Assembly (NCBI GenBank): GCA_016191555.1
Contig: JACPVX010000014.1
Location: 62,001-126,000 of the forward strand
From: Bacteroidota bacterium
Lineage (GTDB): Bacteria; Bacteroidota; Bacteroidia; Cytophagales; Cyclobacteriaceae
DNA length: 64,000 bases
Reading direction: 5' to 3'
Positions 1-64,000 of this stretch are shown one piece after another. Numbering within the stretch: the stretch's first letter is position 1; each line of letters begins with the position of its first letter. Made by a program: the position numbers and the translations under genes. The notes under the pieces were generated by a model, which saw nothing but the letters and a program-made list of their open reading frames with translations, had not been told where the DNA came from and did not search any database.

Positions 1-1
1 T

Positions 2-316
2 AAAGGCTTCCGAAGCGGCCTTGGTTTTGAATATATTCCGAATCAAACGAGTGCAAGCAACTATTTGCGAAGAATCACTTACCGAACAGGTGTAAGCTAC
101 GAACGATACCCTTATTTGGTAAACGGTAATGAAGTTAAAGATCTTGGCATTAATTTTGGTCTATCATTGCCTGTAGGGATTTCTACTTTAGATTTGTCCC
201 TTAAAATCGGAAAAAGAGGAAGTATTACACAAAATAGCATTGACGAAAACTATTTTAAACTCTATTTTGGCATGACTTTCAATGACCGATGGTTTATTAA
301 AAGGAAGTTTGATTGA
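2..316 (+). CDS. C-terminal end of an outer-membrane beta-barrel protein (partial)
   Basis: The reading frame is open from the left edge of the window to a TGA at 314-316, so only the last 104 residues of a longer protein are seen. The fragment alternates hydrophobic and polar residues, has many Gly, Tyr and Phe, and ends in a short strand finishing Lys-Arg-Lys-Phe-Asp. This pattern fits the last strands of a beta-barrel. The stop lies 13 nt before the next gene, a TPR protein, which suggests one operon. In Bacteroidota a porin-like protein is often found just before a TPR-lptC-CNNM-ppiD cluster, which fits this call. The exact family cannot be named from this fragment. Confidence 0.6.
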   Translation, partial: KGFRSGLGFEYIPNQTSASNYLRRITYRTGVSYERYPYLVNGNEVKDLGINFGLSLPVGISTLDLSLKIGKRGSITQNSIDENYFKLYFGMTFNDRWFIKRKFD

Positions 317-329
317 AACGTAAATTATT

Positions 330-1691
330 ATGAAAATGAATTTGAAACAGGTAGTACTCGGTTTGGCACTCGTTGCCACCTCCTCACTTTCTGCAGTTGC
401 TCAGTGTAAGCAGCAAATATGGCCTGCTGATAAGGCAAAAGCTGAAGAATGTGTGGCTGTATTTGGCGATGCAGTTAAACAAGGTCATTATAGAGCAGCC
501 ACCGCTTCTCTGCAATGGATGATGACCAATGCGCCCAACTGGAATACCAAATTATATGTAGACGCTGCTACTGCTTATGATGGCTTGGCTGGTCAGGAAA
601 AAGATGCTGTTAAGAAAAAAGTATTAGTAGATTCTTTAATGTTGATCTATGATCTACGCTTAAAGAATTGCGGTGATGAGGTGAATGTGTTGAACCGCAA
701 GGCTGCCGCTAATGTAAAATACAACATCAACAATAAAGAAAAAGCTGCCGAACTTCTGGCGATGTATGATCGCGTTTACGAAATCAGCGGTAACAATGTA
801 AACGATAACAATTTGGAAGCTTACATATCGGTGATTTATGTGAACTACCTTATTCAGAAAAACTTGCCTGAGGCTCAAAAAACATTGACCGAAGAACAAA
901 TTTTGGCAAGATATGATAAGCTGGTGGCTGTGATCGAAGCTAAAACTCAAAAAGCGCAGGCAGAAAATAAAATTGCCGATGCAGATAAATACAAGTCCAT
1001 CAAAGCCAATGTGGATGACAAACTTTCTAAAATGGTTACGATCAACTGTGCCTTTGTAAAGAAAAACTGGGAGCCTCGCTTCAGACAAAATCCTACTGAT
1101 GTTGTGCTTGCCAAAAAAATCTTCCAGGCAATGTTGAACGACAAGTGTACTGATGATCCACTTTGGTTTGAAGCTACCGAAGTTGTTCATAAGGCCAGCC
1201 CTGATTTTACTTTAGCTCAAGTTTTAGGAGCAAAGTACTTACAAGCCAAAAATTTCGATAAAGCTCTTCCTTTGTTAAACGAAGCTTTAACACTTGCTAC
1301 CACACCAGCAGATAAAGGAAAGATCAACATCCTCTTGGGTGACAACGAAAACCAAAAAGGAAATAAGCAATCAGCCAGAGAGTTTTACAGAAAGGCGATT
1401 GCTGCTGACCCTACTAACAAAGACGGGTTCGAGAAAATTGGCGACTTGTACTACTTCTCGTTTGCCGAATGCTCTAGAAAGCAAAGCTTGGCAGAAGACA
1501 GATTGGTTTACATTGCTGCATACGACATGTACGCAAAAGCCGGCAGTCAAGATAAAATGAAGTCAGCTCGTGGCCAATTCCCTTCTGTTACCGAATTGTT
1601 CGAGTTGAACTGGAAGGAAGGTGACGTTAAGAAAATCGACAAGTGCTGGGTGGGTGAAACCGTAACCCTTCGCACACGCGGAAAAGAATAA
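330..1691 (+). CDS. Secreted TPR-repeat protein of the lptC-ppiD cluster
   Basis: 453 residues. Residues 1-25 form a signal peptide (basic start, hydrophobic core, Ala-x-Ala-Gln ending), so the protein is exported, probably to the periplasm. The middle is a long helical region rich in Lys, Ala and Glu. Clear tetratricopeptide-like repeats lie around residues 290-380, with a typical 'AREFYRKAIAADPTNKDGF' stretch. TPR proteins act as binding scaffolds; no catalytic motif is visible. It follows the barrel fragment by 13 nt and is followed by a strong terminator at 1712-1746, so it ends a transcription unit. The partner is unknown. The neighbouring lptC-like and chaperone genes suggest an envelope-assembly role, which is inference. 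Confidence 0.8.
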   Translation: MKMNLKQVVLGLALVATSSLSAVAQCKQQIWPADKAKAEECVAVFGDAVKQGHYRAATASLQWMMTNAPNWNTKLYVDAATAYDGLAGQEKDAVKKKVLVDSLMLIYDLRLKNCGDEVNVLNRKAAANVKYNINNKEKAAELLAMYDRVYEISGNNVNDNNLEAYISVIYVNYLIQKNLPEAQKTLTEEQILARYDKLVAVIEAKTQKAQAENKIADADKYKSIKANVDDKLSKMVTINCAFVKKNWEPRFRQNPTDVVLAKKIFQAMLNDKCTDDPLWFEATEVVHKASPDFTLAQVLGAKYLQAKNFDKALPLLNEALTLATTPADKGKINILLGDNENQKGNKQSAREFYRKAIAADPTNKDGFEKIGDLYYFSFAECSRKQSLAEDRLVYIAAYDMYAKAGSQDKMKSARGQFPSVTELFELNWKEGDVKKIDKCWVGETVTLRTRGKE

Positions 1692-1711
1692 TTCTTAGGA
1701 ATGATTATTGC

Positions 1712-1746
1712 AAGAAGGCTGGCTATAGGTCAGCCTTCTTTGTTTT
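1712..1746 (+). terminator. Rho-independent terminator after the TPR gene
   Basis: A perfect 10-bp stem (AAGAAGGCTG at 1712-1721 with CAGCCTTCTT at 1731-1740) encloses a 9-nt loop and is followed by TGTTTT. It lies 20 nt after the TPR stop and before the lptC-like gene. Confidence 0.85.
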
Positions 1747-1764
1747 AGAAGAACCAGTTGTAAA

Positions 1765-2304
1765 ATGAATACAAAGCGAATCGGTTGGGTTTTCTCATTT
1801 GCCTTAGCGGTAGCGATCAACCTTACCTCTTGCCGCAATAAGGAGGTGACCGCACCTTTAATTTATGAAGGTCCGCTTCGGGAAGCGGAAGACGTAGTGA
1901 TGCACTATACCGAAAACGACCGGGTAAAAGCGCTGCTGAAGGCTAAGAAAATTTTTGAGTTCCAGAATGGAGATCAGGAATTTCCGGAAGGAATTTATTT
2001 AGAGTTTTTTGACAAAACTGGCAAACTCACCTCCACTCTTCGTGCCAACACCGCATTTTATTTCAAAAGTGAAAGCAAATGGCGCGGACGAGGGAAAGTA
2101 GAAGTGAAAAACATTGAAAAAAACCAACAACTCAATTCGGAAGAGCTTTTTTGGTTTCCGGGTACACGTAAAATCTCTACAGATAAATTTGTTACCATCA
2201 CCGACACCCATGATATTTTGTATGGCACCGGCCTCGATGCGATGGAAGACATGTCCAACTACACGATCAAAAACCCTAAAGGTAATATGCTGGTGAAGGA
2301 ATGA
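1765..2304 (+). CDS. lptC: LptC-like LPS export lipoprotein
   Basis: 179 residues. The N-terminus is a lipoprotein signal with the lipobox Leu-Thr-Ser-Cys, so the mature protein starts at Cys23 and is membrane anchored. The rest looks like an LptC/YrbK beta-jellyroll: repeated short strands around 'GIYLEFFDKTGKLTSTLRAN' and 'LNSEELFWFPGTRKI', the stretches that recur in the family. LptC links the LptBFG ABC exporter to the periplasmic LptA bridge and carries lipopolysaccharide. Family members outside Bacteroidota usually have an uncleaved membrane anchor; a lipoprotein form is usual in this phylum. The gene follows a terminator, so it needs its own promoter. The family call rests on residue pattern and on synteny with CNNM and ppiD genes. 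Confidence 0.8.
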   Translation: MNTKRIGWVFSFALAVAINLTSCRNKEVTAPLIYEGPLREAEDVVMHYTENDRVKALLKAKKIFEFQNGDQEFPEGIYLEFFDKTGKLTSTLRANTAFYFKSESKWRGRGKVEVKNIEKNQQLNSEELFWFPGTRKISTDKFVTITDTHDILYGTGLDAMEDMSNYTIKNPKGNMLVKE

Positions 2305-2349
2305 GAAATCTGACGGGTTCCGCAAAAACCGACAGTATTTTTTAAATTG

Positions 2350-2357
2350 TATCTTTG
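2350..2357 (+). promoter_or_regulatory. Possible -7 promoter element before the 51-codon gene
   Basis: TATCTTTG matches the Bacteroidota -7 consensus TAnnTTTG and ends 8 nt before the ATG at 2366. No convincing -33 TTTG lies 20 nt upstream, so this is a weak call. If active, the transcript would have a very short leader. Confidence 0.35.
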
Positions 2358-2365
2358 CACCAGCA

Positions 2366-2521
2366 ATGAAATTAATGGACATAGTGCTGCTTTCGCTGGC
2401 AGTCGTTTTTGTGATCATCGGTATTTACGAAGTAATGACGCTGGGCATCGGTCATGCTTATTGGGCCATAATGCTTTCCTTCGGCTTTTTTTTTCTATAC
2501 ACTTACCGTAAAAAAAGATAG
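2366..2521 (+). CDS. 51-residue two-helix membrane protein
   Basis: An ATG at 2366 opens a 51-codon frame ending in TAG at 2519-2521, two bases before the next gene's ATG at 2524. The peptide has two hydrophobic stretches (about residues 5-20 and 32-46), a short loop with Gly-Ile-Gly-His-Ala-Tyr-Trp, and a basic tail Tyr-Arg-Lys-Lys-Arg. This reads as a small inner-membrane protein with its tail in the cytoplasm. The tight spacing suggests translational coupling with the CNNM/CorC-like protein downstream. I do not recognise a named family. It is easily missed because of its length. Confidence 0.7.
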   Translation: MKLMDIVLLSLAVVFVIIGIYEVMTLGIGHAYWAIMLSFGFFFLYTYRKKR

Positions 2522-2523
2522 CG

Positions 2524-3795
2524 ATGGAATTAGGTCCGTATATAATGATTGCCGTTACACTGGTCTTTTCTTTTTTCTTTTCAGGAATAGAAATAGCTTT
2601 TCTTTCAGCCAACAAGCTCCAAATCGAGCTGAAAGGCAAAAATGGTGTGGTGTGGGGAAAGATCATGTCTTATTTTATCAAAAGACAATCATGGTTTATT
2701 GGCACAACACTGATCGGCAATACGCTCGCTTTAGTTTTGTTCGGTATTTACATGGCTCAGTTGATAGAGCCCTGGTTGGCTAGCTTGATCAATGACGAAG
2801 TGTTTGTTTTAATATTCCAAACGCTCATTTCTACCCTGTTAATTCTTTTCACAGCCGAGTTTTTACCTAAGAGCTTATTCCTTATCAACCCGAATGCCAT
2901 GCTTGCTGCATTGGCCATTCCCTTCCGGGTCATTTATATCATTTTGGCTCCTCTCACGTTTTCAATTGTCTACCTATCCAAATTGGTAATCATCCATGTC
3001 TTCCGAATTGAATACTCTGAAGAAAAACCGGCTTTCGGACTAACTGACTTGAATCACTATCTCAAAAACATGCTGAAAGTGCGGCATGAGGATGAGGATA
3101 TTGAATTGGACAAAAAGATTTTTCACAATGCCTTAGAATTCAAGACGGTGAAAATTCGTGATTGTATGATCCCGCGCACGGAAATCACTTCCATTGATGT
3201 AGAAGAAGGCATCGAGAAATTAAAGGAAATATTCGTACAAAGCGGGCACTCTAAAATTCTGGTTTACAAAGAAAGCATCGATAATGCCATTGGTTATTGC
3301 CATTCGGCTGCGTTGTTTAAAAAACCAACCCGCATTGAGGAAATATTAACTCCGATCAGCATTGCTCAGGAAACCATGCTGGCCAACGATCTGATGGTGC
3401 AATTAATCAAAGATCGTAAGAGTATGGCAGTGGTGGTGGATGAATTCGGAGGCACTTCCGGCATTGTAACGATGGAAGATGTGATCGAAGAAATTTTTGG
3501 AGAAATTGAAGATGAACACGACAGTGACAATCTGGTAGAGCAAAAAATTGATCAGAACACCTATTTGGTCAGTGCACGATTGGAGGTAGACTACCTGAAT
3601 GATCATTTTAAATGGCAACTACCGATTGGCGAATACGAGACATTGGGTGGTCTTATCCTCGCCTATACAGAAGATTTTCCGCAGCAAGGAGACTCCATCT
3701 CCATACCTCCCTATACGTTTACCATACAAAAGGCTGAAAACAAGCGCATTGACACCGTAAAGGTAGTGGTAGACGCCAGCGAACTGGCCGATTAG
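2524..3795 (+). CDS. CNNM/CorC-type membrane protein with CBS domains (hemolysin-family)
   Basis: 423 residues with three parts in the usual order. The DUF21/CNNM membrane domain (about 1-190) has several hydrophobic helices. A CBS-domain pair follows (about 200-320) and includes 'RDCMIPRTEITSID' and 'VVVDEFGGTSGIVTMEDV', which are signatures of this family. The C-terminal CorC_HlyC domain (about 335-415) includes 'LGGLILA'. Family members are linked to Mg2+ or Co2+ efflux and resistance; the name hemolysin is historical. GldE of gliding bacteria is a relative, but position between lptC and ppiD fits the general CNNM paralogue better. It starts two bases after the 51-codon gene. Confidence 0.88.
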   Translation: MELGPYIMIAVTLVFSFFFSGIEIAFLSANKLQIELKGKNGVVWGKIMSYFIKRQSWFIGTTLIGNTLALVLFGIYMAQLIEPWLASLINDEVFVLIFQTLISTLLILFTAEFLPKSLFLINPNAMLAALAIPFRVIYIILAPLTFSIVYLSKLVIIHVFRIEYSEEKPAFGLTDLNHYLKNMLKVRHEDEDIELDKKIFHNALEFKTVKIRDCMIPRTEITSIDVEEGIEKLKEIFVQSGHSKILVYKESIDNAIGYCHSAALFKKPTRIEEILTPISIAQETMLANDLMVQLIKDRKSMAVVVDEFGGTSGIVTMEDVIEEIFGEIEDEHDSDNLVEQKIDQNTYLVSARLEVDYLNDHFKWQLPIGEYETLGGLILAYTEDFPQQGDSISIPPYTFTIQKAENKRIDTVKVVVDASELAD

Positions 3796-3857
3796 CCTTT
3801 CGTCAGCATCAGGTTTATAATACCCTGAAAATCAGGCTATTTATTTATGATAGCACC

Positions 3858-3888
3858 TTTGTTGAATAAAGATAAGGGACTAAATTTG
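3858..3888 (+). promoter_or_regulatory. Bacteroidota-type promoter for the ppiD-like gene
   Basis: TTTG at 3858-3861 (-33) and TAAATTTG at 3881-3888 (-7) are 19 nt apart, matching the phylum consensus. The ATG is at 3950, giving a leader of roughly 57 nt. Confidence 0.65.
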
Positions 3889-3949
3889 CCGTTCTTTAAA
3901 ATGGCGTGGGTCGGCCTTACAGACCATTAACATTTATAAACTTTTACGT

Positions 3950-6091
3950 ATGGCATTGATTGGTACTTTGAGGGAAAAAATGACCAAGTGGGTAGTTGGT
4001 TTTGTTGCAATTGCAATCCTCTCTTTCATTTTAAATGACTTGTTTGGAAGCGGCCCCCGTTCAATCATGGGAGGCTCGGACGATGAAGTTGGAGAGATAG
4101 CCGGCAAATCCATATCCAGAGATCAATATCAAGCCTTCGTACAAGAGCGCGAAAACAACTATATCATGAGCTTCGGCCGTAAGCCAGGCGAACGTGAAAA
4201 GCCTACACTCGAACAACAAGCGTGGGAACTATTAATCGTAGAACATGCAATCAAACCTCAGTTTGAAAAAACCGGTATCAAAGTAACAGCTGATGAAGTG
4301 TGGGATATGGTGCAGGGAAAAAATGTAGATGAAAACGTAAAGCAATCATTCACTGACTCTGCAGGAAATTTTGATCGCAAAAGAGTGATTGAATACATCA
4401 ATAATTTCAATGTGCCACCTCCCATTGGCAATGAGCAAATGCTGGCGCAATACAATGAAGGCAAATACCGCTGGACATTGTTCCAAAAAGAACTTGGCTT
4501 AGGTCGTGAGCGTGTGAAGTACGAGAATTTACTCATTAAGTCGAACTATGTAACCGAAGCGGAATCGGAGCGTGATTACCATGCTCAAAACGATGTAGCT
4601 GAGGTGAAATATTTGTATGTTCCTTTCTACGCGATCAGCGATTCAGCGGTAACTCCTACCGACAGCCAGTTGCGCGATTACTTCAACAAGAACAAAGAAA
4701 AATACAAGACAAAGCAAACACGCAGTTTGAGCTATGTAGAGTTTCCGGTAGTAGCCTCTGCCAGCGACTCCGCTAAACTTCGCGAAGAAGCAGCTAAAAT
4801 TGCTGCTGAATTCAAAACGGCTGCGGAAGACTCTTCTTATGCAGTAGCCCAATCACAAGGAAGCAATGCGTACGCAAAGTATACGGTCGCTACTCTCCCT
4901 GCTTCTATTAGCAACGACAAAGCTAATTTACAGGTAGGTAGTGTAAATGGTCCATTCTTGGATGGCGGTAATTATAAAATCGTGAAAGTGGTGAAAATCG
5001 GCACCGATACTATTTATGCTGCTAAGGCAAGCCACATTTTGATTAAGTGGGAAAATGAAACACCCGAAGCAAAGAAAGTAGCAAAAGAAAAGGCACGTAA
5101 AATTTTAAGTGAGATTAAAGGTGGAGCTCGTTTCGCTGACAAAGCGTTGGAGCATGGAACAGATGGCACTCGTACCAAAGGCGGAGATTTGGGTTGGTTT
5201 ACTACTGGCCAAATGGTGAAGCCTTTCCAAAACGCAGTATTCGATGCCAAGAAAACAGGCTTACTCAGTGATGTAGTCGAGACTGATTTTGGTTACCATA
5301 TCATTGATGTAACGAACATAAAAGACAATACCACCTATACCGTGGCAACAATCGAATTAGCAATTACGCCTAGCGATGAAACTCAAAATGCAGCGTTCTT
5401 GAAAGCACAAAATTTTGTAGCCGCTGCCTCTGATGAAAAAGAATTTAGAGCGCAAGCGCAAAAAGAAGTATTGAATGTATTCGATGCGAAAGACCTGAGC
5501 ACTGCCGAAAGAAGAGTAGGAACTTTAGGCGAGGCTCGTCAGATGGTTACCTGGTTATACCGTGAAGGTAAGGTAGGAAAGGTATCTGATGTGTTTGACT
5601 TGGATAACTCTTATGTGGTTGCCGTAATGACGGGTGAAACCGAAGAAGGATTTAAAAACTTTGATCAAGTGAAAGAGCAAATCACTCCATTGGTGAAAAA
5701 TCAGTTGAAAGGAGAAAAAATCATTGAAAAATTGGCTGCTCAAAAAGGAACGCTGGAAGAAGTGGCGACTGCTTTTGGAAGAGATGCAACTGTCAATAGC
5801 TCCAGCGACTTGAAATTGAATTCAAGTACACTACCATCTGTGGGCGTTGATGCAAAAGCCATAGGCGTTGCTTTCTCATTAGAGAATGGCAAACGCTCTA
5901 AGCCTTTCGCTGGTGAAAACGGTGTTTTACTTATCGAAACCATCAACAAAACTTCCGCTCCGGCCATAGGAGATTACACCATGTTTAAAAATCAGTTATT
6001 ACAAGGATTAAATGGCAAGTCAAGTTTTGGAATTTCTCAGGCCATTAAAGAAGTTTCTAAAATTGAAGATACTCGTTACAAATTCTTTTAA
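3950..6091 (+). CDS. ppiD: PpiD-like periplasmic peptidyl-prolyl isomerase/chaperone
   Basis: 713 residues. A single membrane helix (about 13-31) anchors a large periplasmic part. A SurA-N-like helical chaperone region (about 40-210) precedes the parvulin domain (about 358-462), whose signatures 'ASHILIK', 'GGDLGWF' and 'DFGYHIIDV' are clear. A long C-terminal helical region completes the protein. PpiD-type proteins assist folding of exported proteins as they leave the Sec channel; in Bacteroidota they are thought to supply outer-membrane assembly. Length is usual for the family in this phylum. It has its own promoter and ends at a strong terminator, so it is probably transcribed alone. The symbol follows architecture (N-terminal anchor plus one clear PPIase domain), not direct orthology. 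Confidence 0.85.
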   Translation: MALIGTLREKMTKWVVGFVAIAILSFILNDLFGSGPRSIMGGSDDEVGEIAGKSISRDQYQAFVQERENNYIMSFGRKPGEREKPTLEQQAWELLIVEHAIKPQFEKTGIKVTADEVWDMVQGKNVDENVKQSFTDSAGNFDRKRVIEYINNFNVPPPIGNEQMLAQYNEGKYRWTLFQKELGLGRERVKYENLLIKSNYVTEAESERDYHAQNDVAEVKYLYVPFYAISDSAVTPTDSQLRDYFNKNKEKYKTKQTRSLSYVEFPVVASASDSAKLREEAAKIAAEFKTAAEDSSYAVAQSQGSNAYAKYTVATLPASISNDKANLQVGSVNGPFLDGGNYKIVKVVKIGTDTIYAAKASHILIKWENETPEAKKVAKEKARKILSEIKGGARFADKALEHGTDGTRTKGGDLGWFTTGQMVKPFQNAVFDAKKTGLLSDVVETDFGYHIIDVTNIKDNTTYTVATIELAITPSDETQNAAFLKAQNFVAAASDEKEFRAQAQKEVLNVFDAKDLSTAERRVGTLGEARQMVTWLYREGKVGKVSDVFDLDNSYVVAVMTGETEEGFKNFDQVKEQITPLVKNQLKGEKIIEKLAAQKGTLEEVATAFGRDATVNSSSDLKLNSSTLPSVGVDAKAIGVAFSLENGKRSKPFAGENGVLLIETINKTSAPAIGDYTMFKNQLLQGLNGKSSFGISQAIKEVSKIEDTRYKFF

Positions 6092-6110
6092 TTAAAATGC
6101 AGTTATAAGG

Positions 6111-6145
6111 TCGGCTTCTCCGTGAGGGGAAGCCGATTTTTTTTG
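6111..6145 (+). terminator. Rho-independent terminator after the ppiD-like gene
   Basis: TCGGCTTC (6111-6118) pairs with GAAGCCGA (6129-6136) around a 10-nt loop and is followed by eight T residues. Confidence 0.9.
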
Positions 6146-6162
6146 TAAAATCGAATACCCCA

Positions 6163-6426
6163 ATGAAACCAGCCTGGACGGAATCACTCAGAGAAAAATT
6201 AGATCAGCATTACGCCTGGCCTGCCTTATACACCTTTAAGTTTATTGTACCTCAAGGTAAAGAACAAGAAGTCATAGAATTATTCCCACAGCATACCGCC
6301 TCACAGCGCGCTTCCAAAAACGGAAAGTACAGCAGCATCACTTTGCAAATGATGATGCCTTCCAGCGAAGCTGTCATTTCAGTTTATGTAGCCACATCAA
6401 GTATAGAAGGAATTATAGCCTTGTAA
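6163..6426 (+). CDS. DUF493 (YbeD-like) protein
   Basis: 87 residues, the same length as E. coli YbeD. The order Trp-Pro...Tyr-Thr-Phe-Lys-Phe-Ile-Val, a central 'SKNGKYSSITLQMMM' strand and a final 'VYVATSSIEGIIAL' fit the small alpha/beta ACT-like fold of DUF493. The function of the family is not established; YbeD lies near lipoate genes in enterobacteria. Only 3 nt separate its stop from the TTG start of the next gene, which suggests one transcript. The family call is from pattern recognition. Confidence 0.7.
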   Translation: MKPAWTESLREKLDQHYAWPALYTFKFIVPQGKEQEVIELFPQHTASQRASKNGKYSSITLQMMMPSSEAVISVYVATSSIEGIIAL

Positions 6427-6429
6427 CTT

Positions 6430-7035
6430 TTGAACACCGAAACCCTACAACCACCACTTTCGCAACGCACGGAGCAACAACTGCTCGAAATTATAGCACA
6501 TCATCAGTCGTGGCGTAGTGAAGTAGTAGATGCCGCCCGGCAAGAGTTACTCTTACGGGGCTTGACTTCAGAAGAAATATTGTCTCATAGCGATTACATA
6601 CGCACTCAAGCACAATACCTCAAAGAGAAGCAAGATCGGATCAATTCTACAATGCCATTGGATTTGGGCGACTGGCTTGGGTACATACTTTTCTTTCCTC
6701 TATATATACTGGATGATTGGTTTTTTTATTCGGAAGGTTATCACCGAAAATCAAGGCAGCGCACTAAAGCTTTTGTGGCAGGGTTGTTTCTTTGGATTGC
6801 GTTTCTCTACATTAGCTCGCTCTTATTTTCTGATTCACCTGAGAAGTTGGCTTCACAATCAATTCAAATTGTTAAACAGTATAATTACCACGGCTATCTG
6901 ATCGTAGAAATTGAAAATCAGAAATCCGAGAAAAGACTAGATATCGAAGACTTTATTCAAACCAGCCGAAGTAATTACGAGGATTGGCCAAACCTGTTGA
7001 CGCATTTTTTGTGGATATTCATCATCAGGAAATAA
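6430..7035 (+). CDS. Unknown membrane protein, N-terminal part of a frameshifted gene
   Basis: The frame starts at TTG 6430 and ends early at a TAA (7033-7035). Residues 1-75 are soluble and helical, with 'LLLRGLTSEEI' and 'LKEKQDRIN'. One hydrophobic segment lies at about 86-97 and a clear membrane helix at about 117-135 ('AFVAGLFLWIAFLYISSLLF'). A soluble part follows with 'IVKQYNYHGYLIVEIENQK'. The natural continuation of this domain lies in the next frame (see 6984-7220). The crossover is likely at the T tract 7005-7010. The last eight or so residues in this frame are probably not native. I do not recognise the family. The whole protein would be about 263 residues. Confidence 0.55.
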   Translation: MNTETLQPPLSQRTEQQLLEIIAHHQSWRSEVVDAARQELLLRGLTSEEILSHSDYIRTQAQYLKEKQDRINSTMPLDLGDWLGYILFFPLYILDDWFFYSEGYHRKSRQRTKAFVAGLFLWIAFLYISSLLFSDSPEKLASQSIQIVKQYNYHGYLIVEIENQKSEKRLDIEDFIQTSRSNYEDWPNLLTHFLWIFIIRK

Positions 7036-7220
7036 TCGGTGATATGCATCGGTTACCCGCTACGGAAAAACAGCAACAGTTTATTCAAATCTGGCCTCCC
7101 AACACCACTTTATACGACACTGTATCCTGTTCGAAGGGTAAACTTTTGTTTAAACCCAAATTGGATTCCTTACCTTCTGAATTAAGTCGGCTGATCAAGT
7201 TGCGAAATGTAATTCCTTAA
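6984..7220 (+). CDS. C-terminal part of the frameshifted unknown protein
   Basis: This frame overlaps the previous one and carries the plausible end of the same protein: 'VDIHHQEIIGDMHRLP', then 'FIQIWPPNTTLYDTVSC', and a Lys/Leu-rich tail ending at TAA 7218-7220. It has no convincing start of its own (TTG 6984, or an internal ATG at 7044), so it reads better as a continuation after a -1 shift from the upstream frame. If the T tract had one more T, the two parts would fuse in frame. Sequencing error, real mutation and programmed slippage all remain possible. Confidence 0.45.
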   Translation: MAKPVDAFFVDIHHQEIIGDMHRLPATEKQQQFIQIWPPNTTLYDTVSCSKGKLLFKPKLDSLPSELSRLIKLRNVIP

Positions 7221-7268
7221 GATAGGTGTGCTGTTTTTTTTATACCTTAGAAAACTAAAATAGAAATT

Positions 7269-7523
7269 ATGTGGACCAACGGAAATAATCGTCTCACACG
7301 CACTTTCGTGTTTGCCGATTTTGTAGAGGCTTTTGGTTTCATGACACAAGTCGCCTTGCTGGCCGAGAAGTGCGATCATCATCCGACCTGGAGCAATACC
7401 TACAATCGCGTGACGATAGAATTATCAACGCATGATGCTGGAAATATAGTGACAGAAAAAGATCACGTGCTGGCTAGGCAAATCGATCAAATTCTGAATC
7501 GTAAACCCAAATCAAAAACATAA
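7269..7523 (+). CDS. phhB: Pterin-4a-carbinolamine dehydratase (PCD/DCoH family)
   Basis: 84 residues. The family signature is present: Glu-Lys-Cys-Asp-His-His-Pro, a Tyr six residues on, then a strand '[19 protein letters not shown]' with the conserved His and Asp. The enzyme dehydrates 4a-hydroxytetrahydrobiopterin during recycling of the pterin cofactor; bacterial members also take part in molybdopterin or folate-side metabolism. It is a little shorter than the usual 95-115 residues because the N-terminal part is reduced, but both catalytic His residues of the HHP motif are kept. No phenylalanine hydroxylase gene is in the window. The next gene, rsmI, begins 8 nt after its stop. Confidence 0.88.
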
Positions 7524-7531
7524 TTTATCAG

Positions 7532-8218
7532 TTGACTGTGTCAAAAACTTCTCTCTTCCTCGTTCCTACCCCCATCGGCAATTTGGGTGATATGACCATA
7601 CGCGGATTAGAAGTTTTGAAATCAGTAGACACCATTTTAGCCGAAGACACTCGCACCTCGGGCACGTTGTTGAAGCATTACGAAATTTCAAAACCACTCC
7701 AGAGTTTTCATATTTTCAATGAGCACAAAGCGCTTTCCGGATTAATCAAACGCATGATGGATGGCGAAACGATGGCGCTGATATCGGATGCGGGTACTCC
7801 GGGAATTTCCGATCCGGGATTTCTTCTGGTGCGCGAGTGCATTCAATCGGGATTAAAAGTTGACAGTCTGCCGGGAGCCACAGCTTTAATTCCTGCTTTA
7901 GTCAAATCAGGATTTCCAACTGATCGATTTGTTTTCGAAGGCTTTTTGCCACACAAAAAAGGAAAACAAACTGCGCTCAAACGATTGGCGGAAGAAGACC
8001 GAACAATTATAGTTTACGAATCGCCCCATCGACTCGTAAAAACATTGGAGCAAATGGTAGAGTTTTTTGGAGCGGAAAGACGTGTATCGGTTTCACGAGA
8101 GCTGACTAAACTCTATGAAGAAACGTTTACCGATACTCTCACACAAGTGATTGCACATTTTAAAAGCAAAGAAGTAAAAGGAGAAATTGTTTTAGTGATC
8201 GATGGCAAAAGAGAGTAA
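7532..8218 (+). CDS. rsmI: 16S rRNA (cytidine1402-2'-O)-methyltransferase RsmI
   Basis: 228 residues of the tetrapyrrole-methylase (SAM) fold. Signatures are 'TPIGNLGDMTIRGLEVL' at the N-terminus, 'AEDTRTSGTLLKHY', 'SDAGTPGISDPGF' and 'ESPHRLVKTL'. RsmI methylates the 2'-O of C1402 in the decoding centre of 16S rRNA. The start may be TTG 7532 or GTG 7538; both lie just after the pterin dehydratase stop and no in-frame ATG fits better. The family is usually about 280 residues; the C-terminal accessory domain is reduced here. The 3' end overlaps the next gene by 17 nt, so the two are probably translationally coupled. Confidence 0.92.
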   Translation: MTVSKTSLFLVPTPIGNLGDMTIRGLEVLKSVDTILAEDTRTSGTLLKHYEISKPLQSFHIFNEHKALSGLIKRMMDGETMALISDAGTPGISDPGFLLVRECIQSGLKVDSLPGATALIPALVKSGFPTDRFVFEGFLPHKKGKQTALKRLAEEDRTIIVYESPHRLVKTLEQMVEFFGAERRVSVSRELTKLYEETFTDTLTQVIAHFKSKEVKGEIVLVIDGKRE

Positions 8219-8972
8219 CATATCATTACCACCGTGGGCATTATTTTTAATCAGCGCAACGCTGTTTGCCGCAGGATGGTTAATGAAACCATTTCCTCTT
8301 CCGATCTTCTTCGCCTTTGCTCCTCTGTTTGCCATTGCCGATCAGGCTCGAGAAAATGATGACTTCTGGATCAACACCGAGTTTATCTTGCTTAGTCTAG
8401 CGAGTTGCTTTCTAGCAGCTTTTGCTTTTAACTTTTCCCATCTTGTTGGAGTTCTCATTCTGGCCATCACATTCACGCTATCATTCGTAATTTACACTTT
8501 CTGTTTTCAGCAACTCGGAAGTCGGCTGGGTAAGTTTACTATTTTGTTTTTTTGGCTGGCCACCGAATACATCTTATTGAAACTGCCCTGGAGAAATGAA
8601 ACTATTTTTCTGGCCGATATCTTAATTCTTAAAAAAGAGTGGTTAAGCTGGACGGGCCACACCGGATATTTGGGAGGGACCCTTTGGGTTTTGCTTACCA
8701 ATCTATTTTTATACATGACAATCTTCAAAGGATCGTTTCATAAAGGTAGGCTGGCATTAACAATTATTACACTCATCGCACCGGCTATTGCTTCATATTT
8801 TATCGAAGCAAAGGCAATACCTCGCATTGAAATGATGTCTCTTTATGATTCCGGAAAATCGACTATCGTTCAATATGCAAAACAAGGGGAGTTCATCACA
8901 CGTACTTCTGCATGGATATCTGTCGTTGTCATTTTACTAGCCCTTGTAAAAAATCAAACTTCCAAAAAATGA
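8202..8972 (+). CDS. Multi-helix membrane protein resembling the membrane part of Lnt
   Basis: 256 residues with about seven hydrophobic helices. Several stretches recall the N-terminal membrane domain of apolipoprotein N-acyltransferase: 'LPIFFAFAPLFAI', 'FFWLATEYILLKLPW', and 'TGYLGGTLWVLLTNLFLY'. Full-length Lnt (about 500 residues) has a nitrilase-type catalytic domain after these helices; this protein ends without one, so it is unlikely to acylate lipoproteins alone. It overlaps rsmI by 17 nt and its stop overlaps the next start (ATGA). The function is unknown; a scaffold or a partner of another acyltransferase is possible. The relation to Lnt is my inference from sequence pattern. Confidence 0.65.
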   Translation: MAKESNISLPPWALFLISATLFAAGWLMKPFPLPIFFAFAPLFAIADQARENDDFWINTEFILLSLASCFLAAFAFNFSHLVGVLILAITFTLSFVIYTFCFQQLGSRLGKFTILFFWLATEYILLKLPWRNETIFLADILILKKEWLSWTGHTGYLGGTLWVLLTNLFLYMTIFKGSFHKGRLALTIITLIAPAIASYFIEAKAIPRIEMMSLYDSGKSTIVQYAKQGEFITRTSAWISVVVILLALVKNQTSKK

Positions 8973-9757
8973 ATCTCGCTGAATTAGAAAAAAAAGTTAT
9001 TGCATTGTGCAAAGAGGTAGGGACGTTCATGCGCAATGAGGTTACGAATTTTGACCGCAGTAAAATTGAACAGAAAGGAAGCTTTAGTAACCTGGTATCG
9101 TATGTAGATAAGGAAGCCGAAACAAAATTGGTTCGCGAACTGAGTACGTTCCTACCCGGCTCCGGCTTTTTAGGTGAAGAGGGAACCGATTCAGAAGGCA
9201 GCAACGAATACAAGTGGATTATCGATCCACTTGATGGAACTACCAATTTTTTACATGGGCTTCCCATTTTTGCGATTAGTATTGGACTAACCCGAAACAA
9301 CAATACTATTTTAGGAATTGTTTATGAAGTAAGCCATCAAGAGTGTTTTCATGCAATTGAAGGTGGCCACGCGTATTGCAACGACCAAGTCATTCACGTC
9401 TCTCCGATTCAGACATTAAACGAAAGTTTGTTGGCTACCGGATTTCCCTATTATCACACGGAGAAGAAAGACAACTACCTCGAAATTATCAAAACTTTCC
9501 TCGAACAAACACACGGCATTCGCAGGCTAGGTAGTGCTGCCATTGATCTGGCGTATGTGGCATGTGGACGCATGGAAGGTTTCTTCGAATATAATTTAAA
9601 ACCTTGGGATGTTGCCGGAGGTGCCTTTATCCTTCAACAAGCAGGAGGCAAAGTCACGGATTTTTCCGGTGGCGATAATTATTTATTCGGTGGCGAACTC
9701 TGTGCTGCCGGTGCGGTGCATGCCGAAATGTTAAAAGTGATTCAAGAGAAGTGGTAG
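8969..9757 (+). CDS. suhB: Inositol-monophosphatase-family phosphatase
   Basis: 262 residues starting at the ATG that overlaps the upstream TGA (ATGA, 8969-8972); the frame is open further upstream but that part is not needed. Metal-binding signatures of the family are present: 'LGEEGTDS', 'WIIDPLDGTTNFLHGLP' and the C-terminal 'LKPWDVAGGAFILQQAGG'. These enzymes hydrolyse inositol-1-phosphate or similar sugar phosphates with Mg2+. In bacteria the true substrate may be inositol phosphate, fructose-1,6-bisphosphate, PAP or histidinol phosphate; the motif 'DPLDGTTNF' favours the inositol type (SuhB). It is the last gene of a tightly packed run beginning at the pterin dehydratase. Confidence 0.9.
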   Translation: MNLAELEKKVIALCKEVGTFMRNEVTNFDRSKIEQKGSFSNLVSYVDKEAETKLVRELSTFLPGSGFLGEEGTDSEGSNEYKWIIDPLDGTTNFLHGLPIFAISIGLTRNNNTILGIVYEVSHQECFHAIEGGHAYCNDQVIHVSPIQTLNESLLATGFPYYHTEKKDNYLEIIKTFLEQTHGIRRLGSAAIDLAYVACGRMEGFFEYNLKPWDVAGGAFILQQAGGKVTDFSGGDNYLFGGELCAAGAVHAEMLKVIQEKW

Positions 9758-10300
9758 TAAATAAAGGAGTTATTTAGTAGGTAGCTCACAGGCGACTCTA
9801 TAAAGTGCAGCCCTCATTGAGCTACAAAAGAAATTCTGTTACAAATAGATGACTCGCTTAATTTTTCGCTAAAGAGTTATTTAGTCTCTCGATACAAGCA
9901 GTTAATTAACCAAAAAGGAGTAGTATTCCTGTTACATTCACAGATAGTTGTGTTGCAATACCCTGCTGATTAAATCAACGCATCATCTTTTGCAATTACC
10001 CTTATTGTTATTGCCCTCTAATGAGTCGGTTCAAATACTACTTATTAAGGGTCTTTGCCGTTATTTCAATAACTAATGAATACTACAAAAGCAAAGCCAC
10101 ACCCATCATGAATATTCAAATTATCATGGATCTATGAAACAAATGTTGCGTTCAAGGATAATTTCGTTGCTTTAACCTCAATTTTATGTTCAAAATGATT
10201 ATCATCGCATTCCCCAATACAACCAGAGTCTTAATCCGAATAACATTCTACAATTGATAGCTCCTTCTATTGACGAGCTACCAATTGAAATAGTACGCTC
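9758..10300. repeat. 543-nt intergenic region with direct and inverted repeats
   Basis: No convincing gene on either strand. It holds a near-direct repeat (AAAGGAGTTATTTAGT at 9763-9778 and AAAGAGTTATTTAGT at 9871-9885). It also holds an inverted pair GTAGCTC (9781-9787) with GAGCTAC (9819-9825), and a second, longer inverted repeat at 10251-10287. The TAGCTC/GAGCTA core thus occurs four times in 510 nt. The region may be the decayed remnant of a small element or the control region of the sensor gene that follows. Confidence 0.5.
10251..10287 (+). promoter_or_regulatory. Inverted repeat next to the sensor-regulator start codon
   Basis: CAATTGATAGCTC (10251-10263) and GAGCTACCAATTG (10275-10287) form 13-bp arms with one mismatch and an 11-nt spacer. 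The right arm ends 13 nt before the ATG at 10301. It could be an operator for a dimeric regulator, perhaps for the AraC domain of the same gene product, or an RNA hairpin that limits translation. Confidence 0.45.
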
Positions 10301-12877
10301 ATGAATTCCATTACTTCAGTCATTCTATCAACTTTCATTTTTGTTTCACTGGCATGTAATGGTCAGCATACAATCGACAGCCTACAATCCGTGCTGAGTA
10401 ATGCCACAGATACACTGCGTATAAAAGTACTGACTGAATTGGCTACGGAATTTGTTCATTCAAATCCTCAAAAAAGCGAAAAGCTAGCACTAGAGGCAAT
10501 CGCTCTTTGCAAATCCGTTGATTACTTTAAACGCGCTCCAAAAGCGTATTGTGTACTTTGTGTTTCGTACGATATTCAAGGAGAATACATAAAAGCAATT
10601 GAAAGCGGAACGGCCGGTGTAGAGTTTCTAAAGAAATATCTGCAGGTTGATTTTGAACGAGAATTGCATGCAGAATTGCTAAATGGGATTGGGTTAGCCT
10701 ATTATCACCAAAGCAAATATAACGAAGCGCTAACCTACTTTTTTTCAGCGCTGAAAGCTCTTGATCAATCATCCGAATATCCTCGTGTTGCCAATATTTA
10801 TAGTAACATCGGGTTTGTTTATCATGATCTGTCACAGTCAAATAAGGCTTTAGAGTATTATTTCAAAAGTTTCGAATTACAAAAAAATAGGAAGAACGTA
10901 GCTACTACTCTTATAGATAGTTTGTTTAAAGCCGGAAAAACTAAACAAGCATTAGAAATAGAAAAAAAAGAACAAACGATAAAGCTTCTTGAAGATGAAA
11001 AGCGGATTCAACTTATTTGGGTATACACATTTGCCGGATTCGTTTTTGTCATTGAAATCATTTATCTATTGCAAAGATATAGAACCCAAAAAGCTAAAGA
11101 GCTTTTAACCATCCAAAAAGAATACAATGCTAAGTTGAAAGAAACAGATTTATTTAAATCAAGGTTTTTCTCTAATATCTCACATGAATTTAGAACTCCT
11201 CTTACACTAATTCTTGCTCACGTAGAAGAAATAATCAATTCAAATGGTATTTCAAAAAATCGCAAAAACGATCTTCAAATTGTAAAGCGAAATGCTAATC
11301 GACTTTTGGAATTGGTTAACCAACTAATGGACTTAGCAAAACTAGAAGCAAAGAGCATGGAATTACACTTTACTTTTGGCAATATGGAGGCTTGCCTAAA
11401 AATAATTGCAGCTTCGTTTGAACCTTTGGCTTATCAAAAAAAGATAACATTCAAACAAGTCTTTCAGTTTCACCATACAGAAATAAAGTTTGATGCTGAT
11501 AAAATCGAGAAAATTATTAATAATCTACTTATGAATTCTTTCAAGTTTACTCCAGCTGGTGGCGTAGTAACCTTAACTGCTATCGAAAAACGGGATGAGA
11601 ATTTAATATTCATCTCGGTGGAAGATACAGGTATTGGTATATCCGATGAAGATAAACCGCACGTGTTTTCTCCATTCCATCAAGTTGATGAAGGTAATAA
11701 TAGTGGCACTGGTACGGGGCTTGGGCTATCATTAGTTAAAGAATTAGTAAATCTGCACAATGGTAAGATTGACTTAACTAGCACTGTGAATAATGGCACT
11801 AAAATTACTGTGCTGCTTCCTATATTGTCATCAGAATCTAATACGCCTGCAAAAGTTATACGTTCCGCAACAACCAAAGATTGTGATCCTGATGCTGCGA
11901 TTAAGCTAGCAGCAAAGGATATGGAGATTGGTATTCCTGGAGAAGCTCTAACTCTTCAAAAACAGAAGATAATTTCTCCTGCTACTATTCAATCCTTACA
12001 ACAGGGACCAAATTCAAACGACAAAAATACTTCAGATGAAGCACTAGTGCATATAGAGCCAACTCATCAATCTAAAGAAGATTCGCTTGCAGCCAAACAG
12101 ACCATTCTGGTTGTAGAGGATAACGTGGACTTACAAAATTATCTGGCTTCTATTTTAAGCAAGCAGTATTCAGTTACCATCGCGAAAGATGGTGAAGCAG
12201 GGCTTGAATCAGCTTGCGAACAAATACCTGATTTAATTATCTCTGATGTGATGATGCCTCGAATGAATGGGATAGATTTACTTGAAAAAGTTAAACACAA
12301 CGAAAAAACAAGCCATATACCTATTATCCTTCTTACGGCTAAGGCAGATTTGGAGTCGCGCCTTAGAGGTTTGAAAATTGGGGCAGACGGTTACCTTGCC
12401 AAACCTTTCGTTGTTGAAGAACTATTATTTCGAATAGCTAACCTACTTAGCCTTCGAGAAAAGTTAGCGGCAAAATATATGGCTAGTTTATCAAGAAAGA
12501 ACTCAACTAAAGTTACGACCGAGCCTTCGCTTGATGAAAAATTTCTGCAAAAAGCTAAGATGGTTGTAGAGCGTAATATCAGTGATTCGTTGTTTAGTGT
12601 AGAAAATCTCGCGGCCGAAATGAATTTAAGCCGGGCACAGCTATTCAGAAAATTAAAGGCTATATCAGGATTGCCTCCTAATGAATTCATTAATGATATT
12701 CGACTATTACGTGCTGCCGAAATGATCAAAGGCCAAGTTGATACTCTAACTCAAATTAGTTATTCCGTTGGATTCAATGAGCAATCTTATTTTGCGAAAA
12801 AATTTAAGAAGAAATTTGGAATGACTCCCAGTGAATTCAGTGAAAACGAAAAAATAAAGCAACGAAACCTTACCTAA
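10301..12877 (+). CDS. Hybrid two-component sensor/AraC-type regulator (TPR sensor)
   Basis: 858 residues. Order: signal-like N-terminus (1-22), TPR-type repeats (about 25-200), one membrane helix (about 238-257), HisKA with the phospho-acceptor His295 in 'SHEFRTPLT', HATPase_c with 'DTGIGISDED' and 'GTGTGLGLSLVKE', a linker (about 510-595), receiver domain with Asp649 in 'SDVMMPRMNG', and a C-terminal AraC DNA-binding domain. All key residues are present, so it should sense, phosphorylate itself and bind DNA as one protein. Classical Bacteroidota hybrid systems have periplasmic beta-propellers; this one has TPRs, so the ligand is more likely a protein or peptide. The SusC/SusD pair nearby is an obvious candidate target, though transcribed in the other direction and separated by one gene. 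Confidence 0.92.
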   Translation: MNSITSVILSTFIFVSLACNGQHTIDSLQSVLSNATDTLRIKVLTELATEFVHSNPQKSEKLALEAIALCKSVDYFKRAPKAYCVLCVSYDIQGEYIKAIESGTAGVEFLKKYLQVDFERELHAELLNGIGLAYYHQSKYNEALTYFFSALKALDQSSEYPRVANIYSNIGFVYHDLSQSNKALEYYFKSFELQKNRKNVATTLIDSLFKAGKTKQALEIEKKEQTIKLLEDEKRIQLIWVYTFAGFVFVIEIIYLLQRYRTQKAKELLTIQKEYNAKLKETDLFKSRFFSNISHEFRTPLTLILAHVEEIINSNGISKNRKNDLQIVKRNANRLLELVNQLMDLAKLEAKSMELHFTFGNMEACLKIIAASFEPLAYQKKITFKQVFQFHHTEIKFDADKIEKIINNLLMNSFKFTPAGGVVTLTAIEKRDENLIFISVEDTGIGISDEDKPHVFSPFHQVDEGNNSGTGTGLGLSLVKELVNLHNGKIDLTSTVNNGTKITVLLPILSSESNTPAKVIRSATTKDCDPDAAIKLAAKDMEIGIPGEALTLQKQKIISPATIQSLQQGPNSNDKNTSDEALVHIEPTHQSKEDSLAAKQTILVVEDNVDLQNYLASILSKQYSVTIAKDGEAGLESACEQIPDLIISDVMMPRMNGIDLLEKVKHNEKTSHIPIILLTAKADLESRLRGLKIGADGYLAKPFVVEELLFRIANLLSLREKLAAKYMASLSRKNSTKVTTEPSLDEKFLQKAKMVVERNISDSLFSVENLAAEMNLSRAQLFRKLKAISGLPPNEFINDIRLLRAAEMIKGQVDTLTQISYSVGFNEQSYFAKKFKKKFGMTPSEFSENEKIKQRNLT

Positions 12878-13099
12878 TTTTCGGGTCTGTAAAATGAATT
12901 GTGTTACTTAATAATTGTAGTACTGATACCTGAGGCGCCTTCTTACCGTGACGGTCTGCCCAAGTTAAACTGCTCAGGGGCTTTCTTATTGATATCTGCT
13001 TCATTGAATTTTTCTTTCTAGTCTATCAAAGTTAGTATTTCTCTTCCTTTGACACAGTTCACTTTACTGTCTCCAAACAGTCAAGATTAAGTGTGAATT

Positions 13100-13828
13100 T
13101 TATTCTAACTTATTGTAAAAGTTTAAGAATTGAAGAAGGCTCTTTTCGTTTTTAAGCTTGTTATTGTTCTTACTTAACCAGTGATCAATTCTTTCCATTT
13201 CCCTATCCGTGCATTGACGCAAGATTGCATCTTTACTAAACTCTTTTAATAGATTGATGTCATTGCCTTTTTCTAAATAGTAAGTGTATTTGTGTATGAA
13301 ACGATATTCTTGTATCCCCAATGAAACATTATAACTACCTTTTTCTAAAAGAACGAGTTCATCCTTAAATAGCTTTAGTTTTCCTTGATTAAGTTCAATT
13401 AGCAACTTCACTTCGCCATTTATCGTTTTGCTTTGCAGTATATATTTCTCTGAAAGACTGTCAGAAGGATCATAAAAAACTACACGGTCTATCAAGTTGG
13501 TACCTGCTGACATTTCCTTAGAATTGTTCATAAAATGCAACTCTTTGGTATACTGGTTGAATCGCATCTTCGAAAACTTTTGGACTGATGCGTTCTTCAG
13601 TTTGACCAAACTCCTTTGCCAAGTTTCATCGAGGAAATACCTGCCTGTAATATCCGAGTAAGCTATTCCGCTGACTCCTTTTACATGGCTTGCATCATTG
13701 AATCTAATCGCCAAAGGGCCGGCACTACCAGATGCTGGAGCTATATCCAGAGTTTGATTTTGAGCGTTTATTATTGGAACACTCGACAATAGAAATATCT
13801 GAACCAAAATTATTCGCATACTTTGCAC
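13100..13828 (-). CDS. Unknown secreted protein
   Basis: 242 residues with a signal peptide (about 1-22, ending Asn-Ala-Gln). The mature part is rich in beta-strand-type sequence, has pairs such as 'GRYFLDETWQRSLVKL' and 'YFLDE', and ends in a Lys/Asn-rich helix. No cysteine pair, lipobox or catalytic motif is visible. It lies just downstream of the SusD terminator (13849-13879), so it probably has its own promoter or depends on read-through. I do not recognise the family. Its position between the sensor and the SusCD pair suggests, but does not show, a link to them. Confidence 0.7.
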   Translation of the reverse strand: MQSMRIILVQIFLLSSVPIINAQNQTLDIAPASGSAGPLAIRFNDASHVKGVSGIAYSDITGRYFLDETWQRSLVKLKNASVQKFSKMRFNQYTKELHFMNNSKEMSAGTNLIDRVVFYDPSDSLSEKYILQSKTINGEVKLLIELNQGKLKLFKDELVLLEKGSYNVSLGIQEYRFIHKYTYYLEKGNDINLLKEFSKDAILRQCTDREMERIDHWLSKNNNKLKNEKSLLQFLNFYNKLE

Positions 13829-13848
13829 TTTTGATTTTGAATGAGGTA

Positions 13849-13879
13849 AAAAAAGCCACCCTTTGGTGGCTTTTTTTTA
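13849..13879 (-). terminator. Terminator after susD-like gene
   Basis: AAAAAGCCACC and GGTGGCTTTTTT form a stem around a CTTT loop (stem arms about 13849-13860 and 13865-13876). A/T tracts on both sides mean it can act on either strand. It lies directly after the stop of the SusD-like gene. Confidence 0.88.
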
Positions 13880-13880
13880 T

Positions 13881-15596
13881 CTATTGATAATTGGGGTTTA
13901 TGACTGGTGCGGAAGAGGCCGCAGGTGGGTTGAGAACAACCTCATCAGCAGGAACGTCCCAGTAATCCATAAACTGATAGTCAATTGTACCTTGCTTGAC
14001 AGCATTTGACGCATCTAAGTAAACTTGATTATAGGCGCCACCACCATTTGCAACCGGGTAAATCCATCCCCACCTGCGGCTGTCATAAAACGAAAGGCCT
14101 CTGAATAATAGAGAAACCCTACGTTCACGATATACTTCATTCAAAGCCGCATTTTTATTCAATCCAGTATTATCTACTGCTGCAACACCCGCGCCCTGAT
14201 AGGCCCGCACGGCATCTACAAACTGTAGACCTCCTGACGATCCATTGATGTTCCCCAACTGAATTCTCGCCTCAGCAACCATTAGAGCATTCTCTTCATA
14301 ACTGGAAGCAATATATACAGGGTAAGCACCATCATTAGAACTTCCATAGATAACTACATTTGAAGGCTTTGCGGCTGTACCATCTGGCTCAATTCGATAA
14401 CGACAACTGAAAGGTCCATTTGACCAAACTGTTGCTTCGGTTGGAAAGTTATAGATAAATCGCCGATCGCCTGTGTTGAAGTTTTGCACCAATCTTTCTG
14501 TGATCTGAAAAACAGAAGCTGTAGTTGGGCCGATTGTCAACGCAGAAACTGTTCCAGAACCAGTAGTGAAAACAGAGTTTAAACTAGAGCTTCTACCAGT
14601 AAAACACTTATCCCCTTGCTTGATACCGTTACCATTATCACATAGAGTTAGGATTTGATTCCAATCAGCTGCTGTCATTGCAGGTATAGATGCCTTAGTA
14701 ATGGTGGCGCTAGAATTGCCGTTAACAAATGGGGAAAGCTTGTTCACCAATATATTACGAGCTTTGAGTGTATTGATGTTTCTGAGCCACTCTGCTCCGG
14801 TGGGTACGCCACCCAGACCTACTTGAAAGATATCGGGTATGAGGTCACCTAAAACTGCAGCATAATCTGCACCTGTAGTATTAGAAATTTTGCCTATGGC
14901 AGCAATGGCCGAATCATAATATACATTCGATCTGGCAATGACTTTATCCTGGGTAACGTAATTGTTATTTGAAGTACCGCCCACATCGCTAATAATCCCA
15001 GCAATGTATTGTGATCCAATGGCAGCGTAAGCATAACCTTTCCAGAAAAAGCACCAGGCTTTGTAGGTATTCTTTTTATCGTTCGCATTTCCGCTGTATT
15101 GGATAGTTCCGATAATCGGCAGAATCGAATTCATTGCATTATTCAATGAATACATAGAAGACCACTGATAATACAGCGCATTACTTCCTGCTCCCGTAAA
15201 AGCCCGTGAATTGAATGCTCTTAAATTCTGTGTTTGGGTTTGAGTATAAGTGAAGAATGTAGGTCCCCCGCCAGAAGGTGTAATAGACTTAGGTAAGTTA
15301 ATTGAGCTAATGTTTTGATTAGCTGCCTGAGCGCCCAACAAATCAGCATTTAACTCCGAATATGCCCAAGGGAGAGAGAAATAAGAATCTCCAAGCCAAC
15401 CCATTTGATTAACGAAACCATTGATCCAGGTTCCGCCCCGAGCAAGGGTAGCTAAGCCTCTTTCATTGGTTATATTACCGGATACAGTTGGTTGATTCGG
15501 ATTTTGGAGGTTCTGTAACTGATCCGTACAGGCATTGCTTGCTAGAATTAGCATCGCAAAAGTCAATATAGATGATATTTTTTTCATGTTTTTCAT
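13881..15596 (-). CDS. susD: SusD/RagB-family outer-membrane lipoprotein
   Basis: 571 residues from the ATG at 15596. The frame is open up to 15626, but 15596 gives a proper lipoprotein signal ending Ala-Ser-Asn-Ala-Cys. The body has the SusD pattern: helical TPR-like regions with 'RNINTLKARNILVNKL', and a C-terminal 'VYRERRVSLLFRGLSFYDSRRWG' segment typical of the family. SusD proteins sit on the cell surface as a lid on SusC and bind the ligand, often an oligosaccharide but in some pairs a peptide. Cognate SusC lies 19 nt upstream in the same operon. The substrate cannot be told; no glycoside hydrolase or peptidase gene accompanies the pair. Confidence 0.93.
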   Translation of the reverse strand: MKNMKKISSILTFAMLILASNACTDQLQNLQNPNQPTVSGNITNERGLATLARGGTWINGFVNQMGWLGDSYFSLPWAYSELNADLLGAQAANQNISSINLPKSITPSGGGPTFFTYTQTQTQNLRAFNSRAFTGAGSNALYYQWSSMYSLNNAMNSILPIIGTIQYSGNANDKKNTYKAWCFFWKGYAYAAIGSQYIAGIISDVGGTSNNNYVTQDKVIARSNVYYDSAIAAIGKISNTTGADYAAVLGDLIPDIFQVGLGGVPTGAEWLRNINTLKARNILVNKLSPFVNGNSSATITKASIPAMTAADWNQILTLCDNGNGIKQGDKCFTGRSSSLNSVFTTGSGTVSALTIGPTTASVFQITERLVQNFNTGDRRFIYNFPTEATVWSNGPFSCRYRIEPDGTAAKPSNVVIYGSSNDGAYPVYIASSYEENALMVAEARIQLGNINGSSGGLQFVDAVRAYQGAGVAAVDNTGLNKNAALNEVYRERRVSLLFRGLSFYDSRRWGWIYPVANGGGAYNQVYLDASNAVKQGTIDYQFMDYWDVPADEVVLNPPAASSAPVINPNYQ

Positions 15597-15615
15597 TTTT
15601 AAGGGTTCAATATCA

Positions 15616-18600
15616 TTAGAAACCAATGTTAAAACCCACTTGATAAGATTTAATATTGGGTATGGTACTGTTATCTACACCTCGATCAAATGCAGAGTTA
15701 GCAGTTCCCGAGCTAACTTCAGGATCTGATCCTGTGTATTTCGTCCACGTTAATAAATTTCTTCCAGTTAGCACTAACTGAAGTTTTTTGAAAGTTTTCA
15801 TTTTAAAGAGAGATGCAAAATCCACTGCTACCTGCACATTTCTCAATCTTACAAAAGAGTTGTCTTCATAGAAGAAATCTTTCGTAGCATTATTTCCTGG
15901 TCCGAATTGAGATCCAAGCAAACCGTAGTACATACCAGCATGGTACGCAGTGTAAGCACCCGGCTTATCTGAATTGAATCCGGGTATAGTAACAACTTGT
16001 TGGAAATCGCGGTGAATACCATCACGATACATCCACTCTTTTGTTTGATTATACAAATTGCTTCCATTTAACCAGTCTAATTGAATACCAACATTCAAGA
16101 ATCCTTTGTAAGAAAATGTGTTAATAAAGGAGGCGTTGAAGTTAGGATTGGGATTTCCTAGTGGATAATAGGTGGTAGAGAATTGCGTCTGAAGTGTAGT
16201 TAAATCAACCACTCGACCGTCCACAATAGTGTATTGTGAGTTAGGTACGGAGTTGTCTTGATTATACTTCACCAATTCAGGATCACTCAGACTTCTGAAT
16301 GCCTTAGAACCGTATAGCTGACCAATTGGCTTTCCTGCAGTTAATACTATACCAGAACTACCTGCTGATGAAGTCAAAATAATGTCAGCACCTCCGAAAA
16401 TAGATGATATGGTTGAAATTTGACGGTTGAAATTTGTTGTCAAATCCCATGTGAAATTGTTTGACTTGTAAACCGGCAGATTTAATTGGAAAGTTGTTCC
16501 ATTGGATTCTAGACCAATTGCGTTAGTGTTTGAGTTCGGTGATCCTGCTGAAGGAACTGCTGACACATTGTAAATAACATCATCGCTATTTCTAGCCCAA
16601 ACTGTTACCGAACCACCAATTGAACTTAACCAGTTACCATTATTAATATTAACACTAAAGTCAACTCCAATTTCTCTTTCAGTTGAAACCTCTACTTTCA
16701 GATTAGGATTGTTGGGTGATAGTTGATAAGAATAATATTGCTCCGTTCCAATATTTCCTTGATCCAACACAGGAATACGTTGGTAAGGGCCTGGTTGAAT
16801 ACCTGCTTGGCCATAAGCAGCACGGATCTTAAAATAAGAAACTACCTCACTTATTTTGCCACTATTAAAGAAAGATAACGGGTTCACATAAACATTTGCG
16901 TTCGGGAAAGTGAAAGGAGTAGAGCCTTTTCCAAAAGCAGAAGAATAATCACTTCTGAAACCACCACCGATACCACCGAAATTGCCAATATCAATTTTTT
17001 GGTTCAAGAGATAACCAAATGTAAAGAAATTAGCTTCGTAGTCAGCAGCAATTCCTTGTGGAGCGGTAGCCGTTAATTTAAATGGAGGGGATAAAGGAAG
17101 ATTCAACCCATAGAAATCCAATTCTCTGTATTTATTGGTACGAGAATCGTAAGAAATTTGCGTACTCGTTTGAATTGGTAAATTCAATTTGAAATCTTCT
17201 TGAAAATCAGTTCTAACATAAGCGGTTAAGAAAAGATTTTGAACAGAAGAGTTGTATTGAAAATTCACAATCTCCCCATTCAAGTTCGAACTGTTATATT
17301 GACCAAGCTGTCTTCCTTGTGGTGTATAAAAAACCGCATTAGCATTCTCAGATTGATTGTAATATGTCCACCGGGCAGATTCATCGCGGTAGTTAATGCC
17401 ATATTTAGCATCCAATTCGAGGAACTTGTTCACTTTGTAATTCAGATTAAAGCTTTGAATTACATCCACCTTGTTACCTAATCCTTCAGAGTATCTGAGT
17501 CTATAGTAAGGGTTGAATGAGTTGATACCAAGGAAGTTTCCACCTCTCTGCAATGCAGGCGGTGTTCCATCCGCCATTTTGAAAGTCAAATCTGAAAACG
17601 AAGGAGTATTCAAAAAACCATATACACCTCCATTGGTTCCGGAAAGGTTACCAGTTCCATATCCCACACCGCCTGGTGCACCTAATCCGGGAGCCATATT
17701 ATTTCGAGTATATACCAACTGAGTGATTGATCTCAGCGTTAAACCTTTAATAATTTCAGTACCCAAGTTAACTGAGGCATTTGTACGCTCAAGAGCACCA
17801 TTTTGAAGAACCGGTGTTACTGTGCGATTATTAGAAAGAGTAATGTTAAAATCTGTTTTTTCTCCACCACCACGAAGGCTAATGCTATTGTTAACCGTAT
17901 TACCATCCTGGAACACTTGATTCCAATGATCATAGTACTTTGCGTTACCTGTAAAAGGTTTATTATTGATATTTCCCGTTCCTAAAATACCATAGCGAGC
18001 GGCAGGACCTGCAACAGGAGAACCAAACTCGTAACGAATGCCGTTAAGACGACCAATTGCATCAAAAGCTAAAGGCGCACTAGCTCCATTGATCAGATTA
18101 CCACTTGCATCTGTTAAATATGGATGAAGGCTAATTTTTGATACATTATTGTCAACATTGATGATTTGGTTCACGGAATAGCTGGATGAAATATCTATGC
18201 TGAGTGTACCTTTCCTACCTTTTTTTGTAAATAATTGAATAACTCCGTTAGCTCCCTGAGCTCCATATAATGTAGAGGAGGCAGCACCTTGAATCACTTC
18301 GACACGTTCAATATTGCTCAAATCGAGAGAGTTCAGATCTGTTCCACCTAAATTAACGTTACTACCAACTTGAACTCCGTCAATTAGAATCAATGGTTTT
18401 GTACCACCTTGGATAGTGTTGATACCTCTCAATATGATATTAACTGGGTCACCCGGGTTACCACTAGTCGATGAAATTTGTGCTCCAGCAATTTTTCCAA
18501 CCAACGCCTGGTCGATGGAAGCTGTTGGTGCCTGAGGTAATTTGTCAGAGGCGAGGGCCTCAACCGCAATGCCTAATTTCTTCTTGTCTGTGGCGATACC

Positions 18601-18927
18601 AGCACCTGTAACAACAATCTCGGAAAGCTGAGTAACATCCAATGACAACTGAACATCAACAATAGATCTTTCTCCAACAGGAACCTCGGCTGATTTTAAT
18701 CCAATAAAAGAGAAAATAAGGCTAGAACTAGACGATGATACACTTAACGTATACTTTCCCTCCACATCAGTCACAGTTCCATTCGTAGTTCCTTTCACAA
18801 CAACATTCACACCCGGTAGAGCAGATCCGTCTTCCGCGGATGTTACCTTACCTGTAATCACTCGTTCTTGCGCCCAGGCACTGAGCACAAAGACGAATGA
18901 AAAGCATAGCAGTAAAAACTTCTTCAT
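15616..18927 (-). CDS. susC: SusC/RagA-family TonB-dependent outer-membrane transporter
   Basis: 1103 residues. A signal peptide (1-19) is followed by a carboxypeptidase-regulatory-like domain (about 22-105, 'GKVTSAEDGSALPGVNVVVKG'), a plug domain (about 115-240, with 'LILIDGVQVG' and 'IERVEVIQGAASSTLYGAQG'), and a long TonB-dependent barrel ending in Phe. It imports ligand captured by the SusD lipoprotein using TonB energy. The gene is followed by susD after 19 nt. No anti-sigma or ECF sigma gene is near, so control is more likely by the neighbouring sensor-regulator or the LuxR-type regulator, which is inference. Confidence 0.95.
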   Translation of the reverse strand: MKKFLLLCFSFVFVLSAWAQERVITGKVTSAEDGSALPGVNVVVKGTTNGTVTDVEGKYTLSVSSSSSSLIFSFIGLKSAEVPVGERSIVDVQLSLDVTQLSEIVVTGAGIATDKKKLGIAVEALASDKLPQAPTASIDQALVGKIAGAQISSTSGNPGDPVNIILRGINTIQGGTKPLILIDGVQVGSNVNLGGTDLNSLDLSNIERVEVIQGAASSTLYGAQGANGVIQLFTKKGRKGTLSIDISSSYSVNQIINVDNNVSKISLHPYLTDASGNLINGASAPLAFDAIGRLNGIRYEFGSPVAGPAARYGILGTGNINNKPFTGNAKYYDHWNQVFQDGNTVNNSISLRGGGEKTDFNITLSNNRTVTPVLQNGALERTNASVNLGTEIIKGLTLRSITQLVYTRNNMAPGLGAPGGVGYGTGNLSGTNGGVYGFLNTPSFSDLTFKMADGTPPALQRGGNFLGINSFNPYYRLRYSEGLGNKVDVIQSFNLNYKVNKFLELDAKYGINYRDESARWTYYNQSENANAVFYTPQGRQLGQYNSSNLNGEIVNFQYNSSVQNLFLTAYVRTDFQEDFKLNLPIQTSTQISYDSRTNKYRELDFYGLNLPLSPPFKLTATAPQGIAADYEANFFTFGYLLNQKIDIGNFGGIGGGFRSDYSSAFGKGSTPFTFPNANVYVNPLSFFNSGKISEVVSYFKIRAAYGQAGIQPGPYQRIPVLDQGNIGTEQYYSYQLSPNNPNLKVEVSTEREIGVDFSVNINNGNWLSSIGGSVTVWARNSDDVIYNVSAVPSAGSPNSNTNAIGLESNGTTFQLNLPVYKSNNFTWDLTTNFNRQISTISSIFGGADIILTSSAGSSGIVLTAGKPIGQLYGSKAFRSLSDPELVKYNQDNSVPNSQYTIVDGRVVDLTTLQTQFSTTYYPLGNPNPNFNASFINTFSYKGFLNVGIQLDWLNGSNLYNQTKEWMYRDGIHRDFQQVVTIPGFNSDKPGAYTAYHAGMYYGLLGSQFGPGNNATKDFFYEDNSFVRLRNVQVAVDFASLFKMKTFKKLQLVLTGRNLLTWTKYTGSDPEVSSGTANSAFDRGVDNSTIPNIKSYQVGFNIGF

Positions 18928-19268
18928 AGGTTTTGGTTTGGTTTTTAGATATTTCCGCCTGGCGTTTACTACACCAAAACGTTACGCCAAAACTCTCTAT
19001 TCTTATTTTATGGAAGAATACCTTGAACTACCGTATTTTAATTTGGTATACAGTCATTGGAGAGAGAGCTTTAGTTAGTAGGATACTACATGCCTGCTGC
19101 AGTCTCAAATCACTTAAATGGAGTATGAAGGCAAAAAAATGCTCACCAGCCGAGTGAACCCTTAACTATTAACTATAATTAATCGAACTCTAAAAAGATT
19201 AAACTAGTTTGTAATTACTCATTTTAACCTTATCACGAATTCCGCTCTACGTAATTTCATTTATCGAA
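18928..19268. other. 341-nt region between susC and the LuxR-type regulator
   Basis: Both flanking genes are on the minus strand. It should hold the susC promoter, but I find no clear TAnnTTTG element. It has a short repeat (CACCAAAACG and CGCCAAAAC) and an inverted TGGCGT/ACGCCA pair (about 18959-18989) close to the susC start. No credible gene. Confidence 0.4.
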
Positions 19269-19898
19269 CTAAATTAATCTATCATTGTTGGCCTTGGCAA
19301 TTGCTTCTGACTTCGAGTTAACTTTCAACTTCATATAAATGTTTCGGATGTGTGTTTTAGAAGTCTCTTTAGAAATATGACATTCTTCTGCTATTTCAGA
19401 ATAGGTTTTGCCCACTGAAATCATTTGCATAATTTGTCTTTCTCTACTAGAAAGTGGTGAGTTTAGATTGACATGATAATTGTTAATTACTTTCCGAGCT
19501 ATTTTACTACTGAGTGGAGCACCACCTTTAATCAGTTCTTCTAACGCAAGAATTAATTCTACATAATTGATCGATTTTAGAATATACCCGATGGCTCCTG
19601 CGCGTAAGGCTTCAAATATAATTTCATCGTTCTCATAATTTGTTACAATGACAACCTCGGTAGCGGGGTAGTATTCACGAAGCAGTCGAGTGCCCTCAAT
19701 TCCGTTGGTGCCCGGTAAGTCTATATCCATTAATACAATGTCTGGAATAGATTTTTTAAAAGATTTAAAGGCCTCATCAAATGTACCGTAGAGTCCTATT
19801 ACATTAAATTTTTCAGTTCCGCCAATCACTAAACTTAAAATCTGCAATAAACTACTGTCTTCCTCAATAATCACCACTCGCTTTTTTAATGCAATCAT
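19269..19898 (-). CDS. LuxR/NarL-type response regulator
   Basis: 209 residues from ATG 19898. Starts at 19940 (ATG) or 20003 (TTG) are also open, but 19898 places the first receiver strand ('KKRVVIIEED') right after the start as in relatives. The receiver domain has phospho-acceptor Asp58 in 'VLMDIDLPG' and a Lys-Ser pair at 'YILKSINY'. The C-terminal LuxR helix-turn-helix (about 145-200) begins 'LSSRERQIMQMISVGKTYSEIA'-like and is complete. It should bind DNA as a phosphorylated dimer. No partner histidine kinase is adjacent, so it is an orphan in this window; the hybrid sensor nearby has its own receiver. Confidence 0.9.
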   Translation of the reverse strand: MIALKKRVVIIEEDSSLLQILSLVIGGTEKFNVIGLYGTFDEAFKSFKKSIPDIVLMDIDLPGTNGIEGTRLLREYYPATEVVIVTNYENDEIIFEALRAGAIGYILKSINYVELILALEELIKGGAPLSSKIARKVINNYHVNLNSPLSSRERQIMQMISVGKTYSEIAEECHISKETSKTHIRNIYMKLKVNSKSEAIAKANNDRLI

Positions 19899-20218
19899 TT
19901 GGCTAGCATTTAAGTTCGAATCATTAACAACAAGAAGCATCCCTGTTGTTTCTGAAGCAAAAATAAACTGGCTTATAAGAATGAAGTAAAAATCTACGAT
20001 CAAATGATGGTAAATTAGTTGCAGAATAATTCACGCAAAAAAAACCGACCAAAACAGGTAGGGAATAAAAGTTCAAACGAATGAAAAGGGCATGCTAGCC
20101 CGAAATTGCAACAAAAGAACTATTAATCGCAACTAAATTTGTATTGACTCAAACACTAATCTGGTAATTGAGAGGAGGAAGGGATAATATCACATGAAGA
20201 CAAATACCACCGTTTGTA
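19899..20218. other. Intergenic region upstream of the LuxR-type regulator
   Basis: About 320 nt between the LuxR-type regulator start and the end of the first permease gene. The regulator frame remains open to 20003, so part may be coding if an upstream start is used. Apart from that I see only A/T-rich sequence and a weak hairpin near 20202-20220. Confidence 0.35.
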
Positions 20219-22624
20219 TTACTCCGAACGCAATGAATCAACCGGGTTGACAGTGGCAGCTCTCAAAGAACGATAGCCCACCGTAACCAAAGCAATAACA
20301 AAGGTTATTAGCAATCCGATAACGAAGTAAGCTGGCCCTACTGTAATGCGATACTCGAAGTCCTGCAGCCACAACTTTGAAAAATACCATGCAAATGGTG
20401 TTGCCACTACAAAACCTATCACAATCAATACTAAATACTCTTTGGAGAAAAGTAATAAAATGCTTTCTACCGAAGCTCCTAATACTTTGCGCACACCAAT
20501 CTCTTTGGTCTTCTGGTTTGCCATGAACGCTGCTAATCCAAATAAACCAAGGCAACCGATAAATATTGCAATGGATGTAAAAATGGTAAGCAATGTCGAC
20601 ATTTTGGCTTCCTGCTCATAAAATGAATTAATCTCTTCATCTAGAAATTCGTACGAGAAGACCGCTTCAGGATAAGTAGCTTCCCACTTTTGCTGCACTG
20701 CTTTGATAGTCTCCTGCACGTTTAGTGGATTCACCTTTATGGCCATCGAGCGATAGCGCTGAATACGATTCAGCATAATGGTAGCTTCGATCGGTTCGTG
20801 TAATGACATCGTATGAAAATTTTTAACTACTCCTACTACCGGCAAAGTCTTTCTCCACATGATTATGTTCTTGCCAATCAAATCCTGGGGGTTCTCATAA
20901 CCTACCATCGCTGCCAATTTTTCATTCACCACAAATCCGCGTGCGGTATCCATATCTTGAACATTGGTTCCGGCTACAAATTGTAATCCAAACAATTCGG
21001 CATAGTTACCGTCTACTTGTTTCACCTGTGTGCCGTAACGTTGATCGCTTCCTTCTACTACAAAGTCGGTGGACTGCACACTTCCCGATGAGGGCGGTGC
21101 GCTATTTAAACTTACCGCCTCTATTCCTTTCATTCGCGATACTTCTTCTCGCAAAGTCTTCATTTTACTGGTACCATCTTTAAATCCCCACGCCTCATTT
21201 TCCGGAATAGGCATGGTGATAATTGCATCTTTCTTAAAGCCCAAATCTTTAGATTTGAAATAATCCATCTGATTGATCAGTATAATGGTGCCAATGATAA
21301 AAAGTTGCGAAATAGAAAATTGTAGTACTACCAAACCCCTTCTCAGCATGAAACTAGAAGAGCTTCTATTGTTAGATTGATTTTTAATCGCAAATACCGG
21401 GTTGAGTCTGGAAACAATGAGGGATGGATATAATCCCGATAGGATACCTACAAAAGCCGTAATGCTGAGTAAGAAAATCCATAAGCTTCCATCGCTTAAA
21501 AGGTCAATGGAAAGGTTCAATGACAAAAAGGAATTCAGGAAACCCAGCCCAAGCTGTGCAAAACCAACTGCCAGCATAACAGCTACAATCGTAACTAAGC
21601 TAGACTCTCCTAAAAACTGCATAACCAATTGTCCACGAGAGCTACCCAATGTTTTGCGAATACCCACTTCTTTCGAGCGCTTAATAGATTCGGCTGTAAC
21701 AAGATTAATGAAGTTAATACAAGCTGTGATTACCAAAAAAATTCCAATCACCGCCATGGCCGTTAACATCGGGCGTGTAGTTGTACTATAATTATAGTTG
21801 CCGAAGCGGTCATCAAAATGTATTTCAGAGAGCGGTTGTAATTCATACGCCACTTTATCTGGATTCTCACCATGATACTTTTTAGCAAAGTCCTGGAGTC
21901 TTCTTTCGAGCTCTTGAATTTTTGCTTCTCTCTTCAACAAGAAATAACAATGTTCATCGCTCCAAATGCCATTCCAACCCACTTCATCTTTTTCTTTCTT
22001 AATGGTTGCATACGATAAGATTACATCAAACGGAAAATCCGTATTGGTTGGTAAGTCCTCTACGATGGCAGTTACTTTAAACTCTCGGCTCTCAAAATTG
22101 AATACTTCTCCAATAGCATCATCTTTTCCGAAATACTTTAATGCGGACGCCTTCGAGATCACCGCTTCGTTGGGTTCGTCCAATCCTTTCTTGGCATCTC
22201 CCATTAACACTTTGCGGTCAAACAAATTAAAATAACCAGGTGGTGCATATACCACGCCTCTGCCTTCTTCAAATTTCTTTAGCTCACCGCTCTTTTGCGG
22301 AATGGTAATCAGCGCTCCATTACCTCGATACGAAGTGAATATTACTTCTTCGGCTTCAGGAAAATCATTTCGAAATGCTTCGGGCAAAACGGGTGGAACG
22401 CCAGCCTGAAAATCTTTACCTTGATTGCCTTCGGAACTTGAAACAACTCGATAAATGCGATCGCCCTTCGGGTGAAAGTTATCAAAGCTTAATTGATAGC
22501 GCACCAGCAAAAACAAAATTAGGCTGGTGGTAACCCCAAGTGTAAGCCCCGATACATTAATCAATGTGCTGCCTTTTGAGCGCCATAAATTGCGGACCGC
22601 AGTCGTGAAGTAATTTTTTAGCAT
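20219..22624 (-). CDS. MacB/FtsX-type ABC transporter permease (paralogue 1)
   Basis: 801 residues. The architecture is the double FtsX form: an N-terminal helix ('GSTLINVSGLTLGV'), a large MacB-type periplasmic domain (about 45-245), three helices of the first FtsX domain (about 285-425), one further helix and a second periplasmic domain (about 430-670), and a last set of helices starting 'IGCLGLFGLAAFMANQKTKEIGVRKVLGAS'. Such permeases use a separate ATPase; none is adjacent. In Bacteroidota these paralogues are numerous, and MacB-like systems export peptides, antibiotics or lipoproteins. It follows the second paralogue by 44 nt and is clearly homologous to it. Confidence 0.9.
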   Translation of the reverse strand: MLKNYFTTAVRNLWRSKGSTLINVSGLTLGVTTSLILFLLVRYQLSFDNFHPKGDRIYRVVSSSEGNQGKDFQAGVPPVLPEAFRNDFPEAEEVIFTSYRGNGALITIPQKSGELKKFEEGRGVVYAPPGYFNLFDRKVLMGDAKKGLDEPNEAVISKASALKYFGKDDAIGEVFNFESREFKVTAIVEDLPTNTDFPFDVILSYATIKKEKDEVGWNGIWSDEHCYFLLKREAKIQELERRLQDFAKKYHGENPDKVAYELQPLSEIHFDDRFGNYNYSTTTRPMLTAMAVIGIFLVITACINFINLVTAESIKRSKEVGIRKTLGSSRGQLVMQFLGESSLVTIVAVMLAVGFAQLGLGFLNSFLSLNLSIDLLSDGSLWIFLLSITAFVGILSGLYPSLIVSRLNPVFAIKNQSNNRSSSSFMLRRGLVVLQFSISQLFIIGTIILINQMDYFKSKDLGFKKDAIITMPIPENEAWGFKDGTSKMKTLREEVSRMKGIEAVSLNSAPPSSGSVQSTDFVVEGSDQRYGTQVKQVDGNYAELFGLQFVAGTNVQDMDTARGFVVNEKLAAMVGYENPQDLIGKNIIMWRKTLPVVGVVKNFHTMSLHEPIEATIMLNRIQRYRSMAIKVNPLNVQETIKAVQQKWEATYPEAVFSYEFLDEEINSFYEQEAKMSTLLTIFTSIAIFIGCLGLFGLAAFMANQKTKEIGVRKVLGASVESILLLFSKEYLVLIVIGFVVATPFAWYFSKLWLQDFEYRITVGPAYFVIGLLITFVIALVTVGYRSLRAATVNPVDSLRSE

Positions 22625-22668
22625 ATCAAAGTAGTTTGAATGAGGATGTCAGAAGATTCTAAAAAGTT

Positions 22669-25086
22669 TTATTCGTTTTTCAATGAATCGACAGGATTAG
22701 CAACTGCCGCACGGAGCGAACGATAACCCACTGTAAGAATAGTAATGATGAGCGTACTTACAAAACCAATGGCAAATACCGACCAACTCATCTCTACCCT
22801 GAAAGCAAAACCTTGCAGCCACTTATTCATGGCAAACCATGATATGGGTACTGCAAGCACGAAGGCTATAACGATGAGTACAATAAACTCTTTGGAAAAC
22901 ATACTTATAATATGTCCAACTGAAGCACCGAGGCTTTTTCGTATTGCAATCTCTTTGGTCTTCTGTTGCGCCATAAAAGATGCGAGTCCATATAAACCAA
23001 GACAGCCAATAAAGATGGCGATGCCAGCAAAAATTTCGAACATTCCAAACATGCGCTCCTCTTCGCGATATTGGCGATCAATAAACTGATCTAAGAATGT
23101 GTATTCAAAAAGATATTCAGGATATAAGGCTGTCCACGCCTCCTCTATTTTTTTTACGGTAGTTGATACATTATTCGATTCTATTTTTATTCCAGCTTCG
23201 TAAGCCATATTGAAAGGCATCATTAGGGCAGGCTTGATTTCTTGTTGCAAAGAAGCCACATGAAAATCCTTTACCACTCCGATGACAGGTCCGGGCGTAT
23301 CATTAAATCCGATTGTTACACTTTGACCGATCGCATCTTTCGCAGAAGCAAAGCCCAGCGTCTTCACCGCTGTTTCATTGATCACATACACCCATTTGCT
23401 ATTCTCTCTTCCTGCATTTCCAATCTTGATATCGGATTCCGTAAACCACCTTCCTTCGATCAACTCCATGCCGTACACATCTTTGTAGTGCGCATCTACG
23501 GGTTTAATATCTACTCCATAGCGTTGTGCATTTCCCTTCTCGGTCAAATACATGCCTGTTCCGAAATTCATTTCAGACATGGGTGCTCCCAATGCAAACG
23601 TCACATCCTTCACATCGCCATCGGCCATTAATTTATTTCGTAAAGCCTCCAGCTTCTCTACTTCGTTCGAAGGCAATTTTACATTTACAACTGCTGCTTT
23701 ATTAAAGCCCAGTGGCTTTTCGCGGAAGTAAGAAAGTTGACTGGAAACCACCAGTGTGCAGATGATTAGCACCTGTGCAATAAAAAATTGCAGCACCACC
23801 AACATTTTGCGCACTGGCACCGAGCCATGCGTTTGTTGCGACATTTTACTCTTCAATGCCTTTACGGGATTGAACTTCGATAAGATCAGTGCCGGATAAG
23901 AACCTGAAAACAAAGCAGTGAATAAAATGATGCTACTCAAAAAGAGCAATACCCTCGGACTGCCAAATAGATTTAGTACAATATCTTTTTCCAAAAAATT
24001 ACCGATGACCGGAGCTAACCACTCTGCAGCTACCACCGAAAGCAATCCGGCTATTACCGTCAATAAAAAAGCTTCGCCTAAATATTGTAAAGCCAACTGC
24101 CCTTGCTGCGCACCGAGCGTTTTGCGCACACCTACTTCGCGTGAACGATGAATAGACAAAGCGGTAGATAAATTGATGAAGTTAACGCAAGCAATCACTA
24201 AAATGAATAACCCAATGCAACCCAACACTATTAAAATAGAAGAAGAAGTGGAAGTGGTTCCGGGATTTTCGCTAAACTCTGTATTGAAATGAATGTCTGA
24301 AAGAGGTTGCAATAAATATTTCTCACGATCCGCGTCTTCCGTACTATAGTATTTCTTAACGAATGGAGCAAACTTCGATTCCATCGACTCCTTTTTGACA
24401 TTGGAAGGAAGCACCACATAGGTAAAGCCCGATGAATTTAATCCCCATTGATCCATCGAGAAACCCAGAAACTGTTTGCCCATTTCTGGTGTAAGTGTAG
24501 ATCGCGAGGCTACCATATTGAATTTAATATGAGAAGGCGCGGAAGGTGTTCGAATGATTCCGGCAATCTCCATATTCAATAAATTATCGAGCTTGAAATG
24601 CTTCGTATCTTTTTTCAACAGCTTATTAGCAAACTCTTCGGTCAAAAATACTTTGCCCGGTTGTGCTAAATCTTTTTTGGGATTGCCTGATAAAACCTCA
24701 AAATCAAAAACATCAAAAAACGAAGTGTCTGCAAACACAATGTTTTCAACATTCATCTTCTCCTCTTCCATGGTGAGAAGTGATCGAAACTGAAAATGGA
24801 ATTGAGTAGATAAGATTTCGGGGAAATCGCTTTTAAAAGCTTGCCCGGCTGGATAAGGTGTTACACTGCTTTTGGAAAGTCCCGATGCATCCGTAGAATG
24901 GCGAATAACCCGATATGTAGTGGCAGCCTTTGCAAATTGCTTATCATAGCTAAGCTCGCGGCTGATAATCAAAAAGATGATCAAACAAGTAGTAATGCCC
25001 AACGCCAAGCCGGCAATGTTGATCGCTGCGTATGACTTGTTGCGTAAAATGCTGCGGAAGGCAATGACAAAGTAATTTTTAAACAT
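22669..25086 (-). CDS. MacB/FtsX-type ABC transporter permease (paralogue 2)
   Basis: 805 residues from the ATG at 25086. The frame opens at 25140, but 25086 gives the start 'MFKNYFVIAFRSILRNKSYA', matching the family and the neighbouring paralogue. Same double MacB-PCD/FtsX architecture, with 'STALSIHRSREVGVRKTLGA' in the first and 'LASFMAQQKTKEIAIRKSLGAS' in the second membrane domain. It is probably a tandem duplicate of the following gene (20219-22624) with moderate divergence, and the two could form a heterodimer. The ATPase must be elsewhere. Upstream is a dense palindromic motif (25201-25230). Confidence 0.9.
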   Translation of the reverse strand: MFKNYFVIAFRSILRNKSYAAINIAGLALGITTCLIIFLIISRELSYDKQFAKAATTYRVIRHSTDASGLSKSSVTPYPAGQAFKSDFPEILSTQFHFQFRSLLTMEEEKMNVENIVFADTSFFDVFDFEVLSGNPKKDLAQPGKVFLTEEFANKLLKKDTKHFKLDNLLNMEIAGIIRTPSAPSHIKFNMVASRSTLTPEMGKQFLGFSMDQWGLNSSGFTYVVLPSNVKKESMESKFAPFVKKYYSTEDADREKYLLQPLSDIHFNTEFSENPGTTSTSSSILIVLGCIGLFILVIACVNFINLSTALSIHRSREVGVRKTLGAQQGQLALQYLGEAFLLTVIAGLLSVVAAEWLAPVIGNFLEKDIVLNLFGSPRVLLFLSSIILFTALFSGSYPALILSKFNPVKALKSKMSQQTHGSVPVRKMLVVLQFFIAQVLIICTLVVSSQLSYFREKPLGFNKAAVVNVKLPSNEVEKLEALRNKLMADGDVKDVTFALGAPMSEMNFGTGMYLTEKGNAQRYGVDIKPVDAHYKDVYGMELIEGRWFTESDIKIGNAGRENSKWVYVINETAVKTLGFASAKDAIGQSVTIGFNDTPGPVIGVVKDFHVASLQQEIKPALMMPFNMAYEAGIKIESNNVSTTVKKIEEAWTALYPEYLFEYTFLDQFIDRQYREEERMFGMFEIFAGIAIFIGCLGLYGLASFMAQQKTKEIAIRKSLGASVGHIISMFSKEFIVLIVIAFVLAVPISWFAMNKWLQGFAFRVEMSWSVFAIGFVSTLIITILTVGYRSLRAAVANPVDSLKNE

Positions 25087-25200
25087 GATGCTTTCTTTTG
25101 CTGCATGCTTATCCAACATCAATGCCAAACACCAAATCATCCATTTCGAGGCATTTTAGTAGGTTAACGGATTCGTTCTCGTTCAAAAATGCTCGCTTTC

Positions 25201-25230
25201 GTCCGATTGCGGACGGTCCGATTTGCAATC
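25201..25230. promoter_or_regulatory. Overlapping palindromes upstream of the permease operon
   Basis: GTCCG (25201-25205), CGGAC (25210-25214) and GTCCG (25216-25220) alternate in orientation. GATTGC (25205-25210) and GCAATC (25225-25230) form another dyad over the same bases. The site lies between two divergent genes, about 115 nt before the permease ATG, and overlaps the -33 box of the 46-codon gene, so a bound regulator could control both. Confidence 0.4.
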
Positions 25231-25254
25231 ACCAACACGCAGTAGTTATCTTTG
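25222..25254 (+). promoter_or_regulatory. Bacteroidota-type promoter of the Cys-rich peptide gene
   Basis: TTTG at 25222-25225 and TATCTTTG at 25247-25254 are 21 nt apart, a full match to the phylum consensus. The ATG at 25259 begins four bases after the -7 element, so the mRNA should be leaderless or nearly so. Confidence 0.65.
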
Positions 25255-25258
25255 CACC

Positions 25259-25399
25259 ATGCTTCAAATCATTCTCATCGGAATTTTATTTGCAGGTGCT
25301 GCCTTTTATTTAGGCAGGATGGTCTATCGGTCGTTTCAGTCGAAGCAGCAGTGCGCTTCAGGTTGTGGCAAGTGTGGATTATCGGAAGTTAAAGAATAA
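25259..25399 (+). CDS. FeoB-associated-type Cys-rich small membrane protein
   Basis: 46 residues. One membrane helix (about 3-19) is followed by a short basic segment and a cysteine cluster Cys-x3-Cys-x2-Cys-x2-Cys near residues 32-39 (Gln-Cys-Ala-Ser-Gly-Cys-Gly-Lys-Cys-Gly). This matches the FeoB-associated Cys-rich membrane protein family, which is commonly found beside ferrous-iron transporter genes. Strictly the visible cysteines are at 32, 36 and 39. No feoA or feoB is present in the window, so it stands alone here. Its stop codon abuts that of the convergent radical SAM gene with no space. A role in iron handling is inferred from the family name only. Confidence 0.75.
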   Translation: MLQIILIGILFAGAAFYLGRMVYRSFQSKQQCASGCGKCGLSEVKE

Positions 25400-26422
25400 T
25401 CAAGCCCACACTTTGGTGCCTTCGGTGCAGTTGCGGCACATCTCAATTTCACTTCTGGATTTTAACAAGGTCGATCTGAACTGTTGGTACGACTGACCAT
25501 GCCAAATTTCCTCGAACGAACTTTTGGTAAGGTCGCCCAACACATAATGCGCATCTTTATCAAAACAACATGGCACCACTTTCCCATCCCATGTAATCAC
25601 ACAACTGTGCCACATCTTCCAGCAATGATCATCTAAGGCACTTTTGATTTCATAAGTCCCATCATTCATTTTTTTGTAGCGCGAATAGCGATCTAGTGTT
25701 GGTATCAGATCAGAACCATTTTTGTAATCGTAAATCTGTGCCGTCTTCAGCGCTACTTCATCCACTCCAAGTTCATCAGCCAATTTTCGCACTTCGTCAA
25801 TTTGATGCTCGTTGGGCTTGACCACCAAAAACTGAAAAATAACATGTGGTGTTTTCGATTTTAATTCTCGCTTCCACTTGATGATGTTTTTAGTTCCCTC
25901 TATAACTTTCGAAAGATTACCTCCAACACGATAGGAAGCATACGTCTCTTGAGAAGTGCCATCAATCGAAATGATCAGTCGGTCGAGACCTGACTCAACT
26001 GTTTTTTTTGCTGCATCATCATTCAGGTAATGCGCATTGGTAGATGTAGCCGTGTAGATTCCTTTGTCTGCTGCATAGCGAATCATATCGACCAACGAGG
26101 GATGCAGATACGGTTCGCCTTGAAAATAAAAAATAAGGTAGGAAAGCGATGGTGCCAATTGGTCAATCACAGATTGGTACAATTCCGGTTTCAACATACC
26201 CGTAGGTCTAGTAAACGAACGAAGTCCGCTCGGACATTCGGGACATCGCAAGTTACAGGAAGTGGTCGGCTCAATAGAGATGCTGATGGGCATGCCCACA
26301 TGATTTGGTTTTCCGCTTACGCGGGACGCATAGTAACTGGACAAAATTTTGGTGGCATTCCAAACCCGTGAAGGGGTTGCCTTCGAGAGAAAATTCAGTC
26401 CGTCTTTGAAATTGCGATTCAT
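25400..26422 (-). CDS. Radical SAM/SPASM-domain protein
   Basis: 340 residues. The radical SAM cluster motif Cys56-x3-Cys60-x2-Cys63 ('TTSCNLRCPEC') binds a [4Fe-4S] cluster that cleaves S-adenosylmethionine. A C-terminal SPASM-type region (about 268-335) has further cysteines: Cys-Trp-Lys, 'HSCVITWDGKVVPCCFD' and 'EMCRNCTEG', which should hold an auxiliary cluster. SPASM proteins often mature peptides or act as anaerobic sulfatase-type activators, but no precursor peptide resembling a RiPP is evident nearby apart from the convergent 46-residue Cys-rich protein, which looks like an ordinary membrane peptide. Many such stand-alone proteins have no known substrate. Gene expression appears monocistronic. 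Confidence 0.9.
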   Translation of the reverse strand: MNRNFKDGLNFLSKATPSRVWNATKILSSYYASRVSGKPNHVGMPISISIEPTTSCNLRCPECPSGLRSFTRPTGMLKPELYQSVIDQLAPSLSYLIFYFQGEPYLHPSLVDMIRYAADKGIYTATSTNAHYLNDDAAKKTVESGLDRLIISIDGTSQETYASYRVGGNLSKVIEGTKNIIKWKRELKSKTPHVIFQFLVVKPNEHQIDEVRKLADELGVDEVALKTAQIYDYKNGSDLIPTLDRYSRYKKMNDGTYEIKSALDDHCWKMWHSCVITWDGKVVPCCFDKDAHYVLGDLTKSSFEEIWHGQSYQQFRSTLLKSRSEIEMCRNCTEGTKVWA

Positions 26423-26501
26423 TGTAAGCAGTAAAATTACCTTTTCGCGGGCGATTGTTTACCTTTCGGAAGAAAAAAGTAGCCTGCTATTTTACAGGTA
26501 A

Positions 26502-27668
26502 ATGACCATTCGCATGAAGAAACTATTCCTTGCAGCTTTTTTGTTGATTTCGCTATCGGCAAAGACGCAAACTCTGTTATCCTCGAAAGCAGAAATTTCG
26601 ATTATCACCTGCGGACCGTATCAGGGTGAACTTTATTCGGCTTTCGGTCATAGTGCCATTCGCGTGTTTGATCCCGTTCTCGGCTTCGACATAGCTTACA
26701 ATTATGGCGTATTCGATTTCAATCAACCCAATTTCTATCTGAACTTTACCCGTGGATTTTTGTATTACAAATTGGGCGTGTACTCATATCCTGATTTCAG
26801 AGACTATTACATTTCTTATAATCGCTATGTGCACGAGCAATTGGTGAATTTAGATTCGGCACAAAAGCAAAAGATATTTAGTTACCTGGAAAATAATTCG
26901 TTGCCAGAAAACCAAACCTACCGCTACGATTATTTTTACAACAACTGTTCCAGCAAAATACGCGATGTCTTTGCTGAAGTTTTTAAAGACCAAATCCAAT
27001 TTGATGGCTCGTTCATCAAAACAAATTATACCATCCGCGATCTGACAGACATCTATCTTCAACAACAGCCATGGGGCGATTTAGGCATTGACGTCTGTCT
27101 TGGTCTGCCGATGGATAAAAAAGCAACTCCTTATGAATACATGTTCTTACCCGATTACCTCGAGTCTTCATTCGATCACGCTACTCTGAATGGTGTATCA
27201 GTCGTAAAGCAAAAGATTGCTGTGTATGAAAGCGTACCTGAAGCCACCTCGTTTCACTGGTATCACCCGTGGATTGTGTGGGGTATTATTTTTCTATTAG
27301 TCAGTCTTCTCTCCTATCGGGATTGGAAAAGAAAGAAAACAACGAAATGGTTTGACATTACACTCTTCGGAATTCTTGGATTATTGGGTTGGTTGCTGTT
27401 AATATTATGGACAGCCACCGACCACAAAGCCGCTGCCAACAACTTTAATTTACTGTGGGCAGTTCCGTTTCACTTGTTTGCTGCAATCGCTTTGTTTAAA
27501 AAATCCATTCCAGCTTGGGTTCACACCTATTTTGTTGTAATCGTAATCATCATCGCTTCTTTATTAGCAGGCTGGGTGCTTTTGCCACAGCAAATGAATA
27601 GTTATTTGCTGCCACTCGTGTTTATCATTTTAATGCGTGCGCTTCTGTTGAGCAGAAAGACAGCGTAG
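26502..27668 (+). CDS. DUF4105 (Lnb-type) membrane protein, possible lipoprotein N-acyltransferase
   Basis: 388 residues (ATG 26502; ATG 26514 is an equally good start before the signal-like helix). The N-terminal periplasmic domain (about 30-235) has the DUF4105 hallmarks: 'AFGHSAIRVFD' with His50 and 'YFYNNCSSKIRD' with Cys149, a likely His/Cys catalytic pair. Five or so membrane helices follow (about 255-385). This family includes Lnb, described in Bacteroides as the lipoprotein N-acyltransferase that replaces Lnt. If so, it completes maturation of lipoproteins such as SusD, LptC and the small lipoproteins in this window. The assignment is by domain recognition; paralogues with other roles may exist. 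Confidence 0.8.
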   Translation: MTIRMKKLFLAAFLLISLSAKTQTLLSSKAEISIITCGPYQGELYSAFGHSAIRVFDPVLGFDIAYNYGVFDFNQPNFYLNFTRGFLYYKLGVYSYPDFRDYYISYNRYVHEQLVNLDSAQKQKIFSYLENNSLPENQTYRYDYFYNNCSSKIRDVFAEVFKDQIQFDGSFIKTNYTIRDLTDIYLQQQPWGDLGIDVCLGLPMDKKATPYEYMFLPDYLESSFDHATLNGVSVVKQKIAVYESVPEATSFHWYHPWIVWGIIFLLVSLLSYRDWKRKKTTKWFDITLFGILGLLGWLLLILWTATDHKAAANNFNLLWAVPFHLFAAIALFKKSIPAWVHTYFVVIVIIIASLLAGWVLLPQQMNSYLLPLVFIILMRALLLSRKTA

Positions 27669-28480
27669 ATCAATACTGCACACATAGTCGAAATAAAAAA
27701 AACCTCGTCAGGCGAGGGTTTTTCATTGATGGTGTCCGCGAGATTCTCAGTTTCATATTCACTGTGAATATCTACCAACCGTTTGTTGCGATAGGGATTT
27801 CGGTATTTTTCCAAATCACTATACCAATATCGATTTGGATCCTGATAGTTTCCGCGAGTGAGACGCGCTTGCTTTGTTTGGAGATTATTCCATTCTAAAT
27901 ATTGATGTATTTCATCTAGCCGCTTGATCAGATTGAAATCTTTAATCTTTGTGCGGTAAATAATATTCGGTTCAATCTTCAATTCAAAGCGCCAAGGCTC
28001 TAAGAAACGATAAACCCAAATCAATCTCTTCCAATTCAAGTCGTGCTCCAATGTTGGATAAAAGTATTTTTTCTCACGCTCTGTAAAATCTTTCTTTGTA
28101 TAAGCATCAGGAAAAATTCGCTCAAGGTTTTGTTCGCGTTCCTCATAGATTTTCTTTCCAAATTTTCTATGCTTGACCTTAAACTCTTTTTTAGAACTGT
28201 ACTGAATAGTATTAATTTTATCAAGCAACTTCTGAAAAAACAAAGCATCATCGCTTCGAGCTACGTCCTTCCGCAATACAAAAAACCGTTTCCATCCACG
28301 CTGAACCGGTGGATCGAGTTTTTCATAGCCTAAATTTGAAATCCGTTTAGAAAGATTCCTTTGCTCAAAGAACAATTGGATTAGTCTCCTCTCAAATTGC
28401 TTACGCTGCATTCGCTTTTTATGTCGCACCGATCGTATTCGGCTACACTGCAAATAGTAGTTCAATTCTTCGTTACTCAT
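27602..28480 (-). CDS. Unknown basic protein downstream of rtcB paralogue 1
   Basis: 292 residues, very rich in Arg, Lys, Tyr and Trp. The N-terminal half is helical and basic ('RHKKRMQRKQFERRLIQ'), the centre has many aromatic residues ('WVYRFLEPWRFELKI'), and a single hydrophobic helix (about 264-280) lies near the C-terminus. The gene starts 3 nt after the rtcB stop, so it is co-transcribed and perhaps coupled with the RNA ligase. The basic character would suit RNA or membrane-surface binding, which is inference. The last 67 nt overlap the convergent DUF4105 gene, and that gene's terminator (27696-27725) lies within the coding part. I do not recognise the family. Confidence 0.7.
   Translation of the reverse strand: MSNEELNYYLQCSRIRSVRHKKRMQRKQFERRLIQLFFEQRNLSKRISNLGYEKLDPPVQRGWKRFFVLRKDVARSDDALFFQKLLDKINTIQYSSKKEFKVKHRKFGKKIYEEREQNLERIFPDAYTKKDFTEREKKYFYPTLEHDLNWKRLIWVYRFLEPWRFELKIEPNIIYRTKIKDFNLIKRLDEIHQYLEWNNLQTKQARLTRGNYQDPNRYWYSDLEKYRNPYRNKRLVDIHSEYETENLADTINEKPSPDEVFFISTMCAVLIYAVFLLNRSARIKMINTSGSK
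27696..27725 (+). terminator. Terminator of the DUF4105 gene, inside the convergent coding region
   Basis: A stem AACC(T)CG/CGAGGGTT with a TCAGG loop, flanked by A and T tracts. One C/G position is bulged. It can act in both directions, and lies inside the 3' end of the minus-strand gene 27602-28480. Confidence 0.7.
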
Positions 28481-28483
28481 TAC

Positions 28484-29893
28484 TCAATCTTTAGCCATCC
28501 GCACAATACGTGGAATAAATTTACCTTCTACGCGCACCAGATTCGTTTGGCACTTCATCACCTGATCAATATCCTTGTACGCATCAGGTGCCTCTTCGGT
28601 GCTTCCACCGATCAGCGTTACTTTTTCACTTTGCAGTAGTTTCTTTAAGCTACTCATCGTAATCGAATTCTTCGCACGCCATCGCGACAATTTTCTTCCG
28701 GCCCCGTGCGAAGCAGAATTCAAAGACTCTTCATTTCCCAAACCACTGACAATGTATCCTGGCGCTGTCATACTTCCGGGAATAATTCCCATCACTCCGG
28801 CCGCTGCTGGTGTTGCACCTTTTCGGTGAACGATGTATTCTTCGCCATCGTGCAATCGCTCTTTCCAAGCAAAGTTGTGATGGTTCTCTACTTTTGTCAA
28901 CACCGAAAATCCCATCGCACGGCAAAGATTTTCATGAATGCGGTCGTGACATGCTTTGGCATAGTCTCCCGCTAAATTCATCGAGAACCAATACTCGTGC
29001 CCTTCCTCGCTATCTAAATCGAGCCAGGCAAGTTGCTTCGCTTCGCGTGGCAGTTTGCATTTGTTCATGGCGATGTTGGTGTAATGCTGCGCCACATTGG
29101 CTCCTAAACTTCGCGAACCGGAATGCGATAAAATAGCCGCATAATTTCCTGCATTCAAATGAAGATTATTATCCTCTTCGAGTGTTACAATTCCGAATTC
29201 CACAAAATGATTTCCGGAGCCAGAACTTCCCAACTGCCTTACACATTTGCCATGAAGTCTTTTTAACAATTCTGTCTCTTGAAAAACGGAGCTATCGAGA
29301 ATTTCGTGATCAAGAATTTCTTCAAGACCACCATCATTGCCAAAATGTGTTTGCGCTTGCAGTACTTTCTTTAATTCATACGAGTGGTGTTCTACATAAC
29401 TTCCCGGTAAATCCAAAATACTCAGCGCCATCCGACAACCAATGTCCATACCTACTCCATAAGGGATAACTGCATTGCGTGCTGCAAGCACTCCGCCAAT
29501 TGGTAATCCGTACCCTTGATGTGCATCCGGCATCAATGCGCCTTTGGCTGCGATCGGAAGGCACATAGCTACTTCCATTTGCTGAATGGCGTTGCGCTCT
29601 ATATGCTTGCTGCCAAACAAATCAAAATGCACTGGCTCATCCGCTAACTCATACGCTGTAAATGCATCTTCGCTAATCGTTTTTGAAACTAGTTTTAGTG
29701 CGAGCAATCCGAGTGTGGTATGGTTGACATACAACTCGGGTTGGCTGAGCACATCTTCAATTAATTTGATCTTCTCTTCGTTGGGGGTATGCTTAAAGTG
29801 GCGGTTCATAATATTCAATGCCAGACTTTTTGCTACCTCCGATGGAAATTTTATTACGGATAAATCTTTAATGTTCAATTTTTGTTTGCCCAT
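28484..29893 (-). CDS. rtcB: RtcB-family RNA ligase (paralogue 1)
   Basis: 469 residues from the ATG at 29893 (the frame is open to 29959, but the extra part does not look like the family). RtcB joins 2',3'-cyclic phosphate and 5'-OH RNA ends, using GTP and Mn2+. Active-site features are present: 'GVGMDIGCRM' with the metal-binding Cys, 'GNHFVEFG', 'LSHSGSRSLGANVAQHY', 'ENHHNFAW', and the guanylylated His in 'NSASHGAGRKLSR'. It should be active. A basic protein of unknown function follows 3 nt downstream. The 324-nt leader holds nested stem-loops. A second, clearly different RtcB is encoded at 30963-32369. No archease or rtcA gene is seen. Confidence 0.95.
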   Translation of the reverse strand: MGKQKLNIKDLSVIKFPSEVAKSLALNIMNRHFKHTPNEEKIKLIEDVLSQPELYVNHTTLGLLALKLVSKTISEDAFTAYELADEPVHFDLFGSKHIERNAIQQMEVAMCLPIAAKGALMPDAHQGYGLPIGGVLAARNAVIPYGVGMDIGCRMALSILDLPGSYVEHHSYELKKVLQAQTHFGNDGGLEEILDHEILDSSVFQETELLKRLHGKCVRQLGSSGSGNHFVEFGIVTLEEDNNLHLNAGNYAAILSHSGSRSLGANVAQHYTNIAMNKCKLPREAKQLAWLDLDSEEGHEYWFSMNLAGDYAKACHDRIHENLCRAMGFSVLTKVENHHNFAWKERLHDGEEYIVHRKGATPAAAGVMGIIPGSMTAPGYIVSGLGNEESLNSASHGAGRKLSRWRAKNSITMSSLKKLLQSEKVTLIGGSTEEAPDAYKDIDQVMKCQTNLVRVEGKFIPRIVRMAKD

Positions 29894-30217
29894 GTTTATA
29901 GCACTCCTCACGCTTTTGCCGCATGAAGTGAAGAGAATAGAATTCTGGTCTGCTATCAAAAGAAAGCAGCGAACAAAATCGTTCTCAAAGCCGGTGCGCG
30001 ACTTTATTTTAGAATTTTAAAATTTTGATTTTAGTTGGCAACAGCGAGCCGGGTTGGGTAAGAATGCTTACCGTAGCTGTTAAAGGGTGATATGTAAATT
30101 TTGATCCAACATAATTTCCTCTGTTTAATGATTGAACATTAGGAGGCAACTGTTTTGCGGTGGCAAAAGTAAATAAATTTTTGAAAACGAAAAGTAATGC
30201 TTAAACTTTCGCTTCCT
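29894..30217 (-). ncRNA. Possible structured leader of rtcB paralogue 1
   Basis: 324 nt without a credible gene. Three nested helices can form in the minus-strand RNA: GTTGG (30034-30038) with CCAAC (30106-30110), AACAGC (30040-30045) with GCTGTT (30076-30081), and GGTAAG (30057-30062) with CTTACC (30067-30072) around a 4-nt loop. A direct repeat, AAATTTTGAT, lies just outside the middle helices. A -7-like element (30164-30171) lies upstream, so these stems would fall in the rtcB 5' UTR. It does not match a riboswitch or tRNA-like form that I know. Confidence 0.35.
30164..30171 (-). promoter_or_regulatory. Possible -7 element for rtcB paralogue 1
   Basis: The minus strand reads TACTTTTG, matching TAnnTTTG. 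No -33 TTTG is seen at the right distance, so support is partial. It would give a leader of roughly 265 nt. Confidence 0.35.
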
Positions 30218-30940
30218 TTACTCTTGCAAACATGGAGGCACCCATGATATACCATCAAATTCCTTAGGATCATTAGGTAAGGAAGGTGGATGGGGTTTAT
30301 GTAAACCTAAATATTGAGGAAATAGACTTGAAATCCTGCACCCTGGTACGCTATTCCTATAAGCTTGCCACCGATACTCTTCTGGCCAATTTACGAAACC
30401 TGTGTAGCCTCTAATTCCAGTCATTTGCTCATCCAAATCTTCTATTGCTTTTCCCAACTTTGCATAATTAGTCTTAGTATAATATTGGTGAGGATCAATG
30501 GTAGTACCAAAATCAACATAGCAATCATAGACAACTCTCAGAATTACCTTAAGATATTTAACACAGGCTGTAGCTACATCTTCTTTTGGCGGGTTAGCAA
30601 ATTCAGAATTAGCACAATCGAAATAGTATAAAGCCTTCCCCTTTGAGTATGAACCAGATGAAATTGGGACTACACCCACTTTCTGTGAAAGATTTCTTGC
30701 CTGCAAAAAGAACTTAGCTAGCGGATCATTTTTCAATTCTCTTTGTTTACTCTCATACCATAATGCGAATCCATCCAAATCTGATAAGCTCGCTTGGATG
30801 CAAAATGTAACGCTTCTCATAGCTGAGACATATGCGCTAAAAAGAAACTGTACCTCAAACATATCTTTTGATCTAGTAATTCTCTTTAGAAAGTATTCAC
30901 TCTCTGCAATTTTGAAATCTACCAAATCAAATGATCTCAT
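30218..30940 (-). CDS. Unknown protein between the two rtcB genes, possibly HEPN-like
   Basis: 240 residues with no signal or membrane helix, so cytoplasmic. The N-terminal half is helical and includes 'FLFSAYVSAMRSVTF', 'DGFALWYESKQRELKNDPLA' and then 'KFFLQARNLSQKVG'. This order (a Tyr/Arg helix, a Trp-Tyr helix, and an Arg-Asn pair in a third helix) recalls uncharacterised HEPN-like proteins, in which the RNase motif is Arg-x4-6-His. Here Arg82-Asn83 is kept but the expected His is Lys, so activity is doubtful. The C-terminal half is rich in Pro, Tyr and Trp. It lies 22 nt after the upstream rtcB stop and probably shares its transcript. The HEPN link is tentative. Confidence 0.5.
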   Translation of the reverse strand: MRSFDLVDFKIAESEYFLKRITRSKDMFEVQFLFSAYVSAMRSVTFCIQASLSDLDGFALWYESKQRELKNDPLAKFFLQARNLSQKVGVVPISSGSYSKGKALYYFDCANSEFANPPKEDVATACVKYLKVILRVVYDCYVDFGTTIDPHQYYTKTNYAKLGKAIEDLDEQMTGIRGYTGFVNWPEEYRWQAYRNSVPGCRISSLFPQYLGLHKPHPPSLPNDPKEFDGISWVPPCLQE

Positions 30941-30962
30941 TTTTGATATTTTAAATGTGAAT

Positions 30963-32369
30963 TTAATCTACCTCCATAAACTTTTCATCGCCACACATAC
31001 GCACAATCTTGGGCATAAAAGTTCCCAACACATCTACCAACTCTTGTTGGGCTGCCATAACTTGGTGTATGTTTTTATACGCCATTGGTGCTTCGTCCAA
31101 ACCGGAGCCAATCAACTCGACACCCGCTTGTTTCAAAAACTGATCTACCTGTCCGGGTAAAATAGTTTCTTTTGCTTTCGTTCGAGACATCGTTCGCCCT
31201 GCTCCGTGAGAAGCCGAATTGATCGAAGCCGCTTGTCCTTTACCTCGGACAATAAAACCAGGCGTGGCCATCGAGCCCGGAATAATTCCCAACACATCTT
31301 TACTGGCCGGTGTTGCACCTTTACGGTGAACGATCAGCTCCTCGCCATTAGCATCTTTTTCTTTCCAGGCAAAGTTGTGGTGATTCTCAATCATAGCAAG
31401 TGGTGTTGCGCGCAAGCCGATGGCCATCCGCTCGTGAATCTGGTGGTGACAAGCCGATGCATAATCGCCAGCTAAGTTCATGGCCAACCAATATTCTTGT
31501 CCTTCTTGAGTTGTTAAATCCAACAACGCCAAATGCTTTGCTTCTTGCGGAAGTTTGCAGAGCTCCATCGCTAAGTTGGTGTAGTGACGCGCAATATTCG
31601 CACCCAATCCACGCGAACCGGAGTGAGAAAGAACAGCCAGATATGAGCCAGGCGCCAGATTATACTCGTTGATCGTGTTGGTTATTTCCACGACACCAAA
31701 TTCTACAAAATGATTTCCTCCACCGGAAGAACCAATTTGTTTCCATGCGCGATCTTTAAAAGACCGAACAATGCTTAATTCTTTAAACTCATTGCGCTCA
31801 AAAATGGCGTGATCTTTCGGTTTCTTAAAAGTAGCTTGACCAAACTGTGTGTTGTTGAGCAACATTTTATTCAAGCTCTCCTTTTGGTCTTCTAACAGAG
31901 AAGTTGGCAAATCATAAATCGTCATACACATACGACAACCGATGTCTACTCCAACACCATAAGGAATTACCGCATTACGTGTTGCCAACACGCCACCAAT
32001 CGGAAGCCCGTAACCTTGGTGTGCATCAGGCATCAAAGCACCCGCCACCGTGATGGGCAACTTCATGGCAGTTTCCATTTGTCGCAAAGCACCTTGTTCG
32101 ATTGCCTCCGCACCATAAATGGAATAGGGAATCGCTTGCGTCTTCAATTCCAAAACTGAATTGACAGGCTTTATTAACTCCTTGACAAGTGGTAACAAAA
32201 CCTCATCATTTTCAAAGGCTATTGGATCCTTGATCACTTTTCCTAAAAGTTCCAATTGATCTTCTATCGAAAGATTTGTAAGCTGCTTAGCAGAAATCGA
32301 CAAAGCTACTCCCATAGCTTTGCTTTCCGTAAATCCGATAGCAAAAAGTTGTTGGGCTGTTAGTTTCAT
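30963..32369 (-). CDS. rtcB: RtcB-family RNA ligase (paralogue 2)
   Basis: 468 residues with the full active site: Cys145 in 'GVDIGCRMCM', 'GNHFVEFG' at about 218-225, 'LSHSGSRGLGANIARHY', 'ENHHNFAWKEK', and the His388 in 'NSASHGAGRTMSR' that carries GMP. It is alignable along its whole length with the other RtcB (28484-29893), but differs clearly in the N-terminal 80 residues and in the 155-205 segment. So the pair is an old duplication or came from different sources. Role: joining of RNA with 3'-phosphate or cyclic phosphate to 5'-OH, as in tRNA or rRNA repair. It is followed after 22 nt by the unknown 240-residue protein. Confidence 0.95.
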   Translation of the reverse strand: MKLTAQQLFAIGFTESKAMGVALSISAKQLTNLSIEDQLELLGKVIKDPIAFENDEVLLPLVKELIKPVNSVLELKTQAIPYSIYGAEAIEQGALRQMETAMKLPITVAGALMPDAHQGYGLPIGGVLATRNAVIPYGVGVDIGCRMCMTIYDLPTSLLEDQKESLNKMLLNNTQFGQATFKKPKDHAIFERNEFKELSIVRSFKDRAWKQIGSSGGGNHFVEFGVVEITNTINEYNLAPGSYLAVLSHSGSRGLGANIARHYTNLAMELCKLPQEAKHLALLDLTTQEGQEYWLAMNLAGDYASACHHQIHERMAIGLRATPLAMIENHHNFAWKEKDANGEELIVHRKGATPASKDVLGIIPGSMATPGFIVRGKGQAASINSASHGAGRTMSRTKAKETILPGQVDQFLKQAGVELIGSGLDEAPMAYKNIHQVMAAQQELVDVLGTFMPKIVRMCGDEKFMEVD

Positions 32370-32525
32370 TTTCTTTTCAATTTAATGATACAAAGATGAT
32401 CCTGAGCTACGCAGTCTTTTTGCGCAATCATTTTAAATCAAAAATAAATTTAGAAACGGATGAGCAAGAGTTCGAAATAAATCTGAGCTAAAAAGTCAAA
32501 TCTAAAAGTAATACTCTAAAAGCAA

Positions 32526-32566
32526 AACCGCGGAAACCCAAACCTGATGGCCTAGATTTCCGCGGA
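32526..32566 (-). terminator. Terminator of the sucA-sucB-lpd operon
   Basis: CCGCGGAAA (32528-32536) and TTTCCGCGG (32557-32565) form a 9-bp GC-rich stem with a 20-nt loop, followed on the minus strand by TTTTGCTTTT. It lies after the lpd stop at 32591. Confidence 0.7.
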
Positions 32567-32590
32567 AATTCGCAGAGTATTAATCATTAA

Positions 32591-33997
32591 TTACATGTGA
32601 ATAGGCCTATTAGCTGTAGCTGCTAAGCATGCTTCTTTCACCGCTTCCATATAGGTAGGGTGGGCGTGGCTCATGCGTGAAACATCTTCTGCGGAAGCTC
32701 TGTATTCCATAGCAACCACTCCGGCAGCAATCATATCAGCTGCGCGCGCACCTATAATATGCACTCCCAAAATCTCGTCTGTATTCTTATCGGCAAGAAT
32801 TTTTACTAGGCCATCTAAATCCATACTAGCGCGGGCTCTTCCCAATGCTTTGTAAGGGAAACTACCCAACTTGTACGCGCGCCCTTGTTCTTTCAATTGT
32901 TCTTCGGTGTAACCCACACTCGCTACTTCCGGCCAGGTATACACCACTCCTGGAATCAATAAATAATTAATATGTGGTTTTTGTCCTGCCATTTGCTCGG
33001 CCACCATTACGCCTTCTTCTTCTGCCTTGTGGGCGAGCATCGCTCCACGCACCACATCGCCTATAGCATAGATGTTATCGATTTTTGTTTTTAAATGATC
33101 GTCTACCGGAATTTTTCCACGATCCAACTCAATACCAACTTTATCTAAACCAAGTCCATCAGTATAAGGTCTTCTTCCTACACTCACCAAACAATAATCG
33201 CCTGTTAATTCAATAGCGGGACCACCTGCTTTGGGTTCTGCCTTTACAACTACTTCCTTTCCCTTGTTTTCAACAGCAGTTACTTTATGGCCAAGATAAA
33301 ATTCCATTCCCAACTTCTTGGTTGCTTTCTGTAATTCTTTGCCCATGGTTCCATCCATCGTAGCAATCAGGCTATCCATAAATTCAACCACAGAAACTTT
33401 AGCACCAATGCGTGCATAAACAGAACCAAGTTCCATTCCGATAACGCCTCCTCCTATAATGATCAAATGCTTAGGCACTTCTTTAAGTTCAAGTGCTTCG
33501 GTGCTGGAAATAATTCTCTTTTTATCAAAAGGCGCAAATGGTAATGGCGTTGGTTTTGATCCGGTTGCGATGATTACTTTCTCAGTAGTAATGGTGGTTT
33601 CTTTTCCATCGGAAGAAGTGATCTTTACGGTATTCTTATCGACAAACGAACCCACTCCTTTCAATACATCGATTTTATTTTTCTTCATCAGAAACGCAAT
33701 GCCATCTACGTTGGCTTTCACCACACCTGCTTTACGCGAAATCATCTGAGTCAGATTCACCTTGGGCTCACTGATGTTGATGCCATGTTCTTTAAATGTA
33801 TGACCTGCATTGTAAAAATGTTCGGAAGAATCTAACAAAGCTTTGGAGGGAATACATCCTACATTTAAGCAGGTACCTCCCAGCGTATCATACTTTTCAA
33901 TGATGGCTGTTTTCATGCCGAGCTGTGCGCAACGGATAGCTGCAACATATCCTCCGGGGCCTGAACCAATTACTGTAACTTGGTATTGCATACTCAT
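32591..33997 (-). CDS. lpd: Dihydrolipoyl dehydrogenase (E3)
   Basis: 468 residues from ATG 33997 (ATG 33991 is also possible; the frame's first codon is a TTG at 34018). FAD-binding 'VIGSGPGGYVAAIRCAQLG' at the N-terminus, the redox-active disulfide Cys43/Cys48 in 'GGTCLNVGCIPSK', a second nucleotide site 'IIGGGVIGMELGSVYARIG', and the catalytic 'SHAHPTYMEAVKEA' near the end. E3 reoxidises dihydrolipoyl groups of the E2 protein with NAD+. It lies in one operon with sucA and sucB, so it serves the 2-oxoglutarate dehydrogenase complex and possibly other lipoyl complexes. All key residues are intact. Confidence 0.97.
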   Translation of the reverse strand: MSMQYQVTVIGSGPGGYVAAIRCAQLGMKTAIIEKYDTLGGTCLNVGCIPSKALLDSSEHFYNAGHTFKEHGINISEPKVNLTQMISRKAGVVKANVDGIAFLMKKNKIDVLKGVGSFVDKNTVKITSSDGKETTITTEKVIIATGSKPTPLPFAPFDKKRIISSTEALELKEVPKHLIIIGGGVIGMELGSVYARIGAKVSVVEFMDSLIATMDGTMGKELQKATKKLGMEFYLGHKVTAVENKGKEVVVKAEPKAGGPAIELTGDYCLVSVGRRPYTDGLGLDKVGIELDRGKIPVDDHLKTKIDNIYAIGDVVRGAMLAHKAEEEGVMVAEQMAGQKPHINYLLIPGVVYTWPEVASVGYTEEQLKEQGRAYKLGSFPYKALGRARASMDLDGLVKILADKNTDEILGVHIIGARAADMIAAGVVAMEYRASAEDVSRMSHAHPTYMEAVKEACLAATANRPIHM

Positions 33998-34026
33998 ATC
34001 AATTTCAAATTCTGACAATCAAATTA

Positions 34027-35565
34027 TTATACGCCTAAGATCAATCTTCCCGGATCTTCCAGCAGTTCTTTTACGCGTACTAAGAAACTCACCGACTCGC
34101 GACCGTCAATGATGCGGTGATCGTACGACAGCGCAACATACATGATCGGGCGAATCACAATTTCCCCATTCTTTACAACAGGTCGCTCTACAATATTGTG
34201 CATTCCTAAAATCGCTGATTGTGGTGCGTTGATAATCGGTGTTGATAACATAGAACCAAACACACCACCATTCGTGATAGTGAATGTTCCGCCCGTCATT
34301 TCTTCAATCGAAAGTTTTCCATCGCGCGCACGCGTAGCTAAACGAACAATCTCAGCCTCCACCTGATTCATGCTCAATGATTCCGCATTTCGAATCACGG
34401 GAACCACTAATCCGCGTGGCGTAGAAACTGCCACTGACACATCGCAGTAATCGTGATACACAATTTCATCTTTATCAATCGAGGCATTTACCGCAGGGAA
34501 ATCTTTCAATGCAACGCAAACCGCCTTGGTGAAGAATGACATGAATCCTAAACCGACTCCAAACTTTTCTTTGAATTGATCTTTGTATTTCGAACGCAAG
34601 TCCATCACCGGCTTCATATCAACTTCGTTGAAAGTAGTCAACATCGCGGTTTCATTTTTCACCGCCACCAATCGCTTGGCAATCGTTTTACGAAGCGAAG
34701 TCATTTTATCTCTGCGCTCACCACGTGTTCCACCCGAAGTAATGACAGGTGGCGCCATGGCAGGTGCCGGTTTTGTTTCCTTAGCCGGTGCAGCAGCTTG
34801 CGCTTTCACTGCATCGTCTTTGGTGATTCTTCCACCCACACCGCTGCCGGCTACTTGGCCTGCAGGAATTCCTTTTTCATCTAAAATTTTTGCTGCTGCC
34901 GGTGAAGGTGTGCCAGCTGCATATGAAACTGAACCAGCTGCCGGAGCTTGTGCCGTTGGAGTTGAGGCAGTAGAAGGCGCAGCCGCAGGAGCACCGCCTT
35001 CAGTAACTTCAATCTTACAAATCAGTCCACCAATTGGCAGAGTAGTTTTTTCTTTCGCTACAATTCGTAAAATACCGTTGGCCTCGGCAGGAAGTTCAAA
35101 GGTTGCTTTGTCTGATTCTACTTCGGCAATTACTTCATCTAATTTTACGTAGTCGCCTTCCTTTTTTAGCCAGGTAGAAATCGTTACTTCCGTAATGGAT
35201 TCGCCCACGGCAGGCACTTTCATTTCTTTGATTGCTCCGGTCGCTTTCATAGGTTGATTCGAAGGGGTTTCTGTTTTTGTCTCTTTGCTGGTTGATGAAG
35301 GTGTTGGAGTTGCTGCGACAGCAGTTGCGCCACCATTGGCTATCTCGCAGATCACCGTGCCAATAGGCACTACTTCTCCTTTTGATTTTGTTATTTTCAA
35401 TGTGCCGGCTTGTGGCGCGGTTAATTCAAATGTCGCTTTGTCCGATTCGAGTTCGGCAATCACTTCGTCCATCTTCACCACATCACCATCTTTCTTTAGC
35501 CAATTGGCAATGGTTACCTCGGTGATCGATTCACCTACTGTGGGCACTTTTACTTGCTGAGCCAT
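34027..35565 (-). CDS. sucB: 2-oxoglutarate dehydrogenase E2 (dihydrolipoyl succinyltransferase)
   Basis: 512 residues. It has two lipoyl domains, each with 'ESDKATFEL' and lipoylated Lys43 and Lys153. A Pro/Ala/Thr-rich linker and an E1/E3-binding domain (about 220-260, '[13 protein letters not shown]') follow, and the catalytic domain ends with the '[18 protein letters not shown]' motif. E. coli SucB has a single lipoyl domain, so the double form is unlike the enterobacterial one, though known in other groups. E2 passes succinyl groups from E1 to CoA in the TCA cycle. It starts 17 nt after sucA and is followed by lpd, giving the complete complex in one operon. Confidence 0.96.
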
Positions 35566-35582
35566 ATTCCTTTGTTAATGAA

Positions 35583-38300
35583 TTAAATTTCCAATGACTG
35601 CGATACAATTTTCTCTTGCTCTGCCTTGTGTACTTTCGAGTATCCTGTGGCTGGCGATGCACTTGCCTTACGGGATATCAATTCAAGTCCACTCATATAG
35701 CGTAAGATGAATGACCAGTAGCCCATGTTGGCAGGCTCTTCCTGAGTCCAAACCAATTTAGCGCCTTTGTATTTCTTCAAAACGGCATTCAATTGTTTTT
35801 CCGGGAATGGATGCAATTGTTCCATACGTACCACTGCCACATCTTTATTCTTCTTCTTCGATTGTGCTTCGAGTAAATCATAATATACCTTACCAGTACA
35901 CAACACTACTTTCTTCACATCCTTTGCATTTACATTGGGATCATCGATCACTTCCTGAAATGAACCTTTCGTAAAATCCTTCAATGGTGAAACAACACTT
36001 GGATGGCGTAACAGTGACTTCGGAGAGAATACGATACAAGGCTTTCTGAATTCCCATGTTACTTGTCTGCGGAGCAAATGGAAAATGTTGGCAGGCGTTG
36101 TAGGGTTAGCTACAATCATGTTATACTCAGCCGACAATTGCAAGAATCGCTCAGGCCGAGCATTTGAGTGTTCTGGCCCTTGACCCTCATAGCCGTGTGG
36201 CAATAACATCACCAAGCCATTCATGCGCTGCCACTTCGATTCTGCACTGGAAATAAATTGATCGATCATCACTTGCGCACCATTCGCAAAATCGCCAAAC
36301 TGTGCTTCCCAAATAACCAATGCATGGGGTGTGGCCATGGCATATCCATATTCAAATCCCAACACACCAAATTCAGAAAGCAATGAATTGTAAATATTAA
36401 ATTTCAGTTGATCTTTCTCAATGTTGTCTAAGCCGCAATACGGTTCGTTTGTATTAGCATCAAAGAAGTAGGCATGGCGATGACTGAACGTTCCGCGTTT
36501 TACATCTTGTCCGCTCATGCGCACAGGTGTGCCTTGGGTTAGCAGCGAGCCGTAGGCGAGCAATTCGGCTTCTGCCCAGCCTAGAATTTTCGTTTCAAAG
36601 AAGGCAGTGCTACGATCTTTTAGTAATTTTTCAATCTGCTTGAGCGGTTTAAATCCTTCCGGAATGGTCGTAATTGCCTTCGCTACTTTGTCAATCACGG
36701 ATTGCTTGATGCTCGTATCTGGTGACTCATCAAAATCGGCTGGGGTTGACTTACGCAACTTCTCCCACTCGTTTTCAATTTTCTGTGGTTTGTAAGGAAG
36801 TGGTTTCTGTTTTACTTCTGTCAGGCGGTCTTGCAGTTGGTTGCGGAAGCTCTTATCCATCTCATCTGCCAAAGAAGCATCCACATCTCCGCGCTCAATT
36901 AATTTTTTTACATACACTTCGCGTGGATTGGGGTGCTTGGCAATCAGGTTATACAACTTGGGTTGTGTAAACTTAGGCTCATCGCTTTCGTTGTGGCCAT
37001 GTCTGCGATAGCACAACATGTCGATGAAAATATCCTTACCAAATTTCTGACGATACTCTACGGCCAGATTCGCGCAGAAAGTAACGGCCTCCGCATCATC
37101 ACCATTTACGTGAAGAATCGGTGCATCGACAATTTTAGAAATATCTGTGCAATAAATGCTGGTGCGGGCATCATCATAATCGGTCGTAAATCCAACCTGA
37201 TTATTAATCACAAAGTGAATGGTTCCTCCTGTGGTATAACCCGGCAATCCCGACATTTGAATTACTTCATACACAATTCCTTGTCCCGCCACAGCTGCAT
37301 CTCCATGAATCAAAATGGCCATGCCTTTGCTCAAATCACCTTTGTACTCATCGTCAATCTGCCCGCGGGTATAACCCACTACCAGTGGATCCACAGCCTC
37401 CAGATGCGAAGGGTTAGGCGTTAACTTCAGATAAATTTTGTTTCCGGATGGGGTGTCGATATGGCTGCTGTAACCTAAGTGGTATTTTACATCGCCATCA
37501 CCCATTGTTAAATCGGGATTGATGTTTCCTTCAAACTCTGTAAAAATCTGTTCGTAAATTTTTCCAAGGATGTTCGTCAACACATTCAAGCGACCGCGGT
37601 GAGCCATGCCTATCACAACTTCTTTCACGCCCAATTCGGCACTCTTATTAATAATAGTCTGCAAGGCAGGAATGGTATTTTCACCGCCTTCCAGCGAAAA
37701 GCGCTTTTGACCTAAAAATTTGGTGTGCAAAAAGTTTTCAAAAACTACGGCCTCATTCAGTTTGGCTAAGATTCGCTTCTTTTCGTCCTGGTTAGGGTTA
37801 TAGCTGAAATATTCTTTTTCGATTTTATCGAAGAACCAGCTTCTCACCTCATCGTTGCGGATGAAGTTGTATTCAAAACCGATCGTTCCCAAATAGAGAA
37901 CCTTCAATCGCTCGATGATTTTGCGCAGCGATGACTTCGGCATGCCGATTTCAGACGCAACATCAAATTCGGTATCTAAATCAGCATCGCTAAGGCCAAA
38001 TTTGGTATGATCCAGTTGCACTCCGTGGTCACGTCTTTCACGCACCGGATTGGTATTGGACTTTAAGTGCCCAAATGAACGGTACGCAAAAATGAGCGTA
38101 CGCACATAGGTCTCCTTAATATTAGGCGCATCGGCAGCACCTGCATGGCCATTATCGCCATAGCGCTGTGAAGAAAGGTCATAACCTTCAAAAAACTTTT
38201 GCCAGGAACCGTCTACCGAAGCCGGATCTTGTTTATAATTTTGATAAAGCTGGTCGATGTAACTCGTGTCAGCATTTGATAGGTAACTGTACTTATCCAT
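35583..38300 (-). CDS. sucA: 2-oxoglutarate dehydrogenase E1
   Basis: 905 residues, close to the usual 930. N-terminal 'YSYLSNADTSYIDQLYQNYKQDP' is the E2-binding stretch of this family. 'GMAHRGRLNVL', 'GDAAVAGQGIVYEV' and 'YRRHGHNESDEP' are the thiamine-diphosphate signatures, and 'LLPHGYEGQGPEHSNARPERFL' lies in the C-terminal part (shown here only as a short marker: Glu-Gly-Gln-Gly-Pro-Glu-His-Ser). E1 decarboxylates 2-oxoglutarate and passes succinyl to the E2 lipoyl group. First gene of sucA-sucB-lpd. Two possible -7 elements on the minus strand lie at 38323-38330 and 38372-38379. Confidence 0.97.
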   Translation of the reverse strand: MDKYSYLSNADTSYIDQLYQNYKQDPASVDGSWQKFFEGYDLSSQRYGDNGHAGAADAPNIKETYVRTLIFAYRSFGHLKSNTNPVRERRDHGVQLDHTKFGLSDADLDTEFDVASEIGMPKSSLRKIIERLKVLYLGTIGFEYNFIRNDEVRSWFFDKIEKEYFSYNPNQDEKKRILAKLNEAVVFENFLHTKFLGQKRFSLEGGENTIPALQTIINKSAELGVKEVVIGMAHRGRLNVLTNILGKIYEQIFTEFEGNINPDLTMGDGDVKYHLGYSSHIDTPSGNKIYLKLTPNPSHLEAVDPLVVGYTRGQIDDEYKGDLSKGMAILIHGDAAVAGQGIVYEVIQMSGLPGYTTGGTIHFVINNQVGFTTDYDDARTSIYCTDISKIVDAPILHVNGDDAEAVTFCANLAVEYRQKFGKDIFIDMLCYRRHGHNESDEPKFTQPKLYNLIAKHPNPREVYVKKLIERGDVDASLADEMDKSFRNQLQDRLTEVKQKPLPYKPQKIENEWEKLRKSTPADFDESPDTSIKQSVIDKVAKAITTIPEGFKPLKQIEKLLKDRSTAFFETKILGWAEAELLAYGSLLTQGTPVRMSGQDVKRGTFSHRHAYFFDANTNEPYCGLDNIEKDQLKFNIYNSLLSEFGVLGFEYGYAMATPHALVIWEAQFGDFANGAQVMIDQFISSAESKWQRMNGLVMLLPHGYEGQGPEHSNARPERFLQLSAEYNMIVANPTTPANIFHLLRRQVTWEFRKPCIVFSPKSLLRHPSVVSPLKDFTKGSFQEVIDDPNVNAKDVKKVVLCTGKVYYDLLEAQSKKKNKDVAVVRMEQLHPFPEKQLNAVLKKYKGAKLVWTQEEPANMGYWSFILRYMSGLELISRKASASPATGYSKVHKAEQEKIVSQSLEI

Positions 38301-38322
38301 GAATTAGAAATTGAAATCTAAT

Positions 38323-38379
38323 CAAATGTATTGAGGTTGATTAAGATTAAAAAACTTAATAATCGGTTAAACAAATATA
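38323..38379 (-). promoter_or_regulatory. Candidate -7 elements of the suc operon
   Basis: On the minus strand TACATTTG (38323-38330) and TATATTTG (38372-38379) both match TAnnTTTG. Neither has a clear TTTG box 20 nt upstream. The second is the better match to strong promoters in this window (nqrF and aldolase). Confidence 0.4.
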
Positions 38380-38482
38380 ATGATTAGAAACGCGTTTACT
38401 GACTCATTAAAGCTTGATGACCAATATTTTACCGGCCCTTTCCACTAAAAAGCTTGATTTTGACACTTTCTCTCTGCCGAGA

Positions 38483-38513
38483 TTGGCATATATTCAAAAT
38501 CCGTTTACCTTTG
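38483..38513 (+). promoter_or_regulatory. Promoter of the rpsP operon
   Basis: TTG at 38483-38485 and TACCTTTG at 38506-38513 are 20 nt apart. The rpsP ATG follows at 38563, giving a leader of about 45 nt. Confidence 0.65.
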
Positions 38514-38562
38514 CGATCCTTTTAAAAACGGACGTGTTCCAACATTAAAAAAGTAAGAAAAA

Positions 38563-39069
38563 ATGGTAAAAATGAGATTGGCCCGCAGAGGCCGCAAAAA
38601 ATTGTCAATGTTTGATATCGTGGTGGCTGACGCAAGAGCGCCTCGTGATGGTAAATTCATTGAAAAAGTAGGTACTTACAATCCTGCAACCAACCCTGCA
38701 TCTATCCTGATTAACGAAGAAAGAGCTTTCCATTGGTTAATGGTTGGTGCTCAGCCTTCTGACACTGTACGTGCCATGCTTTCTTATAAAGGCATCATGT
38801 ATAAAAGACATTTGCAAATTGGCGTTGACAAAGGTGCTTTAACACAAGAAGCTGCTGACGCTAAATTGGCTGAGTGGTTGAAAGGTAAAGAAGCTAAGAT
38901 CGAATCGAAGGTTTCTAGCTTAACAAAATCGAAGCAAGACGCTGCTAAAGCTCGTAAAGATGCTGAAGCAAAAGTGAAAGAGGCACGCGCTGAAGCCATC
39001 CGCAAGAAGGCTGAAGTTCCTGCTGCTCCTGCCGCTGAAGCCGCTCCTGCTGCCGAAGAGCAAGCGTAA
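38563..39069 (+). CDS. rpsP: 30S ribosomal protein S16
   Basis: 168 residues. The N-terminal 80 residues are standard S16 ('VKMRLARRGRKK', 'GTYNPATNP', 'WLMVGAQPSDTVRAMLSYKG'). The remaining 85 form a Lys/Ala/Glu-rich helical tail ending 'AAPAAEEQA'; such tails are common for S16 in Bacteroidota. S16 helps assemble the 30S subunit. First gene of rpsP-rimM-trmD-rplS, with a promoter 50 nt upstream and a hairpin after its stop, so it may be made in larger amounts than the next genes. Confidence 0.97.
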   Translation: MVKMRLARRGRKKLSMFDIVVADARAPRDGKFIEKVGTYNPATNPASILINEERAFHWLMVGAQPSDTVRAMLSYKGIMYKRHLQIGVDKGALTQEAADAKLAEWLKGKEAKIESKVSSLTKSKQDAAKARKDAEAKVKEARAEAIRKKAEVPAAPAAEAAPAAEEQA

Positions 39070-39089
39070 TTCTCTACAATTGAATTCAT

Positions 39090-39125
39090 AAAATGCCATC
39101 GCCTTTACGGGATGGCATTTTTATT
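39090..39125 (+). terminator. Hairpin between rpsP and rimM (partial terminator)
   Basis: AAAATGCCATC (39090-39100) pairs perfectly with GATGGCATTT (39111-39120) around a 10-nt loop and is followed by TTATTTT. It ends only about 8 nt before the rimM ATG at 39133, so it could reduce transcription of rimM-trmD relative to rpsP. Confidence 0.7.
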
Positions 39126-39132
39126 TTACACT

Positions 39133-39642
39133 ATGGAAAAAGGACAATGTTTTAAAATCGGCTATGTGGCCAAAACCCACGGCCTAAAAGGGGAAGTGAC
39201 ATTAATTGTAGCTGAACCCGTTGATTTTGACTCGATTGAATCGGTTTTCATTGAACTGCGCGATTCTTTGGTTCCCCATTTTATCTCTTCTTTTTCCGAT
39301 CGTGGTGATAAAGTGTTTGTAAAATTCGATGACATCGACACGCCTGAAAAAGCTGCCTCTCTAAAAGGAGGAAGTATTTATTTGCCAAAAGATGCCCGTC
39401 CCAAACTAAAAAGAGGCGAATTCTATGACGATGAAGTGTTGGGCTTCTCGGTAGTGGACGAAAGTTTGGGCGAACTGGGTGAAGTAACGGAAGTAAGTTC
39501 CTCCGGCCCTAACCGGCTGCTGACAGTAGATGTGAAAGGGAAAGAAGTGTTAATCCCAATCAATAGCCCGTTTGTGCTGAGCACCAACAAAACCAAAAAA
39601 ACCATCAAAGTTGCTTTGCCAGAAGGCTTTTTAGACATTTAA
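39133..39642 (+). CDS. rimM: 16S rRNA processing protein RimM
   Basis: 169 residues from ATG 39133. The frame opens at 39112, but that part overlaps the terminator hairpin. The N-terminal RimM domain has '[18 protein letters not shown]' and the C-terminal PRC-barrel has '[15 protein letters not shown]' and '[11 protein letters not shown]'. RimM binds S19 and helps mature the head of the 30S subunit. It ends 2 nt before trmD, so the two are coupled. Confidence 0.96.
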
Positions 39643-39644
39643 CT

Positions 39645-40319
39645 ATGCGTCTGGATATCATCACATGCCTCCCTCGCCTGCTGGAAAGCCCTTTTTCGGA
39701 TTCTATTTTGAAAAGGGCGCAGGATAAAGGTTTAGTCACAGTTAAAATCCATGATTTAAGACCTTATTCCACTAACAAGCATCGCACCACCGATGATTAC
39801 GCATTTGGTGGCGGTGCCGGCATGGTAATGATGATCGAACCCATCGACCGCTGCATTTCAGCTCTGAAAGCCGAACGTGCTTACGATGACATTATATATA
39901 TGAGTCCGGATGGCGAACTGCTCTCGCAATCCATTGCCAACCAACTTAGTCTTCAGCAAAATTTAATTTTATTGTGTGGTCATTATAAAGGAGTGGATGA
40001 GCGTGTACGCGAACATTTGATTACGCGTGAAATTAGCATTGGCGACTATGTGCTTTCCGGAGGTGAATTAGCGGCTGCCGTAGTGGCAGATTCGGTGATT
40101 CGTCTGCTTCCAGGAGTTTTGAATGATGAAACTTCCGCTCTCAGTGATTCCTTTCAGGATGGAATGATTGCACCGCCCGTTTACACGCGCCCGGCAGAAT
40201 ACAATGGCTGGAAGGTCCCTGACGTATTACTTTCCGGTCATCAGGCCAAAATTGAGGACTGGAAGCAGGAACAATCCCTGAAAAGGACCAAAGAACGCAG
40301 GCCTGGCTTAACTTCCTAA
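39645..40319 (+). CDS. trmD: tRNA (guanine37-N1)-methyltransferase TrmD
   Basis: 224 residues with the SPOUT-knot motifs '[16 protein letters not shown]', '[13 protein letters not shown]' and '[14 protein letters not shown]', which hold S-adenosylmethionine and the catalytic Asp. TrmD methylates N1 of G37 next to the anticodon and prevents frameshifting. The length is usual. It lies 2 nt after rimM and 77 nt before rplS; a -7 element for rplS lies in that gap. Confidence 0.97.
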
Positions 40320-40363
40320 TAGGAAATTTCTTTGGGCAGGCTTCCAAATTCAACTTCTTCACC

Positions 40364-40371
40364 TATATTTG
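40364..40371 (+). promoter_or_regulatory. Possible internal promoter (-7) for rplS
   Basis: TATATTTG matches the -7 consensus exactly and lies 26 nt before the rplS ATG at 40397. The only TTTG upstream (40331-40334) is about 29 nt away, too far for a good -33. Confidence 0.45.
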
Positions 40372-40396
40372 CAGTCCATTTTAAAAACCGAGTACC

Positions 40397-40768
40397 ATGG
40401 CCGATTTAATGAAAATTGTAGAGCAAGAGTTAGGCTCTAAAAGAAGCAGCATCCCAACTTTTAAGGCAGGTGATACCATCAGCGTGCATGTTAAGATCAG
40501 CGAAGGAAATAAAGAGCGTATCCAACAATTTCAAGGCGTGGTATTGTACCGCAGAGGTACTGGCACCAATGGCGAGAGCTTTTCAGTAAGAAAAGTATCC
40601 AATGGTGTAGGCGTTGAGCGTATTTTCCCGATTCTGAGCCCTAGCATTGATAAAATCGAGTTTGTAAAAGCCGGTAAAGTGCGCAGAGCGAAATTGTATT
40701 ATATGAAAGGCCGTCAGGGCAAGTCAGCTCGTATTAAAGAGAAATTGGCTAACACTGCACAGGCTTAA
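40397..40768 (+). CDS. rplS: 50S ribosomal protein L19
   Basis: 123 residues with typical L19 features: '[20 protein letters not shown]' early, '[13 protein letters not shown]', '[21 protein letters not shown]' (marker: Gly-Val-Glu-Arg-Ile-Phe-Pro) and the basic end '[22 protein letters not shown]'-like. L19 lies at the 30S-50S interface. Last gene of the operon, followed by a strong terminator. Confidence 0.97.
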
Positions 40769-40783
40769 TTCGATAAAAACACT

Positions 40784-40819
40784 AAAAAAACCCATTTCTA
40801 GCACAGAAATGGGTTTTTT
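40784..40819 (+). terminator. Terminator of the rpsP-rplS operon
   Basis: AAAAAACCCATTTCT (ending at 40799) pairs with AGAAATGGGTTTTTT (40805-40819) around a short AGCAC loop and carries its own T tract. One of the strongest stems in the window. Confidence 0.93.
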
Positions 40820-40836
40820 GCTTTCATACGTTAACC

Positions 40837-40867
40837 TTGGATGAATTGGGGTATCAACCTATATTTG
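40837..40867 (+). promoter_or_regulatory. Promoter of the aldolase gene
   Basis: TTGG at 40837-40840 (-33) and TATATTTG at 40860-40867 (-7) are 20 nt apart. The TTG that opens the long reading frame at 40837 is therefore the -33 box, which supports the ATG at 40888 as the real start. Confidence 0.7.
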
Positions 40868-40887
40868 TCCCTCACTTAAAAAAACCT

Positions 40888-41961
40888 ATGGCTAGACCAA
40901 CCATCACCGAGTTACTTGGTAAAGATGCCGAGTCGCTTTTAACTCACAAAAGCAAGACAATTCCGAAAGAAAGTTTGCATTTGCCCGGCCACGATTTCGT
41001 GGACAGAATTTTTTCAATTTCCAATCGCAATCCACAAACCTTGCGGAGCTTGCAGGTAATGTTTGATAAAGGAAGATTAGGTAACACGGGTTTCCTTTCC
41101 ATCTTACCGATCGACCAAGGTATCGAACATAGCGCAGGTGCATCCTTCGCCAAAAACCCGATCTACTTCGATCCGGAAAATATCATCAAGTTGGCAATTG
41201 AAGGCGGATGCAATGCTGTGGCTACAACGTTCGGTGGGTTGGCGATGATGTCCAGAAAATATGCGCATAAAATTCCTTTCATTGTAAAAATCAATCACAA
41301 TGAATTGCTCACTTACCCTAACCGTGCTGATCAAATTATGTACGGATCAGTGGAAGACGCTTGGAATTTAGGCGCAGTAGCAGTGGGTGCTACCATTTAT
41401 TTCGGATCTGATAACGCAACTCGTCAAATTCAGGAAGTTTCTGCTGCGTTTGAGCGTGCGCATGAACTAGGTATGGCAACTATTTTATGGTGCTACACCC
41501 GCAATGATGCCTTCAAAAAGGACGGTGTTGATTACCATACCTCGGCTGACTTAACCGGTCAGGCCAATCACTTAGGTGTAACCATCCAAGCTGATATTAT
41601 CAAACAAAAATTAGCGACCAACAATGGCGGCTACAAAGCCTTGAACACAGGCACTAGCAGCTATGGTAAGTTGGACGAACGTATTTATACTGAACTTACT
41701 ACTGATCATCCGATTGACTTGTGTCGCTATCAAGTATTGAATTGCTACAACGGCCGTGCAGGTTTGATCAACTCCGGTGGTGATTCAAAAGGGGCTAGCG
41801 ATATGGCAGATGCGGTACGCACAGCGGTTATCAACAAGCGCGCAGGTGGTATGGGCTTGATTTCTGGAAGAAAGGCATTCCAACGTCCTTTGAAAGAAGG
41901 TGTTGAAATCCTTCAAGCCATTCAAGATGTGTACTTGGATAAGACGATTGATATTGCTTAA
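40888..41961 (+). CDS. fbaB: Class I fructose-bisphosphate aldolase (FbaB/DhnA type)
   Basis: 357 residues from ATG 40888; the frame is open upstream, but that part is promoter. The barrel-type sequence includes '[20 protein letters not shown]', '[13 protein letters not shown]', '[11 protein letters not shown]', '[13 protein letters not shown]' and '[21 protein letters not shown]' (marker: Asn-Ser-Gly-Gly-Asp-Ser-Lys-Gly). These match bacterial class I (Schiff-base) aldolases, which split fructose-1,6-bisphosphate. In many Bacteroidota a class II enzyme lies next to accD; here the class I form takes that place. It has its own promoter and is followed by accD after 115 nt. Confidence 0.9.
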
Positions 41962-41974
41962 TCAAAGAAGTTGA

Positions 41975-42030
41975 CAATTGGCAATAATCAGTTGACGAAC
42001 CAAATCTTGTCGATTGCTTATTGTCAATTG
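41975..42030. repeat. Imperfect inverted repeat between aldolase and accD
   Basis: CAATTGGCAATAA (41975-41987) and TTATTGTCAATTG (42018-42030) form 13-bp arms with one mismatch, separated by 30 nt. The loop also contains short TTGAC-type repeats. Function unknown; may be a hairpin or neutral low-complexity sequence. Confidence 0.4.
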
Positions 42031-42076
42031 TTGATTCATTGATTGATGTTCAAAGTTTCAAATTGATGAATTAATT

Positions 42077-42796
42077 ATGCCTTGGTTCAAACGGACAGAT
42101 AAAGGAATTCTTACCCCCACCGAATCGAAACGCGAAGTGCCGGATGGCCTTTGGTTTAAATCGCCAGGGGGAAAAATCATTCACACACGCGAATTAAAAA
42201 ACAACGCGTATGTAGTGCCGGAAGAAGATCTTCACGTAAAAATCGGCTCGGAAGAATACAAAACACAATTGAAAGATGCCGTTCGCACGGCTTACGGAAA
42301 AATCAATGGCTTGGATTTGTGTGTTGCCTGTATGGACTTCACCTTCATTGGCGGTTCGATGGGCTCGGTGGTAGGCGAAAAAATTGCGCGCGCTATCAAC
42401 CATTCACTCAAAACGAGAACACCCTTCCTGATGATTTCGCGCTCAGGTGGTGCTCGCATGATGGAAGCAGGACTTTCGTTAATGCAAATGGCAAAAACCT
42501 CCGCTCGTCTGGCTTTGCTGGATGAAGCGAAGATTCCATACATTTCTTTACTGACAGATCCCACTACCGGTGGAGTTACAGCATCTTACGCTATGCTGGG
42601 TGATTTTAATATTGCTGAACCCGGTGCCCTGATCGGCTTTGCCGGCCCACGCGTAATTCGTGAAACCATTGGCAAAGATTTACCCAAAGGTTTTCAAAGC
42701 GCTGAGTTCGTGTTGGAGCACGGTTTTCTAGATTTTATCATCGACCGAAGAAGCCTGAAACAGCGACTGAGCACACTACTCAAAATGCTTCAATAG
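42077..42796 (+). CDS. accD: Acetyl-CoA carboxylase carboxyltransferase beta subunit, zinc-ribbon lost
   Basis: 239 residues, against about 280-300 normally. The N-terminus '[19 protein letters not shown]' and the whole carboxyltransferase part ('[20 protein letters not shown]', '[22 protein letters not shown]'-type, '[16 protein letters not shown]', '[13 protein letters not shown]') match AccD closely. But the zinc ribbon, Cys-x2-Cys...Cys-x2-Cys in the family, reads Ser29-x2-Gly32...Val47-x2-Glu50. About 40 residues between 'GSEEY' and 'LKDAVRT' are missing. The frame is intact. With AccA, AccD forms the transferase that carboxylates acetyl-CoA to malonyl-CoA for fatty acid synthesis. Either this is a tolerant zinc-free form or a second, altered copy. 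It lies beside an aldolase gene, a common place for the ordinary accD in Bacteroidota. Confidence 0.85.
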
Positions 42797-42808
42797 TTTT
42801 TATTCACG

Positions 42809-43447
42809 GTGGCGGGGGTAGTTTGTATTGAATCGCATTACCTTCCTTCTATAGAATATTTGTGTGCCATTCTTCCATTTAAAACGGTGGAAATCGAAGT
42901 CTATGAACATTTCGAAAAGCAGAGTTTACGCAATCGGTGTTACATCAACACATCGCAGGGAAAACAGATGCTGATTTTGCCGGTTACGAACAAGCATGGC
43001 AAAACACCTGTTCATGAAATCCGCATAGACTATCAACAAAAGTGGCAAAACAACCATTGGCGAACCATCGAGTCAGCCTATCGTAATGCACCCTTTTTTG
43101 AGTATTATTCCGATGATCTAAAAAAAATCATCTACGAAAAGCACGAACATCTGATCGCTTTCAATCAAAAATTGCTGTCATTCTGTCTGCGAAAAATTGG
43201 GATGTCTATCCAAGTCAAAGAAACCATTACCTACCAAAAAGACCTCAATTCATCCATTTTGGATTTACGAGGAGTTATTTCGGCAAAAGAAGACTATAGA
43301 CATCGGTCATTCTATCAGCCTGTCGCCTATCAACAAGTGTTTGGCAACAATTTTGTAGCTAATCTCAGCTTCTTGGATTTGTTGTTTTGTGAAGGTCCGA
43401 ATGCGATCCGCATCATTCAATCGGCTGAGAGGAAATTGAACAAATAA
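42809..43447 (+). CDS. WbqC-family protein
   Basis: 212 residues from a GTG start, 12 nt after accD. The opening 'CIESHYLPSIEYLCAIL', the middle 'RNRCYINTSQGKQMLILPV', 'WRTIESAYRNAPFFEYYSDDL' (marker: Ala-Tyr-Arg-Asn-Ala-Pro-Phe-Phe) and the end 'LSFLDLLFCEGPNA' fit the WbqC-like family. Members occur in O-antigen and surface-glycan clusters, and the fold resembles nucleotide-binding enzymes, but the biochemical role is not settled. No sugar gene cluster is adjacent. It probably shares the accD transcript. Confidence 0.8.
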   Translation: MAGVVCIESHYLPSIEYLCAILPFKTVEIEVYEHFEKQSLRNRCYINTSQGKQMLILPVTNKHGKTPVHEIRIDYQQKWQNNHWRTIESAYRNAPFFEYYSDDLKKIIYEKHEHLIAFNQKLLSFCLRKIGMSIQVKETITYQKDLNSSILDLRGVISAKEDYRHRSFYQPVAYQQVFGNNFVANLSFLDLLFCEGPNAIRIIQSAERKLNK

Positions 43448-43509
43448 AACGCAATACGTGTTTGACTTACTAATTGTGTAGAGTCGGACATTAATAGGCG
43501 GAATACTTG

Positions 43510-43542
43510 TTTGGAATTATAGTCTGTAAAACTTTACATTTA
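43510..43542 (+). promoter_or_regulatory. Possible promoter of clpC
   Basis: TTTG at 43510-43513 and TACATTTA at 43535-43542 are 21 nt apart. The last base of the -7 element differs from consensus (A for G). The ATG is at 43559. Confidence 0.4.
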
Positions 43543-43558
43543 CATATCTCAACTCTTT

Positions 43559-46114
43559 ATGTCAAATATGGAAGCCAAATTTTCTAACCGTGTTAAGGAA
43601 GTTATTTCGCTCAGCCGGGAAGAAGCACTGCGATTGGGTCATGATTACATCGGCACTGAACATCTCATTCTCGGAATGATTCGCGAAGGTGAAGGTGTAG
43701 CGGTTGGTGTGCTAAAAAAACTCGGTGTGCCACTCGACCAGTTGCGTGGCGAAATTGAAAAGATATCCAAAGGAACGGCCACACACGAAATCAAAAACTT
43801 AGCCAACATTCCTCTTACACGCGCGTCAGAAAAAACGCTGAAGATTACTTATCTCGAAGCAAAAGTTTTTAAGGCGCAATTAATCGGCACCGAACATTTA
43901 CTCTTATCAATCTTACGTGATCCGGATAATCTGGCAACTCAAATTTTAAATAAGTTTGATGTGGCCTATGATGTGGTGAAAGAAATGTTGGAATACCAAC
44001 ACGATCAACCTTCTGCAGCTTCTGATACCGATGATCCAGACGATGATTCTTCTAAAATGTTTGGAAGTGGCGCGGTGCCTCCCGGTGGATCGAAAGAGAA
44101 AAAAGGTGGCGAAAAATCACGCACACCAGTGCTGGATAATTTTGGCCGCGACTTAACGAAGCTTGCCGAAGACAATAAACTCGACCCGATCGTAGGTCGT
44201 GAAAAAGAAATTGAGCGCGTAGCGCAAATCTTAAGTAGAAGAAAAAAGAACAATCCGATTTTAATTGGAGAACCCGGTGTTGGTAAAACAGCCATCGCTG
44301 AAGGTTTAGCACTGCGCATCGTTCAGAAAAAAGTTTCGCGTGTGTTGTTTGGAAAACGCGTGGTTACACTCGACCTCGCATCATTAGTAGCAGGCACAAA
44401 ATACCGCGGACAGTTCGAAGAGCGTATGAAAGCGGTGATGAATGAACTGGAGAAATCTCCGGATGTTATTTTATTCATTGACGAATTACATACCATTGTA
44501 GGTGCCGGTGGAGCTTCCGGATCGCTGGATGCTTCGAACATGTTTAAACCTGCTCTGGCCCGCGGAGAAATACAATGTATCGGTGCTACCACATTGGATG
44601 AGTACCGTCAGTACATTGAAAAAGACGGAGCTTTGGCCAGACGTTTTCAGATGGTGATGGTAGATTCTACTTCCGTAGATGAAACGATTCAGATTTTGGA
44701 AAACATCAAAGAGAAATACGAAGACCATCATCACGTAACCTATACGAAAGAAGCATTGGAAGCATGCGTGCGTCTTTCGGATCGCTACATCAGCGATCGC
44801 TTCTTGCCAGACAAAGCGATAGACGTGATGGACGAAGCGGGTGCGCGCGTTCACATCAATAACATTCACGTTCCCGATGATATAGTTAAGTTCGAAGCGG
44901 CTATTGAAGACGTGAAGAAGGAAAAGAACCGTGTAGTGAAGAGCCAGAAATATGAAGAGGCAGCACAACTTCGTGATAAAGAAAAGAAACTCATCGAGCA
45001 ATTAGATTTAGCGAAAGCGCGCTGGGAAGAAAAAACGCGTACGGAAAAATATACGGTTACGGAAGATAACGTAGCAGACGTAATCGGAATGATGACGGGC
45101 ATCCCTGCTAACCGGATTGCACAAAAAGAAAGCAACAAATTGCTTGGCATGGCTGAGAAGCTGAGCACTAAAGTTATCGGGCAGACAGAAGCTATCAAGA
45201 AACTGACCAAAGCGATTCAGCGCACACGCGTAGGATTGAAAGATCCGAAGAAGCCCATTGGTTCGTTCATTTTCTTAGGCCCAACCGGTGTGGGTAAAAC
45301 CGAATTAGTAAAAGTTTTGGCTACCTACCTATTCGATAAAGAAGATGCATTGGTGCGAATCGATATGAGCGAATACATGGAGAAATTCTCTGTATCTCGT
45401 TTAGTAGGTGCTCCTCCCGGATATGTAGGCTACGAAGAAGGCGGACAGCTGACTGAAAAAGTGCGCAGAAAGCCTTACAGCGTAGTGCTATTGGATGAAA
45501 TTGAAAAAGCGCATCCGGATGTATTCAATATTTTACTTCAAGTATTAGATGACGGAATTCTAACCGATGGCCTAGGTCGCAGAGTAGATTTCAGGAATAC
45601 GATCATCATTATGACTTCTAATATTGGAGTGCGTGATTTGAAAGATTTTGGATCGGGAATTGGTTTTGCTACCAAAGCAAACCGCGAGAACGATGAAGAA
45701 GTCATGAAATCAACTATTCAAAATGCGTTGAAGCGTGCCTTCTCACCTGAGTTCCTGAACCGTTTAGATGATGTGATTGTGTTTAACTCATTGCAACGCG
45801 AACACATTCATCAAATCATTGATATCACCCTCGGCAAATTGTTTGAGCGTATTTTATCACTTGGCTATACCGTAGAGTTAACCGAGAAGGCGAAAGATTT
45901 CTTGGCAGACAAAGGTTATGATCAACAATTTGGAGCCAGACCTTTGAATCGTGCTATCCAAAAGTATCTGGAAGATCCGGTAGCGGAAGAAATCCTGAAA
46001 GGTGAGATTACCGAGGGAGGTACTATTCAAGCTGATTACGAAGGAACCGATGATGCGCTGACGGTGAAAGTGAAAAAAGCGAAAGCTTCCTCGAAAGAGA
46101 AAAAGAGCGAATAA
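43559..46114 (+). CDS. clpC: ATP-dependent Clp protease ATPase subunit ClpC
   Basis: 851 residues (ATG 43559; the ATG at 43568 is also possible). Clp-N repeats lie in the first 150 residues ('[23 protein letters not shown]'-like, twice). The first AAA domain has Walker A 'GEPGVGKT' near residue 237 and Walker B 'ILFIDELHT'. A UVR/coiled middle domain is marked by '[14 protein letters not shown]'. The second AAA domain has 'GPTGVGKT' near residue 575, '[11 protein letters not shown]', and an arginine-finger region ending '[11 protein letters not shown]'. ClpC unfolds substrates for ClpP; the middle domain separates it from ClpA. No mcsB or ctsR regulator is nearby, as expected outside Firmicutes. 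Confidence 0.97.
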
Positions 46115-46131
46115 ACTTTAGGATGAATAAC

Positions 46132-46164
46132 AAAGAAGGGTTGGCCAATGCTAACCCTTTTTTA
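46132..46164. terminator. Bidirectional terminator between clpC and the Nramp-like gene
   Basis: AGGGTT (46137-46142) pairs with AACCCT (46153-46158) around GGCCAATGCT, with AAAGA before and TTTTTT after. The minus-strand transporter gene ends at 46162, so the hairpin covers both 3' ends. Confidence 0.75.
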
Positions 46165-47442
46165 TTTTGAGCCAGGTCGTTTCATCACTTTGAAAGCGGT
46201 ATACAACGAAATAATCCCCGAAAGGGTAAACACAACCAACAAGTGCGGTTCTTTCAATTTGAAGACAGTTACCATCACTTTGTCAATGTTGTTGAATCCT
46301 AAAACTAAAACACATCCCAATATCAAAATCAAAACAGCATTGTACCAAGATGCGTGACGACCGGTTGCTGGAATCAGGGAAGGATCATTTACAATAATGA
46401 TTAGAAAATAAGTGATCAAAGGCAAAATCAACCCATTGACCGCCTGTACAGCCAGAATAACAGGAATGGGCTTGATGCCACTAATCCCAAATAAAAATCC
46501 AACAGCTAGGACACTTGCCCACACCCACACTATACTGCTCTTCTTTTGAGCATTGAAGACACTTGTAGCAATGATCGATGCTGCATAAGGCGAAGTAATG
46601 GCCGATGAAAATCCTGCGGCAAACAAACCAACACCCAACGCGATCACTCCGATCATGCCAATCTTTGCCTGAAACTGATTGGATAAATCGGCAAATGAAT
46701 TGAATTCGGAGGCGAGTGTTCCTGCCATTAAAATCCAGGCGGTGATCAACCCGCCTATGATAACAGAAATAGAAAGCCCTACGCGCATCAATGGAATAGT
46801 TTGGCCTTTGCTGATGCCTGAGCCAAGAAAAATATTATATGGAACGATCGTAGTGCCGACTAACCCGAGCGTGAGCAACTCCGCACCGGGTGGGATTACT
46901 GGTGCAATGCTCGAACTAACTACCTCCCCAAAACTGAAGTTGCCATAAAAAGCAAGTGCAAAAAAAGCAACTCCCATCATGGCGACTAAAATGGTCATGA
47001 TGGTCGATATCCATTTTCCGCGGCCGCTCCAAAGAATAATTGCAGCAACAAGTGTGAGCAAGATTGTGAAACCTTTGCTGTAATCGCCAATCAATAAAAC
47101 CAAACCCGATGTGCCACCTAATATATTTCCCGCTTCATAGGCTGCACAGCCCAACACGACCGAGCCGCCTACTAACCACTTTACCCAAAATCCTTTTTGA
47201 TGGCCAAATTTTTTATCGAGCGCCTGACCAAACGAAAGACCCGAAGAGATGGTGATGCGTGCAGAAACTTCTTGCAACGCAATACACGCCAAAGTTGCAA
47301 ACGTGACGGCCCACAAAAGTTGCAATTGGAATTGAGATCCCGCGGAAGCAGCCGTAGTGACTGTGCCCGGGCCGATAAACGCAGCAGAAATAATGGACCA
47401 AAGAATAACACTGGATAGCTTATCTCGGGTCGGGGCTTTCAT
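46162..47442 (-). CDS. Nramp-family transporter with non-canonical metal site
   Basis: 426 residues with about eleven helices. In transition-metal Nramp transporters helix 1 carries Asp-Pro-Gly-Asn and helix 6 Met-Pro-His. Here helix 1 reads Gly24-Pro-Gly-Thr27 and helix 6 Val200-Pro-Tyr202 (in 'GTTIVPYNIFLGS'). So the Asp, Asn and Met that bind Mn2+ or Fe2+ are all absent, while the fold is kept. Related divergent groups (for example NRMT) carry Mg2+, so the substrate here may be different or not a divalent metal. It is followed by yicC (1 nt from its start to the yicC stop in genome order), suggesting a shared transcript. Confidence 0.85.
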   Translation of the reverse strand: MKAPTRDKLSSVILWSIISAAFIGPGTVTTAASAGSQFQLQLLWAVTFATLACIALQEVSARITISSGLSFGQALDKKFGHQKGFWVKWLVGGSVVLGCAAYEAGNILGGTSGLVLLIGDYSKGFTILLTLVAAIILWSGRGKWISTIMTILVAMMGVAFFALAFYGNFSFGEVVSSSIAPVIPPGAELLTLGLVGTTIVPYNIFLGSGISKGQTIPLMRVGLSISVIIGGLITAWILMAGTLASEFNSFADLSNQFQAKIGMIGVIALGVGLFAAGFSSAITSPYAASIIATSVFNAQKKSSIVWVWASVLAVGFLFGISGIKPIPVILAVQAVNGLILPLITYFLIIIVNDPSLIPATGRHASWYNAVLILILGCVLVLGFNNIDKVMVTVFKLKEPHLLVVFTLSGIISLYTAFKVMKRPGSK

Positions 47443-48321
47443 TTACAACACGTTGTTGAGTTGTTCTTTTATTTTCTCCAACTCCTCCTTCATCGCTACC
47501 ACGTGCTTTTGCATTTCGGCATCGTTGGCCTTGCTGCCGATGGTGTTGATTTCGCGGCCAATCTCTTGCGCAATGAAGCCCAACTTCTTACCATTCGATT
47601 GTTTTTCTTTAAGAATGGTGTTGAAATACTCTAAGTGTGTTTTCAACCGAACGCGCTCTTCGTGGATATCTAATTTCTCGATATAGAAAATAATTTCCTG
47701 CTCTAATCGGTTCACATCAAATCCTTCGTTCCCAAAAAAATCGGTAATGCCTGACTTAATACGGTGGCGAATTTTGTCTATTCGAATTGGGTCAAGTTTT
47801 TCAACTTGAATCAGGCTTTGTGCGATATTGCCTACATATTCTTTAAACTTTCCTTCTAAAGCCGCTCCTTCCGCCAATCGAAATTGTTCACACTTGGTGA
47901 GTGCTTCATTTACCAACTGAACAATTTTCTCCCACTCGGCAGGATCGAGTTCTTCCTTTCCAGTAGAAATCAATACATCCGGAGAACTTAGTGCCAACTG
48001 AAACAAAGACTCATAACCAGACATGACTTTGTCAGCCAACCTCTTCAATTCTCCATAATAGCTTACAAATAATTCTTCGTTGTAGCGTTGTGTTTCTCCT
48101 CCACGTGCAGCTTGTTGCAGATCTACCGTTAAAGAGATTTTACCTCTTTCCAGTTTATCAACTACCAAGTTCCTGATATCTATTTCCTTTTCAGAATATT
48201 TTCTCGGCAATCGGAGATTGAGATCAAGAAATTTGGAATTAAGTGACTTAACTTCAACGGAAAGAGCAAGTGAGCCGCTGTTAAGTACTACCTGACCGAA
48301 GCCAGTCATTGATTTAATCAT
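47443..48321 (-). CDS. yicC: YicC/YloC-family endoribonuclease
   Basis: 292 residues. 'MIKSMTGFGQ' is the family's characteristic start, followed by 'SVEVKSLNSKFLDLNLRLP'. The C-terminal DUF1732 part has 'IHEERVRLKTHLEYF' and the final 'FIAQEIGREINTIGSKANDA' region (marker: Gln-Glu-Ile-Gly-Arg-Glu-Ile-Asn-Thr). E. coli YicC and B. subtilis YloC are reported as RNases acting on small RNAs and stress-related mRNA. The full length is typical. It lies 11 nt after the large propeller/barrel gene and just before the Nramp-like gene. Confidence 0.95.
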   Translation of the reverse strand: MIKSMTGFGQVVLNSGSLALSVEVKSLNSKFLDLNLRLPRKYSEKEIDIRNLVVDKLERGKISLTVDLQQAARGGETQRYNEELFVSYYGELKRLADKVMSGYESLFQLALSSPDVLISTGKEELDPAEWEKIVQLVNEALTKCEQFRLAEGAALEGKFKEYVGNIAQSLIQVEKLDPIRIDKIRHRIKSGITDFFGNEGFDVNRLEQEIIFYIEKLDIHEERVRLKTHLEYFNTILKEKQSNGKKLGFIAQEIGREINTIGSKANDAEMQKHVVAMKEELEKIKEQLNNVL

Positions 48322-48332
48322 GCATACAAGGT

Positions 48333-51300
48333 TTAGAAATCAAAGCCGAAGGTAACGTAGAGTCTTGGATTCTTTACGGCATAGTTTTCAACGGGCCACG
48401 CTACATCGAGCTTGAGGTAGTAACCAAAGATCATCGAACGGAATCCTGCTCCATAACTGTAAAGCCAAGGGTTCAGGTATTCTTTTATTTCAACTTTGAA
48501 GGGACTATTCTCGCCTTTTTCAGGGACAATACGAACACGGCCATTATTCTCATTATCAAAAGGAATAGGTCCTGTCCAACTGCTACCAAAATCGTAGAAA
48601 CCGGTTAATTGTAGATTGCGGAAAAAGTTAGAAGTAATTGGTCCACTTGACAAGGCTCGGACTAGCGGGATTCGCAGTTCTGCATTGAGTAATGCGGCAC
48701 TGTTACCATACAACGTTCCGTAATCAAATCCGCGTAAGCTGGTGGCAAACTCTACGAAAAGTAAATTCTCGTTGTATTGCCCAAATTGACTGGTCAATGG
48801 ATTTTGTACACCACTATAGTTGAAAGAGTTACCAATCCAATTGTCCATTCCTCCTAAGAGATAATTCTTAGGTGAGTTACCATAGAAAGTACCAGCAAAG
48901 CCTCGTACCGCTAAAACAATCTCCTTATATATTTTTTGATAGCGCCTAACGTCAACAGAGACCTGTGAAAAATTCTTTCGACTATCACCGATTGCGTTGT
49001 AGGTCATGAAACTAAATTTCCCACGTGTACCTTCAATGATGTTCATGCCCGTGGTAATGGAGTTATCATAAACAATTTCGAGTTTCGCTCCAGTATAAAA
49101 TTGTGTCTGGGTCGGTCGGAATGTGGGTGGGCCAATTACAAGTGGGCTTCTACCTCTGTCAATAAATTCGGTAAAACCAAAAAATGGTTTGAGCGTAACA
49201 CGTGTACGTACTGAAAGCGGATAAGAAGCACCAAGCTCTAGTTTCTGAAAAGAATATTTTTGATTTTCCTCTTCTACAATTTCTCGGTTGGGTGGTTGCC
49301 AAAAAATTACTTTCCGGTCGAACCGGGCACTGAAATCAACTCGGTGTGGCAGATATTGAAACTCACCATAAACATCGCCATTCTTCAAATCAAATGCGGT
49401 TTGAAAGCCGCCAAAAATCCGGTAGTTCTCCAGCATGTCATTCATCTGAGCTTCTACGCGCATGCTCCATCCTCGCAACGGATCAACCACTAAACTGGTA
49501 ACAATATTTTCGTAGCTAAACTTTGCCGCATAAGGGAATGGACCTAATACGCGACTCGTTTCGCGGGCCTTCATATAACGAGTCAAGAACGTTTCGCTTG
49601 GCTGCTTGTTTTTAACGGCCTCCTCTTCAAAAACATAGTCGTCTGTGTTGAGTGCTTTTTCAGTGGTAGGCTTTAGTGGGTTACGTGTCGTATCTTTTTT
49701 TACATCGTCAAACGTGTAATCATCTGTATTAATCGCTTCTCTATTTACAGAATCTTTTTTAGGGTTCTCTACAGGTTGGCGTGAAATCGTATCGGTCTTC
49801 TCTTTGATGCGCGAGTTGATCAAATCTTTGATAGAGGTGGCTTGCTTGGGTGTTTCCTTCTTTTTACGTTCTGTAAGCACCCTCGCTTGCAATACTTCCT
49901 TTCTTCTGCTCACCGGGGTGAACACCTGGCGATCAAAATCAAACTTCGGATCGATAAAGATATCTTCTCTCAATTTTTGAGATAGAACGGTAGCCAGCAT
50001 TTTGTTTTCATAATTGATATCATAATCCTTTATGCTGGAATTGTAGTTGGTCACTTGAGAATAAATTCCTGATTGGCTGTTGTACTTAAACAAGTTGACA
50101 ATGCCACGCTGGTCACTCAGGTAATAAAAATTATTCTCATCAATAGCACGCGCATGAAAATCTTTACTGAGAGTATTGGTGATTCGAATAAGTTTGTTGA
50201 GTGTGGTGTCAATATTATATAGGAACAAATTGTAATTGGGAGCTAATTTTTCCAATCCTTTTACATTTGTCTTTAACGAATCTGTAAAACGGTTGGAGCT
50301 AAAGACCACTGTATTCGAATTGGGTACAAATGCAGGGTCCAGATCGTCAAATTTGTCATTGGTCAATCGCTTGGTTCGATCTCTGCGGCTGCTCAACAAA
50401 AACAAATCATTTTGACCTTCAAAATCGGCACTGATTACTACCAACCTTCCATTATTTGAAAAATTGAAACTGCGAATGTTACTGAATTTATCTAGCTCAC
50501 GAGGCAACTTGGTGCGAGTGTTCAAATCATATAACCAAAAAATGTATTGGCCCTTCTTGACCCCAATTACGCCAAGGGTATTTGCATCTGACCAGCTTAG
50601 CAGCGGCACCCGGTAATCGACTGTTTGCTTAATCACTCGATTCCCTCCTGTCAAAATAGTGGTTTCCTTTCCGTTCTCTAACGATTTTACCTTGACCGTA
50701 AACTCTCCCCGATCATTTTCCGCATACGCAATCTTTTTCCCATCGGGACTTATTTTTACCGTTGTGTAGGTGAGGTTTTTCTTATTACGACTGAATCGCG
50801 ATGAATCGGAAAGTGACACATAGTTTTGACTCACTTTGGTTTCCATCCCACCATAAAAGCTTTTCCAATCAGTCAACAATTGCTTAAATGGCACCCCTAG
50901 CGTAATTAAAATGCTCTTTTCTTCATCACGGATAATACGAGTGTAATTGAGGATATTATTAATGCTGCTCTTGCCATATTTTTCAACGATGTAGTTCCAA
51001 ATGGATTGCCCAACCAGCGCTGCTTCTTTATCAGTCAACCGCAGTGCGCGATTTACTTTTTTGCTTTTAACCAATTGCCGCACAAAGTCATCCATCTCTT
51101 CATTCCAACCGTGAGCTACGTAATAAGATGTTCCATTAATAAACCAATCCGGCAAATTGAGCAGCACACTATTTTGAAACATGTCTTTCAGGCTTCCGCC
51201 AAACATCATTTCATTTACCAGTAAGTCAGACATCTTAAAGATGAGCTCTTGCTTGAACTCCTCCAGATTGCCCGGGTGCGCAATTTCCACATAAGGCTTG

Positions 51301-51656
51301 ATGAATTCCGTCTCGCCACCGGCACTGTAGCGTGTATGATTTAGTCCGATATTACTTTGCTGTAAGTCGGTGATGGAATTGTAAAGGAAAACTTTTGTTT
51401 TTTGATACGGATAAAAACCGAGCAGATCTGTGATCCGATCAAATTCTGATTCGAGGTATTGCAGCGCTTCCTCAGCCGCCTTTTTACGTTCGCCATAAAA
51501 GTGAACGTCAAAGTTTTCGGAGCTTAGATATTTCCAATCAAACTCTTTGTATTGAATTCTATTCTGACCAAACACTTCGCGTGCCTGCTGGGCATTCAAT
51601 TGCCCCATAAAACACGTCACAATCAGGGCAAGTATGCCCACACTTTTCATTCTCAT
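48333..51656 (-). CDS. Propeller and outer-membrane barrel protein (TolB/peptidase-MA/BamA-like)
   Basis: 1107 residues. A signal peptide (1-22) precedes a peptidase-MA-like region (about 35-275, 'DLLVNEMMFGGSLKDMFQN', 'LPDWFINGTSYYVA') whose zinc motif HExxH is not visible. A TolB/PD40-type propeller follows (about 290-590, 'KISPDGKKIAYAENDRG', 'LSWSDANTLGVIGV'). A charged linker (about 595-690) contains two copies of Asn-Thr-Asp-Asp-Tyr-x-Phe at 643 and 670. The C-terminal part (about 730-1107) is a BamA-like barrel ending in Phe. Such proteins occur in gliding Bacteroidota, with unknown role. It is followed by yicC after 11 nt; the FAD oxidoreductase lies 12 nt upstream. Confidence 0.8.
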   Translation of the reverse strand: MRMKSVGILALIVTCFMGQLNAQQAREVFGQNRIQYKEFDWKYLSSENFDVHFYGERKKAAEEALQYLESEFDRITDLLGFYPYQKTKVFLYNSITDLQQSNIGLNHTRYSAGGETEFIKPYVEIAHPGNLEEFKQELIFKMSDLLVNEMMFGGSLKDMFQNSVLLNLPDWFINGTSYYVAHGWNEEMDDFVRQLVKSKKVNRALRLTDKEAALVGQSIWNYIVEKYGKSSINNILNYTRIIRDEEKSILITLGVPFKQLLTDWKSFYGGMETKVSQNYVSLSDSSRFSRNKKNLTYTTVKISPDGKKIAYAENDRGEFTVKVKSLENGKETTILTGGNRVIKQTVDYRVPLLSWSDANTLGVIGVKKGQYIFWLYDLNTRTKLPRELDKFSNIRSFNFSNNGRLVVISADFEGQNDLFLLSSRRDRTKRLTNDKFDDLDPAFVPNSNTVVFSSNRFTDSLKTNVKGLEKLAPNYNLFLYNIDTTLNKLIRITNTLSKDFHARAIDENNFYYLSDQRGIVNLFKYNSQSGIYSQVTNYNSSIKDYDINYENKMLATVLSQKLREDIFIDPKFDFDRQVFTPVSRRKEVLQARVLTERKKKETPKQATSIKDLINSRIKEKTDTISRQPVENPKKDSVNREAINTDDYTFDDVKKDTTRNPLKPTTEKALNTDDYVFEEEAVKNKQPSETFLTRYMKARETSRVLGPFPYAAKFSYENIVTSLVVDPLRGWSMRVEAQMNDMLENYRIFGGFQTAFDLKNGDVYGEFQYLPHRVDFSARFDRKVIFWQPPNREIVEEENQKYSFQKLELGASYPLSVRTRVTLKPFFGFTEFIDRGRSPLVIGPPTFRPTQTQFYTGAKLEIVYDNSITTGMNIIEGTRGKFSFMTYNAIGDSRKNFSQVSVDVRRYQKIYKEIVLAVRGFAGTFYGNSPKNYLLGGMDNWIGNSFNYSGVQNPLTSQFGQYNENLLFVEFATSLRGFDYGTLYGNSAALLNAELRIPLVRALSSGPITSNFFRNLQLTGFYDFGSSWTGPIPFDNENNGRVRIVPEKGENSPFKVEIKEYLNPWLYSYGAGFRSMIFGYYLKLDVAWPVENYAVKNPRLYVTFGFDF

Positions 51657-51668
51657 ACGAAGAATTAA

Positions 51669-52742
51669 CTAAGACCTCGAATATAACGGTTTAAAGCGGT
51701 TAATATTTACTTCCTTATGAATTTCCCCTTGCTGTGTCAACCAATTAGCCAGCTGGTTTGAAAAATAAGGTGCCAGACTCACGCCTTTAGTGCCTAAACC
51801 ATTGAAAATTATAAGATTTGAATGCTCCGGATGAGGCCCCAAAATAGGTCGCCTGTCGATTGTGGTGGGTCGGATACCCCATTCTTGTTTTTGGACTTGA
51901 TAGGGATTTTTCAAAAGTGCCGAAAGCTTATCTTCCAGTTCTTGCCTCCCTTCTACTGTACAATTGGGGCTAAGATTAGTAAGCGAGTAAGTGGCTCCCG
52001 CCTTGTAGGTTCCCGACTCGGAAGTGGGTACAACATATACTCCCTTATTGTAAATTACCTTAGGGCGCTCATTGAACGTAATGCTGAGGGTTTCTCCTTT
52101 TAATGGGCGTATGGGCAACCAATCGAAATAAGGTGCCAATGAGTTGATGCCGCTGCAAAAAATAATCTTTTCAGCAACTACATCCTCATACTCAACTCCA
52201 CTTTCGTTGATGCGAAGTAACTCATGACGAAAATTGGCGTCCATGTAGGCGTTGCGGGCTATCAACCTATCTCGCACCGCTGAAAGAAAGGCATTGGTAT
52301 CCAAATAGCCGGATTGATTCACCTCGATTCCTCCAAACAAGTTGTGAATGTGTGGATACATTGCAGACGTGTAAACATCCTTAACAAACCTGTTTTTTCC
52401 CTTGTCGGCTGTTTTGGCCATCCAGTTGTTTTGTTCTTCCACAGTTTGGAATGGCCGATAAAGGTGCATGGGGTAAAAAAATGAAGCACCTAATTCCACT
52501 TCGGTTGAAGAAAAAAATCTAAAAAGTTCCTCGAAAATCTCTTCGGCCATCCATGTTTTTACAATGCCCATTCCTGTAATGGGATTGAAGAGCCCTGCCG
52601 CTACTTTCGAGCACCTATTGTTTTCGGGTTGATCGATTACCCAAACGGATTTGCCCATGGTCATCAATCGGATAGCAAGGCAAGATCCCGCCAATCCCTG
52701 ACCTACGATAATAAAATCCACTTTTCGCTCGCGCTGACTCAT
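51669..52742 (-). CDS. FAD-dependent oxidoreductase (DAO family)
   Basis: 357 residues. An N-terminal FAD site 'IIVGQGLAGSCLAIRL' is followed by the DAO-type segment 'VAAGLFNPITGMGIVKTWM', and the C-terminal half contains 'GIRPTTIDRRPILGPHP' and 'FNGLGTKGVSLAPYFS'. The last stretch is like that of MnmC and glycine/amino-acid oxidases, so oxidation of an amine is likely. No substrate can be named. The protein is soluble. It lies in the same direction and 12 nt before the large barrel gene, but function does not obviously connect the two. Confidence 0.85.
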   Translation of the reverse strand: MSQRERKVDFIIVGQGLAGSCLAIRLMTMGKSVWVIDQPENNRCSKVAAGLFNPITGMGIVKTWMAEEIFEELFRFFSSTEVELGASFFYPMHLYRPFQTVEEQNNWMAKTADKGKNRFVKDVYTSAMYPHIHNLFGGIEVNQSGYLDTNAFLSAVRDRLIARNAYMDANFRHELLRINESGVEYEDVVAEKIIFCSGINSLAPYFDWLPIRPLKGETLSITFNERPKVIYNKGVYVVPTSESGTYKAGATYSLTNLSPNCTVEGRQELEDKLSALLKNPYQVQKQEWGIRPTTIDRRPILGPHPEHSNLIIFNGLGTKGVSLAPYFSNQLANWLTQQGEIHKEVNINRFKPLYSRS

Positions 52743-52789
52743 CCTAAAATCTCAAAAATACTACTTAATGACGAGGGGGCATAAGCCCT

Positions 52790-52797
52790 TAAGTTTG
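52790..52797 (+). promoter_or_regulatory. Possible -7 element of the metallo-hydrolase gene
   Basis: TAAGTTTG matches TAnnTTTG and lies 13 nt before the ATG at 52811. No clear -33. Confidence 0.35.
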
Positions 52798-52810
52798 TTA
52801 ATTTTACCGA

Positions 52811-53464
52811 ATGCTTTCCATTCAAACTTTTGTTTTTAATCCATTTTCAGAAAACACGTATGTGGTTTCCGATGAGTCGGGTGACGCGGTTATCATTGAT
52901 CCCGGATGTTATGAAGCAGAAGAGCAGGATGAGTTGGATGAATACGTTGCCACGAAAAAACTCTCTATTAAGTATCTTCTTAATACACATTGTCATATTG
53001 ACCACGTGTTGGGCAATTATTACATAAAGAAGAAATACAAGGTTCCTCTACTGATCCATGCACGTGAAGAAAATGTGTTGCGTGCGGTAAAAACTTATGC
53101 GCCTAATTATGGATTTGGGGCGTATCAGGAAACAACCGCTGATCATTTTTTAAAAGAAGGTGAGAAATTTTCTTTCGGGAACACCTCATGGGATATTCTG
53201 TTTTTACCAGGCCATGCCCCGGGACATGTGGGGTTTTATGATGAAAAAGAAAAAGTAATTTTTAGTGGCGATGTTTTATTTAATAGTAGCATCGGTCGCA
53301 CGGATTTGCCTGGTGGCGATTACGACACCTTGATCCAAAGCATTCGCGAAAAAATGTTTGCACTCCCCGATGAGGTGGTTGTCTATTGCGGCCACGGATC
53401 AACCACCACGATCGGAAAAGAAAAACGCTCCAACCCCTACTGCGGATTGCATGTAATCAAGTAA
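52811..53464 (+). CDS. Metallo-beta-lactamase-fold hydrolase (glyoxalase II-like)
   Basis: 217 residues. The zinc motif is Thr-His60-Cys-His62-Ile-Asp64-His65, followed by 'LPGHAPGHVGFYD', 'SGDVLFNSSIGRTDLPGG' and a final 'VYCGHGSTTTIG', all diagnostic of the glyoxalase II/YcbL group. These enzymes hydrolyse thioesters such as S-lactoylglutathione or related bacillithiol compounds; the short YcbL-type form fits Bacteroidota, which lack glutathione in many lineages. The ATG 52811 is preceded by a -7-type element. It is followed by pssA after a 56-nt gap. Confidence 0.92.
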   Translation: MLSIQTFVFNPFSENTYVVSDESGDAVIIDPGCYEAEEQDELDEYVATKKLSIKYLLNTHCHIDHVLGNYYIKKKYKVPLLIHAREENVLRAVKTYAPNYGFGAYQETTADHFLKEGEKFSFGNTSWDILFLPGHAPGHVGFYDEKEKVIFSGDVLFNSSIGRTDLPGGDYDTLIQSIREKMFALPDEVVVYCGHGSTTTIGKEKRSNPYCGLHVIK

Positions 53465-53520
53465 GTTTGCTACCATTACCTTCGGGCCTTTTTTATTCGT
53501 AAGATATCTTTATTACCAAA

Positions 53521-54213
53521 GTGATGAATCTGAAACGACACATTCCTAATTTGTTAACCTGTTGCAATCTCGTTTGTGGCTGTTTCGGAATTGTATTTTG
53601 CTTAGAAGGGAGAGATGTGCCTGCTGCCTATTTTGCGTGGGTAGCCGCTGCCTTCGATTTTTTCGATGGCTTTGCTGCCCGTATGCTGAAGGTTAGCTCC
53701 CCGATCGGTAAAGAATTAGACTCACTGGCTGATATGGTGAGTTTTGGGTTGCTGCCTTCGCTCGTTATGTATAAAATGTTAGCGGGTGTTAGCAGTAGCA
53801 GTTGGTTGCCTTTTGTAGCATTTTTAATTGCTGTGGGTGCCGCCCTGCGTCTCGCAATTTTTAATGTTGATGAAACCCAAAGCGACTCCTTCAAAGGACT
53901 AAACACACCTTCTAATACATTATTTATCACCGCGCTTCCATTATTGAGCGGTGCTATCGCCACGTGGGTGCAAACGGAGTGGGTATTATTGATTATCACT
54001 GTTCTTTTTTCATGGCTCATGGTATCACCCATTCGCTTTTTTGCCTTTAAATTCAAGAGCTTTAGCTGGGGTGATAATAAAGTTCGGTTTACCTTTCTCG
54101 CGGCATCCGTATTGCTGTTAGCGTTCTTTCAAATCAGTGCCATCCCGCTGATTATACTTTTATATATCGGTTCATCGTTAGTTGATGGCCTTGTTGGGAT
54201 CGATAAAAAATAA
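53521..54213 (+). CDS. pssA: CDP-diacylglycerol-serine O-phosphatidyltransferase
   Basis: 230 residues with about six membrane helices (start GTG 53521 or ATG 53524). The CDP-alcohol phosphatidyltransferase motif is present as Asp-Gly-x2-Ala-Arg-x8-Gly-x3-Asp-x3-Asp ('FFDGFAARML...GKELDSLADMVSFG'). It uses CDP-diacylglycerol and serine to make phosphatidylserine, the precursor of phosphatidylethanolamine. The subclass with this length and a following porU gene is usual in Bacteroidota. Only 2 nt separate it from the TTG start of porU. Confidence 0.94.
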   Translation: MMNLKRHIPNLLTCCNLVCGCFGIVFCLEGRDVPAAYFAWVAAAFDFFDGFAARMLKVSSPIGKELDSLADMVSFGLLPSLVMYKMLAGVSSSSWLPFVAFLIAVGAALRLAIFNVDETQSDSFKGLNTPSNTLFITALPLLSGAIATWVQTEWVLLIITVLFSWLMVSPIRFFAFKFKSFSWGDNKVRFTFLAASVLLLAFFQISAIPLIILLYIGSSLVDGLVGIDKK

Positions 54214-54215
54214 AC

Positions 54216-57200
54216 TTGAAAAATAGTTGTCACATAATCCTGTGCATTCTTAGCCTCAGTCTTTGCACAAAAGGCTTGGCGCAAACCAATTCTGTGCTCG
54301 CAACAGGCACCTGGGCTAAAGTTTCTGTGGCCGGAGATGGCGTTTATAAAATCAATGCAGATTTTTTGCGGAGGGCTGGCTTTAATCCCGATCAGATTGA
54401 TCCACGAAATATAAAAATCTTTGGTGGCCTCAATAGCATGCTGCCTCAGCCCAATAGTAAACCACGGCCACAAGACTTGATCGAAACGGCCATTTTTGTT
54501 TCCGGTGAAAGTGACGGCAAATTCAATAGTGAGGATTTTATTCTATTCTATGCACAGGGTCCGGATGCATATACGTTGGATACGCAACGCCAGATTTTTA
54601 ACTATCAAAACAATTTATTCACAGAAAAAAATTTCTATTTCATTACTGTTGGCGTCACCGCTGGCAAGCGGTTATCAAACAGTGAAAACGTGAATGGCAC
54701 CTTTCCGTTGATTCAGCAATTTGATGACTTTGCTTTTTTTGAAACAGAAAAATATAATATTCTTAAATCGGGGAGGCAATGGTTTGGCGAACAGTTTGAT
54801 ACCAATACCGAGGCGATTGTTAGATTCGAGATTTCTGGGATTGTGCCTAACTCGAACGTACGTTTAGTCAGTCACGTCATGGCGCAGTCGATCAGTGATT
54901 GTTCCTTTAAAGTTACCTACAATGGTGTACCGGCAATCGATCAAGCCATCAGCGCCATTCCCAATACACAGTATGGCATCAAGGGAAAGATAAAAATGGA
55001 TACGGTAACTCTGAATTCAACCACTGTAAAAGCCGCGCTTCAAAGTACTCAAGACATAAAATATCAATTTACCCGGGGAACAACACCAGGGCTTTCGGTG
55101 GGATATTTGGATTTTTTGCTTTTTAGCTTCAGGCGTCAATTAGCCTTGTATGGATCGCAAACCGGCTTCACGTCTTCCGAAAGTTTAAATCAATCAACTT
55201 CTACTTTTGAAGTAGCTTCTGTCGACACAAAATCTATCGTATGGGATGTATCTGAACCGTTCGCGGCAAAATCTCAAGCTACCATTCTATCTGGTACTAG
55301 TCTTCGTTTCTCGACTGGCACTACTGCTCTCAAAAAATTCACCGTATTCAATTCTGATAAAGTAACAGCACCGGTGTTAGAAGGCTCCGTTCCAAATCAA
55401 GACTTACATGGACTCACTCCCAATTCGCTTTTAATCATTACACACCCGTTATTTAAAACGGAAGCCGAGCGATTAGCCGCTCATCGACAGTCGAAGTCAG
55501 GCATTAGTGTTTCGGTGGTTACAACAGAACAAGTTTATAATGAATTTGCTGCTGGCAAACCTGATTTTACAGCACTTCGTGATTTCATCCGGAATCAATA
55601 CAAAAAAGCCAATTCAAATCTGCAAAATGTTCTTCTATTCGGTCGCGGATCGTACGACTACCAAGATCGTGTGTTGGGCAACACCAACTATGTGCCTATC
55701 TACGAATCTGTCAACTCGCTAAGTCCACTCGAGACCTATTCATCGGACGATTATTTTGCATTGCTGGAAGACCATGAGGGCGCATGGGAAGAAAATCCTG
55801 CTGTCAGTTCAACACTGGATGTTGGTATTGGACGATTGCCCGTAAAGAAAGTGGAAGAAGCGAAAATTATTGTTGACAAATTGATTCAATACGATACCGA
55901 TCCGAAAACAAACGGAGCCTGGAAAAAAAATATATTGTTTGTCGCTGATGACGGCAATGGCGTGCTACATCAATCGCAATCCGATGCTTTAGCCACCACG
56001 GTTGATCAGGTGTATGGTTCGTTTGAAGCACACAGAATGTTTTTGGGTTCTTATCCGCAGATCACCAATCCTTCAGGCCAATACAGCCCGGAAGCCACCA
56101 AGGCACTAGACAAAGCAATTCAAAATGGTCAAGGAATTGTTAACTACACGGGGCATGGTTCTGAAAAAATATGGATGCAAGAGCAGGTGCTTACCGAAAG
56201 CACTGTTTTGAATTTAACAAATGGGCCGCGCTATCCGCTTTTTGTTACGGCCACATGTGAGTTTGGTCGCAACGATGATCCTTTTATTACTTCTACTGCT
56301 GAGCGCATTCTTACAACGCCCAAAGGCGGTGGCATTGGTTTAGTTTCTACCGCACGTCCGGTAAATTCTTTTACCAATTTCAATCTCAACAATGCTTTTT
56401 ATAACGCTTTGTTTACAAAACAAGGTAATCGCTATCGTGATTTGGGAAGTGTTTTTAAAGACACCAAAAACAACAGCATTTTCGGAACTGCCAATCGCAA
56501 CTTTTCATTGTTAGGCGATCCGTCCTTAAATCTCTTTGGCGAAGTCCAAGAGGTAGTCATCAAAAGCCTTACTACGTCTAATAGCTCTAGCAGTCTACAG
56601 CCTTTGGCGGAGATTACCGTTTCCGGTGAAATCCAAAAAAACGGAACAATCTCTTCTGCTTTTTCAGGAAATGTAAATGTGGTTTTACTGGATCAGCCCC
56701 AAAGCCTTACCACACTAGATGATCCGGAAGAAAATGCGAATCCACCTGCGCCTGCTTATGCTTATACGGAAAGATCGAACAAACTATTTGATGGAAGTGC
56801 TACCGTAACTGATGGTGCTTTTCAAATCAAATTTACGCTAACCAAAAATGTTAGTCTATTACCCGGCAAGAGCAAATTCAGTTTTTATGCACGTTCTAAA
56901 CAAAATGAAAATGCCTTTGGGTTTTCTACCAGTTTTAACGTGGGCGGCCCTGAAGCACCCGCTTCAACAGACACCACTCCTCCGGTTGTTCATTTGTTTG
57001 TTGGTGACACCACTTTCATTCCAGGAGGTATAGCCGCACCGAATACAAAGCTTGTAGCCGTACTTTCCGATGCCAGTGGCATTAATATCTCCTCGACAGA
57101 TCCACAACACAATCTAAAAGCCACTTTGGATGGATCTCAAACTTTTATGGTGAACAATTACTATCAGGCGCTCAATGACAATCCAACGAAAGGCATCATT

Positions 57201-57629
57201 AGTTTTCCGATCGATGGTCTCGCTAAAGGAAAACACACGCTGTCTTTATCAGCGTCAGATAGCTATAACAACACCACACAGGTACAAGTAGAGTTTGTGG
57301 TGAGCGATGGCAACGGCATTGAAGTGAATCAATTCGCTAATTATCCCAATCCCGTTAAGACAGAAACTCAATTCTGGTTTACTCACAATCGGCCGGGTGA
57401 AGATCTGGATGCCACCTTGGTAATTTATAACTTAGCCGGTCAGGTATTAGTCAGTCAGAACTATACCATTTCCGAGAGTCAATATTTAGTTACTTTGCCT
57501 GAATGGAGTATTGATAATGCACAAGGAACAAAACCTGGGCCCGGATTATACATTGCACGCCTATTTGTTCGTTCCTTGCTGGATGGCTCAAATAATGAGA
57601 AAAATGCCAAGTTTATTTTAACGAATTAG
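54216..57629 (+). CDS. porU: PorU, type IX secretion C-terminal signal peptidase (sortase)
   Basis: 1137 residues from TTG 54216. A signal peptide (1-23) and an N-terminal domain precede a gingipain-type C25 peptidase domain (about 400-790) with His647 in 'NYTGHGSEK' and Cys681 in 'FVTATCEFGRNDDP'. A beta-rich region and a C-terminal T9SS-type sorting domain end the protein ('FANYPNPVKTETQFWF', 'GLYIARLF'). PorU removes the C-terminal signal from T9SS cargo at the cell surface and attaches the cargo to A-LPS in Porphyromonas. The start two bases after pssA suggests coupling. porV follows after 26 nt, as in other Bacteroidota. Confidence 0.93.
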   Translation: MKNSCHIILCILSLSLCTKGLAQTNSVLATGTWAKVSVAGDGVYKINADFLRRAGFNPDQIDPRNIKIFGGLNSMLPQPNSKPRPQDLIETAIFVSGESDGKFNSEDFILFYAQGPDAYTLDTQRQIFNYQNNLFTEKNFYFITVGVTAGKRLSNSENVNGTFPLIQQFDDFAFFETEKYNILKSGRQWFGEQFDTNTEAIVRFEISGIVPNSNVRLVSHVMAQSISDCSFKVTYNGVPAIDQAISAIPNTQYGIKGKIKMDTVTLNSTTVKAALQSTQDIKYQFTRGTTPGLSVGYLDFLLFSFRRQLALYGSQTGFTSSESLNQSTSTFEVASVDTKSIVWDVSEPFAAKSQATILSGTSLRFSTGTTALKKFTVFNSDKVTAPVLEGSVPNQDLHGLTPNSLLIITHPLFKTEAERLAAHRQSKSGISVSVVTTEQVYNEFAAGKPDFTALRDFIRNQYKKANSNLQNVLLFGRGSYDYQDRVLGNTNYVPIYESVNSLSPLETYSSDDYFALLEDHEGAWEENPAVSSTLDVGIGRLPVKKVEEAKIIVDKLIQYDTDPKTNGAWKKNILFVADDGNGVLHQSQSDALATTVDQVYGSFEAHRMFLGSYPQITNPSGQYSPEATKALDKAIQNGQGIVNYTGHGSEKIWMQEQVLTESTVLNLTNGPRYPLFVTATCEFGRNDDPFITSTAERILTTPKGGGIGLVSTARPVNSFTNFNLNNAFYNALFTKQGNRYRDLGSVFKDTKNNSIFGTANRNFSLLGDPSLNLFGEVQEVVIKSLTTSNSSSSLQPLAEITVSGEIQKNGTISSAFSGNVNVVLLDQPQSLTTLDDPEENANPPAPAYAYTERSNKLFDGSATVTDGAFQIKFTLTKNVSLLPGKSKFSFYARSKQNENAFGFSTSFNVGGPEAPASTDTTPPVVHLFVGDTTFIPGGIAAPNTKLVAVLSDASGINISSTDPQHNLKATLDGSQTFMVNNYYQALNDNPTKGIISFPIDGLAKGKHTLSLSASDSYNNTTQVQVEFVVSDGNGIEVNQFANYPNPVKTETQFWFTHNRPGEDLDATLVIYNLAGQVLVSQNYTISESQYLVTLPEWSIDNAQGTKPGPGLYIARLFVRSLLDGSNNEKNAKFILTN

Positions 57630-57655
57630 TTACCTTTAAAGCGAGAATACTCAGT

Positions 57656-58822
57656 ATGAACAAGTTACGATTTTTGGTATTGATCTCTTCTGCCATTGGC
57701 AGTCTCACTGCATACAGCCAGCCGAATGGAGGAGGCGGTGTCATCATTGGTCAGGATATCAACAACAAGAGCATAACCACCGCAGTACCATTTTTAGGCA
57801 TCACGCCTGATTCTCGCGCAGCCGGTATGGGCGATGCGGGCGTAGCGACTGCACCTGATGCTAATTCTGCCTATTGGAATGCAGCCAAGCTAGCGTTTAT
57901 CGATCAAGGTTATGGTGGCTCATTATCTTACACTCCATGGTTGGGTAAAATCATCAACGATATGCGTCTGGTTCATTTATCAGGTTTCTATAAAATCAAT
58001 CGTGAAGAAACAGTAGGTGCCAGCTTAAAGTATTTTGACTTGGGCGACATTGAATTACGCGATGCAAACAACAATCCCAACGGTCGTTACAATCCACGCG
58101 AATTGGCTTTTGATGCAACCTACTCCCGCTTATTAACCGATCACTTTAGTATCGGAGGATCGTTACGTTATATTTATTCCAATCTGGTCGGATCATTTCA
58201 AGGTTCAGATGCAGGGTCGGCCCATTCTGTAGCTGTTGATATCGGTGTTTTCTACACCAAACCCTTTGAATCAAAAAATGCAACTCTTTCGTTAGGAGCC
58301 GCCATCAATAATATTGGAGCGAAGGTATCATATACCGATCCCAACAATGCCGACTTCATTCCGACCAACCTGCGCTTAGGTGCGGCCTACAAAGTCGATG
58401 TGAATCCGATGAATAGCTTTACGTTTGCTTTGGACTTTAATAAACTGATGGTACCTAGTCCCTCAGGTACAGTTGGCAGCAGTCGCAAAAAACCATTACT
58501 CGAAGGAATTTTCGGATCATTCTCCGATGCACCGGGTGGTTTTAGCGAAGAGCTTTCTGAAATTACTATTTCAAGCGGTATTGAATATTGGTACAACAAC
58601 ACCTTTGCCGGACGGTTGGGTTATTTTTATGAAGACCAATCGAAAGGCAATAGAAAATATTTAACTGCTGGTCTAGGCTTTAAGTATGATAAGTTTGTAA
58701 TCGACATGGCCTACATGGTGCCAACCAACAAACGCGAGAATGCATTAGCGGAAACCATCCGCTTTACAATCATGTATGTCTTCCCAACCAAAGCTAAAGA
58801 GGAAGAATCTGTAACTGACTAA
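57656..58822 (+). CDS. porV: PorV (LptO), type IX secretion outer-membrane barrel protein
   Basis: 388 residues with a signal peptide (1-21). The mature part starts with the FadL-like stretch 'PFLGITPDSRAAGMGDAGVA', followed by 'NSAYWNAAKLAF', which are the best marks of PorV. The alternating strands run to a C-terminal barrel with Tyr/Phe. PorV shuttles cargo between the SprA/Sov translocon and the PorU sortase. The adjacent PorU supports the call. The next gene begins with GTG three bases after the porV stop. Confidence 0.95.
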   Translation: MNKLRFLVLISSAIGSLTAYSQPNGGGGVIIGQDINNKSITTAVPFLGITPDSRAAGMGDAGVATAPDANSAYWNAAKLAFIDQGYGGSLSYTPWLGKIINDMRLVHLSGFYKINREETVGASLKYFDLGDIELRDANNNPNGRYNPRELAFDATYSRLLTDHFSIGGSLRYIYSNLVGSFQGSDAGSAHSVAVDIGVFYTKPFESKNATLSLGAAINNIGAKVSYTDPNNADFIPTNLRLGAAYKVDVNPMNSFTFALDFNKLMVPSPSGTVGSSRKKPLLEGIFGSFSDAPGGFSEELSEITISSGIEYWYNNTFAGRLGYFYEDQSKGNRKYLTAGLGFKYDKFVIDMAYMVPTNKRENALAETIRFTIMYVFPTKAKEEESVTD

Positions 58823-58825
58823 TTC

Positions 58826-60085
58826 GTGCTCGACAGAAAAAGTCCCCCTCCGTTCGCAAAAGAGTTTTCTTTTGACCTACCCTCGTCCACCAAGTTGCAC
58901 TTAAGCAATGGAATGGATTTGAACTGGGTTAAAGGATCGAAAGACATCATCAAGCTAGACTTTATATTTCAGGCTGGTAAGTGGTATGAGCCCAAACCGG
59001 GCATAGCCTATTTTACTGCTCACATGCTCGAGAAAGGAACCGTGAATTATTCAGCTGCTCAAATTTCGGAGATTATCGATTACCATGGAGCACAGCTAGA
59101 AATTTCTGCCGGAGCTGATTTCGTTTCGATATCCTTATATAGCCTTACCAAAAATTTAAGATCCGTTCTTCCATTGTTGATCGAGTTGTTGCAACACCCC
59201 GTTTTTCCTGCGGATGAATTGGAGCTGCTATTGTCCATCTACGAACAAAATCTAAAAGTAAATCAGCAGAAGACCAGCTTTGTTGCGGGAAAACTTCTGG
59301 CAAAGAATATTTTTGGCGCTCAGCATCCGTACGGCAAATCCGCAGAAGAAAGTGATTTGAAAAAAATCGCTCGTGAAGATTTAATACAGTTTCACTCTAA
59401 ATGCTTTAAGCCGTTTAGCATTTTTTTAACAGGCGACTTGACCGTGACCGATATTGAGTGGCTTCAACAAGCAGTTACAACATTTAGTAGTTCAGAGAGA
59501 GATCGTGCAGTCGTGAAATCTCCGGAGTCTGCCGCTATCAAAAAAGAAATTGTAAAAAAAGAAGGTAGCGTACAGGCATCCCTTCGGATGGGGAAGATTT
59601 CAATTACTCGAGCCGACCAGGATTACCCCAGTTTTCTTTTGTTGAATCATATCTTAGGCGGGTATTTTGGCTCGCGCTTGATGAAAAACATTCGTGAGGA
59701 AAAGGGACTTACCTATGGCATCTATTCCTCACTATCGCCTAATCTGAATTATGCGTCATTTTCTATTGGTGCCGATGTCAATATTGACAAATGCGATGAG
59801 ACGCTACGCGAGATTGGAAATGAACTGACTCGATTGCAAAATGAGTTGATTTCGGAAGAAGAGTTACTAGTAGCTAAAAACCATTTTTTGGGAAGTTTGC
59901 AATTGGAGGTTTCGAATCCGTTTTCAGTAACCGAAAAATTAAAGACCATTCACCTGTTCGATTTGCCACCTGATTTTTATGTAACTCTTTTTGATCGTAT
60001 CAGAAAAACTAACGCCAAGGATTTACAACAATTGGCGCGAACACATTTTGTACTAGACAATTTCTTTACAGTACAGGTCGGCTAG
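58826..60085 (+). CDS. M16-family peptidase homologue lacking the zinc motif
   Basis: 419 residues from a GTG start, 3 nt after porV. The fold of an M16 half-protein pair is recognisable: 'GIAYFTAHMLEKGT' at about 59-72, 'LPLLIELLQHPVFPADELE', 'YFGSRLMKNIREEKGLTYGIYS' (marker: Gly-Ser-Arg-Leu-Met) and 'AKNHFLGSLQLE'. The His-x2-Glu-His zinc motif becomes Tyr62-x2-Ala65-His66, so two of the three motif residues are lost. It should be inactive as a peptidase alone. In many Bacteroidota an active and an inactive M16 protein form a pair; the active partner is not in this window. Confidence 0.85.
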   Translation: MLDRKSPPPFAKEFSFDLPSSTKLHLSNGMDLNWVKGSKDIIKLDFIFQAGKWYEPKPGIAYFTAHMLEKGTVNYSAAQISEIIDYHGAQLEISAGADFVSISLYSLTKNLRSVLPLLIELLQHPVFPADELELLLSIYEQNLKVNQQKTSFVAGKLLAKNIFGAQHPYGKSAEESDLKKIAREDLIQFHSKCFKPFSIFLTGDLTVTDIEWLQQAVTTFSSSERDRAVVKSPESAAIKKEIVKKEGSVQASLRMGKISITRADQDYPSFLLLNHILGGYFGSRLMKNIREEKGLTYGIYSSLSPNLNYASFSIGADVNIDKCDETLREIGNELTRLQNELISEEELLVAKNHFLGSLQLEVSNPFSVTEKLKTIHLFDLPPDFYVTLFDRIRKTNAKDLQQLARTHFVLDNFFTVQVG

Positions 60086-60825
60086 TTTTTCATGACTGTA
60101 ACGTTGGTATTTTCAATTCTGCTCAACTCTTTTAATCCATCGCTTTTATACAGATTCTCTAACTCCGCAATGGATGCTGTTTGCTTCGGAGCATAATTAA
60201 TATAGTCACTGAAACGAACTCCATCCACTACGTGGGCATTCACAGACTTGCGAAAACGGCAATCTGCTTTACCATCTTCCTGAAACGAGTAGGCCAGATA
60301 GCCAATTGTATAATCTGATTGATCAATCCAATAAATGAAAGTATCTTCAAAATCTTCCCCTCCTCCTTCCTGCTGAAAAGTGATTTCAATCTTATGGTAG
60401 GTTTTTCCTTCTAACTCTGTTTCGCCTAACCATTTTTTCCTGACAGATGGATCATTTAATCCATACGGCAGCAAAGCGAAATACAGGACCGAATTAACGG
60501 AAGCCGTGTATTTTACTTTCATCGTGTCAGGAACTTCTACCAACGAGTCGTTGATTGTTCTGCGAAAGCCATCATTATTGACAAAATCGTGAATTAGTTG
60601 TGTAGAGTCTTTATCGTTTCGAAAAATGCGTTCATACGAAAATTTTCCTCCGTTGCGATTGGCAACATAATGTCGTCCTCTAAAATCAAATTCGATTGTT
60701 GAATTCAAATACAAGTCGCCTCCGGCTACTGCAATGGCTTTGTCAATAATCTGTTGCGCGCTATCATGTTTACAGCCAGTAGCCAAAATGATCAGACATA
60801 CTACGACTAGATAAAATTTTTTCAT
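60082..60825 (-). CDS. DUF6503-like lipoprotein
   Basis: 247 residues. A lipoprotein signal ends in Leu-Ala-Thr-Gly-Cys, so it is anchored to a membrane. The mature part resembles DUF6503-like proteins, a fold in the LolA/LolB class with many strands: 'IEFDFRGRHYVANRNGGKF', 'TYHKIEITFQQEG', 'DTFIYWIDQSDYTIGYLAY' and 'DGVRFSDYINY'. Such proteins may carry lipids or lipoproteins, but no function has been shown that I know of. It overlaps the convergent M16-like gene by 4 nt at the end and follows the ureohydrolase-like gene in the same direction with a 1-nt gap. Confidence 0.65.
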   Translation of the reverse strand: MKKFYLVVVCLIILATGCKHDSAQQIIDKAIAVAGGDLYLNSTIEFDFRGRHYVANRNGGKFSYERIFRNDKDSTQLIHDFVNNDGFRRTINDSLVEVPDTMKVKYTASVNSVLYFALLPYGLNDPSVRKKWLGETELEGKTYHKIEITFQQEGGGEDFEDTFIYWIDQSDYTIGYLAYSFQEDGKADCRFRKSVNAHVVDGVRFSDYINYAPKQTASIAELENLYKSDGLKELSRIENTNVTVMKN

Positions 60826-60826
60826 A

Positions 60827-61987
60827 TCAAATAATCTTAGCTAACGCGTTGATGTATCGTTCCGGCAATTCACCCTTAGAGGCAATCTGGTAATCGTTGT
60901 AACTACACGGCACCATGGTGTTGCGTAAATAGCGCGCGCCCGGTTTGTGATGCGTAATCTCCATCCACCATTTTTCTGTCACCTTACTTTTGTAAAAGGT
61001 GATAATTTCAGGCTCGGTGGGCATCGACACCACATACTTCAAAAAATCATTGCTTTTAAAACTGGATTCTCCTTTACGATGATAATATCCTTCAATAAAA
61101 TACCAGATCATAGTCGCAACGACCGATGCCGTTTTTTTATGTGCATCATCAAAGGCAGGATTGTATTCATAAAAACCGGCAGAACTTAGCTTCTCATTCA
61201 TGCCCGCATACCAGCAAAGTTGGCAAGCCTCCTCGCCTGTCAGGCCAAATGGTTGCGCGTTGGCATTGCCTGGAGCATCCGCTGACTTAATGGCTGTTAT
61301 GTCAAACGAAAGCAAATCCGCGTTTCGAATGGCTGGTTCCATTTCCGTAAGATTGGTGCGCATTTGCCCGATCCGAAATGCTTCAAAATAGAGCTTTTCT
61401 AAAATAGCGGAAGCGAGTGGATCAATTAGATAAGTTTGATGCGCCAAATGTGTGTAGCTGAGCAAATAATTTGGCTCATGCAAAAGAATCTTGTGAATAT
61501 GTTGTTTGGCCGGTGGATTCTCTTTCGCGTCTTCTAAATCTAAAAACGCATCGATGTTGAGGAGGCTGATCAGTTTCTCCATTTCCTCGTAGCCGCGGTA
61601 TTGTCCGTAATCCAGATCGTGTGAGCCGCCTAGCAAAATTGGCATGACATTATTCTCCAGCAAGATGCGGCATACTTCGTTGATGCGTACGTAGGTCTCG
61701 TCTAAATCAATGCCTGTGTTTAAATTACCCAGGTCGATGATACGATAGTTGCCAGTTCCTTTCTTAAGGCGATATAACTTCTTACGAATTTCATCGGGTG
61801 CTTGGGCGCAACCTTGATTATTGAAAGCCCCGCGTTCTTCCTGAATCCCAAATATGGCGATGTGTGCCCCTTTCAATTCAGGCATCTTCTCGCCATACAC
61901 TTTAACGTTTTTGAAGAAAGAATTGGAAGGATACGAATCACAATAAATTGATTCTGGAACAGGAGAAAAAAGAATGGTTAAGTCCAT
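60827..61987 (-). CDS. Arginase/ureohydrolase-family protein with altered metal site
   Basis: 386 residues with the arginase fold, longer than the usual 300-320 through inserts after residue 150. In active enzymes six residues bind two Mn2+: the His of Gly-Gly-x-His, the Asp-Ala-His-x-Asp set, and Ser-x-Asp-x-Asp. Here Gly-Gly-Ser-His123-Asp is kept, but Asp-Ala-Phe148-Leu-Asp has Phe for His, and Ser-Phe-Asp229-Ile-Thr231 has Thr for the second Asp. So two ligands are lost, and normal binuclear activity is doubtful. It resembles formimidoylglutamase-type proteins of Bacteroidota, whose members often vary at these positions. Role unknown. It is followed directly by the DUF6503-like lipoprotein. 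Confidence 0.85.
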   Translation of the reverse strand: MDLTILFSPVPESIYCDSYPSNSFFKNVKVYGEKMPELKGAHIAIFGIQEERGAFNNQGCAQAPDEIRKKLYRLKKGTGNYRIIDLGNLNTGIDLDETYVRINEVCRILLENNVMPILLGGSHDLDYGQYRGYEEMEKLISLLNIDAFLDLEDAKENPPAKQHIHKILLHEPNYLLSYTHLAHQTYLIDPLASAILEKLYFEAFRIGQMRTNLTEMEPAIRNADLLSFDITAIKSADAPGNANAQPFGLTGEEACQLCWYAGMNEKLSSAGFYEYNPAFDDAHKKTASVVATMIWYFIEGYYHRKGESSFKSNDFLKYVVSMPTEPEIITFYKSKVTEKWWMEITHHKPGARYLRNTMVPCSYNDYQIASKGELPERYINALAKII

Positions 61988-62079
61988 AAGTTATGGTTGG
62001 CCTTAACAAAACTATCCTATAAAAAGCGAATTGACAACCCGAAGCTACGAGTTGTCAATTCATCTCATGTTACCAGAGA

Positions 62080-62409
62080 TCAATTCTTCCAAACCTCCTC
62101 CAGTTTCACGGCTTTATCGAAGTCAATGCATGTATTGATGCCCGCTATACCTCCCCTTTCGCAAATCACCTTGCCGCCACAATCTTTCACTACATCCATG
62201 TAATCTGCACAATTTTGCAAGCATCCTTGAATCAGATAAACCTCTTGATTTTTATGGGCGTATTTCGTGATTTGGCCTTTATGACCCTGTTGAATGATGG
62301 ATGTTTTTTCTGCCTCGAGCCAAGTTGGGGAAGTACACTTAGATATAGAAACTGAATCATCCTGACATGCATGAAAAAATAAGAGGAGTGCAAATAATGT
62401 CTTAGTCAT
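62080..62409 (-). CDS. Small lipoprotein (DUF6970-like)
   Basis: 109 residues. The signal ends Phe-His-Ala-Cys, an imperfect lipobox, so it is probably a lipoprotein. The mature part has 'SPTWLEAEKTSII', 'QEVYLIQGCLQNCADYMDV' and 'CGGKVICERGGIAGINTC', with six or more cysteines that could form disulfides. This pattern fits small uncharacterised proteins grouped as DUF6970. The role is unknown. It lies alone between the ureohydrolase-like gene and nqrF on the minus strand, with 93 nt on the one side and a terminator on the other. Confidence 0.65.
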   Translation of the reverse strand: MTKTLFALLLFFHACQDDSVSISKCTSPTWLEAEKTSIIQQGHKGQITKYAHKNQEVYLIQGCLQNCADYMDVVKDCGGKVICERGGIAGINTCIDFDKAVKLEEVWKN

Positions 62410-62465
62410 AATACTCTATTGTTATGTCTCTTGGACAACCACATTCTTTCAAAAGTTGGAAGTAA

Positions 62466-62499
62466 TAAAAAAAGCCCATCGTCTGAAGGGCCTTTTTTG
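62466..62499 (-). terminator. Terminator after nqrF
   Basis: AAAAAAGCCC and GGGCCTTTTTT form a stem with an ATCGTCTGAA loop. It lies 19 nt after the nqrF stop on the minus strand and carries a U tract in that direction. Confidence 0.85.
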
Positions 62500-62517
62500 T
62501 CTCGTGATTTAGAGTTA

Positions 62518-63813
62518 TTAACCTCCGAAATCGTCAAAGCGAACATTTTCTTTTGGAATACCCATGTCATCCAGCATTTTCAGAACGGCAGCGTTCATCA
62601 ATGGAGGTCCGCACAAGTAGTACTCTACATCTTCCGGTGCCGGGTGATTCGCCAAATAATTATCAAACAAGCATTTGTGGATGAAGCCTACATAGCCATC
62701 TGCCTCGCGGTCATCCAAACTCTTTTTCACTTTCCAGTTATCTTCCGGAAGTGGCTCAGACAAAGCGATATGGAAATTGAAATTCGGGAACTCTTTCTCG
62801 ATTTTCCGGAAGTGATCTACGTAGAACAATTCTTTCTTCGAGCGTCCACCATACCAATAAGACACTTTTCGGTTCGTCTTTTCGGTATGGAATAAATGGA
62901 AGATTTGCGCACGCAATGGAGCCATACCAGCACCACCACCAATGTAAACCATCTCGCGCTGTGTTTTATTAATATGGAATTCCCCGTAAGGGCCAGAGAT
63001 TGTTACTTTATCGCCAGGCTTGCGTGAGAACACATACGAAGAACAGATACCCGGATTTACATCCATCCACTTGTTGTTGGCGCGATCCCAGGGTGGCGTA
63101 GCGATACGGATGTTCAACATCACAATATTTCCTTCAGCTGGGTGGTTGGCCATTGAATATGCACGGAAGATGGGCTCATCGTTTTTCATTTTCAGATCCC
63201 ACAGCTTGAACTTATCCCAATCCGACTTAAATACATCGGGGTTGCTGTGACCCAATTCAGGATGTGGTGTGATATCCATTTTGCTGAAATCCACTTTTAA
63301 TGTTGGCACATCAATTTGGATATAACCACCTGCTTCGAAATTTAAGGTTTCACCGGGAGGAAGTTTTACAACAAACTCCTTAATGAACGTGGACACGTTT
63401 TTATTGGAAACGACTTCACATTCCCACTTTTTGATCCCGAAGATTTCTTCCGGGATGCGAATGTTTAAGTCTTGCTTCACTTTTACCTGGCAGCCTAGGC
63501 GCACATGCTCTTTTTGCTCGGCACGAGAAAGATGGCCTACCTCGGTTGGCAACACATCACCTCCACCGGATTCTACCACGCATTTGCACATCGCGCAGGT
63601 ACCTCCTCCACCACAGGCAGAAGGCAAAAATATTTTTTCGTTGGCCAAAGTGCTTAAAAGAGAGCTTCCCGCAGAAACGGTGATGGTTTTTTCTCCATTA
63701 ATGACAATTTTAACCGGGCCGGACTGAACCAACTGCTTTTGCGCAAAGATGAGAAGCGCTACTAGAAGAAGAATTATAGCTGTAAAGGCTACAATGGAGG
63801 TAATCGCTAACAT
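62518..63813 (-). CDS. nqrF: Na+-translocating NADH:ubiquinone reductase subunit F
   Basis: 431 residues. One N-terminal membrane helix (about 3-24) anchors the protein. The [2Fe-2S] ferredoxin domain has Cys67, Cys73, Cys76 and Cys108 ('[12 protein letters not shown]' and 'RLGCQV'). FAD binding follows with 'RAYSMANHP', and NADH binding with '[19 protein letters not shown]' and the end '[21 protein letters not shown]'. NqrF takes electrons from NADH into the sodium pump. The usual order is nqrABCDEF; here a terminator lies between this gene and the gene before it, and a separate promoter is present, so nqrF may be expressed alone. Confidence 0.96.
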
Positions 63814-63832
63814 AGGCTGTATTTAAAGTTTA

Positions 63833-63865
63833 CAAATATAGGAATCGGGGGTAAAATCCGTCAAA
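63833..63865 (-). promoter_or_regulatory. Promoter of nqrF
   Basis: On the minus strand TTTG (63862-63865) and TATATTTG (63833-63840) are 21 nt apart, a full match to the phylum consensus. The ATG is at 63813, so the leader is under 20 nt. Confidence 0.7.
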
Positions 63866-63893
63866 CCGTTTAAACTTAAAATAGCCTTAAAAA

Positions 63894-63926
63894 GCAAAAA
63901 AGCAGTATTAAAACTGCTTTTTGCTA
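63894..63926 (-). terminator. Terminator upstream of nqrF
   Basis: AAAAGCAGT and ACTGCTTTT form a stem with a TATTAAA-type loop (about 63898-63921). A and T tracts on both sides allow function in both directions. It would end transcription of the partial gene at the right edge. Confidence 0.75.
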
Positions 63927-63944
63927 CCTGTTTGCCAATCCTTT

Positions 63945-63999
63945 CTAGGCAATTGCAAGCTCTTTCTTAGACAATTGATTATCTGCCTGCAAATTCAAC
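63945..63999 (-). CDS. C-terminal end of an unknown protein (partial)
   Basis: The minus strand is open from the window edge to a TAG at 63945-63947 and codes for 17 residues ending 'LSKKELAIA'. The terminator just after it supports a real gene end. It does not look like the end of an NqrE subunit. Too short to identify. Confidence 0.35.
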   Translation of the reverse strand, partial: LNLQADNQLSKKELAIA

Positions 64000-64000
64000 T

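Follow-up and report, generated by a model that had tools for sequence, protein, structure and literature searches.

The AccD protein encoded in the window, i.e. the whole stretch of 64,000 nucleotides analysed here, is, to judge from sequence comparisons, very probably the normal AccD of its clade, a form that does not depend on zinc. Its 40-residue deletion has another explanation, most likely an error of assembly or else a private lesion of recent date, and is not an adaptation. AccD generally figures as a zinc protein; in curated databases, we presume, zinc may already be marked as optional for the family. In the window protein, the CxxC...CxxC pattern is absent, with S29, G32, V47 and E50 in its place. 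The source assembly (hereafter G000) has 4.12 Mb in 91 contigs and is 76.7% complete; the window is positions 62001-126000 of its contig 9. Zinc-binding AccD forms are called C+ below, and zinc-free forms C-. The relevant features are the following:

40837..41961, + strand: neighbouring gene, presumably an aldolase gene (the name is taken from the earlier note); ORF, collinear in 4 of 4 relatives
42077..42796, + strand: accD, acetyl-CoA carboxylase carboxyltransferase beta subunit, 239 aa (TIGR00515, PF01039)
42146..42250, + strand: zinc-free ribbon, residues 24-58 (column alignment with C+ and C- AccD)
42161..42163, + strand: codon 29, TCG, Ser for zinc Cys 1 (alignment)
42170..42172, + strand: codon 32, GGA, Gly for zinc Cys 2 (alignment)
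42215..42217, + strand: codon 47, GTG, Val for zinc Cys 3 (alignment)
42224..42226, + strand: codon 50, GAA, Glu for zinc Cys 4 (alignment)
42259..42260, + strand: junction of a 120-bp in-frame deletion, in which the equivalent of residues 62-101 in the full-length relative L035 is lost (alignment, segment search)
42809..43447, + strand: neighbouring 212-aa ORF, which we take to be WbqC-like, with 54-62% identical counterparts in L257, L258 and L260

The accD frame is open over its 239 aa (42077-42796, +; ORF list and translation), and the carboxyltransferase (CT) blocks SGGARM, GGSMG and GFAGP can all be read directly in the protein. Profile searches gave a Carboxyl_trans match (PF01039, 6.1e-23, 81.6 bits, cut-off 22.3) and a TIGR00515 score of 291 bits (9e-87), under the cut-off of 317.45. 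Full-length C- relatives are above this cut-off (L035 341.3, L061 335.2 and L036 348 bits), so that the shortfall of the window protein probably comes mainly from its deletion. Nothing in the window matched the ribbon profile Zn_ribbon_ACC (PF17848) at E<=1, but this model fails to separate C+ from C-: against a cut-off of 24.5 bits, the controls scored 10.3 (C+ L037), 17.2 (C- L036) and 29.3 (C+ L055). As a C+ protein, L037, scores below a C- one, L036, the profile was dropped as a discriminator.

An earlier note on this DNA had read the frame as intact and the ribbon cysteines as Ser29, Gly32, Val47 and Glu50, and both readings stand (codons TCG, GGA, GTG and GAA). Its view of the cysteine loss as peculiar to this gene is not supported, since the same-genus loci and a large part of the Bacteroidota sequences read are zinc-free as well. 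The combination SGVE was found in 28 of the 29 same-genus accD loci read, the 29th (L007) being cut by a contig end. L116, from a genome of the same genus with a listed completeness of 100% (G202), likewise has SGVE, and the four residues are common to a second genus of the family (L115, L117). They are kept in 7/7 sequences compared, though their codons vary. Further sequences of the same family (L118-L120) share 91-92% identity with Algoriphagus AccD, which makes a member of Cytophagales of the Cyclobacteriaceae type the likely host. The predicted zinc-free ribbon is a trait of the lineage, and ordinary for its clade.

Between the window gene and L003, 9.5 nonsynonymous and 124.5 synonymous differences were counted over all ungapped codons, and 1 against 23 over codons 1-58, i.e. 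up to the end of the ribbon. For most pairs, synonymous sites are too close to saturation for a dN/dS ratio to be quoted. Few nonsynonymous and many synonymous changes indicate that the ribbon is maintained, and not decaying. The relaxed selection that had been envisaged for the window copy is not seen; within the window's genus, purifying selection on the ribbon is strong.

A search of G000, an assembly 76.7% complete, revealed no further accD at E<=10. The sole other AccD match there was a 524-aa frame on contig C45, with 32% identity, presumably PCC-beta-like. A search of 35 genomes of the same genus at E<=1e-20 gave a match in 31, with one accD place each; the gene is split over two contigs in G033 and present as a fragment only in G018. 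Three of the four genomes without a match are 77-84% complete, and one (G028) is listed at 90%. A CxxC copy was found at none of the same-genus loci read. These searches bear on the proposal that a normal accD lies elsewhere, the window gene being a degenerate or moonlighting copy that has lost its cysteines. Such a proposal can draw on the incompleteness of the assembly, which leaves room for a second accD copy in G000 alone. Yet the matching same-genus genomes listed at >=90% have one accD place each, those read are all of the same type (G016 is not among them, and G028 has no match), and the gene is under purifying selection, which makes a degenerate copy extremely unlikely.

Partner genes were searched for in the same assembly. 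accA, to which the earlier note had drawn attention, is present at 456.3 bits, above cut-off, as is accC at 645.2 bits. BCCP gave one match (G000:C88:15087-15278) at 40.9 bits, for a cut-off of 115.2 that 7 of 14 control genomes attained; accB proper may be absent from the assembly, or divergent.

The position beside the aldolase gene had been described as a usual accD site, and this was confirmed in 4/4 relatives compared. The window is collinear at about 34-46 kb with three same-genus genomes (L257, L258, L260), and collinearity with L259, from another genus of the same family, reaches as far as accD. This shared block indicates that the gene occupies its normal position. The sole accD found and the normal locus point to a lineage whose AccD would work without the Cys4 zinc site, in line with the option that the earlier note had thought worth testing. 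Between the aldolase gene and accD, at 41974-42031, lies an inverted repeat with 23-nt arms (83% complementarity) and a 12-nt spacer. A 26-nt pattern covering its left arm occurs only once in the window when <=3 mismatches are allowed. Either a terminator or a small mobile repeat would be possible.

The loss of a 40-residue stretch, also reported earlier, was verified: relative to L003, L004 and L005, exactly 40 codons (120 bp) are gone between Tyr61 and Lys62, at 42259/42260. Over 238 shared residues the window protein is 97.1-98.3% identical to these three, and the alignment is otherwise gapless. The deletion occurs in 1 of 229 distinct AccD rows; of the others, 223 are gapless over the 40 columns and 5 have a gap, and all 228 keep the CT-domain entry segment (L035 residues 62-101). 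Only the cysteine replacement is common to the genus, so that the two are separate events; attaching the deletion to the zinc story is not supported, as it is absent from the other 228 distinct sequences.

Could the shortened protein be functional, in a lineage without zinc where this species also dispenses with the CT-domain entry segment? The frame is open, the rest of the gene is under strong purifying selection, and a length of 120 bp, a multiple of three without a stop, also fits a functional deletion (one chance in three). However, an alignment of 33 relatives drawn from 80 named loci shows no variation at 10 of the 40 lost residues. Four AccD chains of solved structure align across the region, 2f9i with a 3-residue gap, and the deletion is unique among the 229. 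A functional short AccD is therefore very unlikely, and we do not read the deletion as an adaptation.

The deletion is best explained either by a mistake in the assembly or by a private lesion of recent date. The first of these, a segment dropped during genome assembly, has in our estimate slightly better than even chances. The assembly is fragmented into 91 contigs and 76.7% complete, and a segment rich in invariant residues has gone with no decay seen. Moreover, over about 19 kb around accD, where 22 frames were compared, the next largest deletion was 8 residues and the largest insertion 13. Each of these frames is matched in one or more of four relatives; antisense frames are among them, and beyond 46 kb the counterparts are from L257 only. 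The missing segment was found nowhere else in G000 with a 41-aa query that matches 6/6 other genomes. The junction itself speaks against an assembly error, as there is no N run or frameshift and no collapse-prone repeat was seen. By eye, the gap edges in the relatives' sequence share at most about one base of homology, and the junction sequence is unique within the window at <=2 mismatches.

A clean, in-frame gap with no evident repeat to mislead an assembler would also be expected of a real 120-bp deletion. The accD would then be inactive or weak, with malonyl-CoA made otherwise, e.g. by the carboxylase on C45, where the second carboxyltransferase-like frame (32% identity) is found, or the strain would be dying out. 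An inactive gene might show an excess of amino-acid changes, and none is clear on the window's branch. Among relatives, the lost segment has a pN of 0.01-0.05, like the rest (the columns counted include one C-terminal). In the CT part, nonsynonymous counts to the outgroup L010 are 24.2 for the window gene, 31.2 for L003 and 26.2 for L004. Slightly more change in the window gene was seen with L005 (12.5, vs 9.0 for L004-L005) and with L116 (30.6, vs 30.3 for L003-L116). With accA and accC retained, and the segment kept in the other 228 distinct sequences, we consider a real inactive or weak allele rather unlikely, and slightly favour the assembly error. Until reads confirm it, the deletion should not be treated as biology; it is a caution against a story built on a single assembly.

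We then compared AccD across the phylum. The sample comprised 247 genomes, of which 244 matched; the given loci and chosen regions were read, one or a few per family. The 249 AccD rows read (229 distinct) are only part of all matches. The sample is uneven, some rows being best matches to the window protein, and the counts below are not frequencies. Among the 229 distinct rows, 112 have all four cysteines (CCCC), 116 have 0-1 Cys, none has two or three, and one is truncated. C- forms were found in 25/25 named Flavobacteriaceae rows, and in the named rows of Bernardetiaceae (1/1), Reichenbachiellaceae (1/1) and Cyclobacteriaceae (2/2). C+ forms were found in named rows of Hymenobacteraceae (9), Spirosomataceae (5), Cytophagaceae (3), Flectobacillaceae (1) and Sphingobacteriaceae (15). 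Named rows without a family were C- in Cytophagales (3/3) and Flavobacteriales (1/1) and C+ in Sphingobacteriales (1/1), and the 12 named rows without an order included 7 C- and 5 C+. Cytophagales are zinc-free in part only, and one family, f50, is mixed, with one C- and one C+ row.

The AccD proteins of Flavobacteriaceae and Algoriphagus (L061, L071, L036 and others) have the zinc cysteines replaced by S/T, G, S/C and D. Like the window protein, they have one residue fewer after position 33 than the C+ forms; they differ from it in being full length, with Ser/Cys instead of Val at the third site and Asp instead of Glu at the fourth. Other types lack this one-residue shortening: VTDS, VTCS, DTSS, CTFS and S-DS, from other families of the phylum, and NSCD, from the same order. 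A lone Cys is present in 13 C- rows, so that zinc would not be held there in the usual four-ligand way. L225 (genome G203) reads C-T-F-S, with its lone Cys at site 1, and L176 (G165) reads S - D S, with a gap at site 2 and a C+ family-mate, L227; both are possible recent zinc losses. Alphaproteobacteria were considered as a further C- group and dropped, two plasmid copies (Ruegeria, Sphingomonas) being C+.

Two side observations were made in the phylum sample. Three of the 247 genomes, G285 and G293 (f29) and G255 (f48), listed as 99-100% complete, gave no AccD match at E<=1e-30, and may have another carboxylase or a very divergent AccD. At the same threshold most genomes gave one match to the AccD query, and ten f35 genomes gave two each (G077, G093, G109, G113, G120, G166, G185, G205, G213 and G229), either paralogues or split hits.

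How many times the cysteines were lost was approached with two trees. The quick tree contained 118 of the 249 rows, near-identical and short rows being dropped, and its support is the less trustworthy; it has at least 10 C+/C- changes, with 58 of 115 inner branches open. In this tree the VT rows form one starred group, and the DTSS, CTFS and S-DS rows fall in starred groups shared with C+ rows, which suggests several losses. The C- row L147 (G069, family f24) has a very long branch there (1.36 changes per column). The careful tree of the class, with 69 rows, L147 left out and a bootstrap that had not settled, requires at least 5 C+/C- changes. In AU tests, however, a single C- clade was not rejected, either for the 31 C- rows together (p 0.21) or for the 15 on the Cytophagales side (p 0.34), so that there may have been one loss or several within the class. 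The place of the window protein differs between the trees: its neighbours are L037 and L041, both C+, in the quick tree (85, not starred), and C- Algoriphagus in the careful one (89/70, not starred).

In the 105 C- ribbons defined by Gly32, L40, N43, V46, P48 and H53 are present at 100%, positions 49 and 50 are acidic in 100%, and P30 is found in 99%. W26 is present in 97% of C+ and in 100% of the 105, and H53 in 100% of both states, so that the ribbon seems to be kept as a structural unit. At the former ligand sites, a single acidic residue is accompanied by one to three Ser/Thr in 113 of the 116 C- rows, the exceptions being two VTCS rows and one CTFS row; since common descent may link most of the 105, the 113 should not be counted as independent.

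A mechanism can be proposed for a lineage in which a single accD was found and whose AccD would work without the Cys4 zinc site. The N-terminal ribbon would still fold as two hairpins, its CxxC knuckles turned into tight turns of the form S/T-P-x-G and V-x-P-E/D-D/E. A hydroxyl-carboxylate contact between Ser/Thr29 and Asp/Glu50 may stand in for zinc, and the AccD-AccA pair would move the carboxyl from carboxybiotin to acetyl-CoA as usual. We extend this to the phylum only tentatively, at a shade less than even confidence. AccD of Bacteroidota would exist in two nearly all-or-none states, the zinc-free one having arisen several times, mostly with a carboxylate and one or more hydroxyls as a metal-free lock. 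Whole groups, e.g. Flavobacteriaceae, would then make fatty acids by means of a zinc-independent carboxyltransferase and lack the mRNA feedback through the zinc finger that has been proposed for E. coli. Large groups without the site that nevertheless have the enzyme suggest that zinc is a replaceable structural element.

In the literature, the zinc finger of E. coli AccD is described as binding accA and accD mRNA and as also needed for catalytic activity (PMC3896788), a requirement that counts against a zinc-independent reading. The mRNA concept is noted elsewhere as having been challenged (PMC11602165), and another paper presents AccD of S. pneumoniae as the zinc-dependent subunit (PMC7678824). 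By title or start of abstract, no paper on a zinc-free AccD was found among the matches listed, most subscription journals lying outside the search.

As regards known structures, 2f9y and 2f9i, which we take to be the AccD of E. coli and of S. aureus, are homologous over their whole length to the full-length relative L035 (1.4e-74 and 1.8e-68). Both share with L035 the carboxyltransferase blocks and the register of the ribbon. Their aligned sequences carry CxxC...CxxC, whereas the window gene has S/G/V/E and 40 residues fewer.

The closest parallel is with bacterial ribosomal proteins. S4 and others exist in C+ and C- forms with a patchy distribution (PMC3087516), and in Table 2 of that study Bacteroidetes are C- for 7 of 8 ribosomal proteins and mixed (+,-) for L32. 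This fits a zinc-sparing tendency of the group. AccD resembles these proteins in having zinc-binding and apparently zinc-free states of one protein, patchily distributed, and, as with C- ribosomal proteins, some groups appear fixed for the Cys-less form (28/29 same-genus loci, the other being truncated, and 25/25 named Flavobacteriaceae rows). No genome with both AccD forms was found among G000 and the same-genus genomes searched. Judged by sequence, the zinc-free state is genuine, and of modest interest as the zinc site of an enzyme that has been switched throughout a clade. Pairs of C+ and C- AccD are ready material for asking what the ribbon does. The known C+/C- cases are ribosomal, whereas AccD is a subunit of a metabolic enzyme, and a zinc-free AccD would thus add an enzyme to that list.
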